DNA from: Kiritimatiellia bacterium
GTDB taxonomy: Bacteria > Verrucomicrobiota > Kiritimatiellia > RFP12 > UBA1067
Assembly (NCBI GenBank): GCA_028686345.1
Contig: JAQUCE010000006.1
Span: 1 to 64,000 of the forward strand
Length of the DNA: 64,000 nucleotides
Reading direction: 5' to 3'
Of the stretch, positions 1-64,000 are shown in pieces. A program made the position numbers and the translations under genes. Each line of letters starts with the position of its first letter. Position 1 is the stretch's first letter. A model generated the notes under the pieces. The model ran no database searches, had not been told where the DNA came from, and saw only the letters and a program-made list of their open reading frames with translations.

Positions 1-342
1 TTTGGCATGTGGAGGTAACAAGACATGCGAAACATTGCGGTATTGGCCCGTAAGCCAGTGCGAAGCAGGGGTAGTTCCCGCTGACAACGAAGATGCGAGC
101 CCTAATAAAGTGAACTCGCTTCGGCCTAGTTACACTAAAACTCCGACGGCCAACCTTCCAGAGATGGTGAAAGCCTACGCGCACAAGATTGCGGAGATAT
201 GGATATACATCTTTAATATAAAGTAAAGTCGGGCCTCCCTGTGCATGCCTTACTACGAGGATAACGGGTGAGCCGTATAGTGGAAATCTCTATCTACGGT
301 TCGATGAGGGCCTCGGGGTTAAACTCCCGAGTGCTACTCTAC
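1..342 (+). mobile_element. group II intron, 3' portion (5' part lies outside the window)
   Basis: The right end of a self-splicing retroelement. The bases at 270-302 form a recognisable domain V: outer strands GAGCCGTA and TACGGTTC pair, a two-base bulge (TC) follows and a GAAA-type tip closes it. A domain VI-like hairpin (about 311-330) and a 3' end CTACTCTAC at 334-342 come next, as in bacterial group II introns. The first 230 bases have the look of structured intron RNA (domains I-IV) rather than protein; the short open frame there resembles no protein. No reverse transcriptase is visible, so the intron either lacks one or it lies upstream. The 3' splice site should be just after base 342. 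The 285 bases from the only GTGCG-like start (58) are too few for a whole intron. Confidence 0.75.
270..342 (+). ncRNA. group II intron domains V and VI
   Basis: Catalytic domain V (270-302) holds the 34-nt-class hairpin with its two-nucleotide bulge. Domain VI (about 305-335) should carry the branch-point adenosine, and the intron ends in AC at 341-342. The assignment rests on the domain V stem sequence and the order V, VI, terminal YAC. Confidence 0.75.
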
Positions 343-432
343 TGCGCTTTGTGGTTAAAAAATTTTGTGGCATTCGTACTTTCGTGGTAAAAAAATGGCT
401 GCGACTCCGCTGTGCAAGGACTACTGCACAGG
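343..432. repeat. exon-side spacer with ACCACGAAA-type repeats and a small hairpin
   Basis: Right of the intron lie two imperfect direct repeats of TTTGTGGTTAAAAAA (about 347 and 380). Read on the other strand they resemble the ACCACGAAA repeats seen near 30430 and 36600. A 7-bp hairpin with stem CTGTGCA follows at 410-431. Confidence 0.4.
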
Positions 433-985
433 CTGAAATCATGGAGTCGGGTGATATCTTCTGCCGCTACTGCCTGCCGCGCTGCTGCTTGTCTGTTCAA
501 TCTGGCTGCAAACGGCTATGACTGCGAGTTATGGCTGGATCTGGCGGGGATAGTCAAAGAGCCTGCCAACACTAGCTTCACCCGGCTGGGCCTGCAGCGT
601 GGCCGGCCCGGCGGCACCCAGCGCCATATTGGTGGTGCGGCGTGTGGTCGGAACATCATTGGGCATCTCGCGGCAGCCCACGCAGCCGCGCACCTCGTCT
701 GGCATGTAGTTGACAAAGGTGCGCTCAGTGTGCACAGCCATGTAGTTTTTATCTAAAGCCTGAAAATAGATGTTCTTGTTGGCCGGCACCTTAAAGCAGG
801 CTGAGCCGTCCGCATTGACCGGCACAAGGCCGTATTGAACCTTAAGTCCAGGCAGGTTTTTACCGAGAGCGGTGTAAAAAGATGCTCAGAGAGCGGAAAG
901 GGATCTTTGAAGAGCCGCCCATCAATGCCGGTTGAATCACGATACCATTTGCCCGCCGCATCTTTGAAATAGAACCCGTCATGGC
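430..985 (-). pseudogene. decayed hydrazine-synthase-alpha-like (HZS_alpha) cytochrome-type protein
   Basis: A remnant of the large secreted HZS_alpha-like proteins common in planctomycetes and other PVC bacteria. Reading leftward, one frame gives KDPFPLSEHLF (around 895). A second frame then gives VPVNADGSACFKVPA, IYFQALDKNYMAV, MPDEVRGCVGC (around 680) and DYPRQIQP. The switch between the frames lies at about 860-895, so there is a frameshift. A stop follows QIQP at 527-529, just where the family normally continues into a second heme motif. The expected CxxCH heme site reads CVGCR, so the axial histidine codon is mutated. Only a fragment of one central domain remains. Its 5' end stops at a hairpin repeat (986-1024) and its 3' side ends near the group II intron. 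Confidence 0.7.
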
Positions 986-1024
986 CGAGCGCGTTGTCTT
1001 GCCCTTTAGCAAGGGTCTATATGC
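986..1024. repeat. hairpin repeat module H (stem CCCTT/AAGGG)
   Basis: The sequence TTGTCTTGCCCTTTAGCAAG followed by GGTCTA is a diverged copy of a module also found at about 35136, 39147 and 45989. It forms a short CCCTT/AAGGG hairpin. It marks the left end of the catalase region and the start of the pseudogene fragment, and could act as a weak terminator for the catalase gene. Confidence 0.55.
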
Positions 1025-1037
1025 TACACGTTACACC

Positions 1038-2510
1038 CTATACTTTACAGGCTTCGACTTCGCTCATGGGAATGCCGAGCGCCTTGGCTACGCCCTGGCC
1101 GTAAGCTGGGTCAGCCTTGAGGCAGTTTCGGATGTGGCGGCACTTGATTTTCATCGGCGCGTCGCCCATGTTGCGGGCAGTGTTGTCGAAGAGCACCTGC
1201 TGCTGCTCAGGACGCATGAGCCGGAAGAGAGCGCCGGGCTGGCTGTAGTAATCGTCATCATCTTCGCGGTGGCTCCAGTGGTCAGCGGCCCCCGAGAGCG
1301 CCAGCGGCGGCTCTTTGACTTCAGGCTGCTCCTGCCACTCGCCATAGCTGTTAGGCTCATAACCCAGTGTAGCGCCGTAGTTACCATCCGTGCGCATCTG
1401 ACCGTCGCGGTGGAAGGCATGGTAGGGACAGCGCGGGGCGTTGACCGGGATCAGGCTGTGGTTAACGCCGAGGCGGTAGCGCTGGGCATCGCCGTAGGAG
1501 AAGAGGCGGCCCTGCAGCATCTTGTCGGGCGAGAGGCCAATGCCCGGCACAATATTGGCAGGGTTGAAGGCGGCCTGTTCGACATCGGCGAAGTAGTTTT
1601 CGGGGTTACGGTTAAGCTCAAGCACGCCGACATCGATCAGCGGGTAATCCTTGTGCGACCAGACCTTAGTCAGGTCGAACGGGTTGTAGGGCAGCTGGGC
1701 GGCCTGTGCAGCGGTCATGACCTGGATCTTGACATTCCATTTCGGGAAGTTGCCTGCCTCAATGTTGTCGAATAGATCGCGCTGGTTGCTTTCGCGGCAG
1801 CTTGCGATCACAGCCTCAGCCTCCTGGTCTGTGAGGCACTTGATGCCCTGCGCGGTCTTTAGGTGGAACTTGACCCAGATCCGTTCGTTCTTGGCATTGA
1901 TCAGGCTGTAGGCATGGCTGCTGTAGCCGTTCATGTGGCGGTATGAGAGAGGAATGCCGCGGTCGCTCATGGTGATGGTGACCTGATGGAGCGCCTCGGG
2001 CAGATTGGTCCAAAAATCCCAGTTGTTTTTGGCGCTGCGCAGATTGGTTTTCGGGTCGCGCTTGACTGCGTGGTTAAGGTCCGGGAATTTGAGAGGATCG
2101 CGCAGGAAGAACACCGGCGTGTTGTTGCCGACCAGGTCCCAGTTGCCCTCTTCGGTGTAGAATTTCATGGCAAAACCGCGGATATCACGCTCGGCATCCG
2201 CTGCGCCACGTTCGCCGGCCACGGTTGAGAAGCGCACAAACGCTTCGGTTTTTTTTCCGACCTCAGAAAAAATTTTCGCTTTGGTGTACTGTGTGATATC
2301 ATTTGTAACAGTAAAGGTGCCGAAAGCGCCTGAGCCCTTGGCGTGCATGCGCCGCTCAGGGATGACCTCCCGGTCAAAGTGAGCCAGCTTTTCGATAAAC
2401 CAAACATCCTGAAGCAACTGCGGGCCGCGTGGTCCAGCAGTCATCACGTTCTGGTTATCCGCAACCGGCGCGCCAGCGGCGGTGGTCAATTTTTTACTCT
2501 GCTCCTTCAT
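1038..2510 (-). CDS. katA: monofunctional heme catalase
   Basis: Breaks down hydrogen peroxide to water and oxygen in the cytoplasm. The 490-residue protein has the small-subunit catalase length. The distal site is visible in [20 protein letters not shown] with catalytic His56. The distal Asn lies in VGNNTPVFF, and the proximal tyrosine that binds heme iron is in [14 protein letters not shown]. The C-terminal arm ending in [12 protein letters not shown] resembles bacterial clade 3 enzymes. The ATG at 2510 has a strong ribosome site (AAGGAG, six bases upstream). The gene stands alone, with a promoter and a dyad in its 140-base leader that could serve peroxide or iron regulation, although no clear PerR, Fur or OxyR box is present. 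Confidence 0.96.
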
Positions 2511-2557
2511 GTGCCTTCTCCTTCTTTTTTTACTTTTAGTTGATGAGAAGAGATCAT

Positions 2558-2586
2558 GTTCAGTGCCATTATCACCTCACTTGAAC
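2558..2586. promoter_or_regulatory. dyad in the catalase leader
   Basis: GTTCAGTG at 2558-2565 is mirrored by CACTTGAAC at 2578-2586, with one extra base and about 12 bases between. It lies between the predicted promoter and the catalase start, so it could be an operator or an mRNA hairpin. It does not match a regulator box I know. Confidence 0.3.
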
Positions 2587-2625
2587 TAAGTATCACTTGT
2601 CTAATGATCTCATCACGCGTATAAA

Positions 2626-2653
2626 ACTATAACATATTTTTCATTAAAGCCAA
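2626..2653 (-). promoter_or_regulatory. predicted sigma-70 promoter of the catalase gene
   Basis: Reading leftward: TTGGCT (2653-2648), 16 bases, TATAGT (2631-2626). Transcription would start about 110 bases before the katA ATG. Confidence 0.4.
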
Positions 2654-2719
2654 TCGTAATCAGCTTTCTTTTATCAACGGCGAGTTACTTCAAGAGCGAA
2701 AGCAGGGTGGATTTAACGA

Positions 2720-2748
2720 TTGTCCGCTTGTGGTAAATGTGGTTTACT
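2720..2748 (+). promoter_or_regulatory. possible promoter of the radical SAM gene
   Basis: TTGTCC at 2720-2725, 17 bases, TTTACT at 2743-2748, about 30 bases before the TTG start codon. The match is moderate. Confidence 0.3.
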
Positions 2749-2778
2749 ATCCACTATGTTTTTTATTAGGAGGTTTTT

Positions 2779-4239
2779 TTGAGAGTAGCCATAGCTTATC
2801 CGCCCTTTGAATCAGAGAAGGGAGTCCCTCTGCTGTCGCAGAACCGCCAGTTCCAGTGGTTCTCGCGGCCCACCTATATCTATCCGGTAGTCCCGGCGCA
2901 GATGGCGACCATGCTCCAGCAGGCAGGCCATGCGGTGGGCTGGCTGGATGGCATTGCATTTGAATGGAGCCGCGCGCAGTATGACAGGGAGTTAAGCGTT
3001 TTTAAGCCTGATCTGGTGGTGCTGGAAACAAAAACTCCGGTGGTTTCTGCCCACTGGAGCTACATCAAAGAGCTAAAAGCAATGTTGCCGGATGTGACTG
3101 TGGTGCTGACAGGCGACCATGTGACCGCGCTGCCGGAGGAGAGCTTCCGGCACACTCCGGTGGATTACATCCTGAGTGGCGGCGACTATGATTTTCTGCT
3201 GCTAAATCTGCTTCAAGCCCTGGACACCGGCAGGCTGGAGAGTGCCGCGCTGGAGCAGGGCATCTACTGGCGTGAAGGGGAGAGTGTTAAAAACAGCGGC
3301 CCTTTTCAGCTTAATCACGATTTGAAGAGTGTGCCTTGGATTGACCGTGATCTGACGCACTGGGAGCTTTACGCCGAGAAAAACGGCAACTACCGCGAAA
3401 CACCCGGCACCTACATTATGTCAGGCCGCGACTGCTGGCATGGCAAATGCACCTTCTGTTCGTGGACCACCTTATATCCTACCTACCGCACCCGTGATCC
3501 GATTGATGTGGTGGATGAGATCGGTGATCTGATACAGCGCTACGGTGTGCGGGAGATTATGGATGACACCGGTTGTCTGCCGGTGGGCAATTGGTTGCGG
3601 ACCTTCTGTCATGAGATGATCAAGCGCGGTTACCACAAGCGCGTGCGCATGGACTGTAATATGCGGTTCGGGCATTTAACCTATGCGGATTATGCTCTGA
3701 TGCGCGAGGCAGGCTTCCGTCTGGTGCTCTTTGGTGTGGAATCCGCCAATCAAGCCACGCTCGACCGCTTGGTCAAAGGGGTCAAGGTGGAGGACATTGT
3801 GAGCGGAGCCCAGAGCGCGGCCAAGGCGGGGCTGGATGTTCATATCACACTGATGTTCGGTTACCCCTGGGAGGGCGAGGCTGAGATCGAGAACTCGGTT
3901 GCGCTGGCCCGTCATCTGCTGCGCAAGGGGTACGCCTACACCCTGCAGTGCACCATGATGATCCCCTATCCGGGCACGCCGCTCTTTAAAGAGCTGGATC
4001 AGGGTGATCTGCTGCTGACCCGCAACTGGGACGACTACGACATGCGAATGCAGGTGATGAAAAGTTCCGTGCCGGAGACCTACACCAAGGCGGCAATTCG
4101 CCGGGTTTACAGGGGTTTTATGCACCCCGAGACTGTGCTGCGACGTTTGCTGACCACCCGTGATCTGCGGGCGGATCTCAAGTTTTACTGGCGCGGCTTC
4201 CGCTCGTTGATCGGACATCTGACCGACTTCAAGAGCTAG
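2779..4239 (+). CDS. cobalamin-binding-domain radical SAM protein
   Basis: An iron-sulphur enzyme that should cleave S-adenosylmethionine and, by family, probably acts in methylation or rearrangement; the substrate is unknown. Residues 1-150 resemble the B12-binding Rossmann fold (PVVPAQMATMLQQAGH, then VLTGDHVTALPE and YILSGGDYDFL). The radical SAM barrel begins near 210. The cluster-binding cysteines are Cys219, Cys224 and Cys227 (CWHGKCTFC), a CX4CX2C spacing instead of the usual CX3CX2C. Later motifs include LFGVESANQATLDRL and HITLMFGYPWE. The start is TTG at 2779 because a perfect AGGAGG sits five bases upstream. It is a single gene with no partner that would reveal the substrate. Length (486 aa) suits the family. 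Confidence 0.85.
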   Translation: MRVAIAYPPFESEKGVPLLSQNRQFQWFSRPTYIYPVVPAQMATMLQQAGHAVGWLDGIAFEWSRAQYDRELSVFKPDLVVLETKTPVVSAHWSYIKELKAMLPDVTVVLTGDHVTALPEESFRHTPVDYILSGGDYDFLLLNLLQALDTGRLESAALEQGIYWREGESVKNSGPFQLNHDLKSVPWIDRDLTHWELYAEKNGNYRETPGTYIMSGRDCWHGKCTFCSWTTLYPTYRTRDPIDVVDEIGDLIQRYGVREIMDDTGCLPVGNWLRTFCHEMIKRGYHKRVRMDCNMRFGHLTYADYALMREAGFRLVLFGVESANQATLDRLVKGVKVEDIVSGAQSAAKAGLDVHITLMFGYPWEGEAEIENSVALARHLLRKGYAYTLQCTMMIPYPGTPLFKELDQGDLLLTRNWDDYDMRMQVMKSSVPETYTKAAIRRVYRGFMHPETVLRRLLTTRDLRADLKFYWRGFRSLIGHLTDFKS

Positions 4240-4257
4240 CCGGCATTGCCCGGCGAA

Positions 4258-4302
4258 ACAACTGCCGGTGCGTGTGAGGGCGTAATATTGAAGGGCAGTT
4301 GT
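4258..4302 (+). terminator. inverted repeat after the radical SAM gene
   Basis: ACAACTGCC (4258-4266) and GGCAGTTGT (4294-4302) form a perfect 9-bp stem with a 27-base loop, just after the stop codon. No T-run follows, so it is at best a weak or factor-dependent terminator. Confidence 0.3.
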
Positions 4303-4397
4303 CAACACTGCAAAAGCGCGGCTTTGCCTAAATTTTACCGGCACTGTGCGTGATTTTGTTAGAAAAGAAGTTATTTTAAAAAACTTCAGGGGGATGC

Positions 4398-4427
4398 TTG
4401 ACATCAGAAGCTAATTTTTGATATTGT
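4398..4427 (+). promoter_or_regulatory. predicted sigma-70 promoter of rplU-rpmA-obgE
   Basis: TTGACA at 4398-4403, 18 bases, TATTGT at 4422-4427. The leader is about 60 bases and carries a small hairpin (CCGAC at 4444, GTCGG at 4456). Confidence 0.55.
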
Positions 4428-4494
4428 TTTGATCTTATTCGCGCCGACTCAGAGGGTCGGATTTGCGTGATTTAATTTGGTGAGGAAGAAAATA

Positions 4495-4809
4495 ATGGAA
4501 GCGTATGCGGTTTTACAGACCGGTGGCAAGCAGTATCGCGTCACACCGGGAGTTACATTTGAGATTGAGCGCCTTGAAGCTGAAGCCGGACAGGATATTG
4601 AGCTTAAAGAGGTGATTGCACTCTCTGACGGCAGCGAATTGAAGATTGGCATGCCTTATGTTGAAGGAGCCAAGGTTGTTCTGACTGTGGTTGGACACAA
4701 GCGGGGCAAGAAATTGGTTAACTTCAAGAAAAAGCGGCGTAAAGGCTATTCCCGTAAAGTTGGCCATCGTCAGGAACTGACGGTGGTTGCGGTTAAGTCA
4801 TTGGCTTAA
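4495..4809 (+). CDS. rplU: 50S ribosomal protein L21
   Basis: A structural protein of the large ribosomal subunit that binds 23S rRNA. The sequence YAVLQTGGKQYRV near the N terminus and the basic KKRRKGYSRKVGHRQELT near the C terminus are diagnostic. I chose the ATG at 4495 rather than the TTG six codons upstream: GAGGAAG lies at a suitable distance, and the resulting 104 residues match the family. First gene of a three-gene operon with rpmA 37 bases on and obgE after it, the widely conserved order. Confidence 0.96.
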   Translation: MEAYAVLQTGGKQYRVTPGVTFEIERLEAEAGQDIELKEVIALSDGSELKIGMPYVEGAKVVLTVVGHKRGKKLVNFKKKRRKGYSRKVGHRQELTVVAVKSLA

Positions 4810-4846
4810 TTTTCTCAACCTAGATTCAATATAAGGAGATTGATTT

Positions 4847-5092
4847 ATGGCATCAAGTACAGGTAGGAATGGTCGCGACAGCAATGCCAAGCGGCTGGGC
4901 GTAAAGCTTTATGACGGACAGTTGGCTCCGGCGGGTTCAATCATTGTGCGTCAGCGCGGCACCAAGGTGCATCCTGGCGATAATGTTGGATGTGGCCGTG
5001 ATTTCACACTGTTTGCTTTGAAAGACGGAAAAGTGAAATTCCAGAAAAAAGGCAAAGTGGTAAGCATTTTGCCAATAGCAGAGAACGCATAA
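4847..5092 (+). CDS. rpmA: 50S ribosomal protein L27
   Basis: A large-subunit ribosomal protein whose N terminus reaches toward the peptidyl-transferase centre. [19 protein letters not shown] and the central [18 protein letters not shown] are classic L27. The N-terminal arm is short ([12 protein letters not shown]): the usual MAHKKGxGSS basic stretch is replaced by MASSTG, so it has fewer positive charges than most L27. There is no sign of the cleavable extension found in Firmicutes. AAGGAG precedes the ATG. It is followed 41 bases later by obgE. Confidence 0.96.
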
Positions 5093-5133
5093 ACATTGCG
5101 TATCATCTTAACATATTCGGATAGACGCTTCAG

Positions 5134-6321
5134 GTGAAAATCAGGAAGTTTATTGATCAAGTCACTGTTCATGTGCGCGCCGGCAAGGGTGGCAATGGCA
5201 GTGGCAGCTTCCGGCGTGAGGCGTGTATTCCATTAGGCGGGCCCGATGGCGGCGATGGCGGTCGCGGAGGTCACGTTATTTTTCAAGGGAGTCACGATGT
5301 GAACTCCCTGATTAATTTATATTTTGCCCCCCAGCTGTTCGCTGAAAACGGGGTGGCTGGCAGCGGTCGTAGGAAATATGGGCGCAATGGGCGCGATCTG
5401 ATCGTCAAGGTTCCTTGCGGCACCGAGCTATACAATGCCGAGACAGGCCAGCTGATCGTAGATATTGTCGAGCATGGTCAGAGTGTGACCGTGGCCACGG
5501 GCGGCAAGGGCGGCTTGGGTAATGTGCACTTCAAAACATCCACGCATCAGGCCCCGGTTGAACACACCCCCGGTGTGAGCGGCGATGAATTCAGAGTGAC
5601 ACTCGAGCTTAAAACCATTGCGGATGCGGGTCTGCTTGGTTTTCCAAATGCCGGCAAGTCCTCGCTGCTCAGGTGCGTCAGTGATGCCCAGCCCAAGGTC
5701 GCGAGCTATCCTTTCACCACACTGAACCCGATTGTGGGCACAGTTAAATATGACGATTTTTCCCAACTGAGGGTCGCTGATGTGCCTGGAATTATCGAGG
5801 GTGCGGCAGAGGGCGGGGGGCTGGGCTTGCGTTTCCTGAAACACATTGCCCGTTCAACGATACTGGTCTATGTGATCGACATGGCTGGCACCGACAACCG
5901 TGATCCGTGGGATGATTATGTGAAGCTGCGGCGGGAGGTGGAGCAGTATGACGCATCCCTGCTGGAGCGGCCTTCAATTGTGCTTGCCAATAAGATGGAT
6001 GTGGATCAAGCGCAGGAGAATCTGTCGCGGTTTATCCAGGAAACCGGTGTTACGCCTATTCCGCTCTCTACCCTTGAGCGTGAGAACGAGGGTGTTGTGC
6101 GGTTTAAGCGGGAGATTTGGGAGCTCCTGCGCCCGTCACCGCTCGGTAGCTGGGGCCGGGAGGGCGGGGAGGGTGCGGTGGAGGCGGCCTCCGCTGCGCC
6201 TGACGAGACTCTGCTCCCGCCCACGTACGAAGGTGAGTTTATTCATGAAGACGCGCTGAAGCATGCGTCATTCCTTGATCTTCCCCCGAAGAGTTTAACG
6301 AAAAAAAAGCGCCGTACATAA
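5134..6321 (+). CDS. obgE: Obg family GTPase
   Basis: A GTP-binding protein that acts in late large-subunit assembly and stress control. The glycine-rich Obg fold covers residues 1-160 (AGKGGNGSGSFRREA, GGPDGGDGG). The G domain follows with G1 GFPNAGKSS (169-177), the switch and G3 region VADVPGIIEGA and G4 NKMD. After the G domain is a 60-residue tail of low complexity ending in a basic KSLTKKKRRT; it does not look like the OCT domain of some Obg proteins. The GTG at 5134 is the best start, since VTVHVRAG must lie close to the N terminus, but its ribosome site is weak. Last gene of the L21-L27-Obg operon. Confidence 0.95.
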   Translation: MKIRKFIDQVTVHVRAGKGGNGSGSFRREACIPLGGPDGGDGGRGGHVIFQGSHDVNSLINLYFAPQLFAENGVAGSGRRKYGRNGRDLIVKVPCGTELYNAETGQLIVDIVEHGQSVTVATGGKGGLGNVHFKTSTHQAPVEHTPGVSGDEFRVTLELKTIADAGLLGFPNAGKSSLLRCVSDAQPKVASYPFTTLNPIVGTVKYDDFSQLRVADVPGIIEGAAEGGGLGLRFLKHIARSTILVYVIDMAGTDNRDPWDDYVKLRREVEQYDASLLERPSIVLANKMDVDQAQENLSRFIQETGVTPIPLSTLERENEGVVRFKREIWELLRPSPLGSWGREGGEGAVEAASAAPDETLLPPTYEGEFIHEDALKHASFLDLPPKSLTKKKRRT

Positions 6322-6610
6322 TTAGAATTGCTGCTCGCGCTTACTCCCCTCCACACGGCGCGGGTCAAGGAAGTCGTCCGCTATGCGGGCGACTGCGGGC
6401 AGCACGCGAATGATCAGGCACTTTGCAGCAGGCTCGTGAAAGGTGCACCCAGGGTGTAGTGTTGCTTCTCAGAAGCAATTAGCGTATGCCGGGCGATTGT
6501 TCGCCAAAGGCGCACCCTGGGGTTTCATGATCTTTGTTTGGCTCAGAGAGCCAACACTACACGTTTCCACTTTGATGAAGCCTGCATGTCGCACGAGCGT
6601 TAAATTTTAA
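6322..6610. repeat. intergenic hairpin mosaic (modules A and B)
   Basis: Left part: module A at about 6358-6411, a 10-bp stem AGTCGTCCGC with loop TAT (6371-6393) after CGCGGGTCAAGGA. Right part: module B at about 6433-6600, with two hairpins, TTGCTTCT (6462-6478) and TTGGCTC (6538-6554, loop AGA), each next to a GTGTAG motif. Nearly the same B unit recurs at 38771, 40603 and 51660. Confidence 0.7.
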
Positions 6611-6619
6611 TCTAAGGGC

Positions 6620-6648
6620 TTGATTTTTACTTCCCCTGCTTCTATACT
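6620..6648 (+). promoter_or_regulatory. strong sigma-70-type promoter of the TPR gene
   Basis: TTGATT at 6620-6625, 17 bases, TATACT at 6643-6648. It overlaps the longest possible open frame and so argues that translation begins further on, at 6686. Confidence 0.6.
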
Positions 6649-6685
6649 TATTACGAATTTTTGTGACAGAAACGAGGAACTAATT

Positions 6686-8089
6686 ATGGCTGAAGATAAA
6701 TCAGAGCGGCAGGCTCAACAAGCGCAGAACTTTTATGCAAAAGGGCACGCCGCATATGAGCGTGGTAACTATGATATCGCGATTGACCTTTTAATGCAGT
6801 GCCTGACCAGAGCGTCCAGTTTTTCACGGGCCCGGAAAATCCTGCGCGCGGCGCAGATTGCGAAGTTCAAGCGTAGAAAGGTCAGTGGTTTTGCCAATGC
6901 AATCCTGGAGATCAAGCAGGCCTATATCCGAACCAAGGTCAAAGGTTTGTTAGGATCAGGCCGTCCGGATGCGGCACTCATCGCCTGCGAGAAGCTCTTG
7001 ACAATGAATCCTCTGCATGCGCTCAATGTTGAACTCGCGGTCCAGGCAGCTGAGGCCTCCGGCCACCCTGACGCGGCCCTGTTCACAGTTGAAGCCGCCT
7101 ACGAGCACAATCAAGATGACATGTCGCTGCTGCGCCGGGTGGCCGATTTTTATATGGCCGTGGGTGATTTCACCAAGGCGCGTGATGCCTATATTAAGCT
7201 CAACGCCTTTGTTCCGAATGATCAATCTATTTTCAAGAAGCTTAAAGACGCTGAAGCACGGGTCACGATGGCGGCTGGCTGGGAGGAGACTGCCGGCAAG
7301 AAGGATGGTTTCCGGGATTTGATCGCTGACAAAGATCAGGCTGAGAAGCTGGACAAACAGAGCAAAGCGGTTTTAGGCAGCTCAGATGCTGATGATCTGA
7401 TTGCGGATGCGCTCAAGCATATTGAGGAGGAGCCCAAGAACATGAACTATCGCCGTTCTTTAGCGCGGCTTTATATTCAGAGCAAGATGTTCGACAAGGC
7501 GGTTGAGGCACTTGAGGCTGCCCGTAAGATCAACCCCTCTGACCCTGAGCTTGACCGCTCGCTGACCAATGCGAAGATCTCCGCTTTTGAAGTCAGGATC
7601 GAGGAGGCCAAAGCCGCCAAGGACCTGGAATCCGCGAATGAGATTGAGAATGAGATGAATCAGTTTATCTTTGATGATCTCTCCGCGCGGGTGCAGAGCT
7701 ATCCGAATGACCTGCGTCTGCGGTTTGAGCTGGGCATGCAGTATTTCAATAATGGATACTATGATGATGCGATCGGACAGTTCCAGCTCTCGCAGCGCAG
7801 TCCAAAAGAGCGTGTGCTTTCACTCTATCATCTGGCGTTGTGCTTCAATCATAAGGGGCAGCGCGACATGGCGGTCATGCAGCTGGAGGCAGCTAATGAT
7901 CAGTTGCTCATCATGGATGAGATGAAAAAGAAAGTGGTTTTTCAACTCGGTGTGCTGGCGGAAGAGAGCGGCGATATCGAAAAAGCGTTTGGCTACTACA
8001 AGGATGTGTATGCAGCAGATATCGGCTTTGAGGACATTGGCTCTCGCATGGAAAACATTTATAAGCTGCGCAAAGCCAAAGAGGGCTAA
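6686..8089 (+). CDS. tetratricopeptide repeat protein
   Basis: A 467-residue cytoplasmic protein built of TPR helices, probably a scaffold for protein-protein contacts. No catalytic domain is visible. TPR-like units include AYERGNYDIAIDLLMQCL (near residue 25), the block around DAALFTVEAAYEHN, KAVEALEAARKINPSDPE and NNGYYDDAIGQFQLSQRS. I chose the ATG at 6686 (MAEDKSERQAQQAQNF) because a GAGGAA ribosome site precedes it and a strong promoter covers the upstream frame. There is no signal peptide. It stands alone between the obg operon and a repeat-rich gap. Similar TPR proteins are frequent in PVC bacteria; the function here is unknown. Confidence 0.85.
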   Translation: MAEDKSERQAQQAQNFYAKGHAAYERGNYDIAIDLLMQCLTRASSFSRARKILRAAQIAKFKRRKVSGFANAILEIKQAYIRTKVKGLLGSGRPDAALIACEKLLTMNPLHALNVELAVQAAEASGHPDAALFTVEAAYEHNQDDMSLLRRVADFYMAVGDFTKARDAYIKLNAFVPNDQSIFKKLKDAEARVTMAAGWEETAGKKDGFRDLIADKDQAEKLDKQSKAVLGSSDADDLIADALKHIEEEPKNMNYRRSLARLYIQSKMFDKAVEALEAARKINPSDPELDRSLTNAKISAFEVRIEEAKAAKDLESANEIENEMNQFIFDDLSARVQSYPNDLRLRFELGMQYFNNGYYDDAIGQFQLSQRSPKERVLSLYHLALCFNHKGQRDMAVMQLEAANDQLLIMDEMKKKVVFQLGVLAEESGDIEKAFGYYKDVYAADIGFEDIGSRMENIYKLRKAKEG

Positions 8090-8093
8090 AGCA

Positions 8094-8497
8094 GCTAGTC
8101 GCCGCCTGTCTGCGTGCTACGCACAGGCAGGCAACCAAAAGAGTTTGTGCGGTGTGCGGAAGGTCGTCGCTCTCATTCAGAAGTTTGTGATTAAGAGTCC
8201 GCTGCTACAGCAACAAACGCCCCGCGTTTGGGGAAACGAAGAGACGGAAGGCTGCTCCAAAGCGGGTTACTGAGAGGTTGCTGTAAAAGTGATAATGAAG
8301 CAGTGCAAGCATCTTGCTTGCAGAAAACATTTTCATTCAAGCTGGAAGCTTGATTTATGAATCGCCCGATTTGGAGAAGTTGTGGGGGAAGAGGGTGATC
8401 AACGTCTCCTGATTTCCAATCGACACCTGTGTTCGGCTGACTGCTATACTTGTGCAAGTAATCAGGAGAACCCCGAAGGGGTGTATTCACCTTAGCC
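8094..8497. repeat. intergenic hairpin mosaic (module C and others) up to the insertion sequence
   Basis: It begins five bases after the TPR stop codon with CTAGTCGCC and a TGCGT/ACGCA hairpin (about 8111-8123). Module C covers about 8186-8358: GTCCGCTGCTACAGCAACAA, an AAACGC/GCGTTT hairpin, then GCAAGCA (loop TCT) and TCAAGCT-type hairpins. Close relatives lie at 26740, 36855, 57240 and 63675. The last 130 bases are unassigned except for a CCCC/GGGG hairpin at 8471-8481. Confidence 0.65.
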
Positions 8498-8529
8498 CTG
8501 CCCATTACCCTTAATTTAGAACTGAACAA
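8498..8529 (+). repeat. left terminal inverted repeat of the insertion sequence
   Basis: It begins CTGCCCATTACCC and ends CTGAACAA. It pairs with 10886-10917 at 27 of 32 positions. Confidence 0.85.
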
Positions 8530-8662
8530 TATCATGTGTCCTCCAGCAACGCAAATCCCATACACATAAACTGAAACTCAGTATATCCCTGCCAGAGCAC
8601 TTGGTGGCCGGGAGGCGGGTCGTTTTCGCGATCAAGATATCCACCGATCTTTGCCACAAGTT

Positions 8663-9967
8663 TCACTGCGTCACCCAACAATTTTGGGGGCTCACAACCT
8701 TTTTTTTAGCGTACGCACGCAAGGTCCGTAATTCTATGTCGGAGAAAAGTACCTCTGCGGGGAGATCCGGGGTTTCTCTTCCTAGAAGTGACATCAGCAT
8801 TATTCTCCAGGCTATGACCAGGTTAATGGCTATCGCCCGGCGTAGGCGTTCTGCGGTTTTATGGGCAATTTTTTCAATACGGCATCCAGACTTAAGAACA
8901 CGGTGAAAGTCCTCAATGCGCCAGCGCAAACAATACCAGCGCATACAGCGTTCGGCATCTTCGACCGAAGTGATATTGACCGTGGTCAGCAGAAACCACT
9001 CAATGGCCTTGGTATTCTCCGGCGGGTTTTCTTCCTGAGCATGGACAACCCAGATATCTATCGCTTCTTTATCTTTAACATACTCCGGAGGACGGAGCTG
9101 AATGCGTTTATAATGCACTGCCAGAGTTGCCATACGCCCGGGTCTCGCGGAGCGGGCTTGCTGTCTGCTTTTTTTCGGCCGGGCGCTTTGGCGGGGGATC
9201 TTAACGCGGACCAGGCTTTGAAGAGGTTCCGAGCGAAGTGTTTCGAAAAGTTTGAAAGGTGCTTCGTTCAGGTTGCGGTCATGCTTAGCGCGCACTAAAA
9301 GTTCAACGCGCGGGTTCTGGCGCTGCTCATCGAACAACTCGAAGAAGTCAGCTTCCCGGTCACACACATCAATTAACCGCGTATTGGGCATCTGAGCGGA
9401 GAGTTCAACAAGGTCACGGTGATGTTCTATCCATGTGAATGTTTTTTTCTCTTCGATGGGAACCTTGGAGGCCTGCCGGTTATCGCCCGCTGACTTGCCT
9501 TTACGGGCGGTGCAGTCGGCCCGTAATATTCCCAGCGGAAGACCGTTAGGCGCTATGGCGAAAGTAGAGTGTAAATGCAATCCGCGAGTCATTACGCCGG
9601 TCTGATTGGTTACAATCTCTCCGAGACCTTCGCACTGATCAAGGTTGTTGTAGTTCAGATCACTTCCATCCTGCACACACAATACCGTTTTCTGTCCCTG
9701 CATGCGCCGTACAGTACGCAATCGGTGAGGTGCAAGTATGTTAGCCATGTTGACTTCAGAGTCATCCGGCTGATCAATCATTCTGTAATAAGCCTTAACT
9801 GCGGGCCAGTTGCCTGCCGCGACACCGCTGAAGGCGCGGCCAGGATTATCCGCTTTAGCCGCAGCCACACTCACAAGCCTCTTATTCAGTCTTTCATCAC
9901 CCAGGGATGCGCCGCCGAACTCGTTTTCCGCCCAGTTATCTGCGTCTATGCCGTCTGTAGGCCCCAA
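8663..9967 (-). CDS. IS4-family (Tn5/IS50-like) DDE transposase
   Basis: Cuts and joins the element's ends through an RNase H-like active site. Residues 11-68 match the Tn5-type DNA-binding N-terminal domain (WAENEFGGASLGDERLNKRL). The acidic triad is Asp100 (VQDGSDL), Asp203 (VCDREAD) and Glu352. Glu352 lies in the IS4-family YREK signature: Tyr345, Arg348, Glu352, Lys359 in YCLRWRIEDFHRVLK, with the canonical 2-3-6 spacing. The length (434 aa) is close to Tn5 transposase. The start at 9967 is a TTG inside the end of the DUF4338 gene (22-base overlap, different frame), so it is probably made by translational coupling or by a frameshift that joins the two proteins. The gene looks intact. Confidence 0.93.
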   Translation of the reverse strand: MGPTDGIDADNWAENEFGGASLGDERLNKRLVSVAAAKADNPGRAFSGVAAGNWPAVKAYYRMIDQPDDSEVNMANILAPHRLRTVRRMQGQKTVLCVQDGSDLNYNNLDQCEGLGEIVTNQTGVMTRGLHLHSTFAIAPNGLPLGILRADCTARKGKSAGDNRQASKVPIEEKKTFTWIEHHRDLVELSAQMPNTRLIDVCDREADFFELFDEQRQNPRVELLVRAKHDRNLNEAPFKLFETLRSEPLQSLVRVKIPRQSARPKKSRQQARSARPGRMATLAVHYKRIQLRPPEYVKDKEAIDIWVVHAQEENPPENTKAIEWFLLTTVNITSVEDAERCMRWYCLRWRIEDFHRVLKSGCRIEKIAHKTAERLRRAIAINLVIAWRIMLMSLLGRETPDLPAEVLFSDIELRTLRAYAKKKVVSPQNCWVTQ

Positions 9968-10857
9968 TGCGCCCAGCCCGCATCCGAATCCAGTCCCATT
10001 CGTTTTCGAAAATCATTCTCAAGCGGGTATACATAAATCTCCTTAATACTCAGTGACGCTTTTTGAAAACGGTCTTGTCTTCCGCGGCCTTTTGTTTTGC
10101 CTACCGGTATCCAGTTCGCCGCCCGGTAACATGTTCCTGAATAACGGCTGGTATCCACAAAACTTTCGACCAGCCATGGTCGGTAGTTGTACTGACGCTC
10201 AAAATCATCAGGCATAACCTCCATGCTCATACTAAGCACCTTTGAGGCTAGACTCTTGCACTGCACACTTGGTCTTATTGGAAAACGGCTCATCCCCACC
10301 ACCATTTGCAGATACTCCCGACGCTGCTCCCTATCCCAGCCGATCCACTTATCACGGTCTTCCAGCTTGAGAGCCGCTGCCGCAAATCCCAACCCGCCAA
10401 GCCACCCATACTCGGAACCGATCAGATAACGCAGCTGACGACCCATCAGAGGAGCGGCTCCCTGCGGATGTTCGTTAATCATCATCTCATTCCATATCCG
10501 CATCTGGTCGGTAGTACGCACTACCACCAAAGTCAACTCAGAGATATCTCCGACCTGACCGGGTACACCCTTCAGCGGTTCAAGCGGCTTTGATAAACGT
10601 CGCGGTGAACTACGGCCGGTCTTACTGCGCACCACAGCGGGCAAAACGAAATGTCCAGCAGCTTCAAGATCACGAAGTGCTTTAAGACAGCTGCCCTGTT
10701 GTTCACGTCCACGCGTATCATAGAATTCGAAATGTTCGCATATGGCTAAAGCTAATGCAGTACGGCTAAGGAACTGCTTGCCATCAAGCAGCCTTTGAAT
10801 GTATTCTATGTTTTCGGGTTGCGATAATGTTCGCTTAATCTGGTTTTGTTTTTTCAT
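9946..10857 (-). CDS. DUF4338 / Druantia DruA-family protein of the insertion sequence
   Basis: Belongs to the DUF4338 family, whose best-known member is DruA of the Druantia anti-phage system; many members are encoded in transposons. Diagnostic stretches are FSGMKKQNQ... then LRYLIGSEYGWLGGLGF, WIGWDREQRREYLQMV, SRFPIRP, SFVDTSRYSGTCYRAANW and the C-terminal KEIYVYPL. The molecular function is not established. The ATG at 10857 gives 303 residues; an upstream GTG at 10896 would fall inside the terminal repeat. It precedes and overlaps the transposase gene, so the two should be made together. DruB-E homologues are absent, so this is not a Druantia defence locus. Confidence 0.88.
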   Translation of the reverse strand: MKKQNQIKRTLSQPENIEYIQRLLDGKQFLSRTALALAICEHFEFYDTRGREQQGSCLKALRDLEAAGHFVLPAVVRSKTGRSSPRRLSKPLEPLKGVPGQVGDISELTLVVVRTTDQMRIWNEMMINEHPQGAAPLMGRQLRYLIGSEYGWLGGLGFAAAALKLEDRDKWIGWDREQRREYLQMVVGMSRFPIRPSVQCKSLASKVLSMSMEVMPDDFERQYNYRPWLVESFVDTSRYSGTCYRAANWIPVGKTKGRGRQDRFQKASLSIKEIYVYPLENDFRKRMGLDSDAGWAHWGLQTA

Positions 10858-10885
10858 GCCGCTAAAGTACACGGTGTGACTTGTT

Positions 10886-10917
10886 TTGTTCAGCACTTAT
10901 TTAATGGTAATGGGCAG
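10886..10917 (-). repeat. right terminal inverted repeat of the insertion sequence
   Basis: Read on the minus strand it begins CTGCCCATTACCA and ends CTGAACAA, matching the left end. The upstream region of the DUF4338 gene, and hence its promoter, lies within or just inside it. Confidence 0.85.
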
Positions 10918-10962
10918 CCCTAGCCCCCTCCAGCTTCCTAGCCCCTAGCCCCTAACCCCTAC
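10918..10962. repeat. CTAGCCCC-type short tandem repeat
   Basis: A run of imperfect 7-8 base units (CCTAGCCCC, CTAACCCC) between the insertion sequence and the stop codon of the DUF212 gene. It may have been the insertion target. Confidence 0.6.
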
Positions 10963-11426
10963 TTAGGCCAGAAGTGTACCACAGCAAAGGCGGTGGCGAT
11001 GCCGACGAGCATGCCGGTAAAAACCTCTGTGCGGGTGTGGCCCAGAAGCTCTTTCAGCCGGGTTTGGCTGAGCTTGTGCTGTTTGAAAAGCTCATCCAGC
11101 ATCTGGTTCAAAATGGTGGCCTGATGCCCGGATGCTTGGCGCACGACCGCCGCGTCAAACATGGTGATCGCGGCAAAGCCGGCTGCCAGCATGGCAATCG
11201 GTGTGTCAAAGCCCTCGGTTAGCCCAATCGCGGTGCCAAGCGCGCAGACCATCGCCGAGTGGGCGCTCGGCATGCCGCCCGTGCTCAACAGATAATGAAA
11301 GTCGATCTTGCCGGTTTTTATCAGGCCGGTTGTCATTTTAATGGTTTGGGCAATGGTCCACGCAGTAAAAGAGGACCAGAACCAGGGCATTGTCAGCATT
11401 CGGAATGGATTTGGGTCAACGATCAT
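10959..11426 (-). CDS. DUF212 family integral membrane protein (divergent PAP2-related)
   Basis: A small membrane protein of the DUF212/YuiD family, sometimes described as related to acid phosphatases and vanadium haloperoxidases; the reaction is unproven. The signature is clear: GGMPSAHSAMVCALGTAIGL, then FDAAVVRQASGHQATILNQ and the C-terminal KELLGHTRTEVFTGMLVGI. Three or four hydrophobic segments are visible. The start is uncertain: ATG at 11426 gives 155 residues (MIVDPNPFRMLTMPW), and there is no good ribosome site for it or for later ATGs. Its stop codon touches the CTAGCCCC repeat and the insertion sequence lies 42 bases beyond, so the insertion missed the gene narrowly. Confidence 0.85.
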   Translation of the reverse strand: MIVDPNPFRMLTMPWFWSSFTAWTIAQTIKMTTGLIKTGKIDFHYLLSTGGMPSAHSAMVCALGTAIGLTEGFDTPIAMLAAGFAAITMFDAAVVRQASGHQATILNQMLDELFKQHKLSQTRLKELLGHTRTEVFTGMLVGIATAFAVVHFWPK

Positions 11427-11441
11427 AAGCTTTAATTGCAA

Positions 11442-12000
11442 GTTTAGTTTAGTAACGCAGTTGAAAAGTCATATTATGGCATGACTCTTGTTACAAGGCA
11501 AACGCAAAGAAGAGTACAGCGAATTCAAATCGTATACTGTTATTTGCTATTCTTTCAACCCCTGCCGCAAAAAACCAGAAGTATTAGATACCCATCTTCA
11601 TCAGTTTGAGAAGTTATCTTCGTTAGGCGAGTAGAAAAAACAACGCAACGCGTTCATTGCACTCCGACAAAGTTCGCGGCAAAGTTAACGACAAAGTTTA
11701 CGCTTGCGCCGGGAGGGCGTTCGTGCGGCGCGCTGGAGGCCGTGCCCTACCGCAGCGGTCGACGATGCTGTGCGACGATGTTGACCGACGATTGGGAACA
11801 TGCGTGGGCTCGTCAACCAGTATCGGCGCCGCCACCGTCAACCAAAGGCGCAGCGGAGCTCAGTAGGTCCGGTTTCCAACCGGACAGTCCGATTGGAAAT
11901 CGGAGCTACATTGTCCCCGCGCCAAAGGCGCGGCCTCTTCATTCGCGTACTCGCGCACTTCTCCACTCCGCGCCTTGGCCTATGTTTTGCTCTGTTTCAG
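11442..12000. repeat. intergenic hairpin mosaic (modules D, E, F and double TCCGGTT hairpin)
   Basis: About 11550-11615 is module D (CTATTCTTTCAACCCCTG...). From 11640 to 11830 runs module E/F, nearly repeated at 40288-40440 (AACGCGTTCATT, GACAAAGTTAACGACAAAGT, CGACGATGCTGTGCGACGAT). At 11872-11915 is a double hairpin, TCCGGTT (loop TCC) followed by TCCGATT (loop GGA). The first 100 bases (11442-11549) show nothing recognisable. Confidence 0.65.
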
Positions 12001-12028
12001 TAAGATTTAAATTAAATTGAATCTATAA

Positions 12029-12057
12029 TTGATGTTTGCAAGCACAAGTGCTATAAA
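12029..12057 (+). promoter_or_regulatory. predicted sigma-70 promoter of the anchor-E gene
   Basis: TTGATG at 12029-12034, 17 bases, TATAAA at 12052-12057, about 45 bases before the start codon. Confidence 0.55.
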
Positions 12058-12101
12058 AGAAAGACACAAAGACCTAAGTTGGCTAAAAAAGGATTAAAGT
12101 T

Positions 12102-12548
12102 TTGAATATGTTTCTTAAAATACTTGTTTTCGGCATCATGCCCATATGTTTATCAAAAGCAGCTGAATCGGTTTCATGGGGTGCTGACAATACGGTAACT
12201 TACTCTGATTCCGTTCATATGGCGTTGGAATCTGACACCAGAACCATTAGTCTCTCACAATTTAATGCCGCTGCGATTGCGAAGGAAAAGGGGGGCAATG
12301 CCAGCGAGTATACCTTAACAAAGGTTGTACTCTCGATCGATGGCTCAGTCTCTGGTCTGGTTGAGTTTGAGAACCAAAGCCCGAACAGTGCAAGTAATGT
12401 GCGTGTACGACTCTATGACTTTGATCATCCTGATGATACAGGTAAGAGTTGGAGTCGAGTGAGTTATAATGGGTATAGTGCTGTTGAATCCTATAGTGCT
12501 GAAAAAACGTTTCCTTCAGTTGGTGCTGCTGTTCGTGCGCCGACCTAA
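12102..12548 (+). CDS. choice-of-anchor E domain protein, probably truncated
   Basis: An exported protein of unknown role. A signal peptide (FLKILVFGIMPICLSKA) is followed by a beta-rich domain with the choice-of-anchor E pattern: VTYSDSVHMALES, TISLSQFNAAA, LTKVVLSIDGSVSGLVEFEN. Such proteins normally continue for another 60-100 residues and end in a PEP-CTERM or other sorting tail. Here a stop follows SVGAAVRAPT at 148 residues, so the tail is lost, presumably by a deletion near 12545, where an AAATTCAT direct repeat begins. The TTG at 12102 has a ribosome site (AAAAGG, nine bases); the ATG at 12108 is possible. The gene is AT-richer than its neighbours. Confidence 0.7.
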   Translation: MNMFLKILVFGIMPICLSKAAESVSWGADNTVTYSDSVHMALESDTRTISLSQFNAAAIAKEKGGNASEYTLTKVVLSIDGSVSGLVEFENQSPNSASNVRVRLYDFDHPDDTGKSWSRVSYNGYSAVESYSAEKTFPSVGAAVRAPT

Positions 12549-12664
12549 AATTCATAAAATTCATAAAAATCAGAATAAATTTTATTTTTAGATGAAAGAG
12601 AGTATCTCGGGTTGCTGGGTATACTTTCAAGTTTTGGGGAAAACGGAAAAATTGTATATTTCGG

Positions 12665-15600
12665 ATGTTGTTAATGAATTTGATCAAGAAGTATTGGGGT
12701 TGTTTAAAAAACCAAACAAACCGTTGCTCTAACATTTTTTTACTGGAATTGTGGGTTGCTGCATTGCTGGGAGGCTTCAGCTTTGTTATCTATTGCTTAA
12801 CAATGGCCCCTGGCGTTTACCCGGGTCCTTCAGCGGCGAGTGTGGCTAAAGCGATCGGGATGTTGCCGGACACCCCGGTGATTCATCCGCTCTGGCTGGC
12901 ATTAACGCAGATGCTGGCGGCACTACCTTTCGGGGGAGTAATCGAACGGCTCAATTTTTCCTCTGTTGTTTATGGCAGTTTGTCGGTTGCTATTTTATTT
13001 CGGATTACCAAACGTCTTATTTTTGAATTGATCCGTGAGAGTCCCGCGGTACAGTTTATTCCGGAAGATGATTCAAATGGCGGTCAAACTGTAGGAACAC
13101 ACTTTAAAAAATTTTGCCAGGCCGAGGTCAGAGAGTATTTATTATCAGTTGTTGGGGCCAGCATCGTCGCATGCTGTTTTGCATTTTGTACCCCGTTCTG
13201 GATTGCAGCAAGCGCGCTGAGTTTTCAGGCTTTTGATACTTTATTAGTGCTTGTCGTGATTGATCGGTTCTTCAGCTATTATTTCAGCGGTAACTCTAAG
13301 TCTTGTATTATTACGGTCTTTCTCTGCGGTGTGGGAGTGATTGAATCACCGCTGTTTATTGTGATAACCCCTTTGATTCTGTTGTTTGTTTTGCGCCGAA
13401 GCATAATCTTTGAACAGATCTCCGAATCATTCATTATCTTGCTGATGGTTACTTTTATGGTTGGTGTCAATCTGAATTTAGGGATTCTTACCTTTTTATC
13501 GCTTTCCGGCAAAATACTGACCGGCGGGTTGCTGTTGCAGATTTTCAAAGAGCAGGGTCACTCACATTTCAACGCCCTTGCCCGCGGTCTACCCCCCTCG
13601 GGGTGGCTGCTAATTGTTCTACAAACAGTTTTTCCTGTTTTGATTGTCTATCAGAGCCTCAAAATTTTTTCGCTGTACCAGAGCGAGCTAAGAAAGTGGA
13701 AATGGGGGATCATCAATCTTATTATCACATTTACCACTCTTTACTACCTCTTGAATATGCCGGAGTCTGCTTGGTGGATGGCGCGCTCGGGTAGTCATTT
13801 GCCGGTTATACCCTACCTTTCAACCTCTTTTGTGGCTGGTATGCTTTTCACCTACTGGATGCTGCTGGCATTTATGCAACGCGCGAACGAAAAAAATGAG
13901 CAGGAGGGCGTTGGCATCTACCTGCGTGTGCTGGGTTGCACGCTTGGGGGGCTGATATTTTTTACTTCAGCGCAAACAATACACAGAAACTTTTCCGATT
14001 CAGATAGCCGACAATCAAAGTTCATTGATCAAATGGCGGATGAAATTTTAAGGGAAGCCAATCCAGCTAAGTGTCTGCTGTCAGATTCATTTGTTGCGCC
14101 CAGCCTTGCCATTAAGGCCTATGTTGGCAAACACCCGATCACACTGCTGGCAGCCACACGCGCGCATCTGACGACTCCGCCAGCCGGGGAGCGAGATCTC
14201 CCGTTTCATCTGATTCAGCCCCTGGAGGTTGCCGCGCAAAAGAAGAGTTCCGAAGCGTTTTTAAAGCAGTGGTTACAAAAAAATCCGCAGGCGTGCCAAC
14301 AGGTTGCTGTTATCAGCCACCCTGAGATCTTCCAGTTATCGGGGTTTACACCCATCCCCTCAGGCTTGATCTACTCTGCGAACGCCCCTTCACAGCCTCT
14401 CATGCCGCAGGCTTTGGCGCGTGCGCACTATCAGCGGAGTTTGCGTGTTCTAAGCATTCTCAATGCCAGCAATCCAACAAGACCCCTGCTGCTTCAGATT
14501 CAGAGTAACCTCAAGGCGCATCTGAGCCGTGTCACAAATGATCTGGGGGTGCTGCTGGAGAATCTGGAGTCTCCGCAAGAGGCGGCCAAGGCCTATGCGC
14601 AGGCGCTCGAAATCAATCCGGAAAACCTGAGTGCTCTGCTCAATGCCTATGGATTGTCGCTGAAAAGCGATGCGACCTTTAAGAGTGTCTCCGGCAGCAA
14701 TATCTTGAGCCGTATTGCCTTGGACCCAAATTTCTTTACGACCTTTGATACGAAAATTTTGAGTTCCGGGATGCTGAAGCGCCAGCGTGCCGACGAAATC
14801 ATGCCTCTCGCCATGCAACAATACCCAACTGATGAGCCGCACTCTCTGCACATCACCCGTCTTTTTGGAAGTTGGCTGCAGCGTTGTGCTCCTTTGGCTG
14901 TTTATACGCCATCAGGTGGCGTAATTGATCCACCCGCCCCTCGAAAAGAGGTTGATACTCAACTGGTTCAAGCCCTTGCCGCCCTGGAGGATGGCAAAAC
15001 AACGCAGGCGGAAAGTTTGCTCAGGTTGTATGTTAGAAGCCGACCGCAAAATCTCTCGGCCTGGTCTGTGCTGGCTGAAATTCTCATGAATCGCAACCAA
15101 TTCGATGAGGTTGAAAATGATATTCTTCCGCAAATGAAAGCAATTAAATCTGAAGATCAAACCCTGGTTAACATGACTGAGGGCGCTCTGCTCACGCGCT
15201 GTCCGGAGCCTGATTATCAAAGGGCAAGAGATTGTTTTTTGAGGGTGCTTGATGCAAACCCGCGCCTTTTAACAGCCTGCGCCGAGTTGCTAAATGTTGA
15301 TCAGAGGCTTGGCAACGCAACGTATATTGAGGCGGATGCGCTGAAGATTGTTGAAAACTTCCCTGACCACCCCCAGGCGAATGCGATCTTAGGAAGTCTT
15401 GAACTTAGCCGCAATCAGCTGCGGCGCGCGGAGGTTTATCTGCTGCAAAGCATCCACTCCCAGCCTGCGGCTGGCAGCTGCAATGACCTGGCCGAGCTTT
15501 ATCTGCGTCAAAAAGATTATCAGAGCGCGGAAACGTACGCCCGCCAGTCGATCCGATTGTCGATCGGGTTTTATCAAGCGTGGGACACTCTTGGAAATAT

Positions 15601-15871
15601 TTTGCTGGGACAAAACCGCTTGGAGGAGGCTGGCGGCGCAGTTCGGTGCGCGCTCTTTTTTGGCCCAAATGATGTTCGGCTCTATCTAACGCTGGCCCGT
15701 CTGTATGTGCAACAAGGACGACTCCCTGAAGCTGAACGCCTGCTGCAGCAGATCAAGCCTTTGGCCGCGCAAAATACGCCGTCGGTGCTTCAGGATTTTA
15801 ATGCGGTTTATGATCAGCTTTTGAGAATAAACAGTGCAGCCCGCGACAGCGACACTGGTGTTAAGTTATGA
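12665..15871 (+). CDS. DUF2723 multi-pass membrane protein with C-terminal TPR repeats
   Basis: A 1068-residue inner-membrane protein. The first 430 residues hold about ten hydrophobic segments and the DUF2723 start pattern (VIYCLTMAPGVYPGPSAASVAKAIG, then VIHPLWLALTQMLAALPFG). DUF2723 proteins are related to protein O-mannosyltransferases and other GT-C glycosyltransferases, but the acceptor is unknown. A soluble region follows, with TPR units from residue about 640 (AKAYAQALEINPENLSALLN) to the end (AEVYLLQSIHSQPAAGSCND, AETYARQSIRLSIGFYQAWD). This fusion is frequent in PVC bacteria. The ribosome site is weak (ATG 12665 or 12674). It lies 116 bases after the truncated anchor-E gene and is on the same strand. 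Confidence 0.85.
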   Translation: MLLMNLIKKYWGCLKNQTNRCSNIFLLELWVAALLGGFSFVIYCLTMAPGVYPGPSAASVAKAIGMLPDTPVIHPLWLALTQMLAALPFGGVIERLNFSSVVYGSLSVAILFRITKRLIFELIRESPAVQFIPEDDSNGGQTVGTHFKKFCQAEVREYLLSVVGASIVACCFAFCTPFWIAASALSFQAFDTLLVLVVIDRFFSYYFSGNSKSCIITVFLCGVGVIESPLFIVITPLILLFVLRRSIIFEQISESFIILLMVTFMVGVNLNLGILTFLSLSGKILTGGLLLQIFKEQGHSHFNALARGLPPSGWLLIVLQTVFPVLIVYQSLKIFSLYQSELRKWKWGIINLIITFTTLYYLLNMPESAWWMARSGSHLPVIPYLSTSFVAGMLFTYWMLLAFMQRANEKNEQEGVGIYLRVLGCTLGGLIFFTSAQTIHRNFSDSDSRQSKFIDQMADEILREANPAKCLLSDSFVAPSLAIKAYVGKHPITLLAATRAHLTTPPAGERDLPFHLIQPLEVAAQKKSSEAFLKQWLQKNPQACQQVAVISHPEIFQLSGFTPIPSGLIYSANAPSQPLMPQALARAHYQRSLRVLSILNASNPTRPLLLQIQSNLKAHLSRVTNDLGVLLENLESPQEAAKAYAQALEINPENLSALLNAYGLSLKSDATFKSVSGSNILSRIALDPNFFTTFDTKILSSGMLKRQRADEIMPLAMQQYPTDEPHSLHITRLFGSWLQRCAPLAVYTPSGGVIDPPAPRKEVDTQLVQALAALEDGKTTQAESLLRLYVRSRPQNLSAWSVLAEILMNRNQFDEVENDILPQMKAIKSEDQTLVNMTEGALLTRCPEPDYQRARDCFLRVLDANPRLLTACAELLNVDQRLGNATYIEADALKIVENFPDHPQANAILGSLELSRNQLRRAEVYLLQSIHSQPAAGSCNDLAELYLRQKDYQSAETYARQSIRLSIGFYQAWDTLGNILLGQNRLEEAGGAVRCALFFGPNDVRLYLTLARLYVQQGRLPEAERLLQQIKPLAAQNTPSVLQDFNAVYDQLLRINSAARDSDTGVKL

Positions 15872-15919
15872 GCTCAGCACTGCAATTTCATTTGGCCGCG
15901 GCACTCCGTGAATAATTGG

Positions 15920-15948
15920 TTGAGCTGCGGCACAACATCCTCTATACT
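15920..15948 (+). promoter_or_regulatory. predicted sigma-70 promoter of the beta-galactosidase gene
   Basis: TTGAGC at 15920-15925, 17 bases, TATACT at 15943-15948, 34 bases before the ATG. The -10 sequence is the same as that of the TPR gene promoter at 6643. Confidence 0.5.
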
Positions 15949-15981
15949 TGTTGACAGTTAATTCAAAAAGGAGTCGCGTGT

Positions 15982-18900
15982 ATGAAAAAAAGTCTTTGTG
16001 TGGGCATATCAGCCCTGACAGCTCTCTCTCTAGCCGCCCGTGAGTGGGAAGATGAAACTGTTAATTCAGTCAACCGTGAGCCTGCCCGGGCCGTTAGCTT
16101 TCCGCTGAATTCGGTGAAGGCCGCGCTCTCCGATGATGAGCCCGCCACACCCTACCGGGTGCTGCTGAACGGGGATTGGAGATATATGTGGAACGGGTCG
16201 CCAGCTGACCGGCCACAGGATTTTTTCAAAACAGATTTTGATGACAGCTCCTGGTACACCATTGATGTGCCCAGCTGCGTTGAGATGCGCGGCTATGGAA
16301 TACCGATTTATACCAATGTGCGCTATCCGCATGCCCGCACCCCGCCGCTGATCGGAATGGAGTATAATCCGGTCAGCTCGTACCGAACCTTGTTTAACGT
16401 TCCCGCAGGGTGGCAGAGCCGCCCCGTGTTTGTGCGCTTTGACGGCGTTTACTCAGCCTTTTACCTGTGGGTCAACGGCCAGTATGTTGGCTACAGCGAG
16501 GACAGCAAGCTGCCGGCTGAGTTTAATCTGACAAAATACCTCAAAGCCGGCCCCAACCAGATGGCCGTGCAGGTTTACCGCTGGTCAGATGGCTCCTATT
16601 TAGAGGACCAGGATATGTTCCGCTTCAGCGGAATCTATCGCGAGGTCTCGCTCTTCTCCCCGCCAGCGGTGGAACTGCGTGATTTTCGGGCAACCACCAC
16701 GCTGGATGCCGCCTACAAAAACGCGACCTTGGGGCTAAGCCTGAAGGCCCGTTCTCTCAATGGCCAGGCAGCCCAGGCTGTGATCAAGAGCACGCTCTTC
16801 GATGCCAATGGCAAGGCCGTTGCTACCCCCACCGTCAGCCTTGCTGTGCCAGGGGATGGCAAAGACGCGGCTGCCAAGGTTGAGGTCGCCGTCAAAGAGC
16901 CGCGTCTGTGGTCAGCAGAGGAGCCGTATCTCTACACCCTGGTGCTGGAACTCACCTCCAAGGCCGGCACCGATATTCGCACCTGCAAGGTCGGTTTCCG
17001 TCAGGTGGAGATCAAAGGCGGCACCATTTTGTTTAACGGCAAACCCATTAAGTTCAAGGGTGTCAACCGCCACGAAACCGATCCGGCTGAGGGGCGCAGT
17101 GTCACCCGCGCCATGATGTTGCAGGAGATGTTGCTGCTGAAACAAAACAATATCAACACTGTGCGCACCGCCCACTACCCCACCCACTATTACTGGTACC
17201 GCCTGTGCGACCAATACGGCATCTACCTGGTGGCTGAAGCCAACCTCGAGAGCCATGGCATGGGCTATGGACAGGAGTCGCTCAGCCATGTGGAATCCTG
17301 GAAGGCCGCGCATGTTGAGCGCAATGTCAATCAGGTCGAGAACTACAAAAATCACCCCTCAATCTTTATGTGGTCAATGGGCAATGAGGCCGGCCCGGGC
17401 CTGAATTTCAAGGCTGCCGCGGATGCGATTCGCGCGCTGGATACCACGCGCCCGATTCACTATGAGCGCGCCAATAACTTTGCCGATGTTGACAGCACCA
17501 TGTATCCGACTGTCGAGTGGCTCGCAGCACGCGGCGCGAACAAGGAGAAGCCCTTCTTTCTCTGTGAATATGCACACGCCATGGGCAATGCCATGGGCAA
17601 CTTTAATGAGTACTGGGAGGCCTTCTATTCCAGCGAATCCCTGACTGGCGGCTGCATCTGGGACTGGATCGACCAGGCGATCTGGAAGTACACCGACCGC
17701 GTTGGCCCGGATGGGGTGCGCGAACGCTATCTCGCGTATGGCGGTGACTTTGACGACACGCCCAATGACGGCAACTTTGTCTGTAACGGTGTGATCGCCC
17801 CGGATCGCGCGCCCTCTCCCAAACTGGCGGAGGTCAAGCGGGTGCACCAGGATATCATGGTCTCAGCCGAGAGTGTTGCCGAGGGTAAGGTCGAGATCTG
17901 GAATCGCTTTGGCTTCACCTCAACCGCTGAGTTCAACGCCTTCTGGGAGCTGACCTGCGATGGCCTGGTGATCAACGAAGGAGCGCTGAATCTGCCCGCA
18001 GTCGCACCGCTGAGCCGCAAAACAGTTGCCGTACCAATCCCGGTGGTCAAGCCGCTGGAGGGCGCGGAGTACCTTTACCGAATCAAATTCTGTTTAAAGC
18101 AGAACACGCGCTGGGCAGCCAAGGGACACGAGATCGCGGCCAATCAGCTGCCCTTCCACCCCAAAGAGGGTGTGGTTAAAGCCGAGGCGGATGATATCAG
18201 CAGGATGCCGGCCCTTAAAGTTGTCGAGACTGCTGCAAGCGTAAGCGTCAAAGGCGCCAAGTTTGAGGTGGTCTTCAGCCGCAACTCCGGCACCATCTCC
18301 CAGCTTACTTATGACGGCAAAAAAATGATCTCTGATAAAGCCAATATCTCACACGGCGCAAAGGTCAGTGTGTTTCGGGCTTTTACCGATAACGATGGCT
18401 GGATGCGCGGCGGCTTCGCCAACTCCGGTCTTTCGCAGATGGAGTACTACCCCCGTCCCATAAAGGTTGAGAAGCTGTCGGACAAGGCGGTGCGCGTGCT
18501 GACCGAGGTGGATGCCTGCGGCTTTAAGAGTGCCCGTTTCAAGGATCAGAGCGAGTATCTGATCACAGGCGACGGTGTGATCTCAGTGCGGCATAACATC
18601 ACGCCTGAAGGCAGCATGCCCTCGCTGCCGCGCATGGGGGTTAGCCTGACACTGGATAAAGCGCTGGAGAACATCGCCTATTATGGCCGCGGCCCCTGGG
18701 AGAATTACATTGACCGCAAGACAGGCAGCGATATCGGGTATTATCAGAGCACCGTGACGGATCAGTATGTTGATTATGTTAAGCCGCAGGATTGCGGCGG
18801 CAAGAGTGATGTGCGCTGGGTGGCCTTCACCGATGGCAGCGGCTCGGGTCTTCTGTTTAAGGCGCACCAGCCGCTCTTTATCTCAGCCCTGCACTACACC

Positions 18901-19818
18901 GCTGAAGATCTGGAGTTTGCCCGCCACCGCAATGGACAGCAGCGCATCTACAACATGCCGGTTGCGAGGGATGAGGTGCATTTGAATCTGGACATTGGCC
19001 AGACAGGCTTAGGCGGCGGCAGCTGCGGCCCAGGGCCCATGAGCAAGTATATTATGCAGGTGCAGCCAGTCAGCTTCGGCTACCTGATGCGTCCCTGCAA
19101 AGCAGGCCAGGTGCAACTCAGCAATGAGGCGCGCAAACCCGCGACACTGCCGCATGCAGCCATGCAGGAGCGCGATGAGGAAGGCATGATCTCGCTCATC
19201 GGCAGCGGCGAGATCCGCTACACGCTGGACAGCAGCGAGCCCTCTAAAACCTCCGCGCTCTACACCGCGCCCTTCCGGGTGCTGGATGCAGTTACAGTTA
19301 AGGCGGCAGTGTTTTCGCCAGCCGGCGGGCGCAGCTCCACCTGCGCCGTTGCCTATAAAAAAATGATCGGCCTGGTCAAGCGCGCCGGCGCGAAGCTCAA
19401 AATTGTCGCGTGCGACTCAGAGCAGTCACCCGGCGAGGGGCCGGCCACCAATGCCATTGATGGCAATACCGCCACCTTCTGGCACTCCCGCTGGGAGCCC
19501 AAAGAGGCGCCGTATCCGCACTTTATCGCAGTCGATGTTGGCGAGAAAACCAAGATCGGCGGTGTTACCGTGCATGGCCGCAGCGATGGCAACACCAACG
19601 GACATATCGTGAAGTACCGCGTTTTTGTCAGTCAGGATGGCAAGACATGGGGCAGCGCAGTCGCCGAAGGCGAGCTGAAACAGCCGCAGAGCACGGAGCA
19701 GCGGGTGGAGTTTGGCCGAGTTGTTGATGGCCGCTACGTGAAATTTGAGGCCTTGAGCGAGGTGCAGAACCGCGCGTACGCCACCATCGCTGAGTTCGGG
19801 GTGCTGATCGCGCTTTGA
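15982..19818 (+). CDS. secreted GH2 beta-galactosidase with chitobiase-C-like and discoidin-like domains
   Basis: Hydrolyses terminal beta-galactosides outside the cytoplasm. The N terminus is a signal peptide (KKSLCVGISALTALSLAA). Next come the GH2 sugar-binding domain (DVPSCVEMRGYGIPIYTN), immunoglobulin-like domain and TIM barrel (KGVNRHETDP, RTAHYPTHYYWYRLCD). The acid/base is Glu469 (SMGNEAGPG) and the nucleophile Glu529 (LCEYAHAMGN). A LacZ-type small-chain domain follows (RGPWENYIDRKTGSDIG). Past residue 1060 two extra modules appear: a CHB_HEX_C-like piece (YTLDSSEPSKTSALYTAPF) and a coagulation factor 5/8-type domain (ATNAIDGNTATFWHSRW). At 1278 residues it is longer than E. coli LacZ by these modules. 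AAGGAG precedes the ATG. The gene is followed by pdxJ. Confidence 0.94.
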   Translation: MKKSLCVGISALTALSLAAREWEDETVNSVNREPARAVSFPLNSVKAALSDDEPATPYRVLLNGDWRYMWNGSPADRPQDFFKTDFDDSSWYTIDVPSCVEMRGYGIPIYTNVRYPHARTPPLIGMEYNPVSSYRTLFNVPAGWQSRPVFVRFDGVYSAFYLWVNGQYVGYSEDSKLPAEFNLTKYLKAGPNQMAVQVYRWSDGSYLEDQDMFRFSGIYREVSLFSPPAVELRDFRATTTLDAAYKNATLGLSLKARSLNGQAAQAVIKSTLFDANGKAVATPTVSLAVPGDGKDAAAKVEVAVKEPRLWSAEEPYLYTLVLELTSKAGTDIRTCKVGFRQVEIKGGTILFNGKPIKFKGVNRHETDPAEGRSVTRAMMLQEMLLLKQNNINTVRTAHYPTHYYWYRLCDQYGIYLVAEANLESHGMGYGQESLSHVESWKAAHVERNVNQVENYKNHPSIFMWSMGNEAGPGLNFKAAADAIRALDTTRPIHYERANNFADVDSTMYPTVEWLAARGANKEKPFFLCEYAHAMGNAMGNFNEYWEAFYSSESLTGGCIWDWIDQAIWKYTDRVGPDGVRERYLAYGGDFDDTPNDGNFVCNGVIAPDRAPSPKLAEVKRVHQDIMVSAESVAEGKVEIWNRFGFTSTAEFNAFWELTCDGLVINEGALNLPAVAPLSRKTVAVPIPVVKPLEGAEYLYRIKFCLKQNTRWAAKGHEIAANQLPFHPKEGVVKAEADDISRMPALKVVETAASVSVKGAKFEVVFSRNSGTISQLTYDGKKMISDKANISHGAKVSVFRAFTDNDGWMRGGFANSGLSQMEYYPRPIKVEKLSDKAVRVLTEVDACGFKSARFKDQSEYLITGDGVISVRHNITPEGSMPSLPRMGVSLTLDKALENIAYYGRGPWENYIDRKTGSDIGYYQSTVTDQYVDYVKPQDCGGKSDVRWVAFTDGSGSGLLFKAHQPLFISALHYTAEDLEFARHRNGQQRIYNMPVARDEVHLNLDIGQTGLGGGSCGPGPMSKYIMQVQPVSFGYLMRPCKAGQVQLSNEARKPATLPHAAMQERDEEGMISLIGSGEIRYTLDSSEPSKTSALYTAPFRVLDAVTVKAAVFSPAGGRSSTCAVAYKKMIGLVKRAGAKLKIVACDSEQSPGEGPATNAIDGNTATFWHSRWEPKEAPYPHFIAVDVGEKTKIGGVTVHGRSDGNTNGHIVKYRVFVSQDGKTWGSAVAEGELKQPQSTEQRVEFGRVVDGRYVKFEALSEVQNRAYATIAEFGVLIAL

Positions 19819-19902
19819 GCGTTGCCCGCTGGTTGGAGACAGGCCCGCCGCGGGACGCGCTGCGAAGAAACAAGGATTATGACAAGGATAAGGAGAAAGA
19901 CT

Positions 19903-20640
19903 ATGATTCGCTTAGGAGTAAATATTGATCATGTGGCAACACTGCGCGAGGTGCGCCGTGCAAAATACCCATCGATCACCGATGCGGCCGCTCTGTGCGA
20001 GCTGGCCGGGGCCCATGGCATCACCGTGCATCTGCGTGAGGATCGCCGCCATATTCAGGATGCGGACGTTTACGCGCTACGGGAGATGCTCACTGTCAAC
20101 CTCAACTTGGAGATGGCTAATAATCCCGATGTGGTGGCTTTGGCTCTGGATCTGTTGCCGGCAGAGGTCTGTATGGTGCCGGAGCGTCGTGAAGAGCTGA
20201 CCACCGAGGGCGGACTGGATGTGGCGGGACACCTGGCTGAACTAAAGCCGGTAGTAGGGGAGCTGAGCGCCGCCGGGATGGAGGTCAGTATGTTCATTGA
20301 TCCTGATCTGGCTCAGGTCGAGGCATCCGCGGCAATTGGCGCCCCCTGTGTTGAGCTGCATACCGGCGCTTATGCGCAGTGGAGTGGAGCGGCCCGCGAG
20401 CGGGAGCTGCAGCGCTTGATCGCAGCTGCGCACCGGGCCAGCTCAATCGGACTCAAGGTGAATGCCGGTCATGGATTAACCCTTGAAAATGTCGGAGCAA
20501 TCCTTGCGCTGCCAAAGCTGAACACCCTCAATATTGGCCACAGCATTGTCTGCCACGCTGTGTTCGTTGGTTTGGAGCAGGCGGTCAGGGCCATGCTGGA
20601 GCTGCTGGCTTCCGACCGCGATAGCGCGCAACAGAGATAA
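19903..20640 (+). CDS. pdxJ: pyridoxine 5'-phosphate synthase
   Basis: Condenses 1-deoxyxylulose 5-phosphate with 3-amino-2-oxopropyl phosphate to make vitamin B6 phosphate. The TIM-barrel sequence is typical: GVNIDHVATLREVRR at the N terminus with its catalytic region, HLREDRRHIQD, CMVPERREELTTEGGLD, ELHTGAYA and KVNAGHGLT. I chose the ATG at 19903 because AAGGAG lies upstream and the 245-residue product matches the family. It is 84 bases after the GH2 gene and 14 before the LysM gene, so it may share their transcripts. No pdxA or pdxH is nearby. Confidence 0.96.
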   Translation: MIRLGVNIDHVATLREVRRAKYPSITDAAALCELAGAHGITVHLREDRRHIQDADVYALREMLTVNLNLEMANNPDVVALALDLLPAEVCMVPERREELTTEGGLDVAGHLAELKPVVGELSAAGMEVSMFIDPDLAQVEASAAIGAPCVELHTGAYAQWSGAARERELQRLIAAAHRASSIGLKVNAGHGLTLENVGAILALPKLNTLNIGHSIVCHAVFVGLEQAVRAMLELLASDRDSAQQR

Positions 20641-20654
20641 GATAAAGACTTTTT

Positions 20655-21731
20655 ATGGGATTCCAACGCGGTAATTATGGGGTTGAATATGAACGGAGTC
20701 AAAAGAGTTCTACCGGGAAACTCTGGCTGCTGTCGATTATTATTCCGCTGATCGTGCTTGCGCTTGTGCTGCGCGGCTGCGGCTCTGGTAAAAGCGGCGG
20801 CGTTTACGACGGGGGCGATACCCCTGCCGGCGGGCAAGCCGCGCCCGAGGTGGCAGTTGAACGCGAACGCCCATCCATTGCCGTTCATTTCTTGCAGGCT
20901 TGGCGCGGCAAGTTTAAGGGCAAGAGCGCATCGGATGGCGAATCAGCGGCGGACAACCAAGATGGCCCGCCGGCCGCGTCTGTAAACCCTGGAAGTCAAA
21001 CGCGCGCCGCGAATCAATTGAAGGTCGATAAAAACATCCCCGCCGCAGCCGTAAAACTCTGGAAACGCGTGGATGAGCTGGAGGATGAGGGTGATCTGGT
21101 CAGTGCCCGCATGATACTGCAAAAGCTGCGATTGAGCCCGGATGCCGCTGCGATGCGTCCGTTGGTTGAGAAAAGGATCGGCGAGATCAATATGGCGCTG
21201 ATTTTTTCCGCTAGCCCGATGCCGGGCAAGCTCTCTCACACCATTGTTTCCGGCGACCTTGTGAGCAAGCTGACCCGCAAATACAACAACACCGAGGAGT
21301 ATATCCTGCGAACCAATCGAATCACCCACCCTGAAAGAATTCAAATCGGGCAGAAGCTTTGGGTGCTGGATAATCCGAGCTTTGAGTTGATGATTGATAA
21401 AAGCGATTTCAAGGCAGTGCTGCTCTTTAATCGCGGGTTTTTCAAGGCCTACACAGTCGGGTTAGGCGATGCAGGCAGCGTGGCCGCAGGTGCCTATGAA
21501 TTGCGTGGACGGGGTATTGTCGCGGGTGCCCGCGGCGGTGAGGTTTATCGGCTGTGGCTCAAACCAGCGGGCAACATCCCGGAGACGGTGAGCCTGAGTT
21601 TAAACGGCGCAGAGAGCGAGTCGCATCTGGGTATGGCGTCGCAGGAGAGCGGCGTTGTGTTCAGCAAGGCGGGGATTGAGGAGCTTTACGTCCTGCTTCC
21701 TGCCGGCTCGGTGGTCACGATTGTGGAGTAG
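20655..21731 (+). CDS. membrane-anchored LysM protein with a catalytically dead L,D-transpeptidase-like domain
   Basis: Probably binds peptidoglycan in the periplasm. Residues 23-41 form one transmembrane segment, followed by a glycine/alanine-rich linker and a helical region (about 130-180). A LysM domain follows at about 194-238 (SHTIVSGDLVSKLTRKYNNT, RIQIGQKLWVL). The remaining 115 residues align with a YkuD L,D-transpeptidase from its first strands (MIDKSDFKAVLLFNRGFFKA) to its last (IEELYVLLPAGSVVTIVE). The catalytic block is lost: the usual IHG appears as LNG (316-318), and SHGCIR as ESGVVF (331-336), without the nucleophilic cysteine, histidine or arginine. It is therefore probably a pseudo-enzyme. 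Start ATG 20655 is 14 bases after pdxJ. Confidence 0.8.
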   Translation: MGFQRGNYGVEYERSQKSSTGKLWLLSIIIPLIVLALVLRGCGSGKSGGVYDGGDTPAGGQAAPEVAVERERPSIAVHFLQAWRGKFKGKSASDGESAADNQDGPPAASVNPGSQTRAANQLKVDKNIPAAAVKLWKRVDELEDEGDLVSARMILQKLRLSPDAAAMRPLVEKRIGEINMALIFSASPMPGKLSHTIVSGDLVSKLTRKYNNTEEYILRTNRITHPERIQIGQKLWVLDNPSFELMIDKSDFKAVLLFNRGFFKAYTVGLGDAGSVAAGAYELRGRGIVAGARGGEVYRLWLKPAGNIPETVSLSLNGAESESHLGMASQESGVVFSKAGIEELYVLLPAGSVVTIVE

Positions 21732-21791
21732 CACAGGCTTAGGGGGGCTTTGTAAAAAGGCTGAGGTAATTCTAAGGCCCGTTAAATCAAA

Positions 21792-21984
21792 GTCCGGGTC
21801 AGTAAGCAATGTCACCAGGCCACCAAGTCACCAGGCCACCAGGTCACCAGGTCACCAGGTCAAAAACAGCTTGCAGCCTGGACTGTGAAGTAACTTGCAA
21901 GAGACAAGCCGGAGGTCGGAGATCATTTCCGTACGCCCTGCGAGACCGATTCCGATAGCGACCCCGACCCCGAGTTAGAGACGC
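21792..21984 (+). repeat. inverted repeat, left copy, flanking the sodium-dependent transporter
   Basis: It runs from GTCCGGGTCAGTAAGCAATG through a (CACCAGGTC)n tandem stretch, TTGCAGCCTGGACTG, AGTAACTTGCAAGA, CCGGAGGTCGGAGATCATTT and a CCGATAGCGACCCCGACCCC-like minisatellite. The same order appears inverted at 23765-23921. Its CACCAGG tandem (21809-21860) is longer than in the right copy. Confidence 0.85.
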
Positions 21985-22022
21985 AAAAATACGATCAAGT
22001 GAGTAGCCTATAGGCAATCTAT

Positions 22023-23597
22023 ATGAAATTAATCCGCAAACGAGAGGCATGGGGCAGTCGCATCGGAGTGGTGCTGGCAGCTGCCGGCAGCGCGGTCGGA
22101 CTGGGTAACTTCCTGCGGTTTCCCGGGGTGGCGGCGCAGAACGGTGGCGGCGCCTTTATGATTCCCTACTTTCTCGCGCTGATTTTCATTGCCTTGCCGC
22201 TGTGCTGGATGGAATGGACCATGGGACGTTTTGGGGGCTTGCACGGACACGGCTCAGCGCCCGGGGTCTTTGATGTTTTGACCAGCCCCAAAAAGCCCGC
22301 GCTCAAGTACTTCGGTGTCATGGGAATTGTGGGCGGACTCGGTATATTCTTTTACTACGTGGTGATTGAATCATGGACCCTGGCCTACAGTGTTTTTGCT
22401 TTAACAGGGAAGTACGCGGCAGTTCAGTCGCCAGCTGAGATGGGCGCTTTCCTGGCGAGTTACCAGAGCGGTGATGGCCTGTTTTTCAGCAGCCGCTGGC
22501 CCGCGTATGGCTTTTTCATAACCACCTTTGCCGCGAATTTCTTTATCCTGTATCACGGTGTCAACCGCGGAATAGAGCGTTTTTGCAAGGTGGCAATGCC
22601 ACTGCTTTTTTTATTGGCAGTTGTTTTGATGGTGCGGGTTTTCACGCTTGGAACGCCGGTGCGGCCAGAGTGGAATATCAATGCTGGTCTGGGTTTTCTG
22701 TGGAATCCGGATTTCTCGGCCCTGAAGTCCGCTCAGGTGTGGCTGGCAGCCGCAGGCCAGGTCTTTTTCTCAATCTCAGTTGGGATCGGCACGCTGCTGA
22801 CTTACGCGTCGTACATGCGCAGTCAGGATGATGTGCTGACCGCTTCCATGACCTCGGCCTTCTTGAATGAGTTTGCTGAGTTGGTGCTGGGGGCCTCGAT
22901 TGTGATACCCGCCGCCTTTATCTTCTTTGGCCCGATCGGCACCACCGAGGCGGTTGCCGGCGGCACCTTTGGCCTGGCCTTTAAAACCACACCGCTGATC
23001 TTCAAGGGCATGACAGGTGGACCGCTGGTTGGTTTCGCATGGTTTTTTCTGCTGTTTATCGCGGGCTGCACCAGTTCGGTTTCGATTATTCAACCAGCGC
23101 TCTCTTTTCTCGAGGATGAGTTCGGCTTTAACCGCAAGCGCTGCATTATTGTGCTGGGCGTCCTGACCTTCACCTTCGCCAACCTCGCTCTTTTCGGGAA
23201 AGAGGTGATTGGCGAGATGGATTTCTGGTTCAGTTCACTCGGATTGCCGCTCTTTGGTTTGATTGAGTCCGTTATTTTTATCCGTTTTTTCGGAATAGAG
23301 CGCGGCTGGAAAGAGCTGCACCGAGGAGCAGGCATGCGTTTGCCGTTAATTTTCAAGTATATTATGTGCTGGTGCGCACCGCTTTTGCTCTTCCTGATCC
23401 TCGCGGGCTGGTTTGTCACTGAGGGGTGGAAAACCACCCTCATGATCAAGGTGGTGGAGGGCAGGTGGCAGCCGCTCTATGCTGGCGATGCCTTTTACTG
23501 GGTTCTCGCCACCCGTATTGTGCTGCTGGGTTTGTTTGCCGCCACCTGCTGGCTGGTCCGCTATGCCTGGAGCCTCAGAAGCGAGCACTCCAACTAA
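22023..23597 (+). CDS. neurotransmitter:sodium symporter (NSS/SNF) family transporter
   Basis: Sodium-coupled uptake of an amino acid or similar small amine across the inner membrane; the exact substrate cannot be read from sequence. The N terminus shows the family signature (WGSRIGVVLAAAGSAVGLGN, then FLRFPGVAAQNGGGAFMIPY), which forms the sodium and substrate sites around unwound helix 1. About twelve hydrophobic segments follow, and the TM6-like GQVFFSISVGIGTLLTYASY is conserved. The length (524 aa) suits bacterial members. The ATG at 22023 has no strong ribosome site. The gene is alone between two inverted repeats (21792-21984 and 23765-23921), which suggests it moved or was inverted as a unit. 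Confidence 0.92.
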   Translation: MKLIRKREAWGSRIGVVLAAAGSAVGLGNFLRFPGVAAQNGGGAFMIPYFLALIFIALPLCWMEWTMGRFGGLHGHGSAPGVFDVLTSPKKPALKYFGVMGIVGGLGIFFYYVVIESWTLAYSVFALTGKYAAVQSPAEMGAFLASYQSGDGLFFSSRWPAYGFFITTFAANFFILYHGVNRGIERFCKVAMPLLFLLAVVLMVRVFTLGTPVRPEWNINAGLGFLWNPDFSALKSAQVWLAAAGQVFFSISVGIGTLLTYASYMRSQDDVLTASMTSAFLNEFAELVLGASIVIPAAFIFFGPIGTTEAVAGGTFGLAFKTTPLIFKGMTGGPLVGFAWFFLLFIAGCTSSVSIIQPALSFLEDEFGFNRKRCIIVLGVLTFTFANLALFGKEVIGEMDFWFSSLGLPLFGLIESVIFIRFFGIERGWKELHRGAGMRLPLIFKYIMCWCAPLLLFLILAGWFVTEGWKTTLMIKVVEGRWQPLYAGDAFYWVLATRIVLLGLFAATCWLVRYAWSLRSEHSN

Positions 23598-23760
23598 AGC
23601 AGCTTTTTCCCGTAAACAAGTTGAGTTTATCAATGTGCGGGAGCTCTTCGCGCTCACAGAAAAGTTAGTGGTTAGCAGCCCGCTGCTACTGTAACAAACG
23701 CTACGCGTTTGGAGAAACGAAGGCAACTTGCCTATAACTTGATCACTCAGCTGTAGTTTA
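23598..23760. repeat. partial hairpin module C after the transporter
   Basis: AGCAGCCCGCTGCT (hairpin) and AAACGCTACGCGTTT (hairpin) at about 23674-23712 match the middle of module C at 8199 and, inverted, 27000. The rest shows nothing recognisable. Confidence 0.55.
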
Positions 23761-23764
23761 GGGT

Positions 23765-23921
23765 CTGCAACTCGGAGTTGGTATCGGAGTCGGTATCGAT
23801 ATCGAAGGGTGTACGGAAATGATCTCCGACCTCCGGCTTGTTCTTGCAAGTTACTTCGCAGTCCAGGCTGCAAGTTGTTTTTTGGCCCGGTGACCCGGTG
23901 ACATTGCTTACTGACCCGGAC
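23765..23921 (-). repeat. inverted repeat, right copy, flanking the sodium-dependent transporter
   Basis: The reverse complement follows the left copy (21792-21984) from GTCCGGGTCAGTAAGCAATG to the CTCCGAGTT end. It differs mainly in fewer CACCAGG units and in the minisatellite. Confidence 0.85.
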
Positions 23922-23997
23922 ACGGCCATAATTCGAATTGCCGGCGCGCCTCGCGGCGGGCTTGCCACCAGCCCGCAATTGCGCTATTATTTCCATT

Positions 23998-25308
23998 ATG
24001 ACCACTAAAAACAGCAACCGTCGAGATTTCCTGAAACTTGCGCTAAGCGGCGCAGGCGCTGCCGCCGCTGGCGGCTGCGCCACCCTTACCCGCACAAAGC
24101 CCGCGCGCCGCGCTTCCGCGGCACCCGTGCCTGCCGCGCCACCGCGATTGGCCTTGATTGGCGTGGGCGGCGCCGGCGCGCCCCTGCTGCGTTATTTCAG
24201 CGCGTCAGGGGCGCGGATTGACGCGATCTGCGATGTTGATGAGCGCGAGCTGAACGCTGCCCGCGAGTTGCTCGCCGAACGCTTTCCCGATCTGCAGCTG
24301 TTTCAGGACTACCGGGTCATGTTCGATACCCTCAAGGACCTTGACGGCGCCGTGATCGCGACCCCCGACCACGGCCATGCCATGCAGGCGCAGCGCGCGC
24401 TGCAGGCTGGCTGCCACCTCTACCTCGAAACCCCAATTGCACACACATTGCAGGAGCTGACCACCCTCAAGAGAGCGGCCCGCCGCGCCCGCCGGCACCT
24501 CTTCTGCGGGGAGACAAACATCAATTGCGAGCCGGCACTGCGCGCCCGGGCCGCGCTGGCAACCGGGGTGATCGGTAAAATTTCACAGGCGCATATCTGG
24601 AGCAGCGGTCCGATCTGGCCCCAGGGAGGTGAGCCGCCGAGTGGTAGCGACCCTGTGCCCGCTGGTCTAGCCTGGGATCTGTGGCTGGCAGGTGCCCAAC
24701 CCCGACCCTACAAGCGCTTTGTCTATCATAAGTTCAATTGGCGCGGCTGGTGCGACTTCGGTGGCGGCACGCTTGGGGATGCCGGCTGCCAGTTGCTGAG
24801 TTTTCCCTATACCACGCTCGGCTTGAGTGCGCCAAAGAACGTCACGCTGCTCGCCGCCCGCGGCGGCACGGCTGCCAGCTATCCGCAATCCTCTACCCTG
24901 CGCTGGGTTTGCAAATCCGCGGCTCAAAAGAGCCAGGTCGAACTTTTCTGGTATGACGGCGGCGCGTTGCCAGCCGATGACCTTCTGCAGCAGACGCGCT
25001 CCACGCTGGGACGTCACCCAGGCAGCGGTGTGCTGCTGGTTGGCGAGCGCGGCACCTGGCTGGTCGCAGGCACTGCCTGCAAACAGCACTACCTGGGGCT
25101 GAATGGCTCGCCGCGTATGACCGACTTCGAGCGCCACGCCCTGTGGAGCTTACTGCCGGAACAACTGCCGCCAACCGTCACCGCGCCCGAACGCTTTTTG
25201 CGCGCCATCCGCCGTGACGAACGTTGTGACTTCAACCTCACCGCCCAGCCCGCTCTGCACCAGACCGTGCTGCTTGGCGCCCTTGCCAGCCGGGGGAGTG
25301 AAGGGTGA
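23998..25308 (+). CDS. Tat-exported Gfo/Idh/MocA-family oxidoreductase
   Basis: An NAD(P)-dependent sugar oxidoreductase-like protein, exported folded by the Tat pathway. The N terminus NRRDFLKLALSGAGAAAAGG carries the twin-arginine motif and ends in GGCAT, which could be a lipobox. The Rossmann domain shows LALIGVGGAGAPLLR and AICDVDERE. The family motif EKP, whose lysine usually takes part in catalysis, reads ETP here (YLETPIAHT), so activity may be altered. The start at 23998 places the Tat motif near the N terminus; an upstream frame exists but reads through low-information sequence. The protein is Ala- and Arg-rich (high GC). The neighbouring gene at 25788 is also Tat-exported. Confidence 0.86.
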   Translation: MTTKNSNRRDFLKLALSGAGAAAAGGCATLTRTKPARRASAAPVPAAPPRLALIGVGGAGAPLLRYFSASGARIDAICDVDERELNAARELLAERFPDLQLFQDYRVMFDTLKDLDGAVIATPDHGHAMQAQRALQAGCHLYLETPIAHTLQELTTLKRAARRARRHLFCGETNINCEPALRARAALATGVIGKISQAHIWSSGPIWPQGGEPPSGSDPVPAGLAWDLWLAGAQPRPYKRFVYHKFNWRGWCDFGGGTLGDAGCQLLSFPYTTLGLSAPKNVTLLAARGGTAASYPQSSTLRWVCKSAAQKSQVELFWYDGGALPADDLLQQTRSTLGRHPGSGVLLVGERGTWLVAGTACKQHYLGLNGSPRMTDFERHALWSLLPEQLPPTVTAPERFLRAIRRDERCDFNLTAQPALHQTVLLGALASRGSEG

Positions 25309-25700
25309 GAGCGGCTCTAATCGCTTAGGCGACTAGAAAAAACAACGCAGCAATCTTTGTGAGCTATGTGTTCCCTGTGGTTTCAAAAATTAGAGTGCAA
25401 CCATTTTGACCCCCTATGTGTAGTAGTCGCTCTACCAGCGACATTGGTTGACGATGCTGTGCGACGATAGCGGATTACGATTAAAAACCCCGCACATGAA
25501 AATCGTAACCAGCATCGTCGCCTCTATCGTAAACCGATCTGAAAGCGGTATGTAGTTCACGCTTTAGCGTGTCTTCCGAACAGAGCACAGCCATAATGAG
25601 AGTTGCTGCGCTTACTACCGCTTAAACCATGGAAAAGACCATTTATGGTTATTCTGGTTATTCTATTGGCAAACTTTCCGTTAAACCTTTTCAACCTACC
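25309..25700. repeat. intergenic hairpin mosaic (stop-codon hairpin, modules G and F)
   Basis: A CTAATCGC/GCGACTAG-type hairpin (25318-25336) is followed by AAAAAACAACGCAG. Module G at 25343-25413 (71 bases) is repeated at 30551-30621 with three mismatches. A GTCGCT/AGCGAC hairpin next to GTGTAGTA (about 25418-25440) is followed by an F module of about 90 bases (25447-25535), whose inverse lies at 63430-63520. Bases 25560-25787 have no clear repeat. Confidence 0.65.
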
Positions 25701-25787
25701 CCTCGTTATGCAATAATAGCAGCCAATTGTATTTTTTTATTATGAATTGTGAATTACCCCACCCTCTCTTGAAAGGAAAACGGAATT

Positions 25788-26642
25788 ATGAAATTTTTCT
25801 CCCGTCGTGATTTTATCCAAGCAGGGGCAACCGCCGTTGTTGCCGCGCCCGCGCTGGCGCGGGCTGGTATGTTGCTCCCAGGAAAGCGCAAACCCCGGGT
25901 AGGCGTTCAGCTGTACTCTATCCGCGAATACTGCAAAAAAGATCTGCCGGGAGCGCTGGCTGGTGTCAAAGCAATCGGCTATGCGGGTGTTGAGTTTGCC
26001 GGCTACTATGGTAAGAGCGCCAAAGAGCTGCGACAGCTGATCGACGACCATGGCCTGCTGGCCTGCGGCACGCACACTGGCATGGGCACCCTCGCTCCTG
26101 ATAAAATTCAGGAGACCATTGATTACAACCGCATTATTGGCAACAAGTATCTGATGGTGCCGCATATCGGGCGGCCTAAAACCGCGGACGAATGCAAAAA
26201 AATTGCCGCCGAGCTTTCGGTAGCCGCTGAAACCGCGAAAGCGTCTGGTATGTACGTTGGCTATCACAACCATCAGCATGAGTTCAGGGATAAGTATCCT
26301 GACGGCAAGTGCATGTGGGAGTTGATTTACGATAACGCCTCGCCGTTGGTCTGCACCCAGATGGATGTCGGACATGTGGTGGCGGCCGGTGAAGATCCGC
26401 TCTTCTGGCTCGCCAAATATCCGAACCGCAGCCGCACCTTGCACGCCAAAGAGGTTTATCCAGGACCTGGAATTCTCGGACAGGTTCCCGAGGGTGTCAA
26501 GGGTGTTGACTGGGATCCACTCTTTGTGGCAGTTGAAAAAGATGTGATTGAATGGTATATTGTCGAGAGCGAAGCAGACCCCAACACCCTGGATAAAATT
26601 CGTGGCGGCTTCGAGTTTCTCAAGGCCAAAGGCCGAGCATGA
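25788..26642 (+). CDS. Tat-exported xylose-isomerase-like TIM-barrel protein (sugar phosphate isomerase/epimerase family)
   Basis: A metal-dependent TIM barrel of the AP endonuclease 2/xylose isomerase-like family, probably acting on a sugar or inositol derivative in the periplasm. The twin-arginine signal is clear (FFSRRDFIQAGATAVVAAPA). Barrel motifs include VGVQLYSIREYCKKDLPG at the first strand, GVEFAGYYG, CGTHTG, VGYHNHQHEF and CTQMDVGHVVAAG, which contain the usual Glu, His and Asp metal ligands. Size (284 aa) fits the family. AAAGGAAA lies upstream of the ATG. It often co-occurs with Gfo/Idh/MocA oxidoreductases like the one upstream, though a 479-base repeat-rich gap separates them. 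Confidence 0.88.
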   Translation: MKFFSRRDFIQAGATAVVAAPALARAGMLLPGKRKPRVGVQLYSIREYCKKDLPGALAGVKAIGYAGVEFAGYYGKSAKELRQLIDDHGLLACGTHTGMGTLAPDKIQETIDYNRIIGNKYLMVPHIGRPKTADECKKIAAELSVAAETAKASGMYVGYHNHQHEFRDKYPDGKCMWELIYDNASPLVCTQMDVGHVVAAGEDPLFWLAKYPNRSRTLHAKEVYPGPGILGQVPEGVKGVDWDPLFVAVEKDVIEWYIVESEADPNTLDKIRGGFEFLKAKGRA

Positions 26643-26689
26643 GAAATGGTGAGCTAGAAGCTCCCGATACTTTGGTTGCTAGTCAATCA

Positions 26690-27245
26690 ACTCCTGTAAC
26701 AAAAAACAGGAAGTTCAGATAGTTATCTTCATAAATTGTTGAGTGAAAATGTTTTCCGCAAGCAAGATGCTTACACTACTGCATTATCACTTTTACGGTA
26801 ACGTCTCAATAACCCGCCCTGGAGCAGCCTTCCGTCTTCGCGCTTCGCAGCTACGCCGGACACGGAAAGGCTGGACAACAAACCTTACATGGCAGCCGTT
26901 TGTTGTTCACGCTTCCCTGTCACGGCGTAAAAGCGAAGCTCGGAGCCGGAAGCGTGCTCTTTGCTGTCTGGCCGATTATTGAAAAGTTACCTTTGTTCCC
27001 CCAAACGCGGGGAGTTTGTTACTGTAGCAGCGGGCTTCTAACCATAAATTTTTCAGCAAGGGCAAAGGCCTTTCGCATATCACACAAACTCTTTTGGTTG
27101 CCTGCCTGCCTGTGCATTGCACGGAGACCGGCGGCTATGCTGCGTTACTTTCAGTATCTCCGCTCTCCGCTAGGCGGTGGATGGTTGCGAAACAAACCGC
27201 AATAAGGCCGATAGACAACTTTTGGAGAGACCAATTAATTTTTTT
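26690..27245. repeat. intergenic hairpin mosaic (modules D and C)
   Basis: Module D at about 26687-26735 (CAACTCCTG...CAGGAAGTTCAGAT) runs into module C at 26740-27060: GCAAGCAAGATGCTTAC, CCGCCCTGGAGCAGCC, TTCGCAGCTACGCCGGACAC and AAACGCGGGGAGTTT. The same D-C order is found at 36820, 57195 and 63625. Bases 27060-27200 hold a further CCTGCCTGCCTGTGC segment. Confidence 0.65.
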
Positions 27246-27267
27246 CCTAGTCGCCTAAGCGACTAGG
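27246..27267. repeat. palindromic hairpin at the scpB stop codon
   Basis: CCTAGTCGC (27246-27254) and GCGACTAGG (27259-27267) form a 9-bp stem with loop CTAA. The scpB stop codon (27263-27265) is inside it. Downstream in the gene's direction is an A-run, not a U-run, so it is not a typical terminator. Confidence 0.75.
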
Positions 27268-28075
27268 ACTCCTCGCCCTCGTCATCGCCCTCGACCTCGC
27301 CCTCGTCATCGCCCTCGTCCTCATCCTCCACGTTGCGCATCAGGATCTCCTCGATCAGGCTCTCTTTGTCAGCTTCAGCTTGGGTTTGATTGAAGAGCGA
27401 TGGTTCACTACCGTCGCTCTCGTTCTCGCTCTCTTTCTTGGCACTTCTGGTATGCAGGGCTACCCGCTCAGATTTTTTGGAACGTTGCAGGGTGGGCTCC
27501 AGTTCATTGAGCTCTTTCAGGCTGCTTAAACCAAAGTGCTCGAGAAAGCTCGGGGTGGTGCCATAGAGGAATGGGCGGCCAGGCAGCTCGCTGCGCCCGA
27601 CAATCCGGATCAGGTGCAACTCCATCAAAATCTTGATGATATGATCAATCGTTACACCGCGGATGGCGACAATCTCTGATTTAGAGATCGGCTGGCGGTA
27701 GGCGATGATGGCGAGCGTTTCCAGCGCCGGGCGCGAGAGGCGGTTGGGGCGGTCGGCTTTTAAGAGATTACGCAGCCAACGTCCACTGGCCGCCTGTGTC
27801 TGAAAACGGAAGGCTCCATTAACCTCTTCCAGCGCGACTCCGATGTTAATGCGCGAGAACTCTTTTGCAATACCCTCGACCACATCCCGGATCTCGCGCG
27901 GTGAGGCCTCCGCGAAGAGTTTGATGGTTTCGTCTTTTTCGGGGTCGGCTTGCGCCACGGTGTGAAGACACTTGCGGATATCCTCGATGGTCAGTGCGCG
28001 GTTGGAGCCGAAGATTAACGCTCCGACCACCTGTTGCAGGCTTGACGCCATGGGTAGTCCATCAGATTTCGACAT
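27263..28075 (-). CDS. scpB: segregation and condensation protein ScpB
   Basis: A subunit of the SMC-ScpA-ScpB condensin, which organises and separates chromosomes. The protein has two winged-helix domains, with LETLAIIAYRQPISKSEI and RGVTIDHIIKILMELHLI as the diagnostic run and PFLYGTTPSFLEHFGL after it. Past residue 195 comes a 75-residue tail ending in an acidic stretch of GDDEGE-like repeats, longer than in most homologues. The ATG at 28075 overlaps the end of scpA by 14 bases and has AGGAG eight bases upstream, in keeping with translational coupling. The stop lies within a palindromic repeat. Confidence 0.95.
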   Translation of the reverse strand: MSKSDGLPMASSLQQVVGALIFGSNRALTIEDIRKCLHTVAQADPEKDETIKLFAEASPREIRDVVEGIAKEFSRINIGVALEEVNGAFRFQTQAASGRWLRNLLKADRPNRLSRPALETLAIIAYRQPISKSEIVAIRGVTIDHIIKILMELHLIRIVGRSELPGRPFLYGTTPSFLEHFGLSSLKELNELEPTLQRSKKSERVALHTRSAKKESENESDGSEPSLFNQTQAEADKESLIEEILMRNVEDEDEGDDEGEVEGDDEGEES

Positions 28076-28883
28076 CGTTGTGCTCTCCTGTGATTGGATT
28101 GAGTTCTTCTAGTGGCGCATGTTGCGCCTCATCAAAGCTCATGATTAGAATTTCGTGAAAGGCCGCGTTCTGGTACATCACGATCTGATGCAAACGCAAC
28201 AGCTCCAGCAGAGCCAGAAAGGTCACGATGATTTCGTTGCGGTGCGACTCGGGGTTAAAAAGATGTGAAAACCGCACATGCTGCTGAGCGGCGGTCAGTT
28301 CCTGGATGTACTCCATCTTGTCGGGCACAGACCAGCGGATCGGTTCAATATGCCCCAAAGGTGTCTCCGGCGCGCGCGAGAGGACATCCTGGAAGGCGGT
28401 TAGCAGATCGAACAGCCCGATATCGCCCATTGCCTGCGCCCCGTCCAGGGGCTCCTTCTCAAAGATCGGTCCGTCGCCGCCAAAGGTGAACGCCTCCAGC
28501 TGCAGCGATTCGCGAATCTGCAAGTCCAGCGCCACATCTTTAAACTTTTTGTATTCAATCAGCTGGCGCACCAGATCCAGGCGCGGATCAACCCAGTCTT
28601 CATCCACATCATCGTCGGTTGAGCGCGAATCAACTGGCAGCAGCATGCGGCTCTTGATCATCATCAGCGTGGATGCCATCACCAGAAACTCGCCGGCAAT
28701 ATCCAGGTCCAGTATCTGCATCACATGCAGGTACTCCAGATACTGGCTGGTAATAAGGTTGATGGGGATGTTGTAGATATCCACCTCTTCGCGGCGGATC
28801 AGATAAAGCAGTAAATCCAGGGGGCCTTCAAAGACCTCCAGGTTGACCTTGTATTCCTCTGCAAGTATGTTTTCAATGGACAT
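28062..28883 (-). CDS. scpA: segregation and condensation protein ScpA
   Basis: The kleisin of bacterial condensin, bridging the SMC heads and binding ScpB. The N terminus is typical (YKVNLEVFEGPLDLLLYLI, then RREEVDIYNIPINLITSQYL), as are LVMASTLMMIKSRMLLP and the C-terminal winged helix (VTFLALLELLRLHQIVMYQN). It has 273 residues. The start codon lies only a few bases from a module D repeat (28893-28940), so the leader is made of repeat. It is between trpS (upstream) and scpB (downstream) in one minus-strand operon. Confidence 0.95.
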   Translation of the reverse strand: MSIENILAEEYKVNLEVFEGPLDLLLYLIRREEVDIYNIPINLITSQYLEYLHVMQILDLDIAGEFLVMASTLMMIKSRMLLPVDSRSTDDDVDEDWVDPRLDLVRQLIEYKKFKDVALDLQIRESLQLEAFTFGGDGPIFEKEPLDGAQAMGDIGLFDLLTAFQDVLSRAPETPLGHIEPIRWSVPDKMEYIQELTAAQQHVRFSHLFNPESHRNEIIVTFLALLELLRLHQIVMYQNAAFHEILIMSFDEAQHAPLEELNPITGEHNDVEI

Positions 28884-28892
28884 TCGCCGCTA

Positions 28893-28940
28893 TTCTCTCA
28901 ACTGCTGTCGTAAAAACCAGGAAGTTCGGGTAATCCTTGT
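28893..28940. repeat. module D repeat between trpS and scpA
   Basis: CTATTCTCTCAACTGCTGTC, an A-run and CAGGAAGTTCGGGTAATCC match the D modules at 11550, 57195 and 63625. It fills almost the whole 62-base gap. Confidence 0.65.
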
Positions 28941-28945
28941 GCTGC

Positions 28946-29905
28946 TCACAGGCCAACCGCAGCGCGGGCTTTGTCAAGTGTCACGCTGGCGGCGGCGCGT
29001 GCTTTTGCAGCGCCTTGCTGGAGCACCTCCTCCACATAGTCGAGGTTGTTGGCAAGCTCCTCGCGTTTGGCGCGGAAGGGCTCGAAGCTCTCAGAGAAGA
29101 GCGATAGCAAGGCTTTTTTGGCGTGGCCATAGCCATAGTTGCCGCCGCTGTAGTTTGCCTCCATCCCGGCTCTCTGTTCTTCTGATGCGAAGAGTTTGTA
29201 GAGCGCGAAAACATTGCAGGTGGCCGGATTTTTCGGCTCTTCCAGGGGAGTGGAGTCGGTCACAATCCGCATGATGCTGGCTTTTGTCTCTTTGGGGGTG
29301 GCAAAGAGATCGATTGTGTTGCCATAGCTCTTGGACATCTTCTGCCCATCCACACCAGGCACCACAGCTACCTCCTCCGGGATGAAAGGCTCAGGGATTT
29401 TGAAAACCTCGCCAAACTCATTGTTGAATTTGAGGGCAATATCACGGGTTACCTCAAGGTGCTGCTTCTGATCCCGGCCAACAGGCACGATATCTGATTG
29501 ATAGATCAGGATGTCGGCGGCCATCAGGACCGGGTAGGCAAAGAGGGCGTGGTTAGCGGCGATTCCGCGCGCGATCTTATCTTTATAAGAGTGGCAACGT
29601 TCCAGCAGCCCCATGGGGGTCACGGTGGAGAGCAGCCATGTCAGTTCATGCACCTCAGGCACATCGCTCTGGCGGAAGAAGATTGTTCGCCGCGGGTCAA
29701 GCCCGCAGGCCAGGAAGTCGAGGGCCACATCCAGGGTGTCCTGCCGCAGCTGTGCGCTGTTGTGGACTGTGGTCAGAGCGTGGTAGTTGGCAATGAAGAG
29801 AAATGCGTCTCCTTTTTTCTGAAGCTCCAGGGAGGGCCGCATCATGCCAAAATAGTTTCCCAGATGTAATTTGCCGGATGGTTGAATGCCAGAGAGTATT
29901 CGCAT
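28946..29905 (-). CDS. trpS: tryptophanyl-tRNA synthetase
   Basis: Charges tRNA-Trp with tryptophan. A class I synthetase of 319 residues. The HIGH-like motif is PSGKLHLGNYFG near residue 10-20, and the KMSKS loop is GQKMSKSYGNTIDLF. TLVPVGRDQKQHLE-type signature appears as DIVPVGRDQKQHLEVTRDIA. A strong ribosome site is not evident before the ATG. It is probably the first gene of the trpS-scpA-scpB unit, an order seen in many bacteria. Confidence 0.96.
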   Translation of the reverse strand: MRILSGIQPSGKLHLGNYFGMMRPSLELQKKGDAFLFIANYHALTTVHNSAQLRQDTLDVALDFLACGLDPRRTIFFRQSDVPEVHELTWLLSTVTPMGLLERCHSYKDKIARGIAANHALFAYPVLMAADILIYQSDIVPVGRDQKQHLEVTRDIALKFNNEFGEVFKIPEPFIPEEVAVVPGVDGQKMSKSYGNTIDLFATPKETKASIMRIVTDSTPLEEPKNPATCNVFALYKLFASEEQRAGMEANYSGGNYGYGHAKKALLSLFSESFEPFRAKREELANNLDYVEEVLQQGAAKARAAASVTLDKARAAVGL

Positions 29906-30755
29906 GTGTCAAAGCTCGTGTAAGTGGTTAAAAAATAGTCATAATAGTAGCGTATACCCGTGCGAAGAGCAATTGAGAAGTGCGGTTCAGGATTCAGAAT
30001 TCCGAGGTCGGTTTACAATAACGGCGACCATGCTGCGGAGCAGCCCCCGCATTATCCCAATCTTCGGTCAGCATCGTCGCCGCCATCGTCAACCGCAGGC
30101 GCGGTCGACCAGAGTGCGTAACCTGATCATCCGCATATTAACCACCGTCGCCCGCATAGCGAAAGACTTCATTGCTTCGCACCTTGTCAAGTCAAACAAA
30201 GATGATGAAATCCCACGGCGTGCCTTTGACGAACAAACACCCGGTGTCCGCTAATTGCTTCGTAGAAGCAACTCCAGACCACCCGACATAGACGTGAAAA
30301 ATTTAGTGTTTTTGCCGTTTTTCTGAACAATCGTTCATTTCATATTTGCACTTTACGCGCGCATGTTGCGTGGTTAGCGCCCACTATGAATGAAAGCTAA
30401 CAGCTTAGTTTGTTTTCCTGTACCTCTTTTGTTAACTACGAAACACACTAAAAGCACGAACATGAATGATAGTAGTACAAAGAGCCGCGCCAGAGCTCGG
30501 CGTTTCTAGGGTTTCTTCATTTTTTACCTCAACATTTTTCACCTAAAAAGCAACGCAGCAATCTTTGTGAGCTATGTGTTCCTTGTGGTTTCAAAAATTA
30601 AAGTGCAGCCATTTTGACCCCTATGTCAAGTGATGTGCTCTCCGAGCGGCATGCGCCGCTCATAGAGCGGCTACTACACATATGACAACTCTTGCAGGCG
30701 GCTTTCAATTCGCCGGGCGATGCCCGAACTTCTTCAGCCTGTTATTTTCCCTGCG
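29906..30755. repeat. 850-base gene-free gap filled with modules F, A, B and G
   Basis: From about 30005: a partial F module (ATAACGGCGACCATGCTG ... GCATCGTCGCCGCCATCGTC), module A inverted (GTCGCCCGCATAGCGAAAG, 30150), a partial inverted B with the TTGCTTC hairpin (loop GTA, about 30253) and an ACTACGAAACACAC stretch near 30430. Module G lies at 30551-30621, followed by GAGCGGCATGCGCCGCTC (about 30645) and GTAGTAGCC-type hairpins. No convincing gene was found. Confidence 0.6.
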
Positions 30756-31517
30756 CTAACGCCGCTGAGAGAAAAGCCATTGCAGCACAGCCGGGTTGCT
30801 GTAGGTGGCGCTCCAGGAGTTGTGGCCAACCCCCGGGTATTCGGTGTATTTGACATTGCCGCCGCAGGCTTTGAGGGCCGCCACCATGTCGCGTGAGCGC
30901 GAAACAGGGACTGATGTGTCCGCATCGCCGTGGAAGGCCCAGATCGGCAGATCTTTGAAGAGCGGCGCCCCGGTAATGTCGCCGCCGCCGCAGACCGGTA
31001 TGGCTGCCGCGAATTTTCGGGGCAGGCGCTGTATGATGTCCCAGGCACCGTAGCCGCCCATGGAGAGCCCGGTGATATAGAGCCTGTTTTTGTCTGCCGG
31101 GTAATCGGCTACGACTTTATCAAGAATCTCCAGCGCCAATTTCATGGGGGAGGAGATCTCAGGCGGCATGGTGTGGGAGAGTTTGTTCCAGTCAACCTCA
31201 GCCCATCTTTGTCCTTCAGGGCATTGAGGCGCGATAATAATCGCCGGTTCATGCTTTATGCTCCAGTCAATCATATCCTTGATGCCATGTATAACCTGCG
31301 CATTATTATCATCCCCGCGTTCACCGGCGCCATGCAGAAACAGCACGACCGGCATGGGGGAGGTCAATAACTGGGGTGGAAGGTAGATACGGTAGGGCAG
31401 GGATTCAGCCTGCTTGTTTTTGTAGATGCGCTGAGCTGTCATTTGGATGGCGTCCTGCGCGTTTGACGTTACAGCGGCAACCGTTGCGGCCAGGGTGAGT
31501 ATTAGGACTCTGTTCAT
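30756..31517 (-). CDS. secreted alpha/beta-hydrolase esterase (dienelactone-hydrolase/CE1-like)
   Basis: Probably a carbohydrate or small-ester esterase outside the cytoplasm. A signal peptide (RVLILTLAATVAAVTSNA) is followed by an alpha/beta-hydrolase domain: oxyanion region VVLFLHGAGERGDDN, nucleophile serine in ITGLSMGGYGAWD, acid in WAFHGDADTSVP and histidine in YPGVGHNSW. This pattern is shared by feruloyl-esterase and polyhydroxybutyrate-depolymerase-like enzymes; substrate unknown. The ATG overlaps the larC stop codon (ATGA), so the two genes are translationally coupled, although no functional link is obvious. Confidence 0.88.
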   Translation of the reverse strand: MNRVLILTLAATVAAVTSNAQDAIQMTAQRIYKNKQAESLPYRIYLPPQLLTSPMPVVLFLHGAGERGDDNNAQVIHGIKDMIDWSIKHEPAIIIAPQCPEGQRWAEVDWNKLSHTMPPEISSPMKLALEILDKVVADYPADKNRLYITGLSMGGYGAWDIIQRLPRKFAAAIPVCGGGDITGAPLFKDLPIWAFHGDADTSVPVSRSRDMVAALKACGGNVKYTEYPGVGHNSWSATYSNPAVLQWLFSQRR

Positions 31518-32833
31518 TTTTTATCTCCGGCAATCAACGCCGCGGCGGTGCTGACCTCTTTAACGGTGATGCCAGCGGTTTTGGCGAGGCTGGCACAGCA
31601 GTCGTGCTCAGGTGCCAGGGTGATTGTCCGGCCGTTCAGGATGCCGCATTTGACTGGCACGCGGCCCCATGCTGTTTTGACCTCAATGAACTTGCGTTCA
31701 AGTTCAGTGCGTGTGACAGTGCTGGAGCGGATGCCAAAGGTGGTGGTTGATTTGAATATGAGCGTCTGGCAGCTCTCTGCTGCTGCCGGCTCTGTGAGCA
31801 CACTTAACTGAATGGCAGGGCGCCCCTTTTTCATGATAATTGGTGTGTGCCAGACATCCAGCGCACCGATTTCCAGCAGCTCCTCCAACAGTGCTCCCAG
31901 CCACTCGGGGTTGCAGTCATCCAGATTGCTTTCCAGCAGGGTGAGTGTTCGCACGCCTGCCTGCAGCTGTGTCTCCGCCACTGCTGTGACAGGCTTGCCG
32001 GTCAGGGCAGCATCTTGCTCCGACGGTTCTTTGAGCAGCGTTGCGCGCAGGACATTCGGCCGCCCCTGGAGCTTGTGGGTGCCAAAGCCGAATCCACTCT
32101 TCAGAGGGATGGTGCAGGGGGGAGGAGTTTCCAGTTCGTGTAGCCAGGTGGTGAGAATAGCCGCGCCCGTGGGGGTGACCAGCTCGCAGGGTTCATCGGT
32201 CTGGCTCACGGTTTGGCCCTCCAGCAGGAGCTGTGTCGCAGGCGCGGGGTTGGGCATTACGCCGTGCGCGCATTGGATCGTGCCAGTGCCGGCGGGCAGG
32301 GCGCCGCATGATATGCCCGCGATGTTTAACTGCTCCAAGGCAATGCAGGCGCCAACAATGTCGGCCACAGAGTCCCAGGCGCCCACCTCATGAAAGTGAA
32401 CAGCCTCCGGGGTTGAGCCGTGGATCTTGGCCTCCGCCACAGCCAGCCTTTGAAAAACAGCGATGGCGAGCTGCTTGGTTTTTTCAGAGAGAGTTGAACC
32501 GTTGATCAGCTCAGAGATTTCCTTCAGCCCGCGGTGCGCATGGTGATGGTGATGGTGATGATGATGATGGTGACCGTGCTCTTTCGGGCTCTGTGCGGCA
32601 TCGGGCCACTCTGCTTCATCATGCGAGTGATGATGGTGCGCATGCACCGATACCCGGATGCCATTTAAGCCCGAGTCAGCGGCGGCTGCACTTTTGATGT
32701 GCAGATGTTCTGGAAAAAAGAGGTTGAGCTGCTCCTCAATCGCGGTCAGGTCGGCGCCAACTGCAGCTAAAGCAGCGAGAATCATATCGCCGCTGGCACC
32801 GCCCACACTGTCAAATCGAATGTACTGTTTCAT
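31514..32833 (-). CDS. larC: nickel-pincer cofactor biosynthesis protein LarC
   Basis: LarC is a CTP-dependent cyclometallase that inserts nickel into the pincer cofactor of lactate-racemase-type enzymes. The protein starts with RFDSVGGASGDMILAAL and contains TPEAVHFHEVGAWDSVADI, CELVTPTGAAILTTW and LLESNLDDCNPEWLGAL, all typical. It is one open frame of 439 residues, whereas some species need a frameshift to make it. Residues 64-100 are very rich in histidine, including 11 in a row (88-98), a probable nickel-holding arm. No larA, larB or larE is nearby. A canonical promoter precedes it at 32864-32892. Confidence 0.94.
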   Translation of the reverse strand: MKQYIRFDSVGGASGDMILAALAAVGADLTAIEEQLNLFFPEHLHIKSAAAADSGLNGIRVSVHAHHHHSHDEAEWPDAAQSPKEHGHHHHHHHHHHHAHRGLKEISELINGSTLSEKTKQLAIAVFQRLAVAEAKIHGSTPEAVHFHEVGAWDSVADIVGACIALEQLNIAGISCGALPAGTGTIQCAHGVMPNPAPATQLLLEGQTVSQTDEPCELVTPTGAAILTTWLHELETPPPCTIPLKSGFGFGTHKLQGRPNVLRATLLKEPSEQDAALTGKPVTAVAETQLQAGVRTLTLLESNLDDCNPEWLGALLEELLEIGALDVWHTPIIMKKGRPAIQLSVLTEPAAAESCQTLIFKSTTTFGIRSSTVTRTELERKFIEVKTAWGRVPVKCGILNGRTITLAPEHDCCASLAKTAGITVKEVSTAAALIAGDKK

Positions 32834-32863
32834 AAGTTGAACCTTGGTTTAAATTTTTCACTT

Positions 32864-32892
32864 ATAATACCATTGAGATTGTTCTAGAACAA
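32864..32892 (-). promoter_or_regulatory. predicted sigma-70 promoter of larC-esterase
   Basis: Reading leftward: TTGTTC (32892-32887), 17 bases, TATTAT (32869-32864), about 30 bases before the larC ATG. TTCTAGAA, a perfect 8-bp palindrome (32882-32889), overlaps the -35. Confidence 0.55.
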
Positions 32893-33188
32893 GTCCGGGT
32901 TAAGATAATTAAAAGTCGTGGCATTCACAGCCGCTGTAACTGTTAGCTGTTATTTCAGATTGCTTCATGTAACGCAAGATGCCATACTTTATAGGTCAAG
33001 GGGCGCAGGGGATTACTTTACATCCGGCGTGTGTAGTTAAAAACAAACAGCGTAAGGCTGCGATCTTGTCTGTTGCGGAGTGAAAACCGATCTGTTTCGC
33101 TTTTCGCTATTGATTCCGATAGCGACCCCGACCCCGAATTGCAGGCAAGAATTGGTCGAAAAAGGCAAGAGTTGCGAACAAAAGGAAG
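32893..33188. other. gap between larC and pyrE
   Basis: Mostly unique sequence. Near its end, ATTCCGATAGCGACCCCGAC (33110-33140) matches the minisatellite end of the transporter-flanking repeat at 21950-21975. No gene seen. Confidence 0.45.
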
Positions 33189-33194
33189 ATGAGA

Positions 33195-33767
33195 ATGACA
33201 GAACAGGATATTTTACAAACTTTGGAAGAGACCGACGCTCTACTCAGCGGACATTTTGAGCTGCGCTCAGGATTGCACAGCAATCGCTTTTTCCAGTGCG
33301 CCAACCTGCTGCGCTTTCCCCGGATTGCAGGCGGTCTCTGCGCGGAACTGGTGAAAAGATTGGCGTCCGCACTCGATGTCTCGCATGTCACCGCTGTGAT
33401 CGCGCCCGCGCTGGGAGGGATTATTGTCGGCCATGAGGTTGCCCGCGCCATGGACAAACCCTGCATCTTTGCTGAGAAGCAGGACAACAAGCTGGTTATG
33501 CGCCGTTTTAAGATCAACCCTGGTGAGCGCTACGTGATCGCAGAGGATGTGATTACCCGCGGCGGGCGGGTCCAGGAGACCGTTGATCTGGTTGTCGGGG
33601 CAGGGGCCGAGGTGGTCGCAATTCTGGTGCTGGTTGACCGCAGTGCAGGTCAGGCCTCGTTTGATTATCCGCTCTACTCTCTGTTACAGATGGCACCCGA
33701 ATTATGGGAGCCTAACGATTGCCCGATGTGCGCGGCAAGTGAACCGCTGGTTCATCCCGGCTCATAG
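33195..33767 (+). CDS. pyrE: orotate phosphoribosyltransferase
   Basis: Joins orotate to PRPP, the fifth step of UMP synthesis. The fold signature is present: SGLHSNRFFQCANLLRFP, AVIAPALGGIIVGHEVARA and the PRPP-binding motif YVIAEDVITRGGRVQET. The 190-residue length is in range. Two ATGs are possible (33189, 33195); the second has a better-spaced AAGGAAG. The C terminus (DCPMCAASEPLVHPGS) is the type seen in many PVC and cyanobacterial PyrE. It is not linked to other pyrimidine genes. Confidence 0.95.
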   Translation: MTEQDILQTLEETDALLSGHFELRSGLHSNRFFQCANLLRFPRIAGGLCAELVKRLASALDVSHVTAVIAPALGGIIVGHEVARAMDKPCIFAEKQDNKLVMRRFKINPGERYVIAEDVITRGGRVQETVDLVVGAGAEVVAILVLVDRSAGQASFDYPLYSLLQMAPELWEPNDCPMCAASEPLVHPGS

Positions 33768-33902
33768 GCTTTAGCCTGAGGTGCTGCAGCCTGCAATTGA
33801 GGGCAGCCGAATCATACGATTCCGCTGATCTGGCGGCAAGAGAGCGTGACGCGCGCCTTAAACCACTCCAATTTTATCGGCAATGAAATTAAAAACACAG
33901 AT

Positions 33903-35045
33903 ATGACGACTATCCACCAAAAATTTACGGTTTCTTTTAAATACCCTGTTCACTTCACCCGCCATGTGTTTGACTTGGACAACTCCCTGCTCGCTGAAAC
34001 TATGCCGGGCCGCCCCGGAGGAGCGGCCCGCGCCCTGGTGGTGATTGACTCCGGAGTTGTGGCAGCTAATCCCGCGCTGCTGGAGCAGCTTAACCGCTGG
34101 TTTGCAAGCAATGCCGCTGCAATCGAGTTGGTTAAAGCGCCGATGATTGTGCCGGGCGGTGAGAATGTTAAGAACGGATGGTCAAGTGTCCGCGAGATTA
34201 TGACCTACGCCGGCCTCGAGCATCTGGACCGCCAAAGCTACATCATCGCCATCGGCGGCGGCGCAGTGCTGGACATGGCTGGCTTTGCCGCTGCCTTAGT
34301 CCACCGCGGTCTCCGTCTGGTGCGCCTGCCCACAACCGTGCTGGGCCAGAACGACGCTGGAATCGGGGTTAAAAACAGTATGAATGACGGGGGGGCCAAA
34401 AACTTTGTTGGCACCTTTGCCCCGCCTTTCGCGGTGATCAATGACTTTGAGTTTCTCAAGTCCCTGCCCTTTAAAGAGTGGGTCAGCGGAGTCGCTGAGG
34501 CCTTTAAGGTGGCCATTATCGCTGACCGCCAGTTTTTCACATGGCTCTGCGAAAATGCACATCACATAAAAGAGCGCGACCAGGGGGTGATGGAAGAGCT
34601 TGTGTACCGCACTGCTCAGCTGCACCTCAACCACATAGCCACCTCTGGCGACCCCTTTGAGTTTGGTAGCGCACGCCCGCTCGACTTCGGCCACTGGGCC
34701 GCCCACCGTCTGGAACTGATCTCTAATTTCAGTATCGGCCACGGTGCCGGTGTTGCCATCGGGATCGCGATTGACAGTGCTTACGCTATGCTCGAAAACC
34801 GTATCTCTCAGGCAGAGTTCACCGCCATTATCAAAGGCTTGCAAGGTTGCGGCCTTGCAACAAGCTCCGAGCTGCTAAAGCGGCTCAACTCAGAGGGCGA
34901 GCCCGATCTCCTGGAAGGGCTCGAGCAGTTCCGTGAACACCTGGGCGGCGACCTCTGCGTCACCCTCCCTAACCCGATCGGACGCAAGATCGAGGTGCAT
35001 GAAATGAACCGCGATCTGCTCAAAGAGGCGATCCGCATGGTTTAG
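33903..35045 (+). CDS. sugar-phosphate cyclase of the 3-dehydroquinate synthase superfamily, EboD-like
   Basis: An NAD- and metal-dependent cyclase of the AroB superfamily. The NAD-binding run IAIGGGAVLDMAGFAAALVH and RLPTTVLGQNDAGIGVKNSM are diagnostic. The latter, with GAKNFVGTFAPPFAVINDFEF, fits the EboD branch rather than true AroB, where DSSVGGKTGIN is usual. So do the N-terminal motifs VSFKYPVHFTRHVFD. Two metal-binding histidines are in DFGHWAAHRLE and IGHGAGVAIGI. EboD normally sits in the ebo cluster for precursor export; none of the other ebo genes is present. I chose the ATG at 33903 for alignment with homologues; the upstream GTG at 33846 is possible. A strong terminator follows. 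Confidence 0.8.
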   Translation: MTTIHQKFTVSFKYPVHFTRHVFDLDNSLLAETMPGRPGGAARALVVIDSGVVAANPALLEQLNRWFASNAAAIELVKAPMIVPGGENVKNGWSSVREIMTYAGLEHLDRQSYIIAIGGGAVLDMAGFAAALVHRGLRLVRLPTTVLGQNDAGIGVKNSMNDGGAKNFVGTFAPPFAVINDFEFLKSLPFKEWVSGVAEAFKVAIIADRQFFTWLCENAHHIKERDQGVMEELVYRTAQLHLNHIATSGDPFEFGSARPLDFGHWAAHRLELISNFSIGHGAGVAIGIAIDSAYAMLENRISQAEFTAIIKGLQGCGLATSSELLKRLNSEGEPDLLEGLEQFREHLGGDLCVTLPNPIGRKIEVHEMNRDLLKEAIRMV

Positions 35046-35079
35046 TCTGGTAACTGGCAGACTAAACCAATATTTTTTG
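35039..35079 (+). terminator. intrinsic terminator after the EboD-like gene
   Basis: GGTTTAGTCTG (35039-35049) pairs perfectly with CAGACTAAACC (35058-35068), an 11-bp stem with an 8-base loop, then AATATTTTTTG. The stop codon is inside the stem. This is the clearest rho-independent terminator in the window. Confidence 0.85.
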
Positions 35080-35576
35080 ACAGGATTAGATACTGTATTC
35101 AATCGCATGTTTTCAGACAGAACAATTAATTGTTGTTTGTCTTGTCTTTTGGTAAGGGCCTAGATCCGCGCTCGGCGCGGAGTGAAGAAGTTCTAAAGTT
35201 CTAGAGTTCTAGAGTGAAAAGGTCGCGCCTTTTGTGCGGGAGCAACGTAGCTCCGATTTCCAATCGGAGATGCCCGGTTGGAAGCCAAGGCGCGCAGCTA
35301 TAGTCAGCCGCATAGCGACTGACCTCCTTCCGCGTTTACTCCATTTGACAAGACGCGGAATAGGAAGTCGTCCGCTATGCGGGCGACTGCGGGTGGCACG
35401 CGAGCAATCAGGTTGTGCACTCTGGTCAGCCGCGCCCTTGGTTTACGATAGCGGCGACGATGCTGGCGGACGATTTTCAAGGGCGGCGTTATCAATAGTA
35501 ACCGTAAAGTTCACTGGCGAGTTTATGAGTCTGGTGGAACGACTTTTTCTATTACGTTTTTTATGGTTGGACAACT
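35080..35576. repeat. intergenic hairpin mosaic with an 8-base tandem repeat
   Basis: Module H (35136-35160), three copies of GTTCTAGA/GTTCTAAA (35190-35213) and a TCCGATT/AATCGGA double hairpin (35245-35290). Then an inverted pair of module A hairpins (GTCAGCCGC, 35303-35330, and AGTCGTCCGC, 35368-35390) around CCGCGT/ACGCGG, and module F (35435-35500). No gene seen. Confidence 0.7.
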
Positions 35577-36410
35577 CTATTGATGATTGATCGGCACACC
35601 GAAAAGGCCGGCGATCTTTTCGATGAAAGCCTTATGTTCCTCGGGAACTGCATCCCGCCACTCGCTTAGATGCTGTTGGAACGTCTTGCTTTGGTGTGGC
35701 GGGGAGCTGTTGAGCCAGCGCAGTGTCTCCCAATGTTCCGGTTGCGCCTCAAACAGTCTCAGTAAGACAAGCGCCATGGCGCCATTGAGGGCGCGGTCAC
35801 ATGGTTCTCTTTCCAGTGCTTCCTTGTGCGTGCGGTAAAAGTTAGCAAGGCCCTTCTCATTTATCGCGTAGACATTGGTACGCTCCAGCGCGATATTATC
35901 TGCATACGTCCTGAGAGAATCGCGGTACTCTTTCCAGTTCTGATATGGCGGGTTCGTCTCCCATTCCTTCGACATTGCACGCAAGGCGTATAGGGAGGCC
36001 GTTTCTGCCAGCGTCTCCTCAAACCACATGTAACGCGGCTCCTTGTTTTCGCGACCGCAAAGCAGGTGACAGAATTCGTGAGAAAACTGGTATGCGTACT
36101 GACTCCAGTAAGTTCCTCCAGTGGCCAGCAGAATCACCAACTCGCCGCGCGCATTCTTGTTGTAACAGAAAAAAGGGCCGCTATCTCCACGCTGCACCAG
36201 AAAGGGATCGATCTCATATTGAGAGAAATGGCGCCAGAGTTGGCTGCCCGCAGAATCGCACACTGCCTTGATGTCGCTCGCGCTGGCCTTGAACGCAACC
36301 GAGTCAACCCGGTAGGTCGGCATAGATCCGTTGACAGGAGTACCCTTGTCTTCCGCAGTTGCCGGAGGCGTGCATGCTATCAGGAGTATCGCCAGAATAA
36401 TATGGATCAC
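35577..36410 (-). CDS. secreted gluzincin-type zinc metallopeptidase
   Basis: Probably a secreted peptidase. The N terminus is a signal peptide (IHIILAILLIACTPPATA); Cys13 is in ACTPP, which is not a good lipobox. The zinc site is HEFCH (His111, Glu112, His115). A third ligand, probably Glu132, lies in MWFEETLAE, in the position of the NEGLAE glutamate of gluzincins. The rest is helical without other recognised domains. Length 277. Single gene, convergent with the EboD-like gene, with no obvious ribosome site. I do not recognise the family more closely; a role in peptide scavenging or surface-protein processing is only a guess. Confidence 0.7.
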   Translation of the reverse strand: MIHIILAILLIACTPPATAEDKGTPVNGSMPTYRVDSVAFKASASDIKAVCDSAGSQLWRHFSQYEIDPFLVQRGDSGPFFCYNKNARGELVILLATGGTYWSQYAYQFSHEFCHLLCGRENKEPRYMWFEETLAETASLYALRAMSKEWETNPPYQNWKEYRDSLRTYADNIALERTNVYAINEKGLANFYRTHKEALEREPCDRALNGAMALVLLRLFEAQPEHWETLRWLNSSPPHQSKTFQQHLSEWRDAVPEEHKAFIEKIAGLFGVPINHQ

Positions 36411-37200
36411 AGATTAATTCCTTTCGCTTCGCATGCGCCACAGGGACGACCGATTATTAACACAAGGAAACGTTACCACTAAACCACCCCTCTATCAAGT
36501 GCGAACGACTAGATAGGCCCTTAAGCAAGGAGCAAGACAACCACCAACTATCCATTTTTTGGAGTCAAAACAGCTTGGTTTATTTTTCTGTACCTTTTTT
36601 AACCACGAAAATCACGAAAAGCCTAGCGCAGCATAGCCGCAACCAATTTTTTGCCCACGAATCTCCGCAAATGTATAATATCACTTTGAAGATCATTCGC
36701 GTTGCCCGCATAGCGAACGACCTCCTTCTTCCGCGTCTTGTCAAGAGAGTAAGCGCGAAAGGAAGTCAGTCGCTATGCGGCTGACCAGATCATTAAAAAC
36801 ATGTTGTCGGTGGGTAATCTCAACTCCTGCCAAAAAAAACAAGAAGTTTAGACAACTCAAGCTTCCGCTTGAATGAAGTACCTCAAGCTTACAGCTTGAA
36901 TGAAAATGTTTTCTGCAAGCAAGATGCTTGCACTACTCCATTATTACTTTTACAGTAACGTCTCAGTAATCCGCCCTGGAGCAGCCCTCCGTCTTCGCGC
37001 TTCGCAGCTACGCCGGACACGGAAAGGCTGGACAACAAACCTTACGGGGCAGCCGTTTGTTACTAAAGCAGCGGGCTCTTAACCATACAACCGTCAATAA
37101 AGATGCAGAGTTTACGGCCATCATATAAACTTAATTTTGTTACAGGACTTGCTGCTTTAGTTAGTAATTGACTTTTCAGGGCTCGTAGCTGAAAATGTAC
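36411..37200. repeat. intergenic hairpin mosaic (modules A, D, C)
   Basis: ACCACGAAAATCACGAAAAG (36602), an inverted/direct A-module pair (36697 and 36760), AACATGTTGTCGG (36799, part of module H), then D (36825-36855), two TCAAGC hairpins (36858-36900), GCAAGCAAGATGCTTGC and the rest of C to about 37085. Bases 36411-36560 and 37090-37233 have no recognised feature. Confidence 0.65.
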
Positions 37201-37233
37201 CCTTCATTTGAACCACCAGAACTCAATTTTTAT

Positions 37234-37851
37234 ATGATAGCGATTGTTGATTATAATGCCGGTAATCTAACCAGCGTCAAACTGGCTTTTCAAGCACTGA
37301 ATTGCGAGGTTGAAGTTACCCAGAGCCCTGCAACCATTCTTAAAGCCGACCGTGTGATCTTCCCCGGGGTCGGCGCAGCCGGCGCGTCTATGCGGCACCT
37401 CTCAGAGTTGAAGCTGATTGACCCCATTCGTGAGGTCATTGCCCGCGGCACCCCCTTTCTCGGCATCTGCCTCGGCACCCAGATCCTGTTTGATTTCTCG
37501 GAAGAGGATGGAGGCACTCCCACCCTTGGCCTCCTGCCCGGACGCGTTCCGCGCTTTCAGCCCGAGAATCCATTTGAGAAGGTTCCCCAGATCGGCTGGA
37601 ATCAGCTAAAATACACCCGCACCCACCCTGTGCTGCACGGCATTGCCGACATGAGTGAGTTTTATTTTGTCCACAGCTACTACCCGGCCCCGAAACAGGA
37701 TGAGATTATCATTGGCACCACCTGCTATGCTGATGTGACCTTTGCCTCCATGGTTGCAGTCGATAACCTGGTCGCAACCCAGTTTCACCCCGAGAAATCA
37801 GGGCGTATCGGACTGAAACTCCTTGAAAACTTTGTTCACTGGACACCTTAA
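37234..37851 (+). CDS. hisH: imidazole glycerol phosphate synthase, glutaminase subunit HisH
   Basis: Releases ammonia from glutamine for HisF in histidine synthesis. The class I amidotransferase core is complete: FPGVGAAGASM, nucleophile Cys79 in FLGICLGTQ and the catalytic His and Glu in ATQFHPEKSG. I chose the ATG at 37234 (MIAIVDYNAGNL), giving 205 residues as usual for HisH; the upstream frame adds 13 atypical residues. hisF follows after 36 bases. The other his genes are elsewhere. Confidence 0.95.
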   Translation: MIAIVDYNAGNLTSVKLAFQALNCEVEVTQSPATILKADRVIFPGVGAAGASMRHLSELKLIDPIREVIARGTPFLGICLGTQILFDFSEEDGGTPTLGLLPGRVPRFQPENPFEKVPQIGWNQLKYTRTHPVLHGIADMSEFYFVHSYYPAPKQDEIIIGTTCYADVTFASMVAVDNLVATQFHPEKSGRIGLKLLENFVHWTP

Positions 37852-37887
37852 CCCCGAAAAACCAACCACTAGAGCTTAAAGTACACT

Positions 37888-38667
37888 ATGTTGACTAAAC
37901 GTATTATCCCCTGTCTCGATGTCATCAATAACCGCGTCACCAAAGGCGTGAAATTTAAAAACAATATCGATCTCGGCGACCCGGTCGAAATGGCCATCAT
38001 GTACTCCAACGAGGGCTGTGATGAGCTGGTCGTTTATGATATCACCGCCTCGGCAGAGCACCGCCCGATTGATATTGAGATGATCCGCTCGGTCGCGCGC
38101 TCGATCCGTATCCCCTTTGCTGTGGGCGGCGGTATCTCAACCATAGAGGACATGTCGCGCATTCTGCTGGCCGGCGCCGAGAAGATCTCTGTCAACTCAC
38201 TGGCAGTCAAAAACCCCTCCATTATCAGCGAAGGGGCGCGCGCCTTTGGCTCCCAGTGCATTGTGCTGGGCATGGATCCAGTCAAAACCGATAATTTAGA
38301 GCAATGCCCCAGCGGCTATGAGATCACCACCCGCGGCTTCCGTGAACACACCGGCATTGACGCCGTTGACTGGGCCCGGCGCGCTGAAGAGCTGGGTGCC
38401 GGCGAAATCGTGGTGAACTCAGTGGATGCCGACGGCACCCGCAATGGTTTTGAGCTGACCATTACCGGCTTGATTGCCGATGCTGTCTCCATCCCGGTCG
38501 TGGCCTCCGGCGGTGCCGGTTGCGCGGCGCATCTGGCCGACGCTTTTAACATTGCCCACGCTGATGCCGCCATTGTGGCCGGTATCCTGCATACAGGTCA
38601 AACCACTATCGCGCAACTCAAAAAAGAGCTGCACGAAGCTGGTGTGCCAATGCGCATGCACTGGTGA
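37888..38667 (+). CDS. hisF: imidazole glycerol phosphate synthase, cyclase subunit HisF
   Basis: Uses ammonia from HisH to close the imidazole ring, giving imidazole glycerol phosphate and AICAR. The TIM barrel has both catalytic aspartates, Asp11 (IPCLDV) and Asp130 (LGMDPVKTD), and the phosphate-binding AVGGGIST and VASGGAG. The stretch KGVKFKNNIDLGDPVE differs somewhat from the E. coli form. Length 259. It forms a two-gene unit with hisH. Confidence 0.96.
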   Translation: MLTKRIIPCLDVINNRVTKGVKFKNNIDLGDPVEMAIMYSNEGCDELVVYDITASAEHRPIDIEMIRSVARSIRIPFAVGGGISTIEDMSRILLAGAEKISVNSLAVKNPSIISEGARAFGSQCIVLGMDPVKTDNLEQCPSGYEITTRGFREHTGIDAVDWARRAEELGAGEIVVNSVDADGTRNGFELTITGLIADAVSIPVVASGGAGCAAHLADAFNIAHADAAIVAGILHTGQTTIAQLKKELHEAGVPMRMHW

Positions 38668-39200
38668 TTGACTCAAAAAATAGAAGGTTTCAGGGTTATG
38701 ATCTCAATCGTCCACCAACATCGTCGCACAGCATCGTCGACCGTAGCGTGACTAGAATTATGATTCAGTTCGTGAAAGGCGCACCATGAGGTGTAGGGCA
38801 ATTTGTGGATGCCGGGCGGTTGTTCGTCAAAGACGCGCCAAAGGATTTCATAATCTTTGTTTGGCTCATAGAGCCAACCCTACACGTTGCCGCTTTGATG
38901 AAGCTTGCAGGTCAAGCGGCTGGCACAAATGCGCTCCAAGCCCCGCGGAATAGCAATAGCGCGGGGTGGGTTCTGAGTAGCCTGTTTTGGGAAAGTTATG
39001 AGTTAGAGGGTGATTAGTCCTTATCACAATCTTAATCATAATTCTAATCAAGCAGCGTTATTCAGGGAAGGCCGAAAGCGATAAGGATTAAGATTGAGAT
39101 GAGGATTAGCCCACCGACAACATGTTTTTAAGGACCAACATGTTTGTCTTGCCCTTCAGTAAGGGCCTAATAGCAGAAGCACAAAGCCACCTTTACGAAA
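38668..39200. repeat. intergenic hairpin mosaic (modules F, B, H and TAATCC-type repeats)
   Basis: F fragment (38708-38750), B module (38771-38930) with the TTGGCTC hairpin (loop ATA here), an AT-rich run of TTAATC/TAATCC hexamers (39020-39110), then AACATG/CATGTT and GCCCTT/AAGGGC hairpins of module H (39118-39175). The hexamer-plus-H block is repeated at 45890-46012. No gene seen. Confidence 0.65.
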
Positions 39201-39212
39201 GACAACATAATC

Positions 39213-40238
39213 ATGACCACCCACACCGCCGAAGAGTTTAATCAGCGTAATGCCAACTTTGACAACACGCTGCGGCCAACCCGCTTCGATGACTTTATTG
39301 GCCAGGAAAAGGTGCGCGACCGCCTGATGCTCGCAGTGGAGGCAGCCCGGCAACGCAAGGAGCCGCTCGACCATGTGCTGCTCTCCGGCCCCCCGGGGCT
39401 CGGCAAGACCACCCTCGCCTTTATCCTCGGCGAGGCCATGGGCGTGCATGTTAAAACAACCTCCGGACCTGTGATCGACAAACCAGGCGACCTGGCCGGA
39501 CTGCTGACCAGCCTGGAGCCCGGCGACCTGGTGTTCATCGACGAAATCCACCGTATGCAGCGTACGGTTGAAGAGTATCTGTATTCAGCCATGGAAGATT
39601 TTGTGATCGATATCATGATCGATCAGGGAGCTAACGCCCGCTCCGTGCGCCTGGAGCTGCCACGCTTTACCCTGGTCGGCGCCACCACCCGCAGCGGTCT
39701 GATCTCCGCCCCGCTGCGCTCACGCTTCGGCCTGACCAACCGGCTCGACTACTATCAGCTCGCTGACCTTACCTATATTGTCACCCGCTCGGCTGCCAAA
39801 CTCAACATCAGCATCGAACCTGACGGCGCCGAAGAGATTGCCGCACGCTCACGCGGCACCCCGCGCATTGCCAATAATCTGCTGCGCCGTGTGCGCGACT
39901 TTGCGCAGGTGCGCGCCGACAACCATATCACGCAACCGGTTGCCGCGGATGCCCTTTCGCTGTTGGAAATCGACCCCAAAGGGCTGGACGAGATGGATAT
40001 TCGGATTCTTGAGACCCTTGTCCACAAGTTCAATGGCGGGCCGGTCGGCCTGAGCACCATCGCCGTCTCGGTTGGCGAAGAGACCGACACGATTGAAGAG
40101 GTTTACGAACCATATCTTATTCAGGAAGGCTACCTGCAACGCACCCCCAAGGGCCGCGTGGCTACCTCACTCTGCTATCAGCGCCTAGGTCTGCAACCGC
40201 TGCACCAAAGTCAACAAGGCGAGCTCGCCCTAAAGTGA
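39213..40238 (+). CDS. ruvB: Holliday junction branch-migration helicase RuvB
   Basis: The hexameric AAA+ motor that, with RuvA, moves Holliday junctions during recombination repair. Typical run [19 protein letters not shown], Walker [12 protein letters not shown], Walker B FIDEIHRM, sensor 1 [18 protein letters not shown] and the C-terminal winged helix ([20 protein letters not shown]). Length 341, normal. ruvA and ruvC are not adjacent. The ATG lacks a strong ribosome site; module H ends about 35 bases upstream. Confidence 0.97.
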
Positions 40239-40249
40239 ATTGTAAGCCT

Positions 40250-41040
40250 TTTGCAAGAGTTGTCTAAGATTTTTCACCTCAAAAACAACGCAGCGCGTTC
40301 ATTCCACTCCGACAAAGTTAACGACAAAGTTTGCGCTTGCGCTTGCGCTGCAAGGTCGTTCGGGCGGCGCGGTGGAGGCCGTGCCCTACCGCTGCGACCG
40401 ACGATGCTGTGCGACGATGTTGGCCGACGATTGGGAACATTCTTCCCATCAATCCCATACCTCTCATCTCCCATTCTTCCCATCCCGCTTTCCACTTGAA
40501 GGCGCAGCCGAACTCTGTAGGTCCGGTTTCCAACCGGACAGTCCGATTGGAAATCGGACCTACGTTGCTCCGCACAAAAGGCGTGACCTCTTTACTCGCG
40601 CACTCGCGCCTGTCGTGCGACATCCAGGTTTCATTAAAGTTGAAATGTGTAGGGTTGGCTCTCTGAGCCAAACAAAGATCATGAAACCCCGGGGTGCGCC
40701 TTTGCCGAACAACCACCAGGCATCCGCGGATTGCTTCATCCTCCTTCGCCAAGGCTACGGCGGACATGCTGGAAGCAACACTACACCCCGGGGCGCTCCT
40801 TTCACATGCCTGTTGCGAAATGCCGCTTGCAGAGCGGCTACTACACCGAACGACAACCTTTGCACTCCGCAGTGCAGCGCATGTGTAGTAGTCGCTCTCC
40901 CAGCGACATGTAGAGCGGCATGGTTGACGATGATGGTTGACGATGCTGTGCGACGATGTTGGTGGACGATTGGGCGCATGCGGAGACTCGTCAACCCTCA
41001 TCGTCGCCGCTATCGTAGGCCGGAGGCGCAGCATCTCTCC
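40250..41040. repeat. intergenic hairpin mosaic (modules E, F, B) reaching into the next gene
   Basis: E (40288-40440, matching 11640-11830), a TCCGGTT/TCCGATT double hairpin (40519-40565) and inverted B (40603-40815). In this B copy the loop of the TTGCTTC hairpin is interrupted by CCTTCGCCAAGGCTACGG. Then GCCGCTTGC/GAGCGGC and GTCGCT/AGCGAC hairpins beside GTAGTA (40820-40915), and F (40920-41032). F supplies the last codons of the UroD-like gene. Confidence 0.7.
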
Positions 41041-42047
41041 GCAGCCATATAGGGGATCGGCTCGCAAAGTGCTGCCAGGTGCGCGGCCGGTGTGCCGGAG
41101 GGGATTTCGCAGCCAGCCATGACCAGGTGCGGATTGCCTATGGCAGTGTAGCTCTGCTGAACAGCCGTGCGAATGCTCTCCGGCGTGCCGTGCAGCACCT
41201 CGCTCACAGGATCAATACGCCCGGCAATAGCCGTCTTCGGGCCAACACACTGGCGTGCATAAGCAGGATCCACCATGTGGTCAATATCGAGCAGATCCAC
41301 GCCCAGCTCCGCAATCGCTGGCAGCAGGTGCGTAATGTTTCCGCAGATGTGAAGCTTTGCAAGGCCACCGCGGCTCTGGATTGCTTGAACAAGCTGTTTC
41401 TCCAACGGCCAGACCGTGCGCCGGTAGAGGTCAGCTGGCAACTGGCTGGCAATCGCGTCGCCAATGCCGATCGTGTCGGCACCCTCCGCAAGCTGCGCCT
41501 CAGCGAAACGAATCGCAGTCTTGATGCAGCGCTCCATCAGCGCAACAGCGGCCGCCTCATCATCCATTAAATCCAGCAAGAAATCCTGCACTCCGCGCAG
41601 ATCAGCGGCCTCTGCGGCAGGCCCTTCAACCCACCCCAGGATTGAACACTCGCCACCAACGTGCTGACTGAATGCGCGCACAGCCATCAGGCGGTCGTGC
41701 ATGCGTTCAGAGGCATAGGGGTCAGGGTCTGTGCGCAATGATGAAAGCGCGTAAATATCGGCGAGCGGCGGACGCACAAGGCAGGGGGCGTGATCTTCGA
41801 TGTACTGAACCTCCGCGCCGAACCCCTGCGCTTCGCGGTAAGGATCGGAGATGGCACTGACCTGATCGAAACCAAAATAATCGCGGCAGCGGAGGTTGGC
41901 CTCAACCAATACGCGCCAATCTGCGGCAAAGGCGGCGTAGTTGGAGCCAATGTGCTCAGCGGCGAATTGCATCAGAATTGGTGTGCGCGGCAGAAAGTCA
42001 ACGGCACGGCCTTGAATAGTCGCAAGATAACGTTCGAGAGAAGTCAT
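41010..42047 (-). CDS. uroporphyrinogen decarboxylase family protein (MtaA/CmuA-like)
   Basis: A TIM-barrel protein of the UroD superfamily, nearer to the corrinoid methyltransferases (MtaA/CmuA) than to heme-pathway HemE. The zinc-type site is visible as LHICGN and later AGCEIPSGTP; IDHMVDPAYARQCVGPKTAI and AGRIDPVSEVLHGTPE are typical. Substrate unknown. The ATG at 42047 has AGGGG eight bases upstream and gives 345 residues. The final eight or so codons (CCASGLR, stop) are read from a repeat module, so the natural C terminus has been replaced or extended. A single gene, divergent from the GH123-like gene, with a good promoter. Confidence 0.85.
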   Translation of the reverse strand: MTSLERYLATIQGRAVDFLPRTPILMQFAAEHIGSNYAAFAADWRVLVEANLRCRDYFGFDQVSAISDPYREAQGFGAEVQYIEDHAPCLVRPPLADIYALSSLRTDPDPYASERMHDRLMAVRAFSQHVGGECSILGWVEGPAAEAADLRGVQDFLLDLMDDEAAAVALMERCIKTAIRFAEAQLAEGADTIGIGDAIASQLPADLYRRTVWPLEKQLVQAIQSRGGLAKLHICGNITHLLPAIAELGVDLLDIDHMVDPAYARQCVGPKTAIAGRIDPVSEVLHGTPESIRTAVQQSYTAIGNPHLVMAGCEIPSGTPAAHLAALCEPIPYMAAERCCASGLR

Positions 42048-42113
42048 AGTCAATCCCCTGATTTGGTGCAGCCCGCAAAACTCGCGATTCTGCTTGATTA
42101 AATGTGTCGCATC

Positions 42114-42142
42114 ATATTATCATTGTGGCACATTGCTGACAA
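42114..42142 (-). promoter_or_regulatory. predicted sigma-70 promoter of the UroD-family gene
   Basis: Reading leftward: TTGTCA (42142-42137), 17 bases, TAATAT (42119-42114), about 65 bases before the ATG. Confidence 0.5.
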
Positions 42143-42272
42143 CTGTAATTGACAACTCTCAAGCGTGTTGCAGAGGTGGACGTCACGCGGGACATGGCGC
42201 ACTCATTCGCCTGTCTGCACGAGGTCAAGGCCCCTGGCTTCTGCTCTTAACTCAAACATCTATCGGATAATT

Positions 42273-45200
42273 ATGAAACAAATTACGCTAATATGCCTGA
42301 TCCTGGTTAGCGCCTTGAGCGCCAAAGCTCAGAGCAAAACCGCACTGTGGAATCACAAGCTATGGCTGGGAGGTGGCGGGCTCTGGGAGTCGCGCTGCAG
42401 CATCACAGTGCAAAACACTGGCGCTAAGCGCCATGAGGGAGCCGTGATTGCCGTGCGTATCGGCTCCGCCCCCGGCGAGTTGCCGCTGGCCGGCGCTGAG
42501 CTAGCCTCGCTGCGCGTTGTGAACTCCGATAACGTCCAACTGCTCTTCAACCTGTGGCAGCCCGATCTTGCTGCGCCCTTGAAAAACACGGCGATCCCCG
42601 AGGGTGCGGTTCTCGCCCTGCCGCTGGTTTGCGAGGCTCAGGGAACGGCGCGTTTTACTGTTTACTTTAACAATCAGAGCGCCTGGCCATTGGCCGAGTA
42701 TCTTGCGGAGCGCCCCCCTCTGCCGCTGAACGGCGACTTTGAGGTTGGCGAGAGCTCGCCTGCCGGCTGGGAGCAGAGCAACATGGCGCCGCAGCATGAA
42801 TTGTCGCTCTCCATGGAGTCGCCTGCCAGCGGCAAGCGCTGTATCCAACAGGTGGCCCGCCCGGGTCTGGAGCCCTCCTGGTCGGGTTATTACCGCAGCG
42901 GTTTGGGCGTGACCTCCGGGGCAACCGGGAGCATCAAAGTCAAGGTGCGCACAAAAGATCTGGTCGGCCATGCCGGCTGGTACCTGCACATTGGCAACAC
43001 AGAGAGGAGCCAGATGTTCAACCAGCAGGCCTCCACAGGAGAAGCTGAGAAAGAGTGGCAGGAGTTAACCATTCCTTTCACGGTGCCGGAGGGAGCCACC
43101 ACTCTGAAAACAGGCTCGCTGCTGCGAGGCTCCGGCACGGCGTGGTTTGATGACCTTAGAATCGAATGCAACCCGCCGATTGTTATTCAGCCAAAGGTGG
43201 AGCTCTCCTGCTCCGCAGTCGAGCATCTGAGCCTTAAACGCGAAGGAGTTCAGGAGGAGTGGATTGCGCCGCCAGCCGGTGTGCGCCATTGGAGCTTCCG
43301 CTTTCCTGTAAACATCGTGCCAGCTGCGCCCTCCCTTGCAGGAGCTGCCACACTGCTGGCCGCGCTGGATACCGATGCTGTCACCCGCGGCATACAAGCG
43401 CCGATTTTCACACTGACCTTTAACGGCGCAACGGTCGACACCTGCCGGGTGGATAAAAACCTGATCTTCCAGGTGGCGGCTAAACCCGAGACCCTTCAGA
43501 CATTTTACCTCTATGTTGCCGATTCAGGGCAGGGAGGCAAGAGCGCCGAGATTGCGAGCTCCGTTTTAGGGAGCAATATTCCCTCTGACCAGCTGGCGCT
43601 CAGGGGGGTCGGCCCCACTGATTTCAAAGCCTGGGAGAAGTTGCTGCACAGCCCGCTCAATATGCTCAAAAACCCGGAGTTTGAGAGTGGCGCCAACCTG
43701 CCGGATGAGTGGACAGCCTCGACCGCAAACCATCCAGATGTTCGGCAACACCGTCGGGAGGGGGCGCTCTTTGGCAAATACTGCGTTGAAACAGAGATTG
43801 CCAAGAGCGCGGAGGGCGGGTGGCATGGCTGGCGGCAAAACGTCGCTGTTCAGCCGGGCGCCACCTACCTCTTCGGCGGCTGGATGGAGACCGAAAACTT
43901 TGGCGCCACCGGCCAACTGCATGCGCATCTCTTGCCAGGCAAAGGCAACCAGATGAACACACTTTTTCTCTCTGCTGGTCAGCCCGTCTCAGGCACCACA
44001 GCGTGGACACCGATGCTCAGCCTTATCACCATTCCGCACGGCTACGAGATCTTCTCCCTGCACCTGACATCCAACAGCACCGGAACGATGCGGCACGACG
44101 GCTTCCTGATCGCCCAATGCCTGCCCGCACTGGTTGGTGCGCCCCAGACAAAACCACAGCAGGAGGATCTGATACTGTGGCAGGCGAATCCGGTTGTTAA
44201 GGTCTTTAAAGAGACGCTGCCGCCTGCTAAGCCAGGTGCAATCGAGATCCATCTGGCCCGCAACGAGAGTGAACCGCTGCAGCTGGCGCTCCGCTCTGGC
44301 AAGGACGATGGAGATATGCAGGTAGTGATCACCCCGCCGATTAGCCAAACAGGCGCTGCTTTAAACAACATCACCGTTGGCCGGGTTGACTATGTGCCGA
44401 TTGATGCCAAATCATGCTACAGCAATTTGCGCACCCCTGAGTGGGAGTTCAAGTTTCCCTCTCAGAGCAGCGGCTCTGATGGCTGGCCAGGGTGGTGGCC
44501 TGATCCGATTGTGCCGACAAATAGTTTTGCGCTCAGGGCCAATCAGAGTCAGCCGCTCTGGATCACCTTTGACACCGACAATAAAACCCCGGCGGGCAAG
44601 TATCACGGCCAGATCCAAATCCTTTCAAAAGGGAAGCCTGTTCTAACGCAGCCTTACGCTGTCACAGTTTGGAACTTTGGAATACCGCGCCACCCTGAGT
44701 TCCCCGCCATCTATGATATCCGCTTCAAAAGCCTTGATTTCAGCTTATGGAAAAACCCGCAGGAGGCGTACGAAAAGCTCCTGCGCTTCATGTCGCAAAA
44801 AAAACTTTCGCCGGATACGGTGCAGGCATCTATTCCATTGAAGCGTGGACAAGAGGGAGGTTTGAGCTGCGACTTTACAGAGTATGACAAAGCCTGTAGG
44901 CTTTACTTTGATGAACTGCAGTTCAGGGTCTCTTACATGCCCCAAAATTTTTACCTGTTTGGGTGGGGCCATCCTCCAAAAAAATTCCTCGGCGAAGAGC
45001 CGTATGAAGGTGCATATCCTTACAGCGATGTTGACCGCTCCCAACTGCGTCCAGAGTACAAGCGCGTTTATCAGGAGGCGCTGAAGCTCTATTGGGAGCA
45101 TTTAAAAGCCATGGGCCGGGCCGATAAATTTGTGCTCTACATCTCGGATGAGCCGCACTTTGATGAGAAGCCGATTGTAACGCAGATGCAGGCCCTCTGC

Positions 45201-45887
45201 GCGATGATCCACGAGGTGGATCCAGCCATCCGTATCTACAGCAGCACCTGGCGCCACTGCGAGGGATGGGATGATGCCATTGATGTCTGGGGCGTGGGAC
45301 ACTACGGCTGCTTCGCGGTGGAAGAGATGCAGCGCCAGCGAAAGTTGAACAACGAAATTTGGTTCACCACCGACGGTCAGATGTGCACCGATACCCCGCT
45401 GCTGGCAGTTGAACGCATGCTGCCGCACTATGCTTTCAAATATAACGCCGACGCCTATGAGTTCTGGGGTGTGAGCTGGTACACCTACAATCCATGGGAG
45501 TTTGGCTGGCATAGCTACATCAACCAATCCAGCACCCCTGGCGAACACTACTTTGTGCGCTATCCGAACGGCGACGGATATCTGATTTATCCTCCCATGG
45601 CGGAGCTCGGGGAGAGCCGCGAGCCAGTGACCTCGATTCGGATCGAAGCCGCGCGTGACGGCGTGGAGGACTTTTGCTATCTGAAGCTGCTGCAGGAGCT
45701 CGCGGATAGACATAATGATCAGGTAGCCAGGAAGGTGCTGGAGGAATTTCTGAGCTTTTCAAAGATCCCCAATGCGGGCGGGCGATATTCCAGCGCCAAC
45801 CTGAGCGATCCGGAGCGCATGATACAGCTGCGGGTTGAGATGGGGGCAGCGATTGAGAGGCTGCTGGCCGCGCCTTTCACGAACTGA
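42273..45887 (+). CDS. secreted GH123-like (DUF4091) glycoside hydrolase with carbohydrate-binding-like domains
   Basis: A 1204-residue exported protein, probably acting on an N-acetylhexosaminide or a related sugar. Signal peptide KQITLICLILVSALSAKA. Two CBM-like jelly rolls are suggested by NGDFEVGESSPAGWEQ (about 155) and NPEFESGANLPDEW (about 470). From residue about 700 comes the beta-sandwich and TIM barrel of the DUF4091/GH123 type: VPTNSFALRANQSQPLWITF, then the catalytic Asp959-Glu960 pair in YISDEPHFDE, and the C-terminal RIEAARDGVEDFCYLKLLQE. GH123 uses neighbouring Asp and Glu in substrate-assisted catalysis. I chose the ATG at 42273 because it begins the signal peptide; the upstream frame is not protein-like. 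No ribosome site is evident. Confidence 0.82.
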   Translation: MKQITLICLILVSALSAKAQSKTALWNHKLWLGGGGLWESRCSITVQNTGAKRHEGAVIAVRIGSAPGELPLAGAELASLRVVNSDNVQLLFNLWQPDLAAPLKNTAIPEGAVLALPLVCEAQGTARFTVYFNNQSAWPLAEYLAERPPLPLNGDFEVGESSPAGWEQSNMAPQHELSLSMESPASGKRCIQQVARPGLEPSWSGYYRSGLGVTSGATGSIKVKVRTKDLVGHAGWYLHIGNTERSQMFNQQASTGEAEKEWQELTIPFTVPEGATTLKTGSLLRGSGTAWFDDLRIECNPPIVIQPKVELSCSAVEHLSLKREGVQEEWIAPPAGVRHWSFRFPVNIVPAAPSLAGAATLLAALDTDAVTRGIQAPIFTLTFNGATVDTCRVDKNLIFQVAAKPETLQTFYLYVADSGQGGKSAEIASSVLGSNIPSDQLALRGVGPTDFKAWEKLLHSPLNMLKNPEFESGANLPDEWTASTANHPDVRQHRREGALFGKYCVETEIAKSAEGGWHGWRQNVAVQPGATYLFGGWMETENFGATGQLHAHLLPGKGNQMNTLFLSAGQPVSGTTAWTPMLSLITIPHGYEIFSLHLTSNSTGTMRHDGFLIAQCLPALVGAPQTKPQQEDLILWQANPVVKVFKETLPPAKPGAIEIHLARNESEPLQLALRSGKDDGDMQVVITPPISQTGAALNNITVGRVDYVPIDAKSCYSNLRTPEWEFKFPSQSSGSDGWPGWWPDPIVPTNSFALRANQSQPLWITFDTDNKTPAGKYHGQIQILSKGKPVLTQPYAVTVWNFGIPRHPEFPAIYDIRFKSLDFSLWKNPQEAYEKLLRFMSQKKLSPDTVQASIPLKRGQEGGLSCDFTEYDKACRLYFDELQFRVSYMPQNFYLFGWGHPPKKFLGEEPYEGAYPYSDVDRSQLRPEYKRVYQEALKLYWEHLKAMGRADKFVLYISDEPHFDEKPIVTQMQALCAMIHEVDPAIRIYSSTWRHCEGWDDAIDVWGVGHYGCFAVEEMQRQRKLNNEIWFTTDGQMCTDTPLLAVERMLPHYAFKYNADAYEFWGVSWYTYNPWEFGWHSYINQSSTPGEHYFVRYPNGDGYLIYPPMAELGESREPVTSIRIEAARDGVEDFCYLKLLQELADRHNDQVARKVLEEFLSFSKIPNAGGRYSSANLSDPERMIQLRVEMGAAIERLLAAPFTN

Positions 45888-46500
45888 ATTACAATCCTAA
45901 TCAAACAACGGCTACCTGTGGCTGGTCGAAAAAGATTAGGATTGGGATTAAGATTAGCCACCGGCAACATGTTTTAAGGACCAACATGTTTGTCTTGCCC
46001 TTTGGTAAGGGCCTAAACCAGCGGAGCCGGAACCAAACTGAGCCTATGTGATATGCGAAATTATTTCTCTCTCATTGAACAATTGTGTGATATGCCCCGC
46101 TGGTTTAGTCAACAACGCTATGCGTTGCATAGAAAAGATGGAAGTTCTTTCTTTTGCGCCTTTTGTGCGGTAGCAACGTAGCTCCGATTTCCAATCGGAC
46201 ATGTCCGGATGGAAACCAAGGCGCGGGTCAAGGAAGTCGTCTGCTATGCGGGCGACTGCGGACAGCCCGCGAATGACTGGCACGCAGTATAGTCAGCCGC
46301 ATAGCGACTGACCTCCTTCCGCGCCAGCTCCATTTGACAAGACGCGGAAAAGGAAGTTGTCCGCTATGCGGGAGGCATTCGCATAATAGCGGATTATGAC
46401 CGAAGAACAGGGGCGCAGCCATAATTATAATTGCTGGTATAGCCGTGAGAAGGTACGACAAAGTTGGCGACAAATTCCGCCGGGACAAAGTCAATCGCTT
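45888..46500. repeat. 700-base gap: hexamer repeats, module H, a 96-bp palindrome-ended element and module A pairs
   Basis: TAATCC/GATTAGG hexamers (45890-45955), module H (45960-46012), a 96-base element (46013-46108), shared flank to about 46162, a TCCGATT double hairpin (46175-46215) and A modules (46225-46262, 46280-46310, 46352-46375). No gene seen. Confidence 0.7.
46013..46108. mobile_element. 96-bp miniature element with inverted ends
   Basis: It starts CTAAACCAGCGGAGC and ends GCCCCGCTGGTTTAG, 15-base inverted ends with one mismatch, and has no coding capacity. A copy lies at 56169-56264. The two copies and about 50 bases to the right differ at almost no position, so the duplication is recent. 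Confidence 0.65.
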
Positions 46501-46505
46501 TAGCC

Positions 46506-46534
46506 TTGATATTTGACGGTGGAAAAAGTAAACT
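46506..46534 (+). promoter_or_regulatory. predicted sigma-70 promoter of the M42 peptidase operon
   Basis: TTGATA at 46506-46511, 17 bases, TAAACT at 46529-46534. An alternative TTGACG at 46513 with TTACTT is shifted by seven bases. Confidence 0.45.
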
Positions 46535-46587
46535 TTTACTTTTATTTTAGAAGCATCAACCGTGATTTTTAAAAGGATTTATGTTAT

Positions 46588-47667
46588 ATGGAAACAAACG
46601 CGCTCAAATTATTAAAAGGCCTGGCGGCACTGCCAACACCGACTGGTTTTGAAGAAGATGGAATGATCCTGCTGGGCAACTACCTCAAAGAGGCGGGGAT
46701 CAAGGATGTGGCCTTGGATGTGCATGGCAACCTGCGCGCCTCTCTCAACCGCGAGGCCCCGTTGCGGGTCATGATTGAAGGGCACTGCGATGAAATCGGC
46801 TTTATGGTGCAGTACATTGATGATGATGGCTTTCTTTATATGTGCCCGCTGGGCGGGGTGACCACCCCCACGCTGGCTTCAGAGCGCATTGTGATCAGAG
46901 GCAAGCAGGGCCCGGTCTACGGGGTCTTTGGCGTGCGCCCGCCCCATTTGATGACTGCGGAGCAGCGCAAAAAACTGGCACCGCAGGAGATACAGGAGAT
47001 CAAGGTGGACATCGGTGCCACCAGCAAAGAGGATGCGCTCAAGCTGGTTGACCTGGGAAGCCCTGCCGTGATTGACGCTGGGTGGAACGAACTGGCGAAC
47101 AACCGTGTCGCCTGCCGCGGATTTGATAACCGGATTGGCGCGTTTATTGTGACTGAGACCATGCGGCGGCTTGCAGATAAAAAGCTCAATGTGGCCTTGC
47201 ACATGGTTGCCAGCGTGCAGGAGGAGGTGGGGCTTGTGGGTGGCCAAACCACGGCGTACGACATCAACCCTCACATCGGACTCTGTGTTGACGTTACATT
47301 CGCCTCTGACGCGCAGCCAGATGACAAGAAAATCGTGGGCGACATCAGGCTCGGTGCCGGTCCATCCATCGCGGTTGGCCCGACCTATCACAAAAAACTG
47401 AACGCGCATGTGATCAGCAGTGCTCAGAGCGCGGGCATCAGCCTGCAGACACAGGTGCGCAGCCGTGGCAACGGCACTTGCGCCTGGGCCATGCGCCTCT
47501 CCCGCTCTGGCGCTGCTGTGGTGCAGTTAAGCATCCCGCTGCGGTATATGCACAGCCCGGTGGAGGTTATCTCGCTGGACGACGCATCACTGGTAATCGA
47601 TACCCTGTGCGCGGCAATTGAAAACATGCCCGCTGAAATGGATCTGATCCCTGACGGGCTGGACTAG
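46588..47667 (+). CDS. M42 family metallo-aminopeptidase
   Basis: A cytoplasmic, usually tetrahedral dodecameric aminopeptidase that finishes peptide breakdown. The two-metal site is complete: His66 (EGHCDEIGF), bridging Asp180 (RGFDNRIG), catalytic Glu212 and Glu213 (SVQEEVGLVGG), Asp235 (CVDVTFASD) and a final His in LRYMHSPVEV. The usual HMDE is HCDE. Length 359 is normal for FrvX/TET-type members; residue specificity cannot be read. AAAAGG lies upstream. First gene of an operon with the glycosyltransferase five bases downstream. Confidence 0.93.
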   Translation: METNALKLLKGLAALPTPTGFEEDGMILLGNYLKEAGIKDVALDVHGNLRASLNREAPLRVMIEGHCDEIGFMVQYIDDDGFLYMCPLGGVTTPTLASERIVIRGKQGPVYGVFGVRPPHLMTAEQRKKLAPQEIQEIKVDIGATSKEDALKLVDLGSPAVIDAGWNELANNRVACRGFDNRIGAFIVTETMRRLADKKLNVALHMVASVQEEVGLVGGQTTAYDINPHIGLCVDVTFASDAQPDDKKIVGDIRLGAGPSIAVGPTYHKKLNAHVISSAQSAGISLQTQVRSRGNGTCAWAMRLSRSGAAVVQLSIPLRYMHSPVEVISLDDASLVIDTLCAAIENMPAEMDLIPDGLD

Positions 47668-47671
47668 ACAT

Positions 47672-48862
47672 ATGCAGTTTGCGGTCACCTACCTGATGGA
47701 TCAACTGGCTCCCAGTGAGACCTTTATACAGCGGGAACTGGATCAACTAGTCAAGCGCAATTGGCCGATCAAGGTTTGTCTGCTCAAAGGTGGCCCGCGC
47801 CAGTTGTTGTTTGCCCCTTTCAGCTGCCCGCGTGGTTTCAGGCTGAGGTTCATCAAGGTGGCTGTTGCCCGTGTGCTGGAGGAGCTGCTGCGTGCGCCAA
47901 GCGTGGCGTTGCGTATTCTCAAACGGCTGCCGCAAGCCGCGGCCTTGGTCAGAGAGGTGGTTGATACAGATACAAGGCTGCTGCACTCACAGTTTGCCAG
48001 CATAACCGCGGATCTGGCGGGGATTGCGGCCAGGAGCGTCGGGATCAACTGGAGCTGCTCAGTGCATGCCCATGACATTTACTGCACCGCCCCTGAGGTC
48101 ACTCGCAGGAGACTTCAGACAGCCGCGGGGATTGCCGCCTGCACAGAGCAGGTGGCGGCGGCAACCGCTGCTGCCGGCGTTCCACAGGAGCGTATTCACC
48201 TTGTCCGCCATGGCCTGCCGCTGATTGACTATCCTCTCAGCGCGGCGCTGGCCGGGGAGTTTGTGTTCATTGCCTGTCGCCTGACCAGGAAAAAAGGGCT
48301 GGATACCCTGATCAAAGCCTGCGCAGTGCTCAAAGGACGCGGTTTGAAGATCCCTTGCGTGATCGCCGGCACAGGGTCTGAGCTCACGAAACTCAAGCAG
48401 CTCTGTGCTAAGTTGAATTTAAACGACCAGGTGTTGTTCAAAGGCTGGCTAACGCAGGCGGAGATCCGCCGCCAGATCCAGAGCGCGCTCCTGGTTGCGC
48501 TGCCCTCGCGGCAGACACCGAATGGTGACCGCGACGGAATGGCCAATGTTCTGGTTGAAGCCCTGGCGCTCGGCACACCGATCATCACCACAACCGCCAG
48601 TGCGGCTTCAGAGGTGATTGTTAATGAAAAAAATGGTATCCTGGTTGAGCCGGATGACCAGACAGCGCTGGCGGATGCGATTGAAAAAATTGTTGGCTCA
48701 AAGAGCTTGAGGGCCCAGTTGGCCCGCGAGGGGCGTAAAACCGCGGAGTCGCTCTTTGACGGCACTTCCAACATCCTTCAGCTCGAAAACTTTTTTAAGA
48801 GGGCGGTCGTGATCGCCACCGAAACTCAAACTCTTACCCAGGGAGATTACACACCCACATGA
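47672..48862 (+). CDS. GT4-family glycosyltransferase
   Basis: Transfers a sugar from a nucleotide-sugar donor, probably in surface polysaccharide synthesis. The GT-B fold is recognisable by its second half: FIACRLTRKKGLDTLIKACA, CVIAGTGSELTKLKQL, VLFKGWLTQAEIRRQI and the donor-binding DGMANVLVEALALGTPIITT. The N-terminal half (YLMDQLAPSETFIQRELDQL) resembles WcaL-type colanic acid glycosyltransferases. Length 396. It follows the peptidase by four bases, and its stop overlaps the next ATG (ATGA). Confidence 0.9.
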   Translation: MQFAVTYLMDQLAPSETFIQRELDQLVKRNWPIKVCLLKGGPRQLLFAPFSCPRGFRLRFIKVAVARVLEELLRAPSVALRILKRLPQAAALVREVVDTDTRLLHSQFASITADLAGIAARSVGINWSCSVHAHDIYCTAPEVTRRRLQTAAGIAACTEQVAAATAAAGVPQERIHLVRHGLPLIDYPLSAALAGEFVFIACRLTRKKGLDTLIKACAVLKGRGLKIPCVIAGTGSELTKLKQLCAKLNLNDQVLFKGWLTQAEIRRQIQSALLVALPSRQTPNGDRDGMANVLVEALALGTPIITTTASAASEVIVNEKNGILVEPDDQTALADAIEKIVGSKSLRAQLAREGRKTAESLFDGTSNILQLENFFKRAVVIATETQTLTQGDYTPT

Positions 48863-49365
48863 AAAAAAACATCCTGTTCAGCATCCTCGTGGCCGCACTG
48901 ACTTTTTCCAGCGGTTGTTTTGATCCGTTCTACCACAACCCTTACTTTAAGGTAGATGAATCTGGGCTCAACTGGCTGGAGATCTACCACAAGCAGATCT
49001 CGGGTAAAAAACTGGTGCGCGTGCGGATTGACGGCAATGGCGTTATTAAAGTCAAAGAGGGCACCAGCCCGCTGGTGGGCGATGGATTCGCGCACGACAA
49101 TTCGCATGAAAACTGGGAGGATATCCGCGATTACCGGCTGACTGTCAGCCGCGAGGAGACTAACCGCATTTTTCAGGAGTTGGTCAACAACGGCCTTTTT
49201 CTGGAGCAGAAAAAATCGGATGACTCGCCCGAGGGAACTGCTATCATGGCTTTTGGCAACATCCAGAACCACACAGTTTACGCCACGGTCTATGACTCTG
49301 ACTTGTATGAGCATTTGAATGCGCTGGTGTTGACATTCTATCATCCCCAACCCAAGCGTAGATAA
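48859..49365 (+). CDS. small predicted lipoprotein of unknown function
   Basis: A 168-residue protein with a lipoprotein signal: KKNILFSILVAALTFSSGC, with the lipid-attachment cysteine at residue 20. The mature part is polar with mixed strands and helices (KLVRVRIDGNGVIKVKEGTS, SREETNRIFQELVNNGLFLE) and no catalytic motif. I do not recognise the family. The start overlaps the glycosyltransferase stop, so the two are coupled. The next gene begins 28 bases on. Confidence 0.75.
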   Translation: MKKNILFSILVAALTFSSGCFDPFYHNPYFKVDESGLNWLEIYHKQISGKKLVRVRIDGNGVIKVKEGTSPLVGDGFAHDNSHENWEDIRDYRLTVSREETNRIFQELVNNGLFLEQKKSDDSPEGTAIMAFGNIQNHTVYATVYDSDLYEHLNALVLTFYHPQPKRR

Positions 49366-49393
49366 GCGGGAGCACCATATTATCACTCCAACT

Positions 49394-51049
49394 ATGAAGG
49401 CAAAAAATAAAATGAGGATTCCTACTGCTACGCTGTTATTTCTGCTCATTGGAGTCCGCATCTGCCATGGAGAGCAACTGTTTGTCGGCATCCTCGAGAC
49501 CGAAAGCTACCACTCGCTTGAGCTAAGTGTTGCGGCGTTTGCCAGTGTAACCAGGGCCCCTGAGCTTAACGCTCAGTTAAAGGCAAAAACATCCCGGTTT
49601 ACTGCACTCCCAGTGATCGCCGGGTTTGCAAAAGACAAGCGCCTGCGCGTTATTCAGAGCGTTGATCCATCAGAGCTGCTTAGCGACCTCAACCCGGCCA
49701 GCACCGCTATTATACCGATGCTGGATGACGGCAGGGAGGTCGAGCACCTGCTAAACGAAAACTATTCGCTCTGCACTCTCTGGCGTCCCAACATCAACGT
49801 GTACAGCAAGCCGGCATCAACCAATATCTTCCCGTCGGTTGCCATTGCCAAGCAGGGCCAATGGCTGCTTGCCTCCCGCTCTCCAGAGGCACTGCTATGG
49901 GTCATGGAGAATCCAAAGTTGCTGAACGCCCCCCCTCTCCCGCAGAAAGGCGCTCTCAAATATCTGGTTAACCCGCAAAGGGCCGCCGCGATCCTCAATG
50001 CAAGAGGCGACCTGACCTTGCTGCAGTTTTTCAAACCAACTGAGGTCTTGCTGGAGTTGGAGATGTGCAGCTTAGCGCTTGCATTGGAGGCCCAGAGCCT
50101 GACAATCAGTGCTGAGGCCACTCCGCTGCAAGGCACTCCGTTGGCAGCCTTAGCGGAAGCCCTGCGTAAGCCAGAGAGCGCGCTCCTGAACTCAGCACCT
50201 GCCGATGCTTTTCTTAGCGCTGTTTCCAAGTGCGAAGAACCTGAGATCTGGAACCGATTCGCGTTGAACCTCCAGCAGCAGATTGCGCCCGCTCTGGCTC
50301 AACTGAACACAAAGAAAATATTCACCGGCGAGCGAGCGCAATATCTCGCCCCTTCCAAAGATAAAAAAGGGTTGATCTTTGTTCAGCTGGAGCCATTGCA
50401 CAACGCCGCACCCCTCCTGGATGCAATCAAAACGCTCGATACAACCACACCCTCTGATGCCGCCATCTACTTGGAGAAAATCGCAACGCCGGCTGCCGCG
50501 CAGAGCAACAGCCTGCGCTACAAACTGCACCTCAAGCCAAGGGATGAACAAACTGCGCCCTCCGCGATCCACACCATTGTCTCACTGTTTATCAAGCATG
50601 CCTATCTGGAGTTGGCGATCAGAGACAACCTGTTGATTACCGTGGTGGGCCCTCAAAACAGTCTTGCAGAGGTTGTCAGCAGCATCCCTGGTTCCCCGCG
50701 GAAGATCTCTCTGCTGGCTGAATTGGATATCCGAAATGACTCCTTTAATCAGAACCCGCTCTCCGGCATAAAACTGGAGCTCACCAAGCTCCTGCGTTTC
50801 ACCGCCTCCCTTATACCCAACATCACGCAGCAACAGTTGGCCACCCTGCCGGAGGGCGGCTACGGGTTGACTTTCGGGCTCGACAAAGTAAGCGGGGCAA
50901 CTGTCAAAGGTTCCCTGCAAATATCGGCCGATGAGTTTTCCGCGCTTAGAAACATAAGCACTAGCGGGCGTGAGCTGATGCAGCGGCTGCTCATGTCGAT
51001 GTTGACCCAACGCATTGAACGCATAGAACTGCCGCCCGAACAGGAGTAA
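49394..51049 (+). CDS. large exported protein of unknown function
   Basis: A 551-residue protein with an N-terminal signal (IPTATLLFLLIGVRICHG) and no recognised enzymatic motif. Its composition is leucine- and alanine-rich with repeating strand-helix patterns (LEMCSLALALEAQSLTISAE, GLTFGLDKVSGATVKGSLQI). It somewhat resembles periplasmic DUF3352-type proteins, but I cannot confirm this. Either of two ATGs could be the start (MKAKNK or MRIPTA, six codons on). It lies between the lipoprotein and queH in the same operon, so it may work with the lipoprotein at the envelope. Confidence 0.7.
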   Translation: MKAKNKMRIPTATLLFLLIGVRICHGEQLFVGILETESYHSLELSVAAFASVTRAPELNAQLKAKTSRFTALPVIAGFAKDKRLRVIQSVDPSELLSDLNPASTAIIPMLDDGREVEHLLNENYSLCTLWRPNINVYSKPASTNIFPSVAIAKQGQWLLASRSPEALLWVMENPKLLNAPPLPQKGALKYLVNPQRAAAILNARGDLTLLQFFKPTEVLLELEMCSLALALEAQSLTISAEATPLQGTPLAALAEALRKPESALLNSAPADAFLSAVSKCEEPEIWNRFALNLQQQIAPALAQLNTKKIFTGERAQYLAPSKDKKGLIFVQLEPLHNAAPLLDAIKTLDTTTPSDAAIYLEKIATPAAAQSNSLRYKLHLKPRDEQTAPSAIHTIVSLFIKHAYLELAIRDNLLITVVGPQNSLAEVVSSIPGSPRKISLLAELDIRNDSFNQNPLSGIKLELTKLLRFTASLIPNITQQQLATLPEGGYGLTFGLDKVSGATVKGSLQISADEFSALRNISTSGRELMQRLLMSMLTQRIERIELPPEQE

Positions 51050-51055
51050 CCCGTT

Positions 51056-51592
51056 ATGACAGTACTGCTTCACACCTGCTGCGCACCATGCGCCACCCAC
51101 TGCATTGAAGTCCTGTGCGCGCTGGGACATACGCCCACGCTCTTTTTTTCCAATGCCAATATTGCGCCTGAAAGTGAGTTCTATCGCAGAGCGCAAGAGG
51201 TGACCAAACTGGCCAACATTGCCAATCTTCCGTTGATTATTGATAACCCGGACCACAGCGAATGGCTCGCCCGCGTGGCAGCCGGCCTGGAGTCCGAGCC
51301 AGAGCAAGGTGCCCGCTGCGCCCGCTGCTTCCAGTACGCGCTGCAACGCAGCCATCGGCAGATGCGGGCCAGCGGGCTGGATGCCTTCACGACCACACTG
51401 ACCGTCAGCCCTCATAAACTATCGGATCTGATCGCCCGCATTGGGAGGGAGATTTCAGAGAGCGAGTATCTGAATCTCAACTTCAAAAAACAAGGTGGAT
51501 TCATGCGGTCACTGGAACTCAGCGAGGAGCACGACCTTTACCGGCAGCACTACTGCGGCTGTGAGTTCTCCATGCGCCCCTTGGCTGATTAG
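51056..51592 (+). CDS. queH: epoxyqueuosine reductase QueH
   Basis: Makes the last step of queuosine tRNA modification, using an iron-sulphur cluster instead of the cobalamin of QueG. The cysteine pattern is diagnostic: LLHTCCAPC at the N terminus, RCARCF in the middle and YCGCEFS near the end, with FTTTLTVSPHKLSDLIARIG. Length 178 is normal. ATG 51056 is six bases after the previous stop. Its own stop (51590-51592) is the first triplet of a perfect 18-base palindrome, so a repeat sits exactly at the gene's end. Confidence 0.93.
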   Translation: MTVLLHTCCAPCATHCIEVLCALGHTPTLFFSNANIAPESEFYRRAQEVTKLANIANLPLIIDNPDHSEWLARVAAGLESEPEQGARCARCFQYALQRSHRQMRASGLDAFTTTLTVSPHKLSDLIARIGREISESEYLNLNFKKQGGFMRSLELSEEHDLYRQHYCGCEFSMRPLAD

Positions 51593-51607
51593 TCGCTTAA
51601 GCGACTA
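51590..51607. repeat. perfect 18-base palindrome at the queH stop codon
   Basis: TAGTCGCTTAAGCGACTA at 51590-51607, followed by GAAAAAACAATTAATTG. The same unit ends scpB (27246) and lies just after the Gfo/Idh/MocA gene (25318). Confidence 0.75.
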
Positions 51608-51880
51608 GAAAAAACAATTAATTGTTCTTTCCAAAAAGTTGTCTATCGCAGCCTGTAGCGCACCCGCGCCTGTCGTGCGACATGCAGGTTTCATTACAGT
51701 GGAAGCGTGTAGGGTTGGCTCTCTGAGCCAAACAAAGATCATGAAATCCTTTGCCGCGCCTTTGGCAAACAATCGCCCGGCATCCGCTAATTGCTTCAGA
51801 GAAGCAACCCTACACCCCGGGGCGCGCTTTTCACATGCCTGTTGCAAAACGTTGTCTGTCGGGCCTTATTGCGGCTTGAT
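51608..51880. repeat. inverted module B in the queH-GH95 gap
   Basis: From about 51660 to 51850: GTTGGCTC hairpin (loop TCT, 51714-51732) and TTGCTTC hairpin (loop AGA, 51800-51817), each next to GTGTAG or its complement, ending TTCACATGCCTGTTGC. It is the same unit as 40603-40815 without the loop insertion. Confidence 0.7.
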
Positions 51881-51914
51881 TCGCACACTTTAACCCTCTG
51901 CGCCCAGCGCGAGT

Positions 51915-54281
51915 CTAGTGCCGCACTGTATAAACTTGACCCTTTTCTGTTTCAAACTCTACAACTCCATCGGTCGGCGCAGTTGTTTTGATGGTTTTGC
52001 CTCCGCATTTGACTGAAAGTGCGTGGGCTGATCTTACCCTGCATTTATTTCCAATGGTTGATTTCAGCTGCGCCTGGGTCAATTTGTTGTTTTCCCACTC
52101 AATATCAACCTCGAAACCTCCGCCCGCACGCAGCCCGATAACACTGCCGGTTGGCCAGGCTGAGGGCAGCGCGGGCAGCAGGTCGATCTCGCCCAGATGG
52201 CTTTGCAGCAGCATCTCGGCGATCCCCGAAGTGGCGCCGAAGTTGCCATCAATCTGGAATGGCGGGTGGGTGTCAAATAGATTTGGTAGAGTGTTGTTGC
52301 GCAACGCCTCGGAGAGCATCTTGTAGGCATGATCACCATCCAGCAGCCGCGCCCAGAAGTTGATCTTCCACGCCTTTGACCACCCGGTGCCGCCATCGCC
52401 GCGATGCGCCAGTGTTACCTTGCAGGCCTGGGCCAGTTCAGGTGTTGTCCGCGGATGGATTTCACGGCCAGGATGCAAGCCCCAGAGATGCGAGACATGG
52501 CGATGGGTGTTTTTAGGGTTATCTTTATCCTCCAGCCACTCCTGCAACTGGCCGTGTTGCCCGATCTTATTTGGCGCGATTTTCGCCCGCATCTCGGTCA
52601 GCTGGCCACGCAGCTCCTGATCCACACCGAGCACCTCTGAGGCCTGAATGACATTGCTGAAAAGATCTCGTATAATCTGATGATCCATGGTTGGCCCCAT
52701 GACCAGTCCGCCCTGCTCAGGCGAGTTGGAGGGTCCGGAGATCAGCCAGCCCTGATCACTGCGCGGATCTTTGATCAAATAATCGACAAAAAAGAGTGCC
52801 GCACCTTGCATCAAAGGGTAGGCGTTCTCTGCCAAAAATTTCTTATCGCCGCTGAATTCGTAGTGCCACCAGAGATGCTGACACAGCCAGGCACCCCCTG
52901 TCGGCCAGATACCATGGTTGGCGTTGTTGATCGGCGCCGCACCTTTCCAGAGGTCAAAATTGTGGTGAATCACCCAGCCCCGGGCGTTGTAATGCTCCTT
53001 GGCGACAACCGCTCCGGCGACGGCTATCTCACGCAGAGCGCTAAAGAGAGGCTCGGCACACTCCGGCAGGTTGGAGATCTCGGCTGGCCAGTAATTCATC
53101 TCGGTGTTGATATTAATCGTATATTTGCTGTCCCAGGAGGGTTTCAAGCTCTCGTTCCAGAGCCCCTGCAGATTGGCTGGCTGGCTGCCCGGTCGGCTGG
53201 AGGCGATCAGCAGGTAGCGCCCGTACTGATAGAACAGCTCCGCCAGCTGCGGATCAGCCTCGCTAAATGATTTGATGCGTTGGTCTGTCGGCAGCTTCGC
53301 CCGCTCTGAGGTTCCGAGATTGAGTTTCACACGCTGGAAAAATTTCTGATAGTCGGCAATGTGCTCTGCTTGAAGCGTCGAGTAGTTCCGTCCTGCGATT
53401 TTTTGAAGGGTCTTTTGGTTTTTGGCGGCAGGCTCGCCGCTGATGTCCCGAAAATTAACATAGCTGGTGGCACCAACCAGGATCAGGGTCGCGGTATCAG
53501 CCTGCGTCACTTCAAGCTCTGTGCGGGAGGCGCTGATTTTACCACCCTCAACGCTGATCAGCAGACGCGCCTCAAACCCGGTGTTTTCACCTTCGATTTT
53601 CCCGGAGAGGATAACTGTGTTGCCATCCGCAACAGAGAGAGTCGTGCCGGGATGGAGGCTGGAGAGGGTTGCCTTGAGATTGATCCTGCCCGGCTGATCA
53701 CAGCTCAGGCGTGTGACAATCGCATCAGCGGGAGATGAAGCAAAGATCTCGCGTTGGTAGGAGGCCCCGTTGCTCTGGTATTGAACCAGCGCCAGCGCGC
53801 GGTCAAGATCCAGCTCACGTCGGTAGTTCGAGACGTTGGTGACATCAGGGAACTCCAGCTTCAGGTCGCCGAAGGGCTGATAGGCCTCCTGGCGGTTGGT
53901 GCCGTGGATATTGATGCTCATGAACTCTTTGCCGGCGAGCGCTTCCGCCTCCTTCTGCTTCCCGGCGAAGAGAAGTTGGCGGATCTCCGGCAGATATTTA
54001 GCGGCGCCTTTGCGGGCATAATCGTGGGGCTTGCCGGTGAAAAGTGTGTCGTCATTGAACTGGACGCGCTCCTCGGCCACACCTCCAAAGACCATGGCGC
54101 CGAACCGCCCATTGCCGATTGGCAATGCTTCATCCCATTTCCGGGCTGGTTTGCGATACCAGAGAGAGAGCGATTGCGCGGGCGGCGCTGCTTCGCCGCT
54201 GAACACCACCTCCGCCGCATCGGCAAAGAGAGCCGATAGCATTACTGTTGATAAGACCGAGATCCGCATTACTTGATTCAT
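51915..54281 (-). CDS. secreted GH95 alpha-L-fucosidase/galactosidase
   Basis: Removes alpha-L-fucose (or a related alpha-L-sugar) from glycans outside the cytoplasm. A signal peptide ([18 protein letters not shown]) precedes the N-terminal beta domain ([20 protein letters not shown]). In the (alpha/alpha)6 barrel the known active-site residues are present: Asn390 and Asn392 in [10 protein letters not shown], Glu522 in [11 protein letters not shown] and Asp678 in [17 protein letters not shown]. Length 788 matches the family. AAGGAT is upstream of the ATG. It lies 72 bases after gtrA on the same strand and may be the last gene of lipA-gtrA-GH95, though an own promoter is possible. Confidence 0.94.
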
Positions 54282-54353
54282 TTTAATAATCCTTCTTTAG
54301 TCATTTTATTCTGTGGATTGATGTTAAGAAATCTGATGAATTCGTGCAGCAAT

Positions 54354-54848
54354 CTACTTTTGAAAGATGAAAAATTTGCGCATGGCATAGTTAATGAAAA
54401 GTGAACTGAAGATATTTGCGGCAAATGCGAAGGTGGTCTGTATGGCCCACCTGGCAATCAGCAGGGTTTGGATGCCAGTGCCAATCAGCATGCTGATCCC
54501 GGACACAGCAAAAAAGAGCAGAAATTCAACCACACGGTGATGTTTACCGGGCCTGAACACAAAAAGGATGTTCAAGAAATAGCAGAATGTGTTGGAGATG
54601 AGAAAGGCGACTCCGTTGCTGTACGCGGCGCGCGTGGCGCGCACTCCCTCCTCAATCGCGGGAGCGGAGAGGCCAAGCAGCTTCACGAGAATGTCATCTT
54701 CTCCCAGGCAGGGAAAAATAAACCAACCGCAGATAAAAAACATAACCATGTGCACTGCGGTGGACATGCCGCCCACCATACCATATTTAATGAATTGAAT
54801 TGCCGGGTGTGCATCGTGGCTCAGCAGTGCTTTGAGTTTATCTGTCAT
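54354..54848 (-). CDS. GtrA-family small membrane protein
   Basis: A four-helix membrane protein of the GtrA family, which is thought to help flip lipid-linked sugars in O-antigen or cell-wall modification. QFIKYGMVGGMSTAVHMVMFF at the N terminus, SNGVAFLISNTFCYFLNILF and the C-terminal NIFSSLFINYAMRKFFIF show the family pattern. An insert (CGWFIFPCLGEDDILVKLLG and on) between helices 1 and 2 is longer than usual. Its ATG overlaps the lipA stop codon (ATGA). Confidence 0.88.
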   Translation of the reverse strand: MTDKLKALLSHDAHPAIQFIKYGMVGGMSTAVHMVMFFICGWFIFPCLGEDDILVKLLGLSAPAIEEGVRATRAAYSNGVAFLISNTFCYFLNILFVFRPGKHHRVVEFLLFFAVSGISMLIGTGIQTLLIARWAIQTTFAFAANIFSSLFINYAMRKFFIFQK

Positions 54849-55750
54849 ATGATTGCTCCATTGTGAGAGTGGGTCTGTTTTAGCGCTTGCTTTCGCACAA
54901 ATTCAGCCTGCCCCTCTTCATGATAGGAGCTGCGCACCAGCGGGGCGCATGAGGCAAATGCAAAGCCGATCTCATATGCGGTTCTCTCGATGGCCGCAAA
55001 ATCATCAGGGGTGACATAGGCTGCCACCGGCAGGTGTGCGGTCGAGGGCTGTAGGTATTGACCTGCGTAAAAGATGCGGCAGCCAGCATCAAACGCGGCC
55101 TGCATTGTTTGCCGGATCTCGGCCAGGGTTTCACCCAGGCCTAGCATCAGGCTGGTCTTGGTGATATGTCCTGCTGCTGCGGCGTGTTTTAAAACTGCGA
55201 GTGATTGCTGATAGTCGGCCTGTGGGCGGGCAACAGGATAAAGCCGCGGCACGGTTTCAAGGTTGTGGCTGAAGAGATCCGGCCAGGTGTTCAGCACCAG
55301 ATCCAGATGCGTCAGGTTGCCTTTAAAGTCAGGGGTGAGAACCTCCACCAGCACATCGGGGTTCATGGCTTTGACAGAGTGGATGGTCTTTGCCCAGTGC
55401 GCGGCACCGCCATCGGGCAGGTCGTCACGGGTGACAGAGGTGATCACCGCCTCCTGCAGGCCCGCCTCTGCGATGGCCTCTGCCACCAGCCGCGGCTCAT
55501 TGGGGTCTGGGGGTAGCAGTTCGCGGTGGTCAACATTACAGAATTGGCAGTTGCGCGAACAGTGGTCGCCCAAAATCATAATAGTGGCGCGCCCCTTGGA
55601 CCAGCAGTGCCCCTGATTGGGACAGAAGGCCTCTTCGCAGACAGTGTGCAGACCCTTGGCCCTCAGGCGTTCACGAGTGGCTTGAAAGAGATCGTTGTGG
55701 CCGATTTTAACCCTGATCCAGGGCGGTTTTGTTTTTACGCTTTGCGACAT
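54845..55750 (-). CDS. lipA: lipoyl synthase
   Basis: Inserts two sulphur atoms into octanoyl groups on lipoyl domains, using radical SAM chemistry. The two iron-sulphur cluster sites are complete: CEEAFCPNQGHC for the auxiliary cluster and CSRNCQFC for the SAM cluster. The C-terminal serine ligand is in RSSYHE. VTSVTRDDLPDGGAAHW is typical. The ATG at 55750 fits homologues better than the one seven codons upstream. Length 301. No lipB nearby; coupled to gtrA. Confidence 0.96.
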   Translation of the reverse strand: MSQSVKTKPPWIRVKIGHNDLFQATRERLRAKGLHTVCEEAFCPNQGHCWSKGRATIMILGDHCSRNCQFCNVDHRELLPPDPNEPRLVAEAIAEAGLQEAVITSVTRDDLPDGGAAHWAKTIHSVKAMNPDVLVEVLTPDFKGNLTHLDLVLNTWPDLFSHNLETVPRLYPVARPQADYQQSLAVLKHAAAAGHITKTSLMLGLGETLAEIRQTMQAAFDAGCRIFYAGQYLQPSTAHLPVAAYVTPDDFAAIERTAYEIGFAFASCAPLVRSSYHEEGQAEFVRKQALKQTHSHNGAII

Positions 55751-56468
55751 GTGTGTATTAAACCAAAGCATCAGCTGGAAACAAAGTCAAATCGTATTTA
55801 AAACAAGTTGTTTGCTTGTGAAATCGTCAACCAAAGGCGCGGCTGACCAGAGTGCGCAACCTTATCATTCGCGTGCCACCCGTAGTCGCCCGCATAGCGG
55901 ACGACTTCCTTGCTTCGCGCCTTGTCAAGCCAGGCTAAGTGCGAGGCAAAGTTCGATTAGTGATAATGTAGTAGTGCAAGCACCTTGCGTGCAGAGAACA
56001 TTTTCATTCACTCAACTTATGAAGATGGCTACCTGAACTTCTTGTTTCACACGCCAGGAGTTGAAAGAGTAGCAACTAACATACTTCCCGTCAATCCTAT
56101 ACCTCTCATCTCCCATTCTTCCCATTCCACATTCCGCAAAATATCTTGTCGGGGACCCCATCCCTATCCTAAACCAGCGGAGCCGGAACCAAACTGAGCC
56201 TATGTGATATGCGAAATTATTTCTCTCTCATTGAATAATTGTGTGATATGCCCCGCTGGTTTAGTCAACAACGCTATGCGTTGCATAGAAAAGATGGAAG
56301 TTCTTTCTTTTGCGCCTTTTGCGCCTTTTTGCGGCTATTCCTTTTTTCCTTTGCTTCGCTATGTTTAGCCGCAAAAAAACGCAAAAGTCGCAAAATCTTT
56401 CGCAAACATGATAGGATTTAAGAAAAGAGGTACTAATCCTAATCTTAATCTTAGTCGTAGTCTTATTT
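55751..56468. repeat. 718-base gap with modules F, A, C, D and a second miniature element
   Basis: CGTCAACCAAAGGCGCGGCT (F edge, 55827), inverted A (55880-55910), C fragment (55965-56012) and inverted D (56020-56075). A CAATCCTATACCTCTCATCT stretch also appears near 40450. Then the 96-bp element at 56169-56264 with its shared right flank, a TTTGCGCC/GGCGCAAA-type run (56305-56400) and TAATCC-type hexamers (56432-56470). Confidence 0.65.
56169..56264. mobile_element. second copy of the 96-bp miniature element
   Basis: The same CTAAACCAGCGGAGC ... GCCCCGCTGGTTTAG ends as at 46013-46108. The one internal difference I see is GAATAATTG for GAACAATTG. Confidence 0.65.
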
Positions 56469-57191
56469 TCAATCCTTATCTATTTCAAGCTGCACAGCGA
56501 GAATATTGTTGGAGAAAACAATGGCATCCGCATAAAAATGGATCAGCCATTCAGAGCCATCCAATTTACGAAACTCCAGATCCAACCCCAAAGGCGCTCC
56601 GCGTCTGATCGCTTTTTGGCCGAGAAACCGGCGCAGCGGCTCCTCGCAGGCTGCCACCACCTCCCGACGACGGTCAACCGCGAACCACTGGTAGCGGTTT
56701 TCCAATTTTTCAGGCAGTTCAATGTAATAACGCTCCGGCATCGCGACCGGGCGGTAGAGGGTGGCCTCCTGCGCACGCTTGCCATAGTACTGAAAGGTGG
56801 TGTGGGGAAATGACGCTTTGAAGATCGGCGGCTGAACCCAGATGGCTATTCCAACTGCAATCACAGAGAGTGCCAGGAGCACTCGCAGCAGATCCGGCAG
56901 CACGCGTCGCATCCGGCTTCGGGGCGCGGTTAAGGTTTCGAGCTGCTCTCCGCCACTCTCAGGGGCATCAGATATAGCCGCTGGTTCAATCTCCGCGGGC
57001 GGTGACAGTGGAGTTTGGTCAGGGGCAGAAGCGCGCTCTCCATCCAACGCGGTGCCTGGGGCAACTGGGGTGGCAGCGGACGATTTTGTCGTTTGCGCGC
57101 TGTTTTCCGCAGCGGGCAAAGTGATCGGTTGCTTCTGTTGCTTCACCTTCGCTGGCTTCTGTGTTTTTTTATTTTTACTTTTTTTAGCCAT
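56469..57191 (-). CDS. single-pass membrane protein of unknown function
   Basis: A 240-residue protein: a lysine-rich start (AKKSKNKKTQKPAKVKQQK), a Pro/Ala-rich linker to about 90, one transmembrane helix (about 98-118, VLPDLLRVLLALSVIAVGIA), then a 120-residue domain presumably outside (ERYYIELPEKLENRYQWFAV, VAACEEPLRRFLGQ). I do not recognise it. Module D begins two or three bases before the start codon, so its leader is made of repeat. It is on the same strand as the kelch-symporter gene but 127 bases downstream. Confidence 0.7.
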   Translation of the reverse strand: MAKKSKNKKTQKPAKVKQQKQPITLPAAENSAQTTKSSAATPVAPGTALDGERASAPDQTPLSPPAEIEPAAISDAPESGGEQLETLTAPRSRMRRVLPDLLRVLLALSVIAVGIAIWVQPPIFKASFPHTTFQYYGKRAQEATLYRPVAMPERYYIELPEKLENRYQWFAVDRRREVVAACEEPLRRFLGQKAIRRGAPLGLDLEFRKLDGSEWLIHFYADAIVFSNNILAVQLEIDKD

Positions 57192-57194
57192 TTA

Positions 57195-57325
57195 GTTGTT
57201 ATTCTTTCAACTCCTGTCGTAAAAAACAAGAAGTTTAGATACCCGTCTTCATAAGTTGTTGAATAAAAATGTTTTCTGCAAGCAAGATGCTTGCACTGCT
57301 CCATGATCACTTTTAAGGTCACTTC
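57195..57325. repeat. modules D and C between the membrane protein and the kelch-symporter
   Basis: D (57197-57240, CTTTCAACTCCTGTCG...), then GCAAGCAAGATGCTTGC (57278-57295) and the CTTTTAAGGTCACTTCTCA end of C, which contains the symporter's stop codon (57319-57321). Confidence 0.7.
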
Positions 57326-60231
57326 TCACTGACACGCTTGGAGTGCCCGCTGAACACGGTCAAACCATCAATTTTTTTCCGGTTGCCTCCGGTGGCGAGC
57401 GATATCAGGATACCCAGGGTGTAGGTCATGGTCAAGCTGACGGCTGGATAGAGGAAGCCGTGAATCGGCGAGCCTGAATAAAACTTGAGCCAGCACATAA
57501 AGGTGGCGCAGATGACTGCGGCAATGATACAGCCCGCTGAATTGGCCTGTCCGGAGAACATCCCCAGGATAAACATGCCGCCTAGAACGCCCATGAACAG
57601 ACCGAGAATGACAATGTATTGATCAAACACATCAAAGATGTTGGAGCGGGCAATCACAACGGCCGATAATGTGCCGGCAGTGCCGACCAGCGCGGTTAAA
57701 ACCCGCGCCAGGGTGAGGTAGCCTTGATCTGTTTTACACAGACGCATGGGCTGCGCAAAATCGGTGACCAGCGCGGTGGAGAGCGAATTCATGCTGGTGG
57801 AGAGGGTTGATTGGGCAGCTGCAAAGATGCCGGCTACAACCAGCCCTGCTATGCCAACAGGCATTTTGGTGGCAATGAACAGAGGAAAAACCGCCTTTGG
57901 CTCAAAGGTCGGTATCATTTCAGCGGGATTATTTTTGTAGAAAGAGAACAGCGCCGCGCCTACTGCAAAGAATATCAACGAGGCCGGAACGCACATAATG
58001 CCGTTCATCAGAATCGAGTTAGCGGCTTTCTTCAGACTGGGGGTTGTCATGTAGCGCTGTACAACCGCCTGATCAGCGGAGTAGCTGGACAGATTTTGAA
58101 AGATGCCGCCCAGCAGAACAACCCAGAGTGTCATGGTCATGTAGCTGCCGGAGGAAAAATCCCAGTTGATCACCTTGAACTTGCCCGCACTGGCGCAATC
58201 GTTGAGAAATGTGCTCCACCCGCCATCAATGCTCAGCAGAATAATGCCCACGCTGGCCAGTGCTCCACCCAGCAGAACAAAGGTCTGAATGGTGTCGGTC
58301 CAGATCACTGCTTCAATGCCCCCCATGGTGCAGTAGATAACGCTGAGAACTCCCATAATCAAGATGCAGAGTATTGGATCCAAGCCGGTGATGGCCTGCA
58401 GCGCCAGTGCCGGCAGATACATAACCACTGCCATGCGCCCGAGCTGAAAGAGCACAAACAGAGCACTCCCCACCACACGCGCTGTATAGTTGAACCGCTT
58501 TTCCAGATACTCATAGGCACTGGTGGCATCAATCTGACGGAAAAAGGGCAGAATTTTCCAGATCACGAAAAGGCTGACCGGCAGGATGGTGATCTGCATA
58601 ATCCAGGTGGTCCAGTCAGTGGCGAATGCCTTGGCTGGCAGGGCCACAAAGGTAATCGAGGAGAGCATCGTGGCGTAGATGCTGCAAGCCGCCGCCCACC
58701 AGGGAATGTTCTGACCTCCGCGAAAAAAATCGTCTGTGCTCTTGTTTTTGCGGGCAAAATAAACTCCAATACCAACCATTGCCAAGAGATAGATGATCAG
58801 GGTGCTGTAGTTGATCAGCCCGAACGCGGCCCTTACTGGTTTGAGCGCGATCCGGCGCAGGGCAGGCGTCCGCACGCCAGGACGCACCTCGCCGCTAACC
58901 AGAATGATGTCGTTGCCCCAGCCCGTGATTGCAGCAGTCACCTGTGCGGATGGGGTGGGATAACCAGGCGGCAGAGCCTCCATACCCAACTGGGCTGCCA
59001 TTGCCGCCGCTGTAATCTCTGACCCTGGAATCGCGTTTTCAACCACCCAGGTGTCGGTGATTGCATGATAGATGTAGGGGTTAGGGACAAAGCCGGGGTG
59101 GGCGTAGAGAAATTTTTGGCTCTCCCACTGCGCCACATGCGAGCCGTCGCTGCCGGAAAGCACAAAGATGTGTCCTTGTCCTGAACTGATGACAGAGCCG
59201 GCCGAGAGCGGCGTGGGCATTGGCGCGCAATGTTTCCAGCCTTGCTCATAGGGGTTGTATTTCAGGACTTCATCCAAAAATCGGAGGTTGCTGCCTACCA
59301 GCGTTCTGCGCTCGGCTTCAGAAAGAGCGGCTTGTTCGCTTGCGGTTAATGCGTAGCGCCCGCCCATGATATAGATGTGTTCAGTGTAGCCATCGTGCTG
59401 CGCACTGACCATCAGGTGGCAGCGCGGCTCGCCGGGAATCTCCGGCAGGGCATCCCACGCAGACGCGTTGTTCCAGAGAGCGCGGTTGAGCCGCGCGCGT
59501 AGCTCGGCCCTTGTTTCACCCTCAGTCAGGGCTATGTTGCTGCCGCGGGCCTCTGTTTCGAGTTGCAACATGTCCATAGAGAGCAGGGTTGTGGCTATGG
59601 CACTCTTCTCGATGAAGCCCTCTGCAGCCAGCTGATTGAGGTTAAAACCCCATAACCCGCGCATGGCATCTCCCGCGGATTCGCTGCGGGAGCCGCCTGC
59701 GAGGTAGACTTTGTCACCGAGCCGAACCGCCCCGGAGCAGGTCACAGCCCCGGGTAGCGAGGGTAGCGCCGTGATCACAAATTGGCCCTGCTCAAAAGTT
59801 AAGAGCAGCACATCCGCCACTGCTCCATCCGTATTGTGTCCGCCTATCAGCAGCACCCCTTGCGGGATCGTCACGCTGGCGCCATAGGCCAGCGGGAAAG
59901 GCAATGCGCCTATGTTAGGCATATAGGCGTATGTGCCGTTGTTTTCCGCCATGCAGTAGATCGCATCGTGATAGATCTTGGCCGCACCATTGGTTAAGTC
60001 GGTCACAGGCAGGGGGAAATTGGCACCGCCTGCGACGATCAGATGGTTGGAATAAACCCCGGCGTACGCTCCTGCCACCCCGGGATTGAGGGTGTTTGTT
60101 CCAAGAGGCGGTAGCGGTGGCAGCTCGCTCCACTCCAGAAAATGTGATTGTCGCGCCTCTTGAGATAATCCTGTGCTTGCGATCAGTAAACCAAATAACA
60201 ATGGGATAACTGACCAATTTTTCTTAATCAT
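57319..60231 (-). CDS. kelch-type sugar mutarotase fused to a sodium/solute symporter
   Basis: A 970-residue inner-membrane transporter with a periplasmic sugar-handling domain. Signal sequence (WSVIPLLFGLLIASTGLSQ), then a six-blade kelch propeller (about 40-470) like the NanM sialate mutarotase: repeated GG signatures in LIVAGGANFP, VLLIGGHNTDG, VYLAGGSRSES, IYIMGGRYAL, IFVLSGSDGSH and IILVSGEVRPG. From about 485 the SSS family follows (LINYSTLIIYLLAMVGIGVYF, then GGQNIPWWAAACSIYATMLSS) with about 13 helices. The propeller would convert sugar anomers before sodium-driven uptake; sialic acid is the family's best-known substrate but not proven here. The ATG has AAAGG. It is last in an operon after the toroid and AsmA-like genes. 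Confidence 0.9.
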   Translation of the reverse strand: MIKKNWSVIPLLFGLLIASTGLSQEARQSHFLEWSELPPLPPLGTNTLNPGVAGAYAGVYSNHLIVAGGANFPLPVTDLTNGAAKIYHDAIYCMAENNGTYAYMPNIGALPFPLAYGASVTIPQGVLLIGGHNTDGAVADVLLLTFEQGQFVITALPSLPGAVTCSGAVRLGDKVYLAGGSRSESAGDAMRGLWGFNLNQLAAEGFIEKSAIATTLLSMDMLQLETEARGSNIALTEGETRAELRARLNRALWNNASAWDALPEIPGEPRCHLMVSAQHDGYTEHIYIMGGRYALTASEQAALSEAERRTLVGSNLRFLDEVLKYNPYEQGWKHCAPMPTPLSAGSVISSGQGHIFVLSGSDGSHVAQWESQKFLYAHPGFVPNPYIYHAITDTWVVENAIPGSEITAAAMAAQLGMEALPPGYPTPSAQVTAAITGWGNDIILVSGEVRPGVRTPALRRIALKPVRAAFGLINYSTLIIYLLAMVGIGVYFARKNKSTDDFFRGGQNIPWWAAACSIYATMLSSITFVALPAKAFATDWTTWIMQITILPVSLFVIWKILPFFRQIDATSAYEYLEKRFNYTARVVGSALFVLFQLGRMAVVMYLPALALQAITGLDPILCILIMGVLSVIYCTMGGIEAVIWTDTIQTFVLLGGALASVGIILLSIDGGWSTFLNDCASAGKFKVINWDFSSGSYMTMTLWVVLLGGIFQNLSSYSADQAVVQRYMTTPSLKKAANSILMNGIMCVPASLIFFAVGAALFSFYKNNPAEMIPTFEPKAVFPLFIATKMPVGIAGLVVAGIFAAAQSTLSTSMNSLSTALVTDFAQPMRLCKTDQGYLTLARVLTALVGTAGTLSAVVIARSNIFDVFDQYIVILGLFMGVLGGMFILGMFSGQANSAGCIIAAVICATFMCWLKFYSGSPIHGFLYPAVSLTMTYTLGILISLATGGNRKKIDGLTVFSGHSKRVSEK

Positions 60232-60271
60232 ACGGCCTTTCTAGGCTTAAAATATGTCACTGCTCAGGTAA

Positions 60272-61147
60272 TCAGAGTTCTTTTGCGCAGCCCAGCGCAA
60301 GAAGCGCATAAAAAGTGTGCTCAAGATCACCAGTGAGCTGACCCGGGGCAGAGCTGAAGAGTCCATCCTCCTGCCAGCACATCTCGATAAAAGCGCGGTC
60401 AGGGGGCGCGCAAAGGCAACTCGTAAGGCCATCGGTATTGTTTTGTTCAGCGGCAACCGACGGGCTGTGCAAACATAATTCCGTGAAAAGAACCACTGCT
60501 GTTGACAGCAGATCCGCCTTGCAATCAGCTGCAGCTGCGTATCCGCCACTTGCTTGATGACGCTGTCGCAGTAGCTCACTCATTCGTTGGCGTAGCGGCA
60601 AATTGCCAGTGTGCTGCGCCAGCAGGACGCACACCGCTGCGTGGGGGGTGCTGAGAGCGTTGAAGTCAAGGTGCGCTCGCCGTTCCAGCGTGGCCGTCGC
60701 CGCTCGGTGGATTAGTGCGTGGGTTAACCTTTGCGGCAGCAGTTCTTGCATTAAAAAGGCGGTGAGAAAAAGTTTATACGAGTCAATTGGACCGATCATG
60801 ATCATAGAACGCAGTAAAAACAGGGTTGCGGCAACTCGTGAACGCGCACCCTCTCGCAGTAACATCAGCTCAGCGCAGACACGGTCAACCCCGCGTGCGG
60901 CTTTACGCACACTTTTAACCCAACGGATGAGCGCATCAGGGGCGTACTGTGTACCAAGGGCATGGAGTGCCATGCGCGCAAAGAAGGTGTAGTACAGATC
61001 GGCTTTGCCATCCAAACCGCAAAAACCTCCGCAGCTATGCTCACTGCGCAGAATTGCCGCGCTTAGCTCTGTGGCTGCCTCCGGTCGCAATGTCTGCACG
61101 CCCTTGACGGCGGTTGCCTGCATTTTGTTTAACAATGATGAAGTCAT
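60272..61147 (-). CDS. prenyltransferase/squalene-oxidase-like alpha-alpha toroid protein
   Basis: A 291-residue helical protein related to the repeats of protein prenyltransferase beta subunits and terpene cyclases. CGGFCGLDGKADLYYTFFAR is a clear repeat of the GGF-G-pattern, and ASGGYAAAADCKADLLSTAV a second, weaker one. The zinc ligands of protein prenyltransferases and a DXDD cyclase motif are not evident, so it may be only a binding protein. A perfect AGGAGGT precedes the ATG. It lies 40 bases before the kelch-symporter and 24 after the AsmA-like gene, so it is probably made with them; a link to the transporter is unexplained. Confidence 0.7.
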   Translation of the reverse strand: MTSSLLNKMQATAVKGVQTLRPEAATELSAAILRSEHSCGGFCGLDGKADLYYTFFARMALHALGTQYAPDALIRWVKSVRKAARGVDRVCAELMLLREGARSRVAATLFLLRSMIMIGPIDSYKLFLTAFLMQELLPQRLTHALIHRAATATLERRAHLDFNALSTPHAAVCVLLAQHTGNLPLRQRMSELLRQRHQASGGYAAAADCKADLLSTAVVLFTELCLHSPSVAAEQNNTDGLTSCLCAPPDRAFIEMCWQEDGLFSSAPGQLTGDLEHTFYALLALGCAKEL

Positions 61148-61171
61148 AAACTTTACCTCCTCACCCTGCTT

Positions 61172-62062
61172 TTACTTGCCGAAGAGCCCCTTCAGTTTCT
61201 TTGAGGTGTCTTTGACCGCCTCTCCCGCTGCTCCGGCCGCATCGGAGGCCCCTTTGCCGAGAGAACCAGCGGCATCAGACGCTTTTTTGCTGATATCGCC
61301 AACCGCTTCGCTGCCGCCTTTAGCCACATTGCCCAGCGCGTCTGTCGCAGCTTTGCTGACCCCCTTGATGGCATCCGTCGAACCGGTGGCCAACTTGGTG
61401 ATCGCGTCCCTTAGTCCACCGACAATGCTGCCAAACACCTGGTTCAACGCCTCAATCATGGAGGCACCGCCACTGGCTTTGCCAATGTCATTGATTTTTA
61501 CAGGCGGCAGAGGAAGCGTGATCGGCTTGTTAAAGGTGAGTGACGAGGCATACGAAACCTTGCTGCCAGTCAGAACAAACTCATCGATAATAACCTTTTT
61601 CGTTGCTTTCTTATCAGGGCTGTCCTTGGCGGTTTTTTCATCCTCACTCTTCTCGGCGCTCTGCGCTTTGGCGAGCATGGTGTCAAAGTTGGAGCGCCCG
61701 TCTTTGGTTTCATAAGAGATCTCAGGGGCATCGATCAGGATTTTCTTAATCTGTATCACATCCCCTTTGACCAGGGAAACAGTTTTCAGATTGATGTCAA
61801 TGGTTTTGACTGCAAAGGCGTCTTTCGCTGAGTAACCTTTGGGGTTGCCGATCTTGATATCAGAGATGGTCAGTTGGCCTGCGATGGGGCGTAGTTTGAC
61901 ATCGCCAATCGAGACATCGACCCCCAGCACCTTTGGCCCAAAGGTTGCAGCCGCGCCCTTTACCAGCGGCGCAATGGTCAGTGGCAGCGTGAGAACAGCT
62001 CCCAGCAGCACAACTAACAGAACAACAAAAATTCCGACAAGTATTTTTACAATTTTTTTCAT
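61172..62062 (-). CDS. AsmA-like inner-membrane protein with an LEA-like tail
   Basis: A 296-residue protein with an N-terminal membrane anchor (KIVKILVGIFVVLLVVLLGA). The AsmA/DUF748-type beta-rich region follows (VDVSIGDVKLRPIAGQLTIS, then IKIGNPKGYSAKDAFAVKTI), the kind associated with envelope lipid handling. After residue 210 the sequence becomes low complexity with Lys/Ala/Gly-rich helical repeats (KGVSKAATDALGNVAKGG, KASDAAGSLGKGASDAAG), an 11-residue-like period that resembles LEA proteins. AAAGGG is upstream. First gene of the three-gene operon ending in the kelch-symporter. Confidence 0.78.
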   Translation of the reverse strand: MKKIVKILVGIFVVLLVVLLGAVLTLPLTIAPLVKGAAATFGPKVLGVDVSIGDVKLRPIAGQLTISDIKIGNPKGYSAKDAFAVKTIDINLKTVSLVKGDVIQIKKILIDAPEISYETKDGRSNFDTMLAKAQSAEKSEDEKTAKDSPDKKATKKVIIDEFVLTGSKVSYASSLTFNKPITLPLPPVKINDIGKASGGASMIEALNQVFGSIVGGLRDAITKLATGSTDAIKGVSKAATDALGNVAKGGSEAVGDISKKASDAAGSLGKGASDAAGAAGEAVKDTSKKLKGLFGK

Positions 62063-62194
62063 ACCGAATTCCCTTTCATAATTACATAATCATAACACAG
62101 ACTAAACAGTGGCTTCAAGAGTATAAGCGTTTCAAAAAACGTGCCTAATTTTTTGCTTAATTTTTTTGCCACATTTTGAGGGTGAGTTTTTTTT

Positions 62195-62290
62195 TATCTC
62201 TCACAGAGGCGCAGAGAACGCAGAGCGCAGCATAGCCGCCTGTCTGCGTGCAACGCACAGGGCTGCAACAAATTTATCTACCCCTCTGTT
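62195..62290. repeat. short repeat fragment before the ELM1-like gene
   Basis: CACAGAGGCGCAGAGAACGC and the TGCGT/ACGCA hairpin with loop GCA (about 62247), in CGCCTGTCTGCGTGCAACGC, match 8105-8125. The remaining 62063-62194 show no feature beyond an AT-rich stretch. Confidence 0.55.
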
Positions 62291-62334
62291 TTCGTATTGC
62301 CTTGCGCTGCAAACTAGTCAATAATTGAGCTGTT

Positions 62335-63273
62335 ATGAAAAAAATTCTGATTGTGACAGATGGTAAAGCAGGCCATGAAAACCAATCCCGTGCGTTATGT
62401 GAAGCGCTGGGGCATTCCTTTGATCTGGTACGCGTCAGCTACCCCTGCCGGTTTCGCAAAGCGCTTTCTTATGCTGCTGATCACGCTGGGATACTGAGCT
62501 TTAAGCTTTTCCGATCCGAAGCGATCAGCGGAGATTACGTTGCAGTGCTCTGCACCGGTTCAACCGCGTTTTACCCTGGTAAGGTGATTGCCCGGCAGTT
62601 GCGAATCCCGGTGGCCGCGCTGCTCTTTCCGGGCGGTTACCGGTTAGATTTTGACTGCATTCTAGCGCCTGCGTTTGATAATCCGCCGCTGCGTCGTAAC
62701 ATTATCCCCATCCCTGTGAATCTGACAGCCGTCAACGCGGATTTTTATCAGCGGGGTGTCAGTGCCTTTTTGGAGCGGCACACACCAGGCAAGCCGGCAA
62801 TCGCGGTGATCGTGGGGGGGCCGAATAAGATTGCGACCATGACCGTTGATGCGATGCGGCATCATCTCGATCGCGTCTTCAGCGCAACCGAGAGCTTTGA
62901 GCGGTGGGTCACCACCTCACGCCGGACACCGCCGGAGGTTGAGGCCTTGATCAACAGCTATCCATTTGATTACAAGGTGATCTACAGTCAGGATCAATTC
63001 AATCCGATTCCAGCGTTTGTGTCGCTCTGCGAGCGTCTCTTCGTGACAGCCGAATCAACTGGAATGGTCAGTGAAGCAGTGACCCAGGGCCAAGCGCATG
63101 TTGAGGTGTTGATGAATCTGAAAAATCCGCGCTCGAAATTCGCGCGTTTTATTGAGGGACTTGTCCGCCAAGGCAGTGTCCATATCTTTGAGGGCACCCT
63201 GGGCTGCGCCAATTGCAAGGTCTGCCTGGCGGATGCTGTTGAGGAGGCGCGGGAGTTGCTGGGATTGGGCTAA
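62335..63273 (+). CDS. ELM1/GtrOC1-family protein
   Basis: Belongs to the ELM1 (mitochondrial fission) / DUF1022 family, of unknown molecular function in bacteria; the fold resembles GT-B glycosyltransferases. The N terminus ILIVTDGKAGHENQSRALCE is diagnostic, as are VIVGGPNKIATMTVDAMRHH, VTTSRRTPPEVEALI and the final FVTAESTGMVSEAVTQGQAHVEV. Length 312. Bacterial members are often near lipopolysaccharide genes; here it is alone. The ATG has no strong ribosome site. Confidence 0.85.
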   Translation: MKKILIVTDGKAGHENQSRALCEALGHSFDLVRVSYPCRFRKALSYAADHAGILSFKLFRSEAISGDYVAVLCTGSTAFYPGKVIARQLRIPVAALLFPGGYRLDFDCILAPAFDNPPLRRNIIPIPVNLTAVNADFYQRGVSAFLERHTPGKPAIAVIVGGPNKIATMTVDAMRHHLDRVFSATESFERWVTTSRRTPPEVEALINSYPFDYKVIYSQDQFNPIPAFVSLCERLFVTAESTGMVSEAVTQGQAHVEVLMNLKNPRSKFARFIEGLVRQGSVHIFEGTLGCANCKVCLADAVEEARELLGLG

Positions 63274-63870
63274 GGATTGGGCCCGCCGACAACATGTTTT
63301 TAGTACCTCTTTTTTTAAATCCTATCATGTTTGCGAAAGATTTTGCGCCTTTTGTGCGGGTGCAATGTAGGTCCGATTTCCAATCGGACTGTCCGGTTGG
63401 AAATCAGACCTACAGACGGTCGGCTTCGCCTTTGGTTGACGGTGGCGGCGACGATGCTGGCTGACGATTTTCAAGGGCGGAGTTTTTAATCGTAATCCGC
63501 TATCGTCGCACAACATCGTCTGCCGATGTCGCTCATCAGGCGTCGTCCCGCAAGCGGAACTATGCCCGACAAATAGAGCGACTACTACACATGCGCTGCA
63601 CTGCGGAATGCAAGGGTTGTCGTTAGTTGCTATTCTCTCAACCCCTGTCGCAAAAAACAAGAAATTCAGATAACCATCTTCATAAGTTGTTGAATGAAAA
63701 TATTGTCTGCAAGCAAGATGCTTGCACTACTCCATTATCACTTTTACGGTAACGTCTCAATAATCCGCTTTGATAAAGCTTGCAGGTCGCACGGTAGGCG
63801 CGAAGCAAGGAAGTCGTCCGCTATGCGGGCGACTGCGTTGGCACGCGAATGACACGAATGCTCTTAAATT
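63274..63870. repeat. intergenic hairpin mosaic (H fragment, TCCGATT pair, F, D, C, A)
   Basis: AACATGTTTTTAG (63292), a GTCCGATT double hairpin (63369-63415), F (63430-63520, the inverse of 25447-25535), GTAGTAGT-type pieces (about 63577), D (63627-63675), C (63690-63780) and A (63808-63835). No gene seen. Confidence 0.7.
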
Positions 63871-64000
63871 TCAGAACAGCGTCATCTGCCCGTGAGAGCC
63901 ATCGGCGCCTTTTTTCCTCTTATGTTTGGCCAGCTTGGGCAGCCCTGCTTCCAACTCCCCCTCTTCCAGATTGGCGAGAATCTCGCTGGAGCGGGCCGTG
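63871..64000 (-). CDS. mutS: DNA mismatch repair protein MutS, C-terminal end (partial)
   Basis: The last 42 codons of a gene that continues beyond the window. The minus-strand frame reads TARSSEILANLEEGELEAGL, then PKLAKHKRKK and ends QMTLF before a TGA at 63871-63873. MutS proteins end in just this way: RAxEIL-LE-GEL, a basic linker and a Q-LF terminus (the beta-clamp-binding type). The stop is 35 bases after a module A hairpin. Confidence 0.78.
   Translation of the reverse strand, partial: TARSSEILANLEEGELEAGLPKLAKHKRKKGADGSHGQMTLF

Follow-up and report, generated by a model that had tools for sequence, protein, structure and literature searches.

The window, a stretch of 64,000 nucleotides, contains an insertion sequence (IS) related to IS50/Tn5, in which a gene of the DruA family (DUF4338) adjoins a gene for a Tn5-like transposase (Table 1). 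An earlier note on this DNA had described an insertion sequence of this kind with clear ends, and both points were borne out. The Pfam model of DruA (PF14236) recognized the gene with 133 bits at a curated cut-off of 27, and the same terminal inverted repeats (TIRs) bound copies in the same genome and relatives elsewhere, which marks these ends as the true ones. The inverted-repeat arms of the element comprised 37 nt with 81% complementarity. The flanks formed an 8-bp target duplication with one mismatch, and in two relatives (L090 and L093) the corresponding duplications matched at all 8/8 positions. Relatives with the same ends were 2.41–2.44 kb long (2411–2436 bp), and most elements of the clade in which DruA and the transposase are fused ended in CTGCCC[AT]TTACCC.

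Table 1. Features of the DruA-transposase insertion sequence and its flanks (positions in the window).
Feature	Position	Strand	Basis or remark
Whole insertion sequence, IS50/Tn5-related, DruA-transposase type	8498..10917	-	2420 bp; TIRs, copies in the same genome, relatives with the same ends
Left target duplication, CCTTAGCC	8490..8497	.	7/8 identical with the right one; centre (C/T)TAG
Right target duplication, CCCTAGCC	10918..10925	.	Pairs with the left duplication
TIR, transposase end, CTGCCCATTACCCTTAATTTAGAACTGAACAA	8498..8529	.	Same TIR in copies of the same genome and in relatives
TIR, DruA end	10886..10917	.	Same TIR in copies of the same genome and in relatives
DruA (PF14236) coding region	9946..10857	-	ATG matching the start in relatives; ORF open from GTG 10896
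N-terminal helical (HTH-like) domain of DruA, residues 12-79	10660..10863	-	AlphaFold2, pLDDT mostly >90; putative function
GNAT/Mom-like domain of DruA, residues 117-301	9994..10548	-	Structure matches and alignment with Mom
1-nt deletion splitting the DruA-transposase fusion	9976..9977	-	GGGC here, GGGCC in sister copy C133
22-nt overlap of the DruA and transposase frames	9946..9967	-	Window copy
Transposase ORF as it stands: DNA-binding domain and DDE domain with YREK, truncated C-terminus	8663..9967	-	TTG start 9967; frame open from 10012
A8 run (T8 on the + strand), putative programmed slippage site	8700..8707	-	A7-A10 at the same codons in 15 elements
C-terminal ~55 transposase residues, -1 frame relative to the ORF, KLLGDAVKLVAKIGGYLDRENDPPPGHQVLWQGYTEFQFMCMGFALLEDT	8532..8699	-	Homology to in-frame relatives

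Further sites with the same ends were detected in the genome of the window, two of them two-ended (contigs C123 and C133) and two with single ends (C162 and C139). Both two-ended copies, C123:18297-19310 (1014 bp) and C133:17701-19010 (1310 bp), were internally deleted with both ends kept, and such derivatives were possibly mobilised in trans. A similar deletion derivative was also observed in G115:C150. In the sister species of the same genus (G260), at least three insertions of the element were located at contig ends (C16, C77, C78, C239, and C245), and their near-identical sequence suggests that the element was recently active.

The DruA and transposase genes had been described as overlapping by 22 bases in different frames. 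The overlap does exist in the window copy; however, it is not the normal form of the element. At the junction, copy C133 reads GCGGGCCTGGGC and the window copy GCGGGCTGGGC, and the extra base of C133 joins DruA and the transposase in one frame. A scan for the fusion in one genome per species yielded 25 loci, 19 of which had a single open frame across the junction (L102, in which DruA is broken earlier, was excluded). All 19 junction-crossing relatives were fused in frame, at 43–69% identity. Their hosts include Acidobacteriota, Pseudomonadota, Nitrospirota, Bipolaricaulota, Thermodesulfobacteriota, Lentisphaerota, and Planctomycetota, and the majority of the relatives come from metagenome-assembled genomes (MAGs). 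Two loci from other Verrucomicrobiota (L037 and L038) encode single proteins of 786 and 741 aa, with the Pfam domains in the order DruA, Tnp_DNA_bind, DDE_Tnp_1, and Dimer_Tnp_Tn5. A slippery frameshift site, for which the earlier note had proposed a check, was not recovered, as no slippery heptamer was found in the overlap; the split corresponds to a 1-nt deletion. On this comparison, the overlap is an artefact of that deletion (or of an assembly error) near position 9976, and the predicted normal product of the element is one DruA–Tn5-like transposase fusion of ~780 aa. The window copy is unable to make the fusion, and it could make DruA alone and a tail-less transposase from the TTG start. 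In addition, its DruA carries RFPI/SLAS where the relatives have RFLI/NLAS, with S218 and the other key residues still present. Because no fusion can be made and these substitutions have occurred in DruA, the window copy is probably decaying.

The transposase is of the Tn5/IS4 type (305 bits with the NCBIfam IS4 model, cut-off 160). Its Y-R-E-K signature, YCLRWRIEDFHRVLK, read from the sequence, is intact, as the earlier note had stated, and follows the Y-(2)-R-(3)-E-(6)-K pattern of the IS50 subgroup; however, the ORF is incomplete, with the last ~55 residues in the -1 frame after the A8 run. The 8-bp duplication lies within the 8–9 bp of direct repeats in the IS50 subgroup of the IS4 family (PMC2266710), and CTGCCCATTACCCTTAATTT agrees with the end consensus of the subgroup, CW------Y---CA-A--W- (PMC2266710), except for one fixed position (T for A at position 14). 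The element shares with IS50/Tn5 the Tn5-type DNA-binding and DDE/YREK domains, the dimerisation domain (in relatives), the C/T ends, and an 8-bp duplication. Unlike IS50/Tn5, which is about 1.4–1.55 kb long (1350–1550 bp being typical of the subgroup), it measures 2.4 kb and has an N-terminal HTH-like and DruA fusion and CTAG-centred targets. The IS4 family is also described as having no frameshift in the transposase gene, whereas the present element shows frame offsets at the C-terminal A-run and the deletion at the junction.

On the phylogenetic tree, the transposases of the fused elements formed one monophyletic clade (support 100/99), and DruA-less Tn5-like elements formed separate lineages. 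Tn5-like elements lacking DruA are abundant, with 623 plasmid records, none of which had the DruA–Tn5-type fusion. The earlier note had named related elements moving equally well in the absence of the gene as counterevidence; the DruA-less elements found do not belong to the fused clade. Within that clade, no DruA-less copy was found except internally deleted, non-autonomous ones.

A second frame break occurs at the C-terminal A-run, where 7–10 A follow a conserved RAYAKK and the next ~50 residues correspond by homology to the final part of the dimerisation region of Tn5. Among the 15 elements with the run, the downstream frame was 0, +1, and -1 in five, six, and four, respectively (A8 and -1 in the window), so that the frame was offset in the window and in nine other elements. 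Both elements without the A-run were in frame, and no A-run was present at the corresponding site in seven DruA-less relatives. An unconserved +1/-1 direction at poly-A in transposases is regarded as a sign of transcriptional realignment (Antonov et al., PMC3711429), and IS elements have been shown to use 8–10 A for slippage (Baranov et al., PMC1088944). The present element resembles the slippage IS elements of both studies in the poly-A run and the +1/-1 offsets within the transposase gene; however, the slippage in those elements lies at the ORFA-ORFB junction, whereas here the run affects the dimerisation region at the C-terminus of a transposase of the IS50 type. The second frame break is probably programmed, and the A-run may be a slippage site that limits the full-length transposase. 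The polymerase would slip at the run, only a fraction of the transcripts would encode the transposase with its dimerisation tail, and the scarcity of the tail-bearing form would limit transposition.

DruA was detected in 30 of 289 Verrucomicrobiota genomes, and IS families were assigned where its context was readable. It was fused to ISAs1-type transposases at 14 Verrucomicrobiota loci (L042, L044, L046-L053, and L055-L058) and in a complete plasmid genome, to an IS701 transposase at L043, and to Tn5-type transposases in G000, G004, and G203. In addition, DruA adjoined IS66 at L039 and L040. Outside this set of genomes, it adjoined IS66 in viral contigs (L106-L108), an ISKra4-like transposase at L101, and an IS4 transposase in Thiodictyon (L128). 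The element beside L041 had a truncated transposase-like ORF without a family match. The transposon link suspected in the earlier note is thus real and broader than expected, as it extends over five IS families. Since transposases of the ISAs1 and IS701 types carry this domain as a fusion and those of IS66 and ISKra4-like elements have it as a neighbor, DruA is a general transposon module and not a stray Druantia gene. The DruA tree grouped mainly by IS family, which suggests few captures followed by co-descent. No DruA was found in sequenced phages. There were six DruA loci in viral contigs, and those examined were linked to IS66 (L106-L108) or grouped with ISAs1 DruA (L109). A transposase link was not described in the papers found to mention DUF4338. 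The Tn5-type element itself is known; Mom-like DruA domains joined to transposases of several families were not found in the literature searched.

Several DruA-ISAs1 fusion ORFs stopped early, before the catalytic glutamate (L042, L044, L046, L048, L049, L055, L056, L058, and the plasmid locus L129, 2420-4181). The early ends were located near C/T-rich runs, or an A-rich one in L058, and the remainder of most of these ORFs (e.g., RGHWGIENRSHYVRD) was in the +1 or -1 frame. The frame-shifted form was also present in two identical copies on complete Thiodictyon plasmids; since the remainder is off-frame in these as well, the early ends probably reflect programmed frameshifting or slippage. The Thiodictyon plasmid pTs485 (L128, 3842-8730) carries a distantly related element of DruA and an IS4-type transposase, in which DruA is a gene of its own; an integrase/IS91 pair interrupts the element, and its duplication is apparently non-CTAG.

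The AlphaFold2 model of the window DruA (pLDDT 88) comprised two domains, one helical and HTH-like and the other a GNAT; the model of the full fusion was moderate (pLDDT 71, pTM 0.54), and its domain arrangement was left uninterpreted. A VIA-align comparison with 999 chains placed Mom of phage Mu (PDB 8bv8) first (Z 14.8, 173 residues, rmsd 3.3), with all other GNATs at or below 12.9. The Foldseek matches were likewise GNATs, with Mom at rank 6. DruA as a nuclease, one of the options raised earlier, was not supported, the fold being GNAT/Mom-like. When DruA was aligned with Mom as encoded in the Mu genome, H48, R85, R101, S114, F137, D139, G146, Y149, A151, and G158 of Mom were common to both proteins, and H143, R204, S218, D248, and Y257 of the window DruA correspond to Mom H48, R101, S114, D139, and Y149. 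All ten shared positions were fully or almost fully conserved across 41 DruA domains from five IS families: Mom residues H48, R85, R101, S114, F137, G146, and Y149 were identical in 40–41 of the 41, and D139 was kept in 37, with E in the other four. Of the Mom residues, H48/Y49, R101, D139, and Y149 are described as functional. The solved Mom structure is that of an inactive S124A mutant, whose S124 is probably S114 in the 231-residue numbering, with a start 10 residues longer.

At the sequence level, the Pfam model of Mom (PF25680) gave 16.1 bits for the window DruA, below the cut-off of 27.1, and a relative from the fused clade (L038) passed with 28.3. A profile-sequence hhalign comparison of DruA and Mom aligned the same motif with a probability of 14%, and an hmmsearch of the DruA profile against the PDB gave no direct sequence match to Mom. 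Thus, the link between DruA and Mom rests on structure and multiple alignment, which together predict that the window DruA has a GNAT fold with the Mom active-site residues. Mom is a DNA adenine modification enzyme of a phage that is also a transposing element, like the IS here; besides being the best structural match, it shares the H, R, S, D/E, and Y residues. In contrast to Mom, with which its identity is about 20%, DruA here has the additional N-terminal HTH-like domain and the fusion to the transposase, and its Mom-type activity is putative. The assignment of DUF4338 to the GNATs has already been published (PMC10853773). The dN/dS values of DruA (0.15–0.24) indicated purifying selection similar to that on the transposase (0.10–0.27).

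CTAG occupied positions 3-6 of the 8-bp duplication in 30 of 38 flanks from 20 relatives and five sites in the window genome, against 1/256 per flank expected by chance. In the sister species, five contig-end sites had CTA or TAG, and the duplications of DruA-less relatives were roughly 9 bp long without CTAG. DruA was considered as the source of this targeting and rejected, since neither the ISAs1-DruA copies nor apparently the Thiodictyon DruA plus IS4 element are located at CTAG. Of five ISAs1-DruA sites in G048 (L112-L116), four held near-identical copies of ~1.9 kb with ends CAAGGTAACTT, on contigs C2, C6, C8, and C124; these showed no CTAG and no obvious duplication. CTAG targeting is thus no general property of DruA, which is probably not the cause of the preference. 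As the target, the fusion, and the A-run are all traits of one clade, causality is inseparable from common descent. A transposase with a CTAG-centred target preference could itself have practical interest.

The explanation that we favor for the whole, at about even chances, is that the window holds a degenerating copy of an IS50/Tn5-related element whose normal product joins a Tn5-type DDE transposase to an HTH-like and a Mom-like GNAT domain (DruA), with DruA serving the transposase in cis. Since DruA and the transposase form one covalent protein, DruA more likely acts in cis in transposition than as a passenger. With regard to catalysis, substrate, and benefit, we infer that DruA modifies or grips DNA on behalf of the transposase. 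Tethered to the synaptic complex, DruA would probably perform a Mom-like base modification, which the Mom-like active site suggests, on the element ends, the CTAG-type target, or the excised element. The modification could shield the intermediate against restriction or nucleases of the host, or it could bias the choice of target, comparable to the protection that Mom gives to phage Mu as it transposes. The weak sequence similarity to Mom (16 bits for the window DruA; hhalign 14%) and the functional breadth of the GNAT superfamily speak against a Mom-like reading. DruA might instead be a non-catalytic (or CoA-sensing) DNA-binding domain that aids the transposase in finding ends or targets, its Mom-like pocket binding a base or cofactor with no chemistry. 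The predicted HTH-like domain, the fusion, and the strict CTAG-centred targets of the fused clade, as against the 9-bp non-CTAG duplications of DruA-less relatives, agree with such a role; nevertheless, we consider it rather unlikely, as the residues that all five IS families conserve belong to the active site of Mom and the CTAG preference is absent from ISAs1-DruA elements. It is highly improbable that the element normally has two cooperating genes that are coupled in translation or linked by a ribosomal frameshift within the 22-nt overlap, because C133 and all 19 clade relatives have both parts in one frame, the overlap has no slippery motif, and the transposase start is just a TTG with a weak ribosome site; the overlap of the window copy and the separate, albeit transposon-interrupted, DruA gene of the distant Thiodictyon element would be in its favor. 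The frame differences at the A-run could be ascribed to random decay or assembly errors and not to programmed slippage, given that homopolymers are prone to indels, the data are from MAGs, and the copies in the window genome are partly decayed. This is unlikely, since the A7-A10 run recurs at identical codons in 15 elements from many phyla whose ORFs are otherwise intact and under selection, run-less elements are always in frame, and DruA-less relatives have no run.

DruA could also be a passenger that IS elements carry along and that benefits the host by defending it from phages or rival elements, a role like that in Druantia. Druantia type I contains DUF4338 (PMC7251935), DndF proteins have it as a fused domain (PMC10853773), and a DruA-SspF-like protein is present in the same phylum. 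However, the in-frame fusion to transposases of three IS families argues against a passenger, which we regard as quite improbable. The PADLOC Druantia models gave 15.5 bits for the window DruA and no more than 15 bits, if any, for IS-type DruA, whereas a defence-type DruA in the same phylum (G283) reached 360 bits, and on these scores the window gene is classed as not being a Druantia component. Although it shares PF14236 with the DruA of Druantia type I, it has neither a useful PADLOC score nor DruB-E partners; no DruB-E helicase genes and no defence island were found near the element, whose neighbors, read from ORFs, are Obg, TPR, and other ordinary genes. In DndF, where DUF4338 is likewise called GNAT (PMC10853773), the context is a defence ATPase without a transposase, whereas here DruA is fused to one. 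A transposon origin of the DruA of Druantia is possible. The broader proposal that several transposon families carry an active Mom-type enzyme, tethered to the transposase and marking element or target DNA, and that the anti-phage DruA was recruited from that module, is tentative, and we hold it to be doubtful.

DruA occurs as a fusion with transposases in three IS families and as their neighbor in two others, and it has the active-site residues of Mu Mom; together, these findings lead to DNA base modification as a testable hypothesis for the activity of this anti-phage protein. They also show how transposons can acquire enzymes that mark DNA, and the fusion suggests that transposons took over a tool for marking (or gripping) DNA to serve their own movement. 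A defence-type DruA followed by an SspF-like part was found in a 1220-aa protein (L174, G283:C127, 4078-7737, - strand) from a member of the bacterial family to which the window genome belongs.
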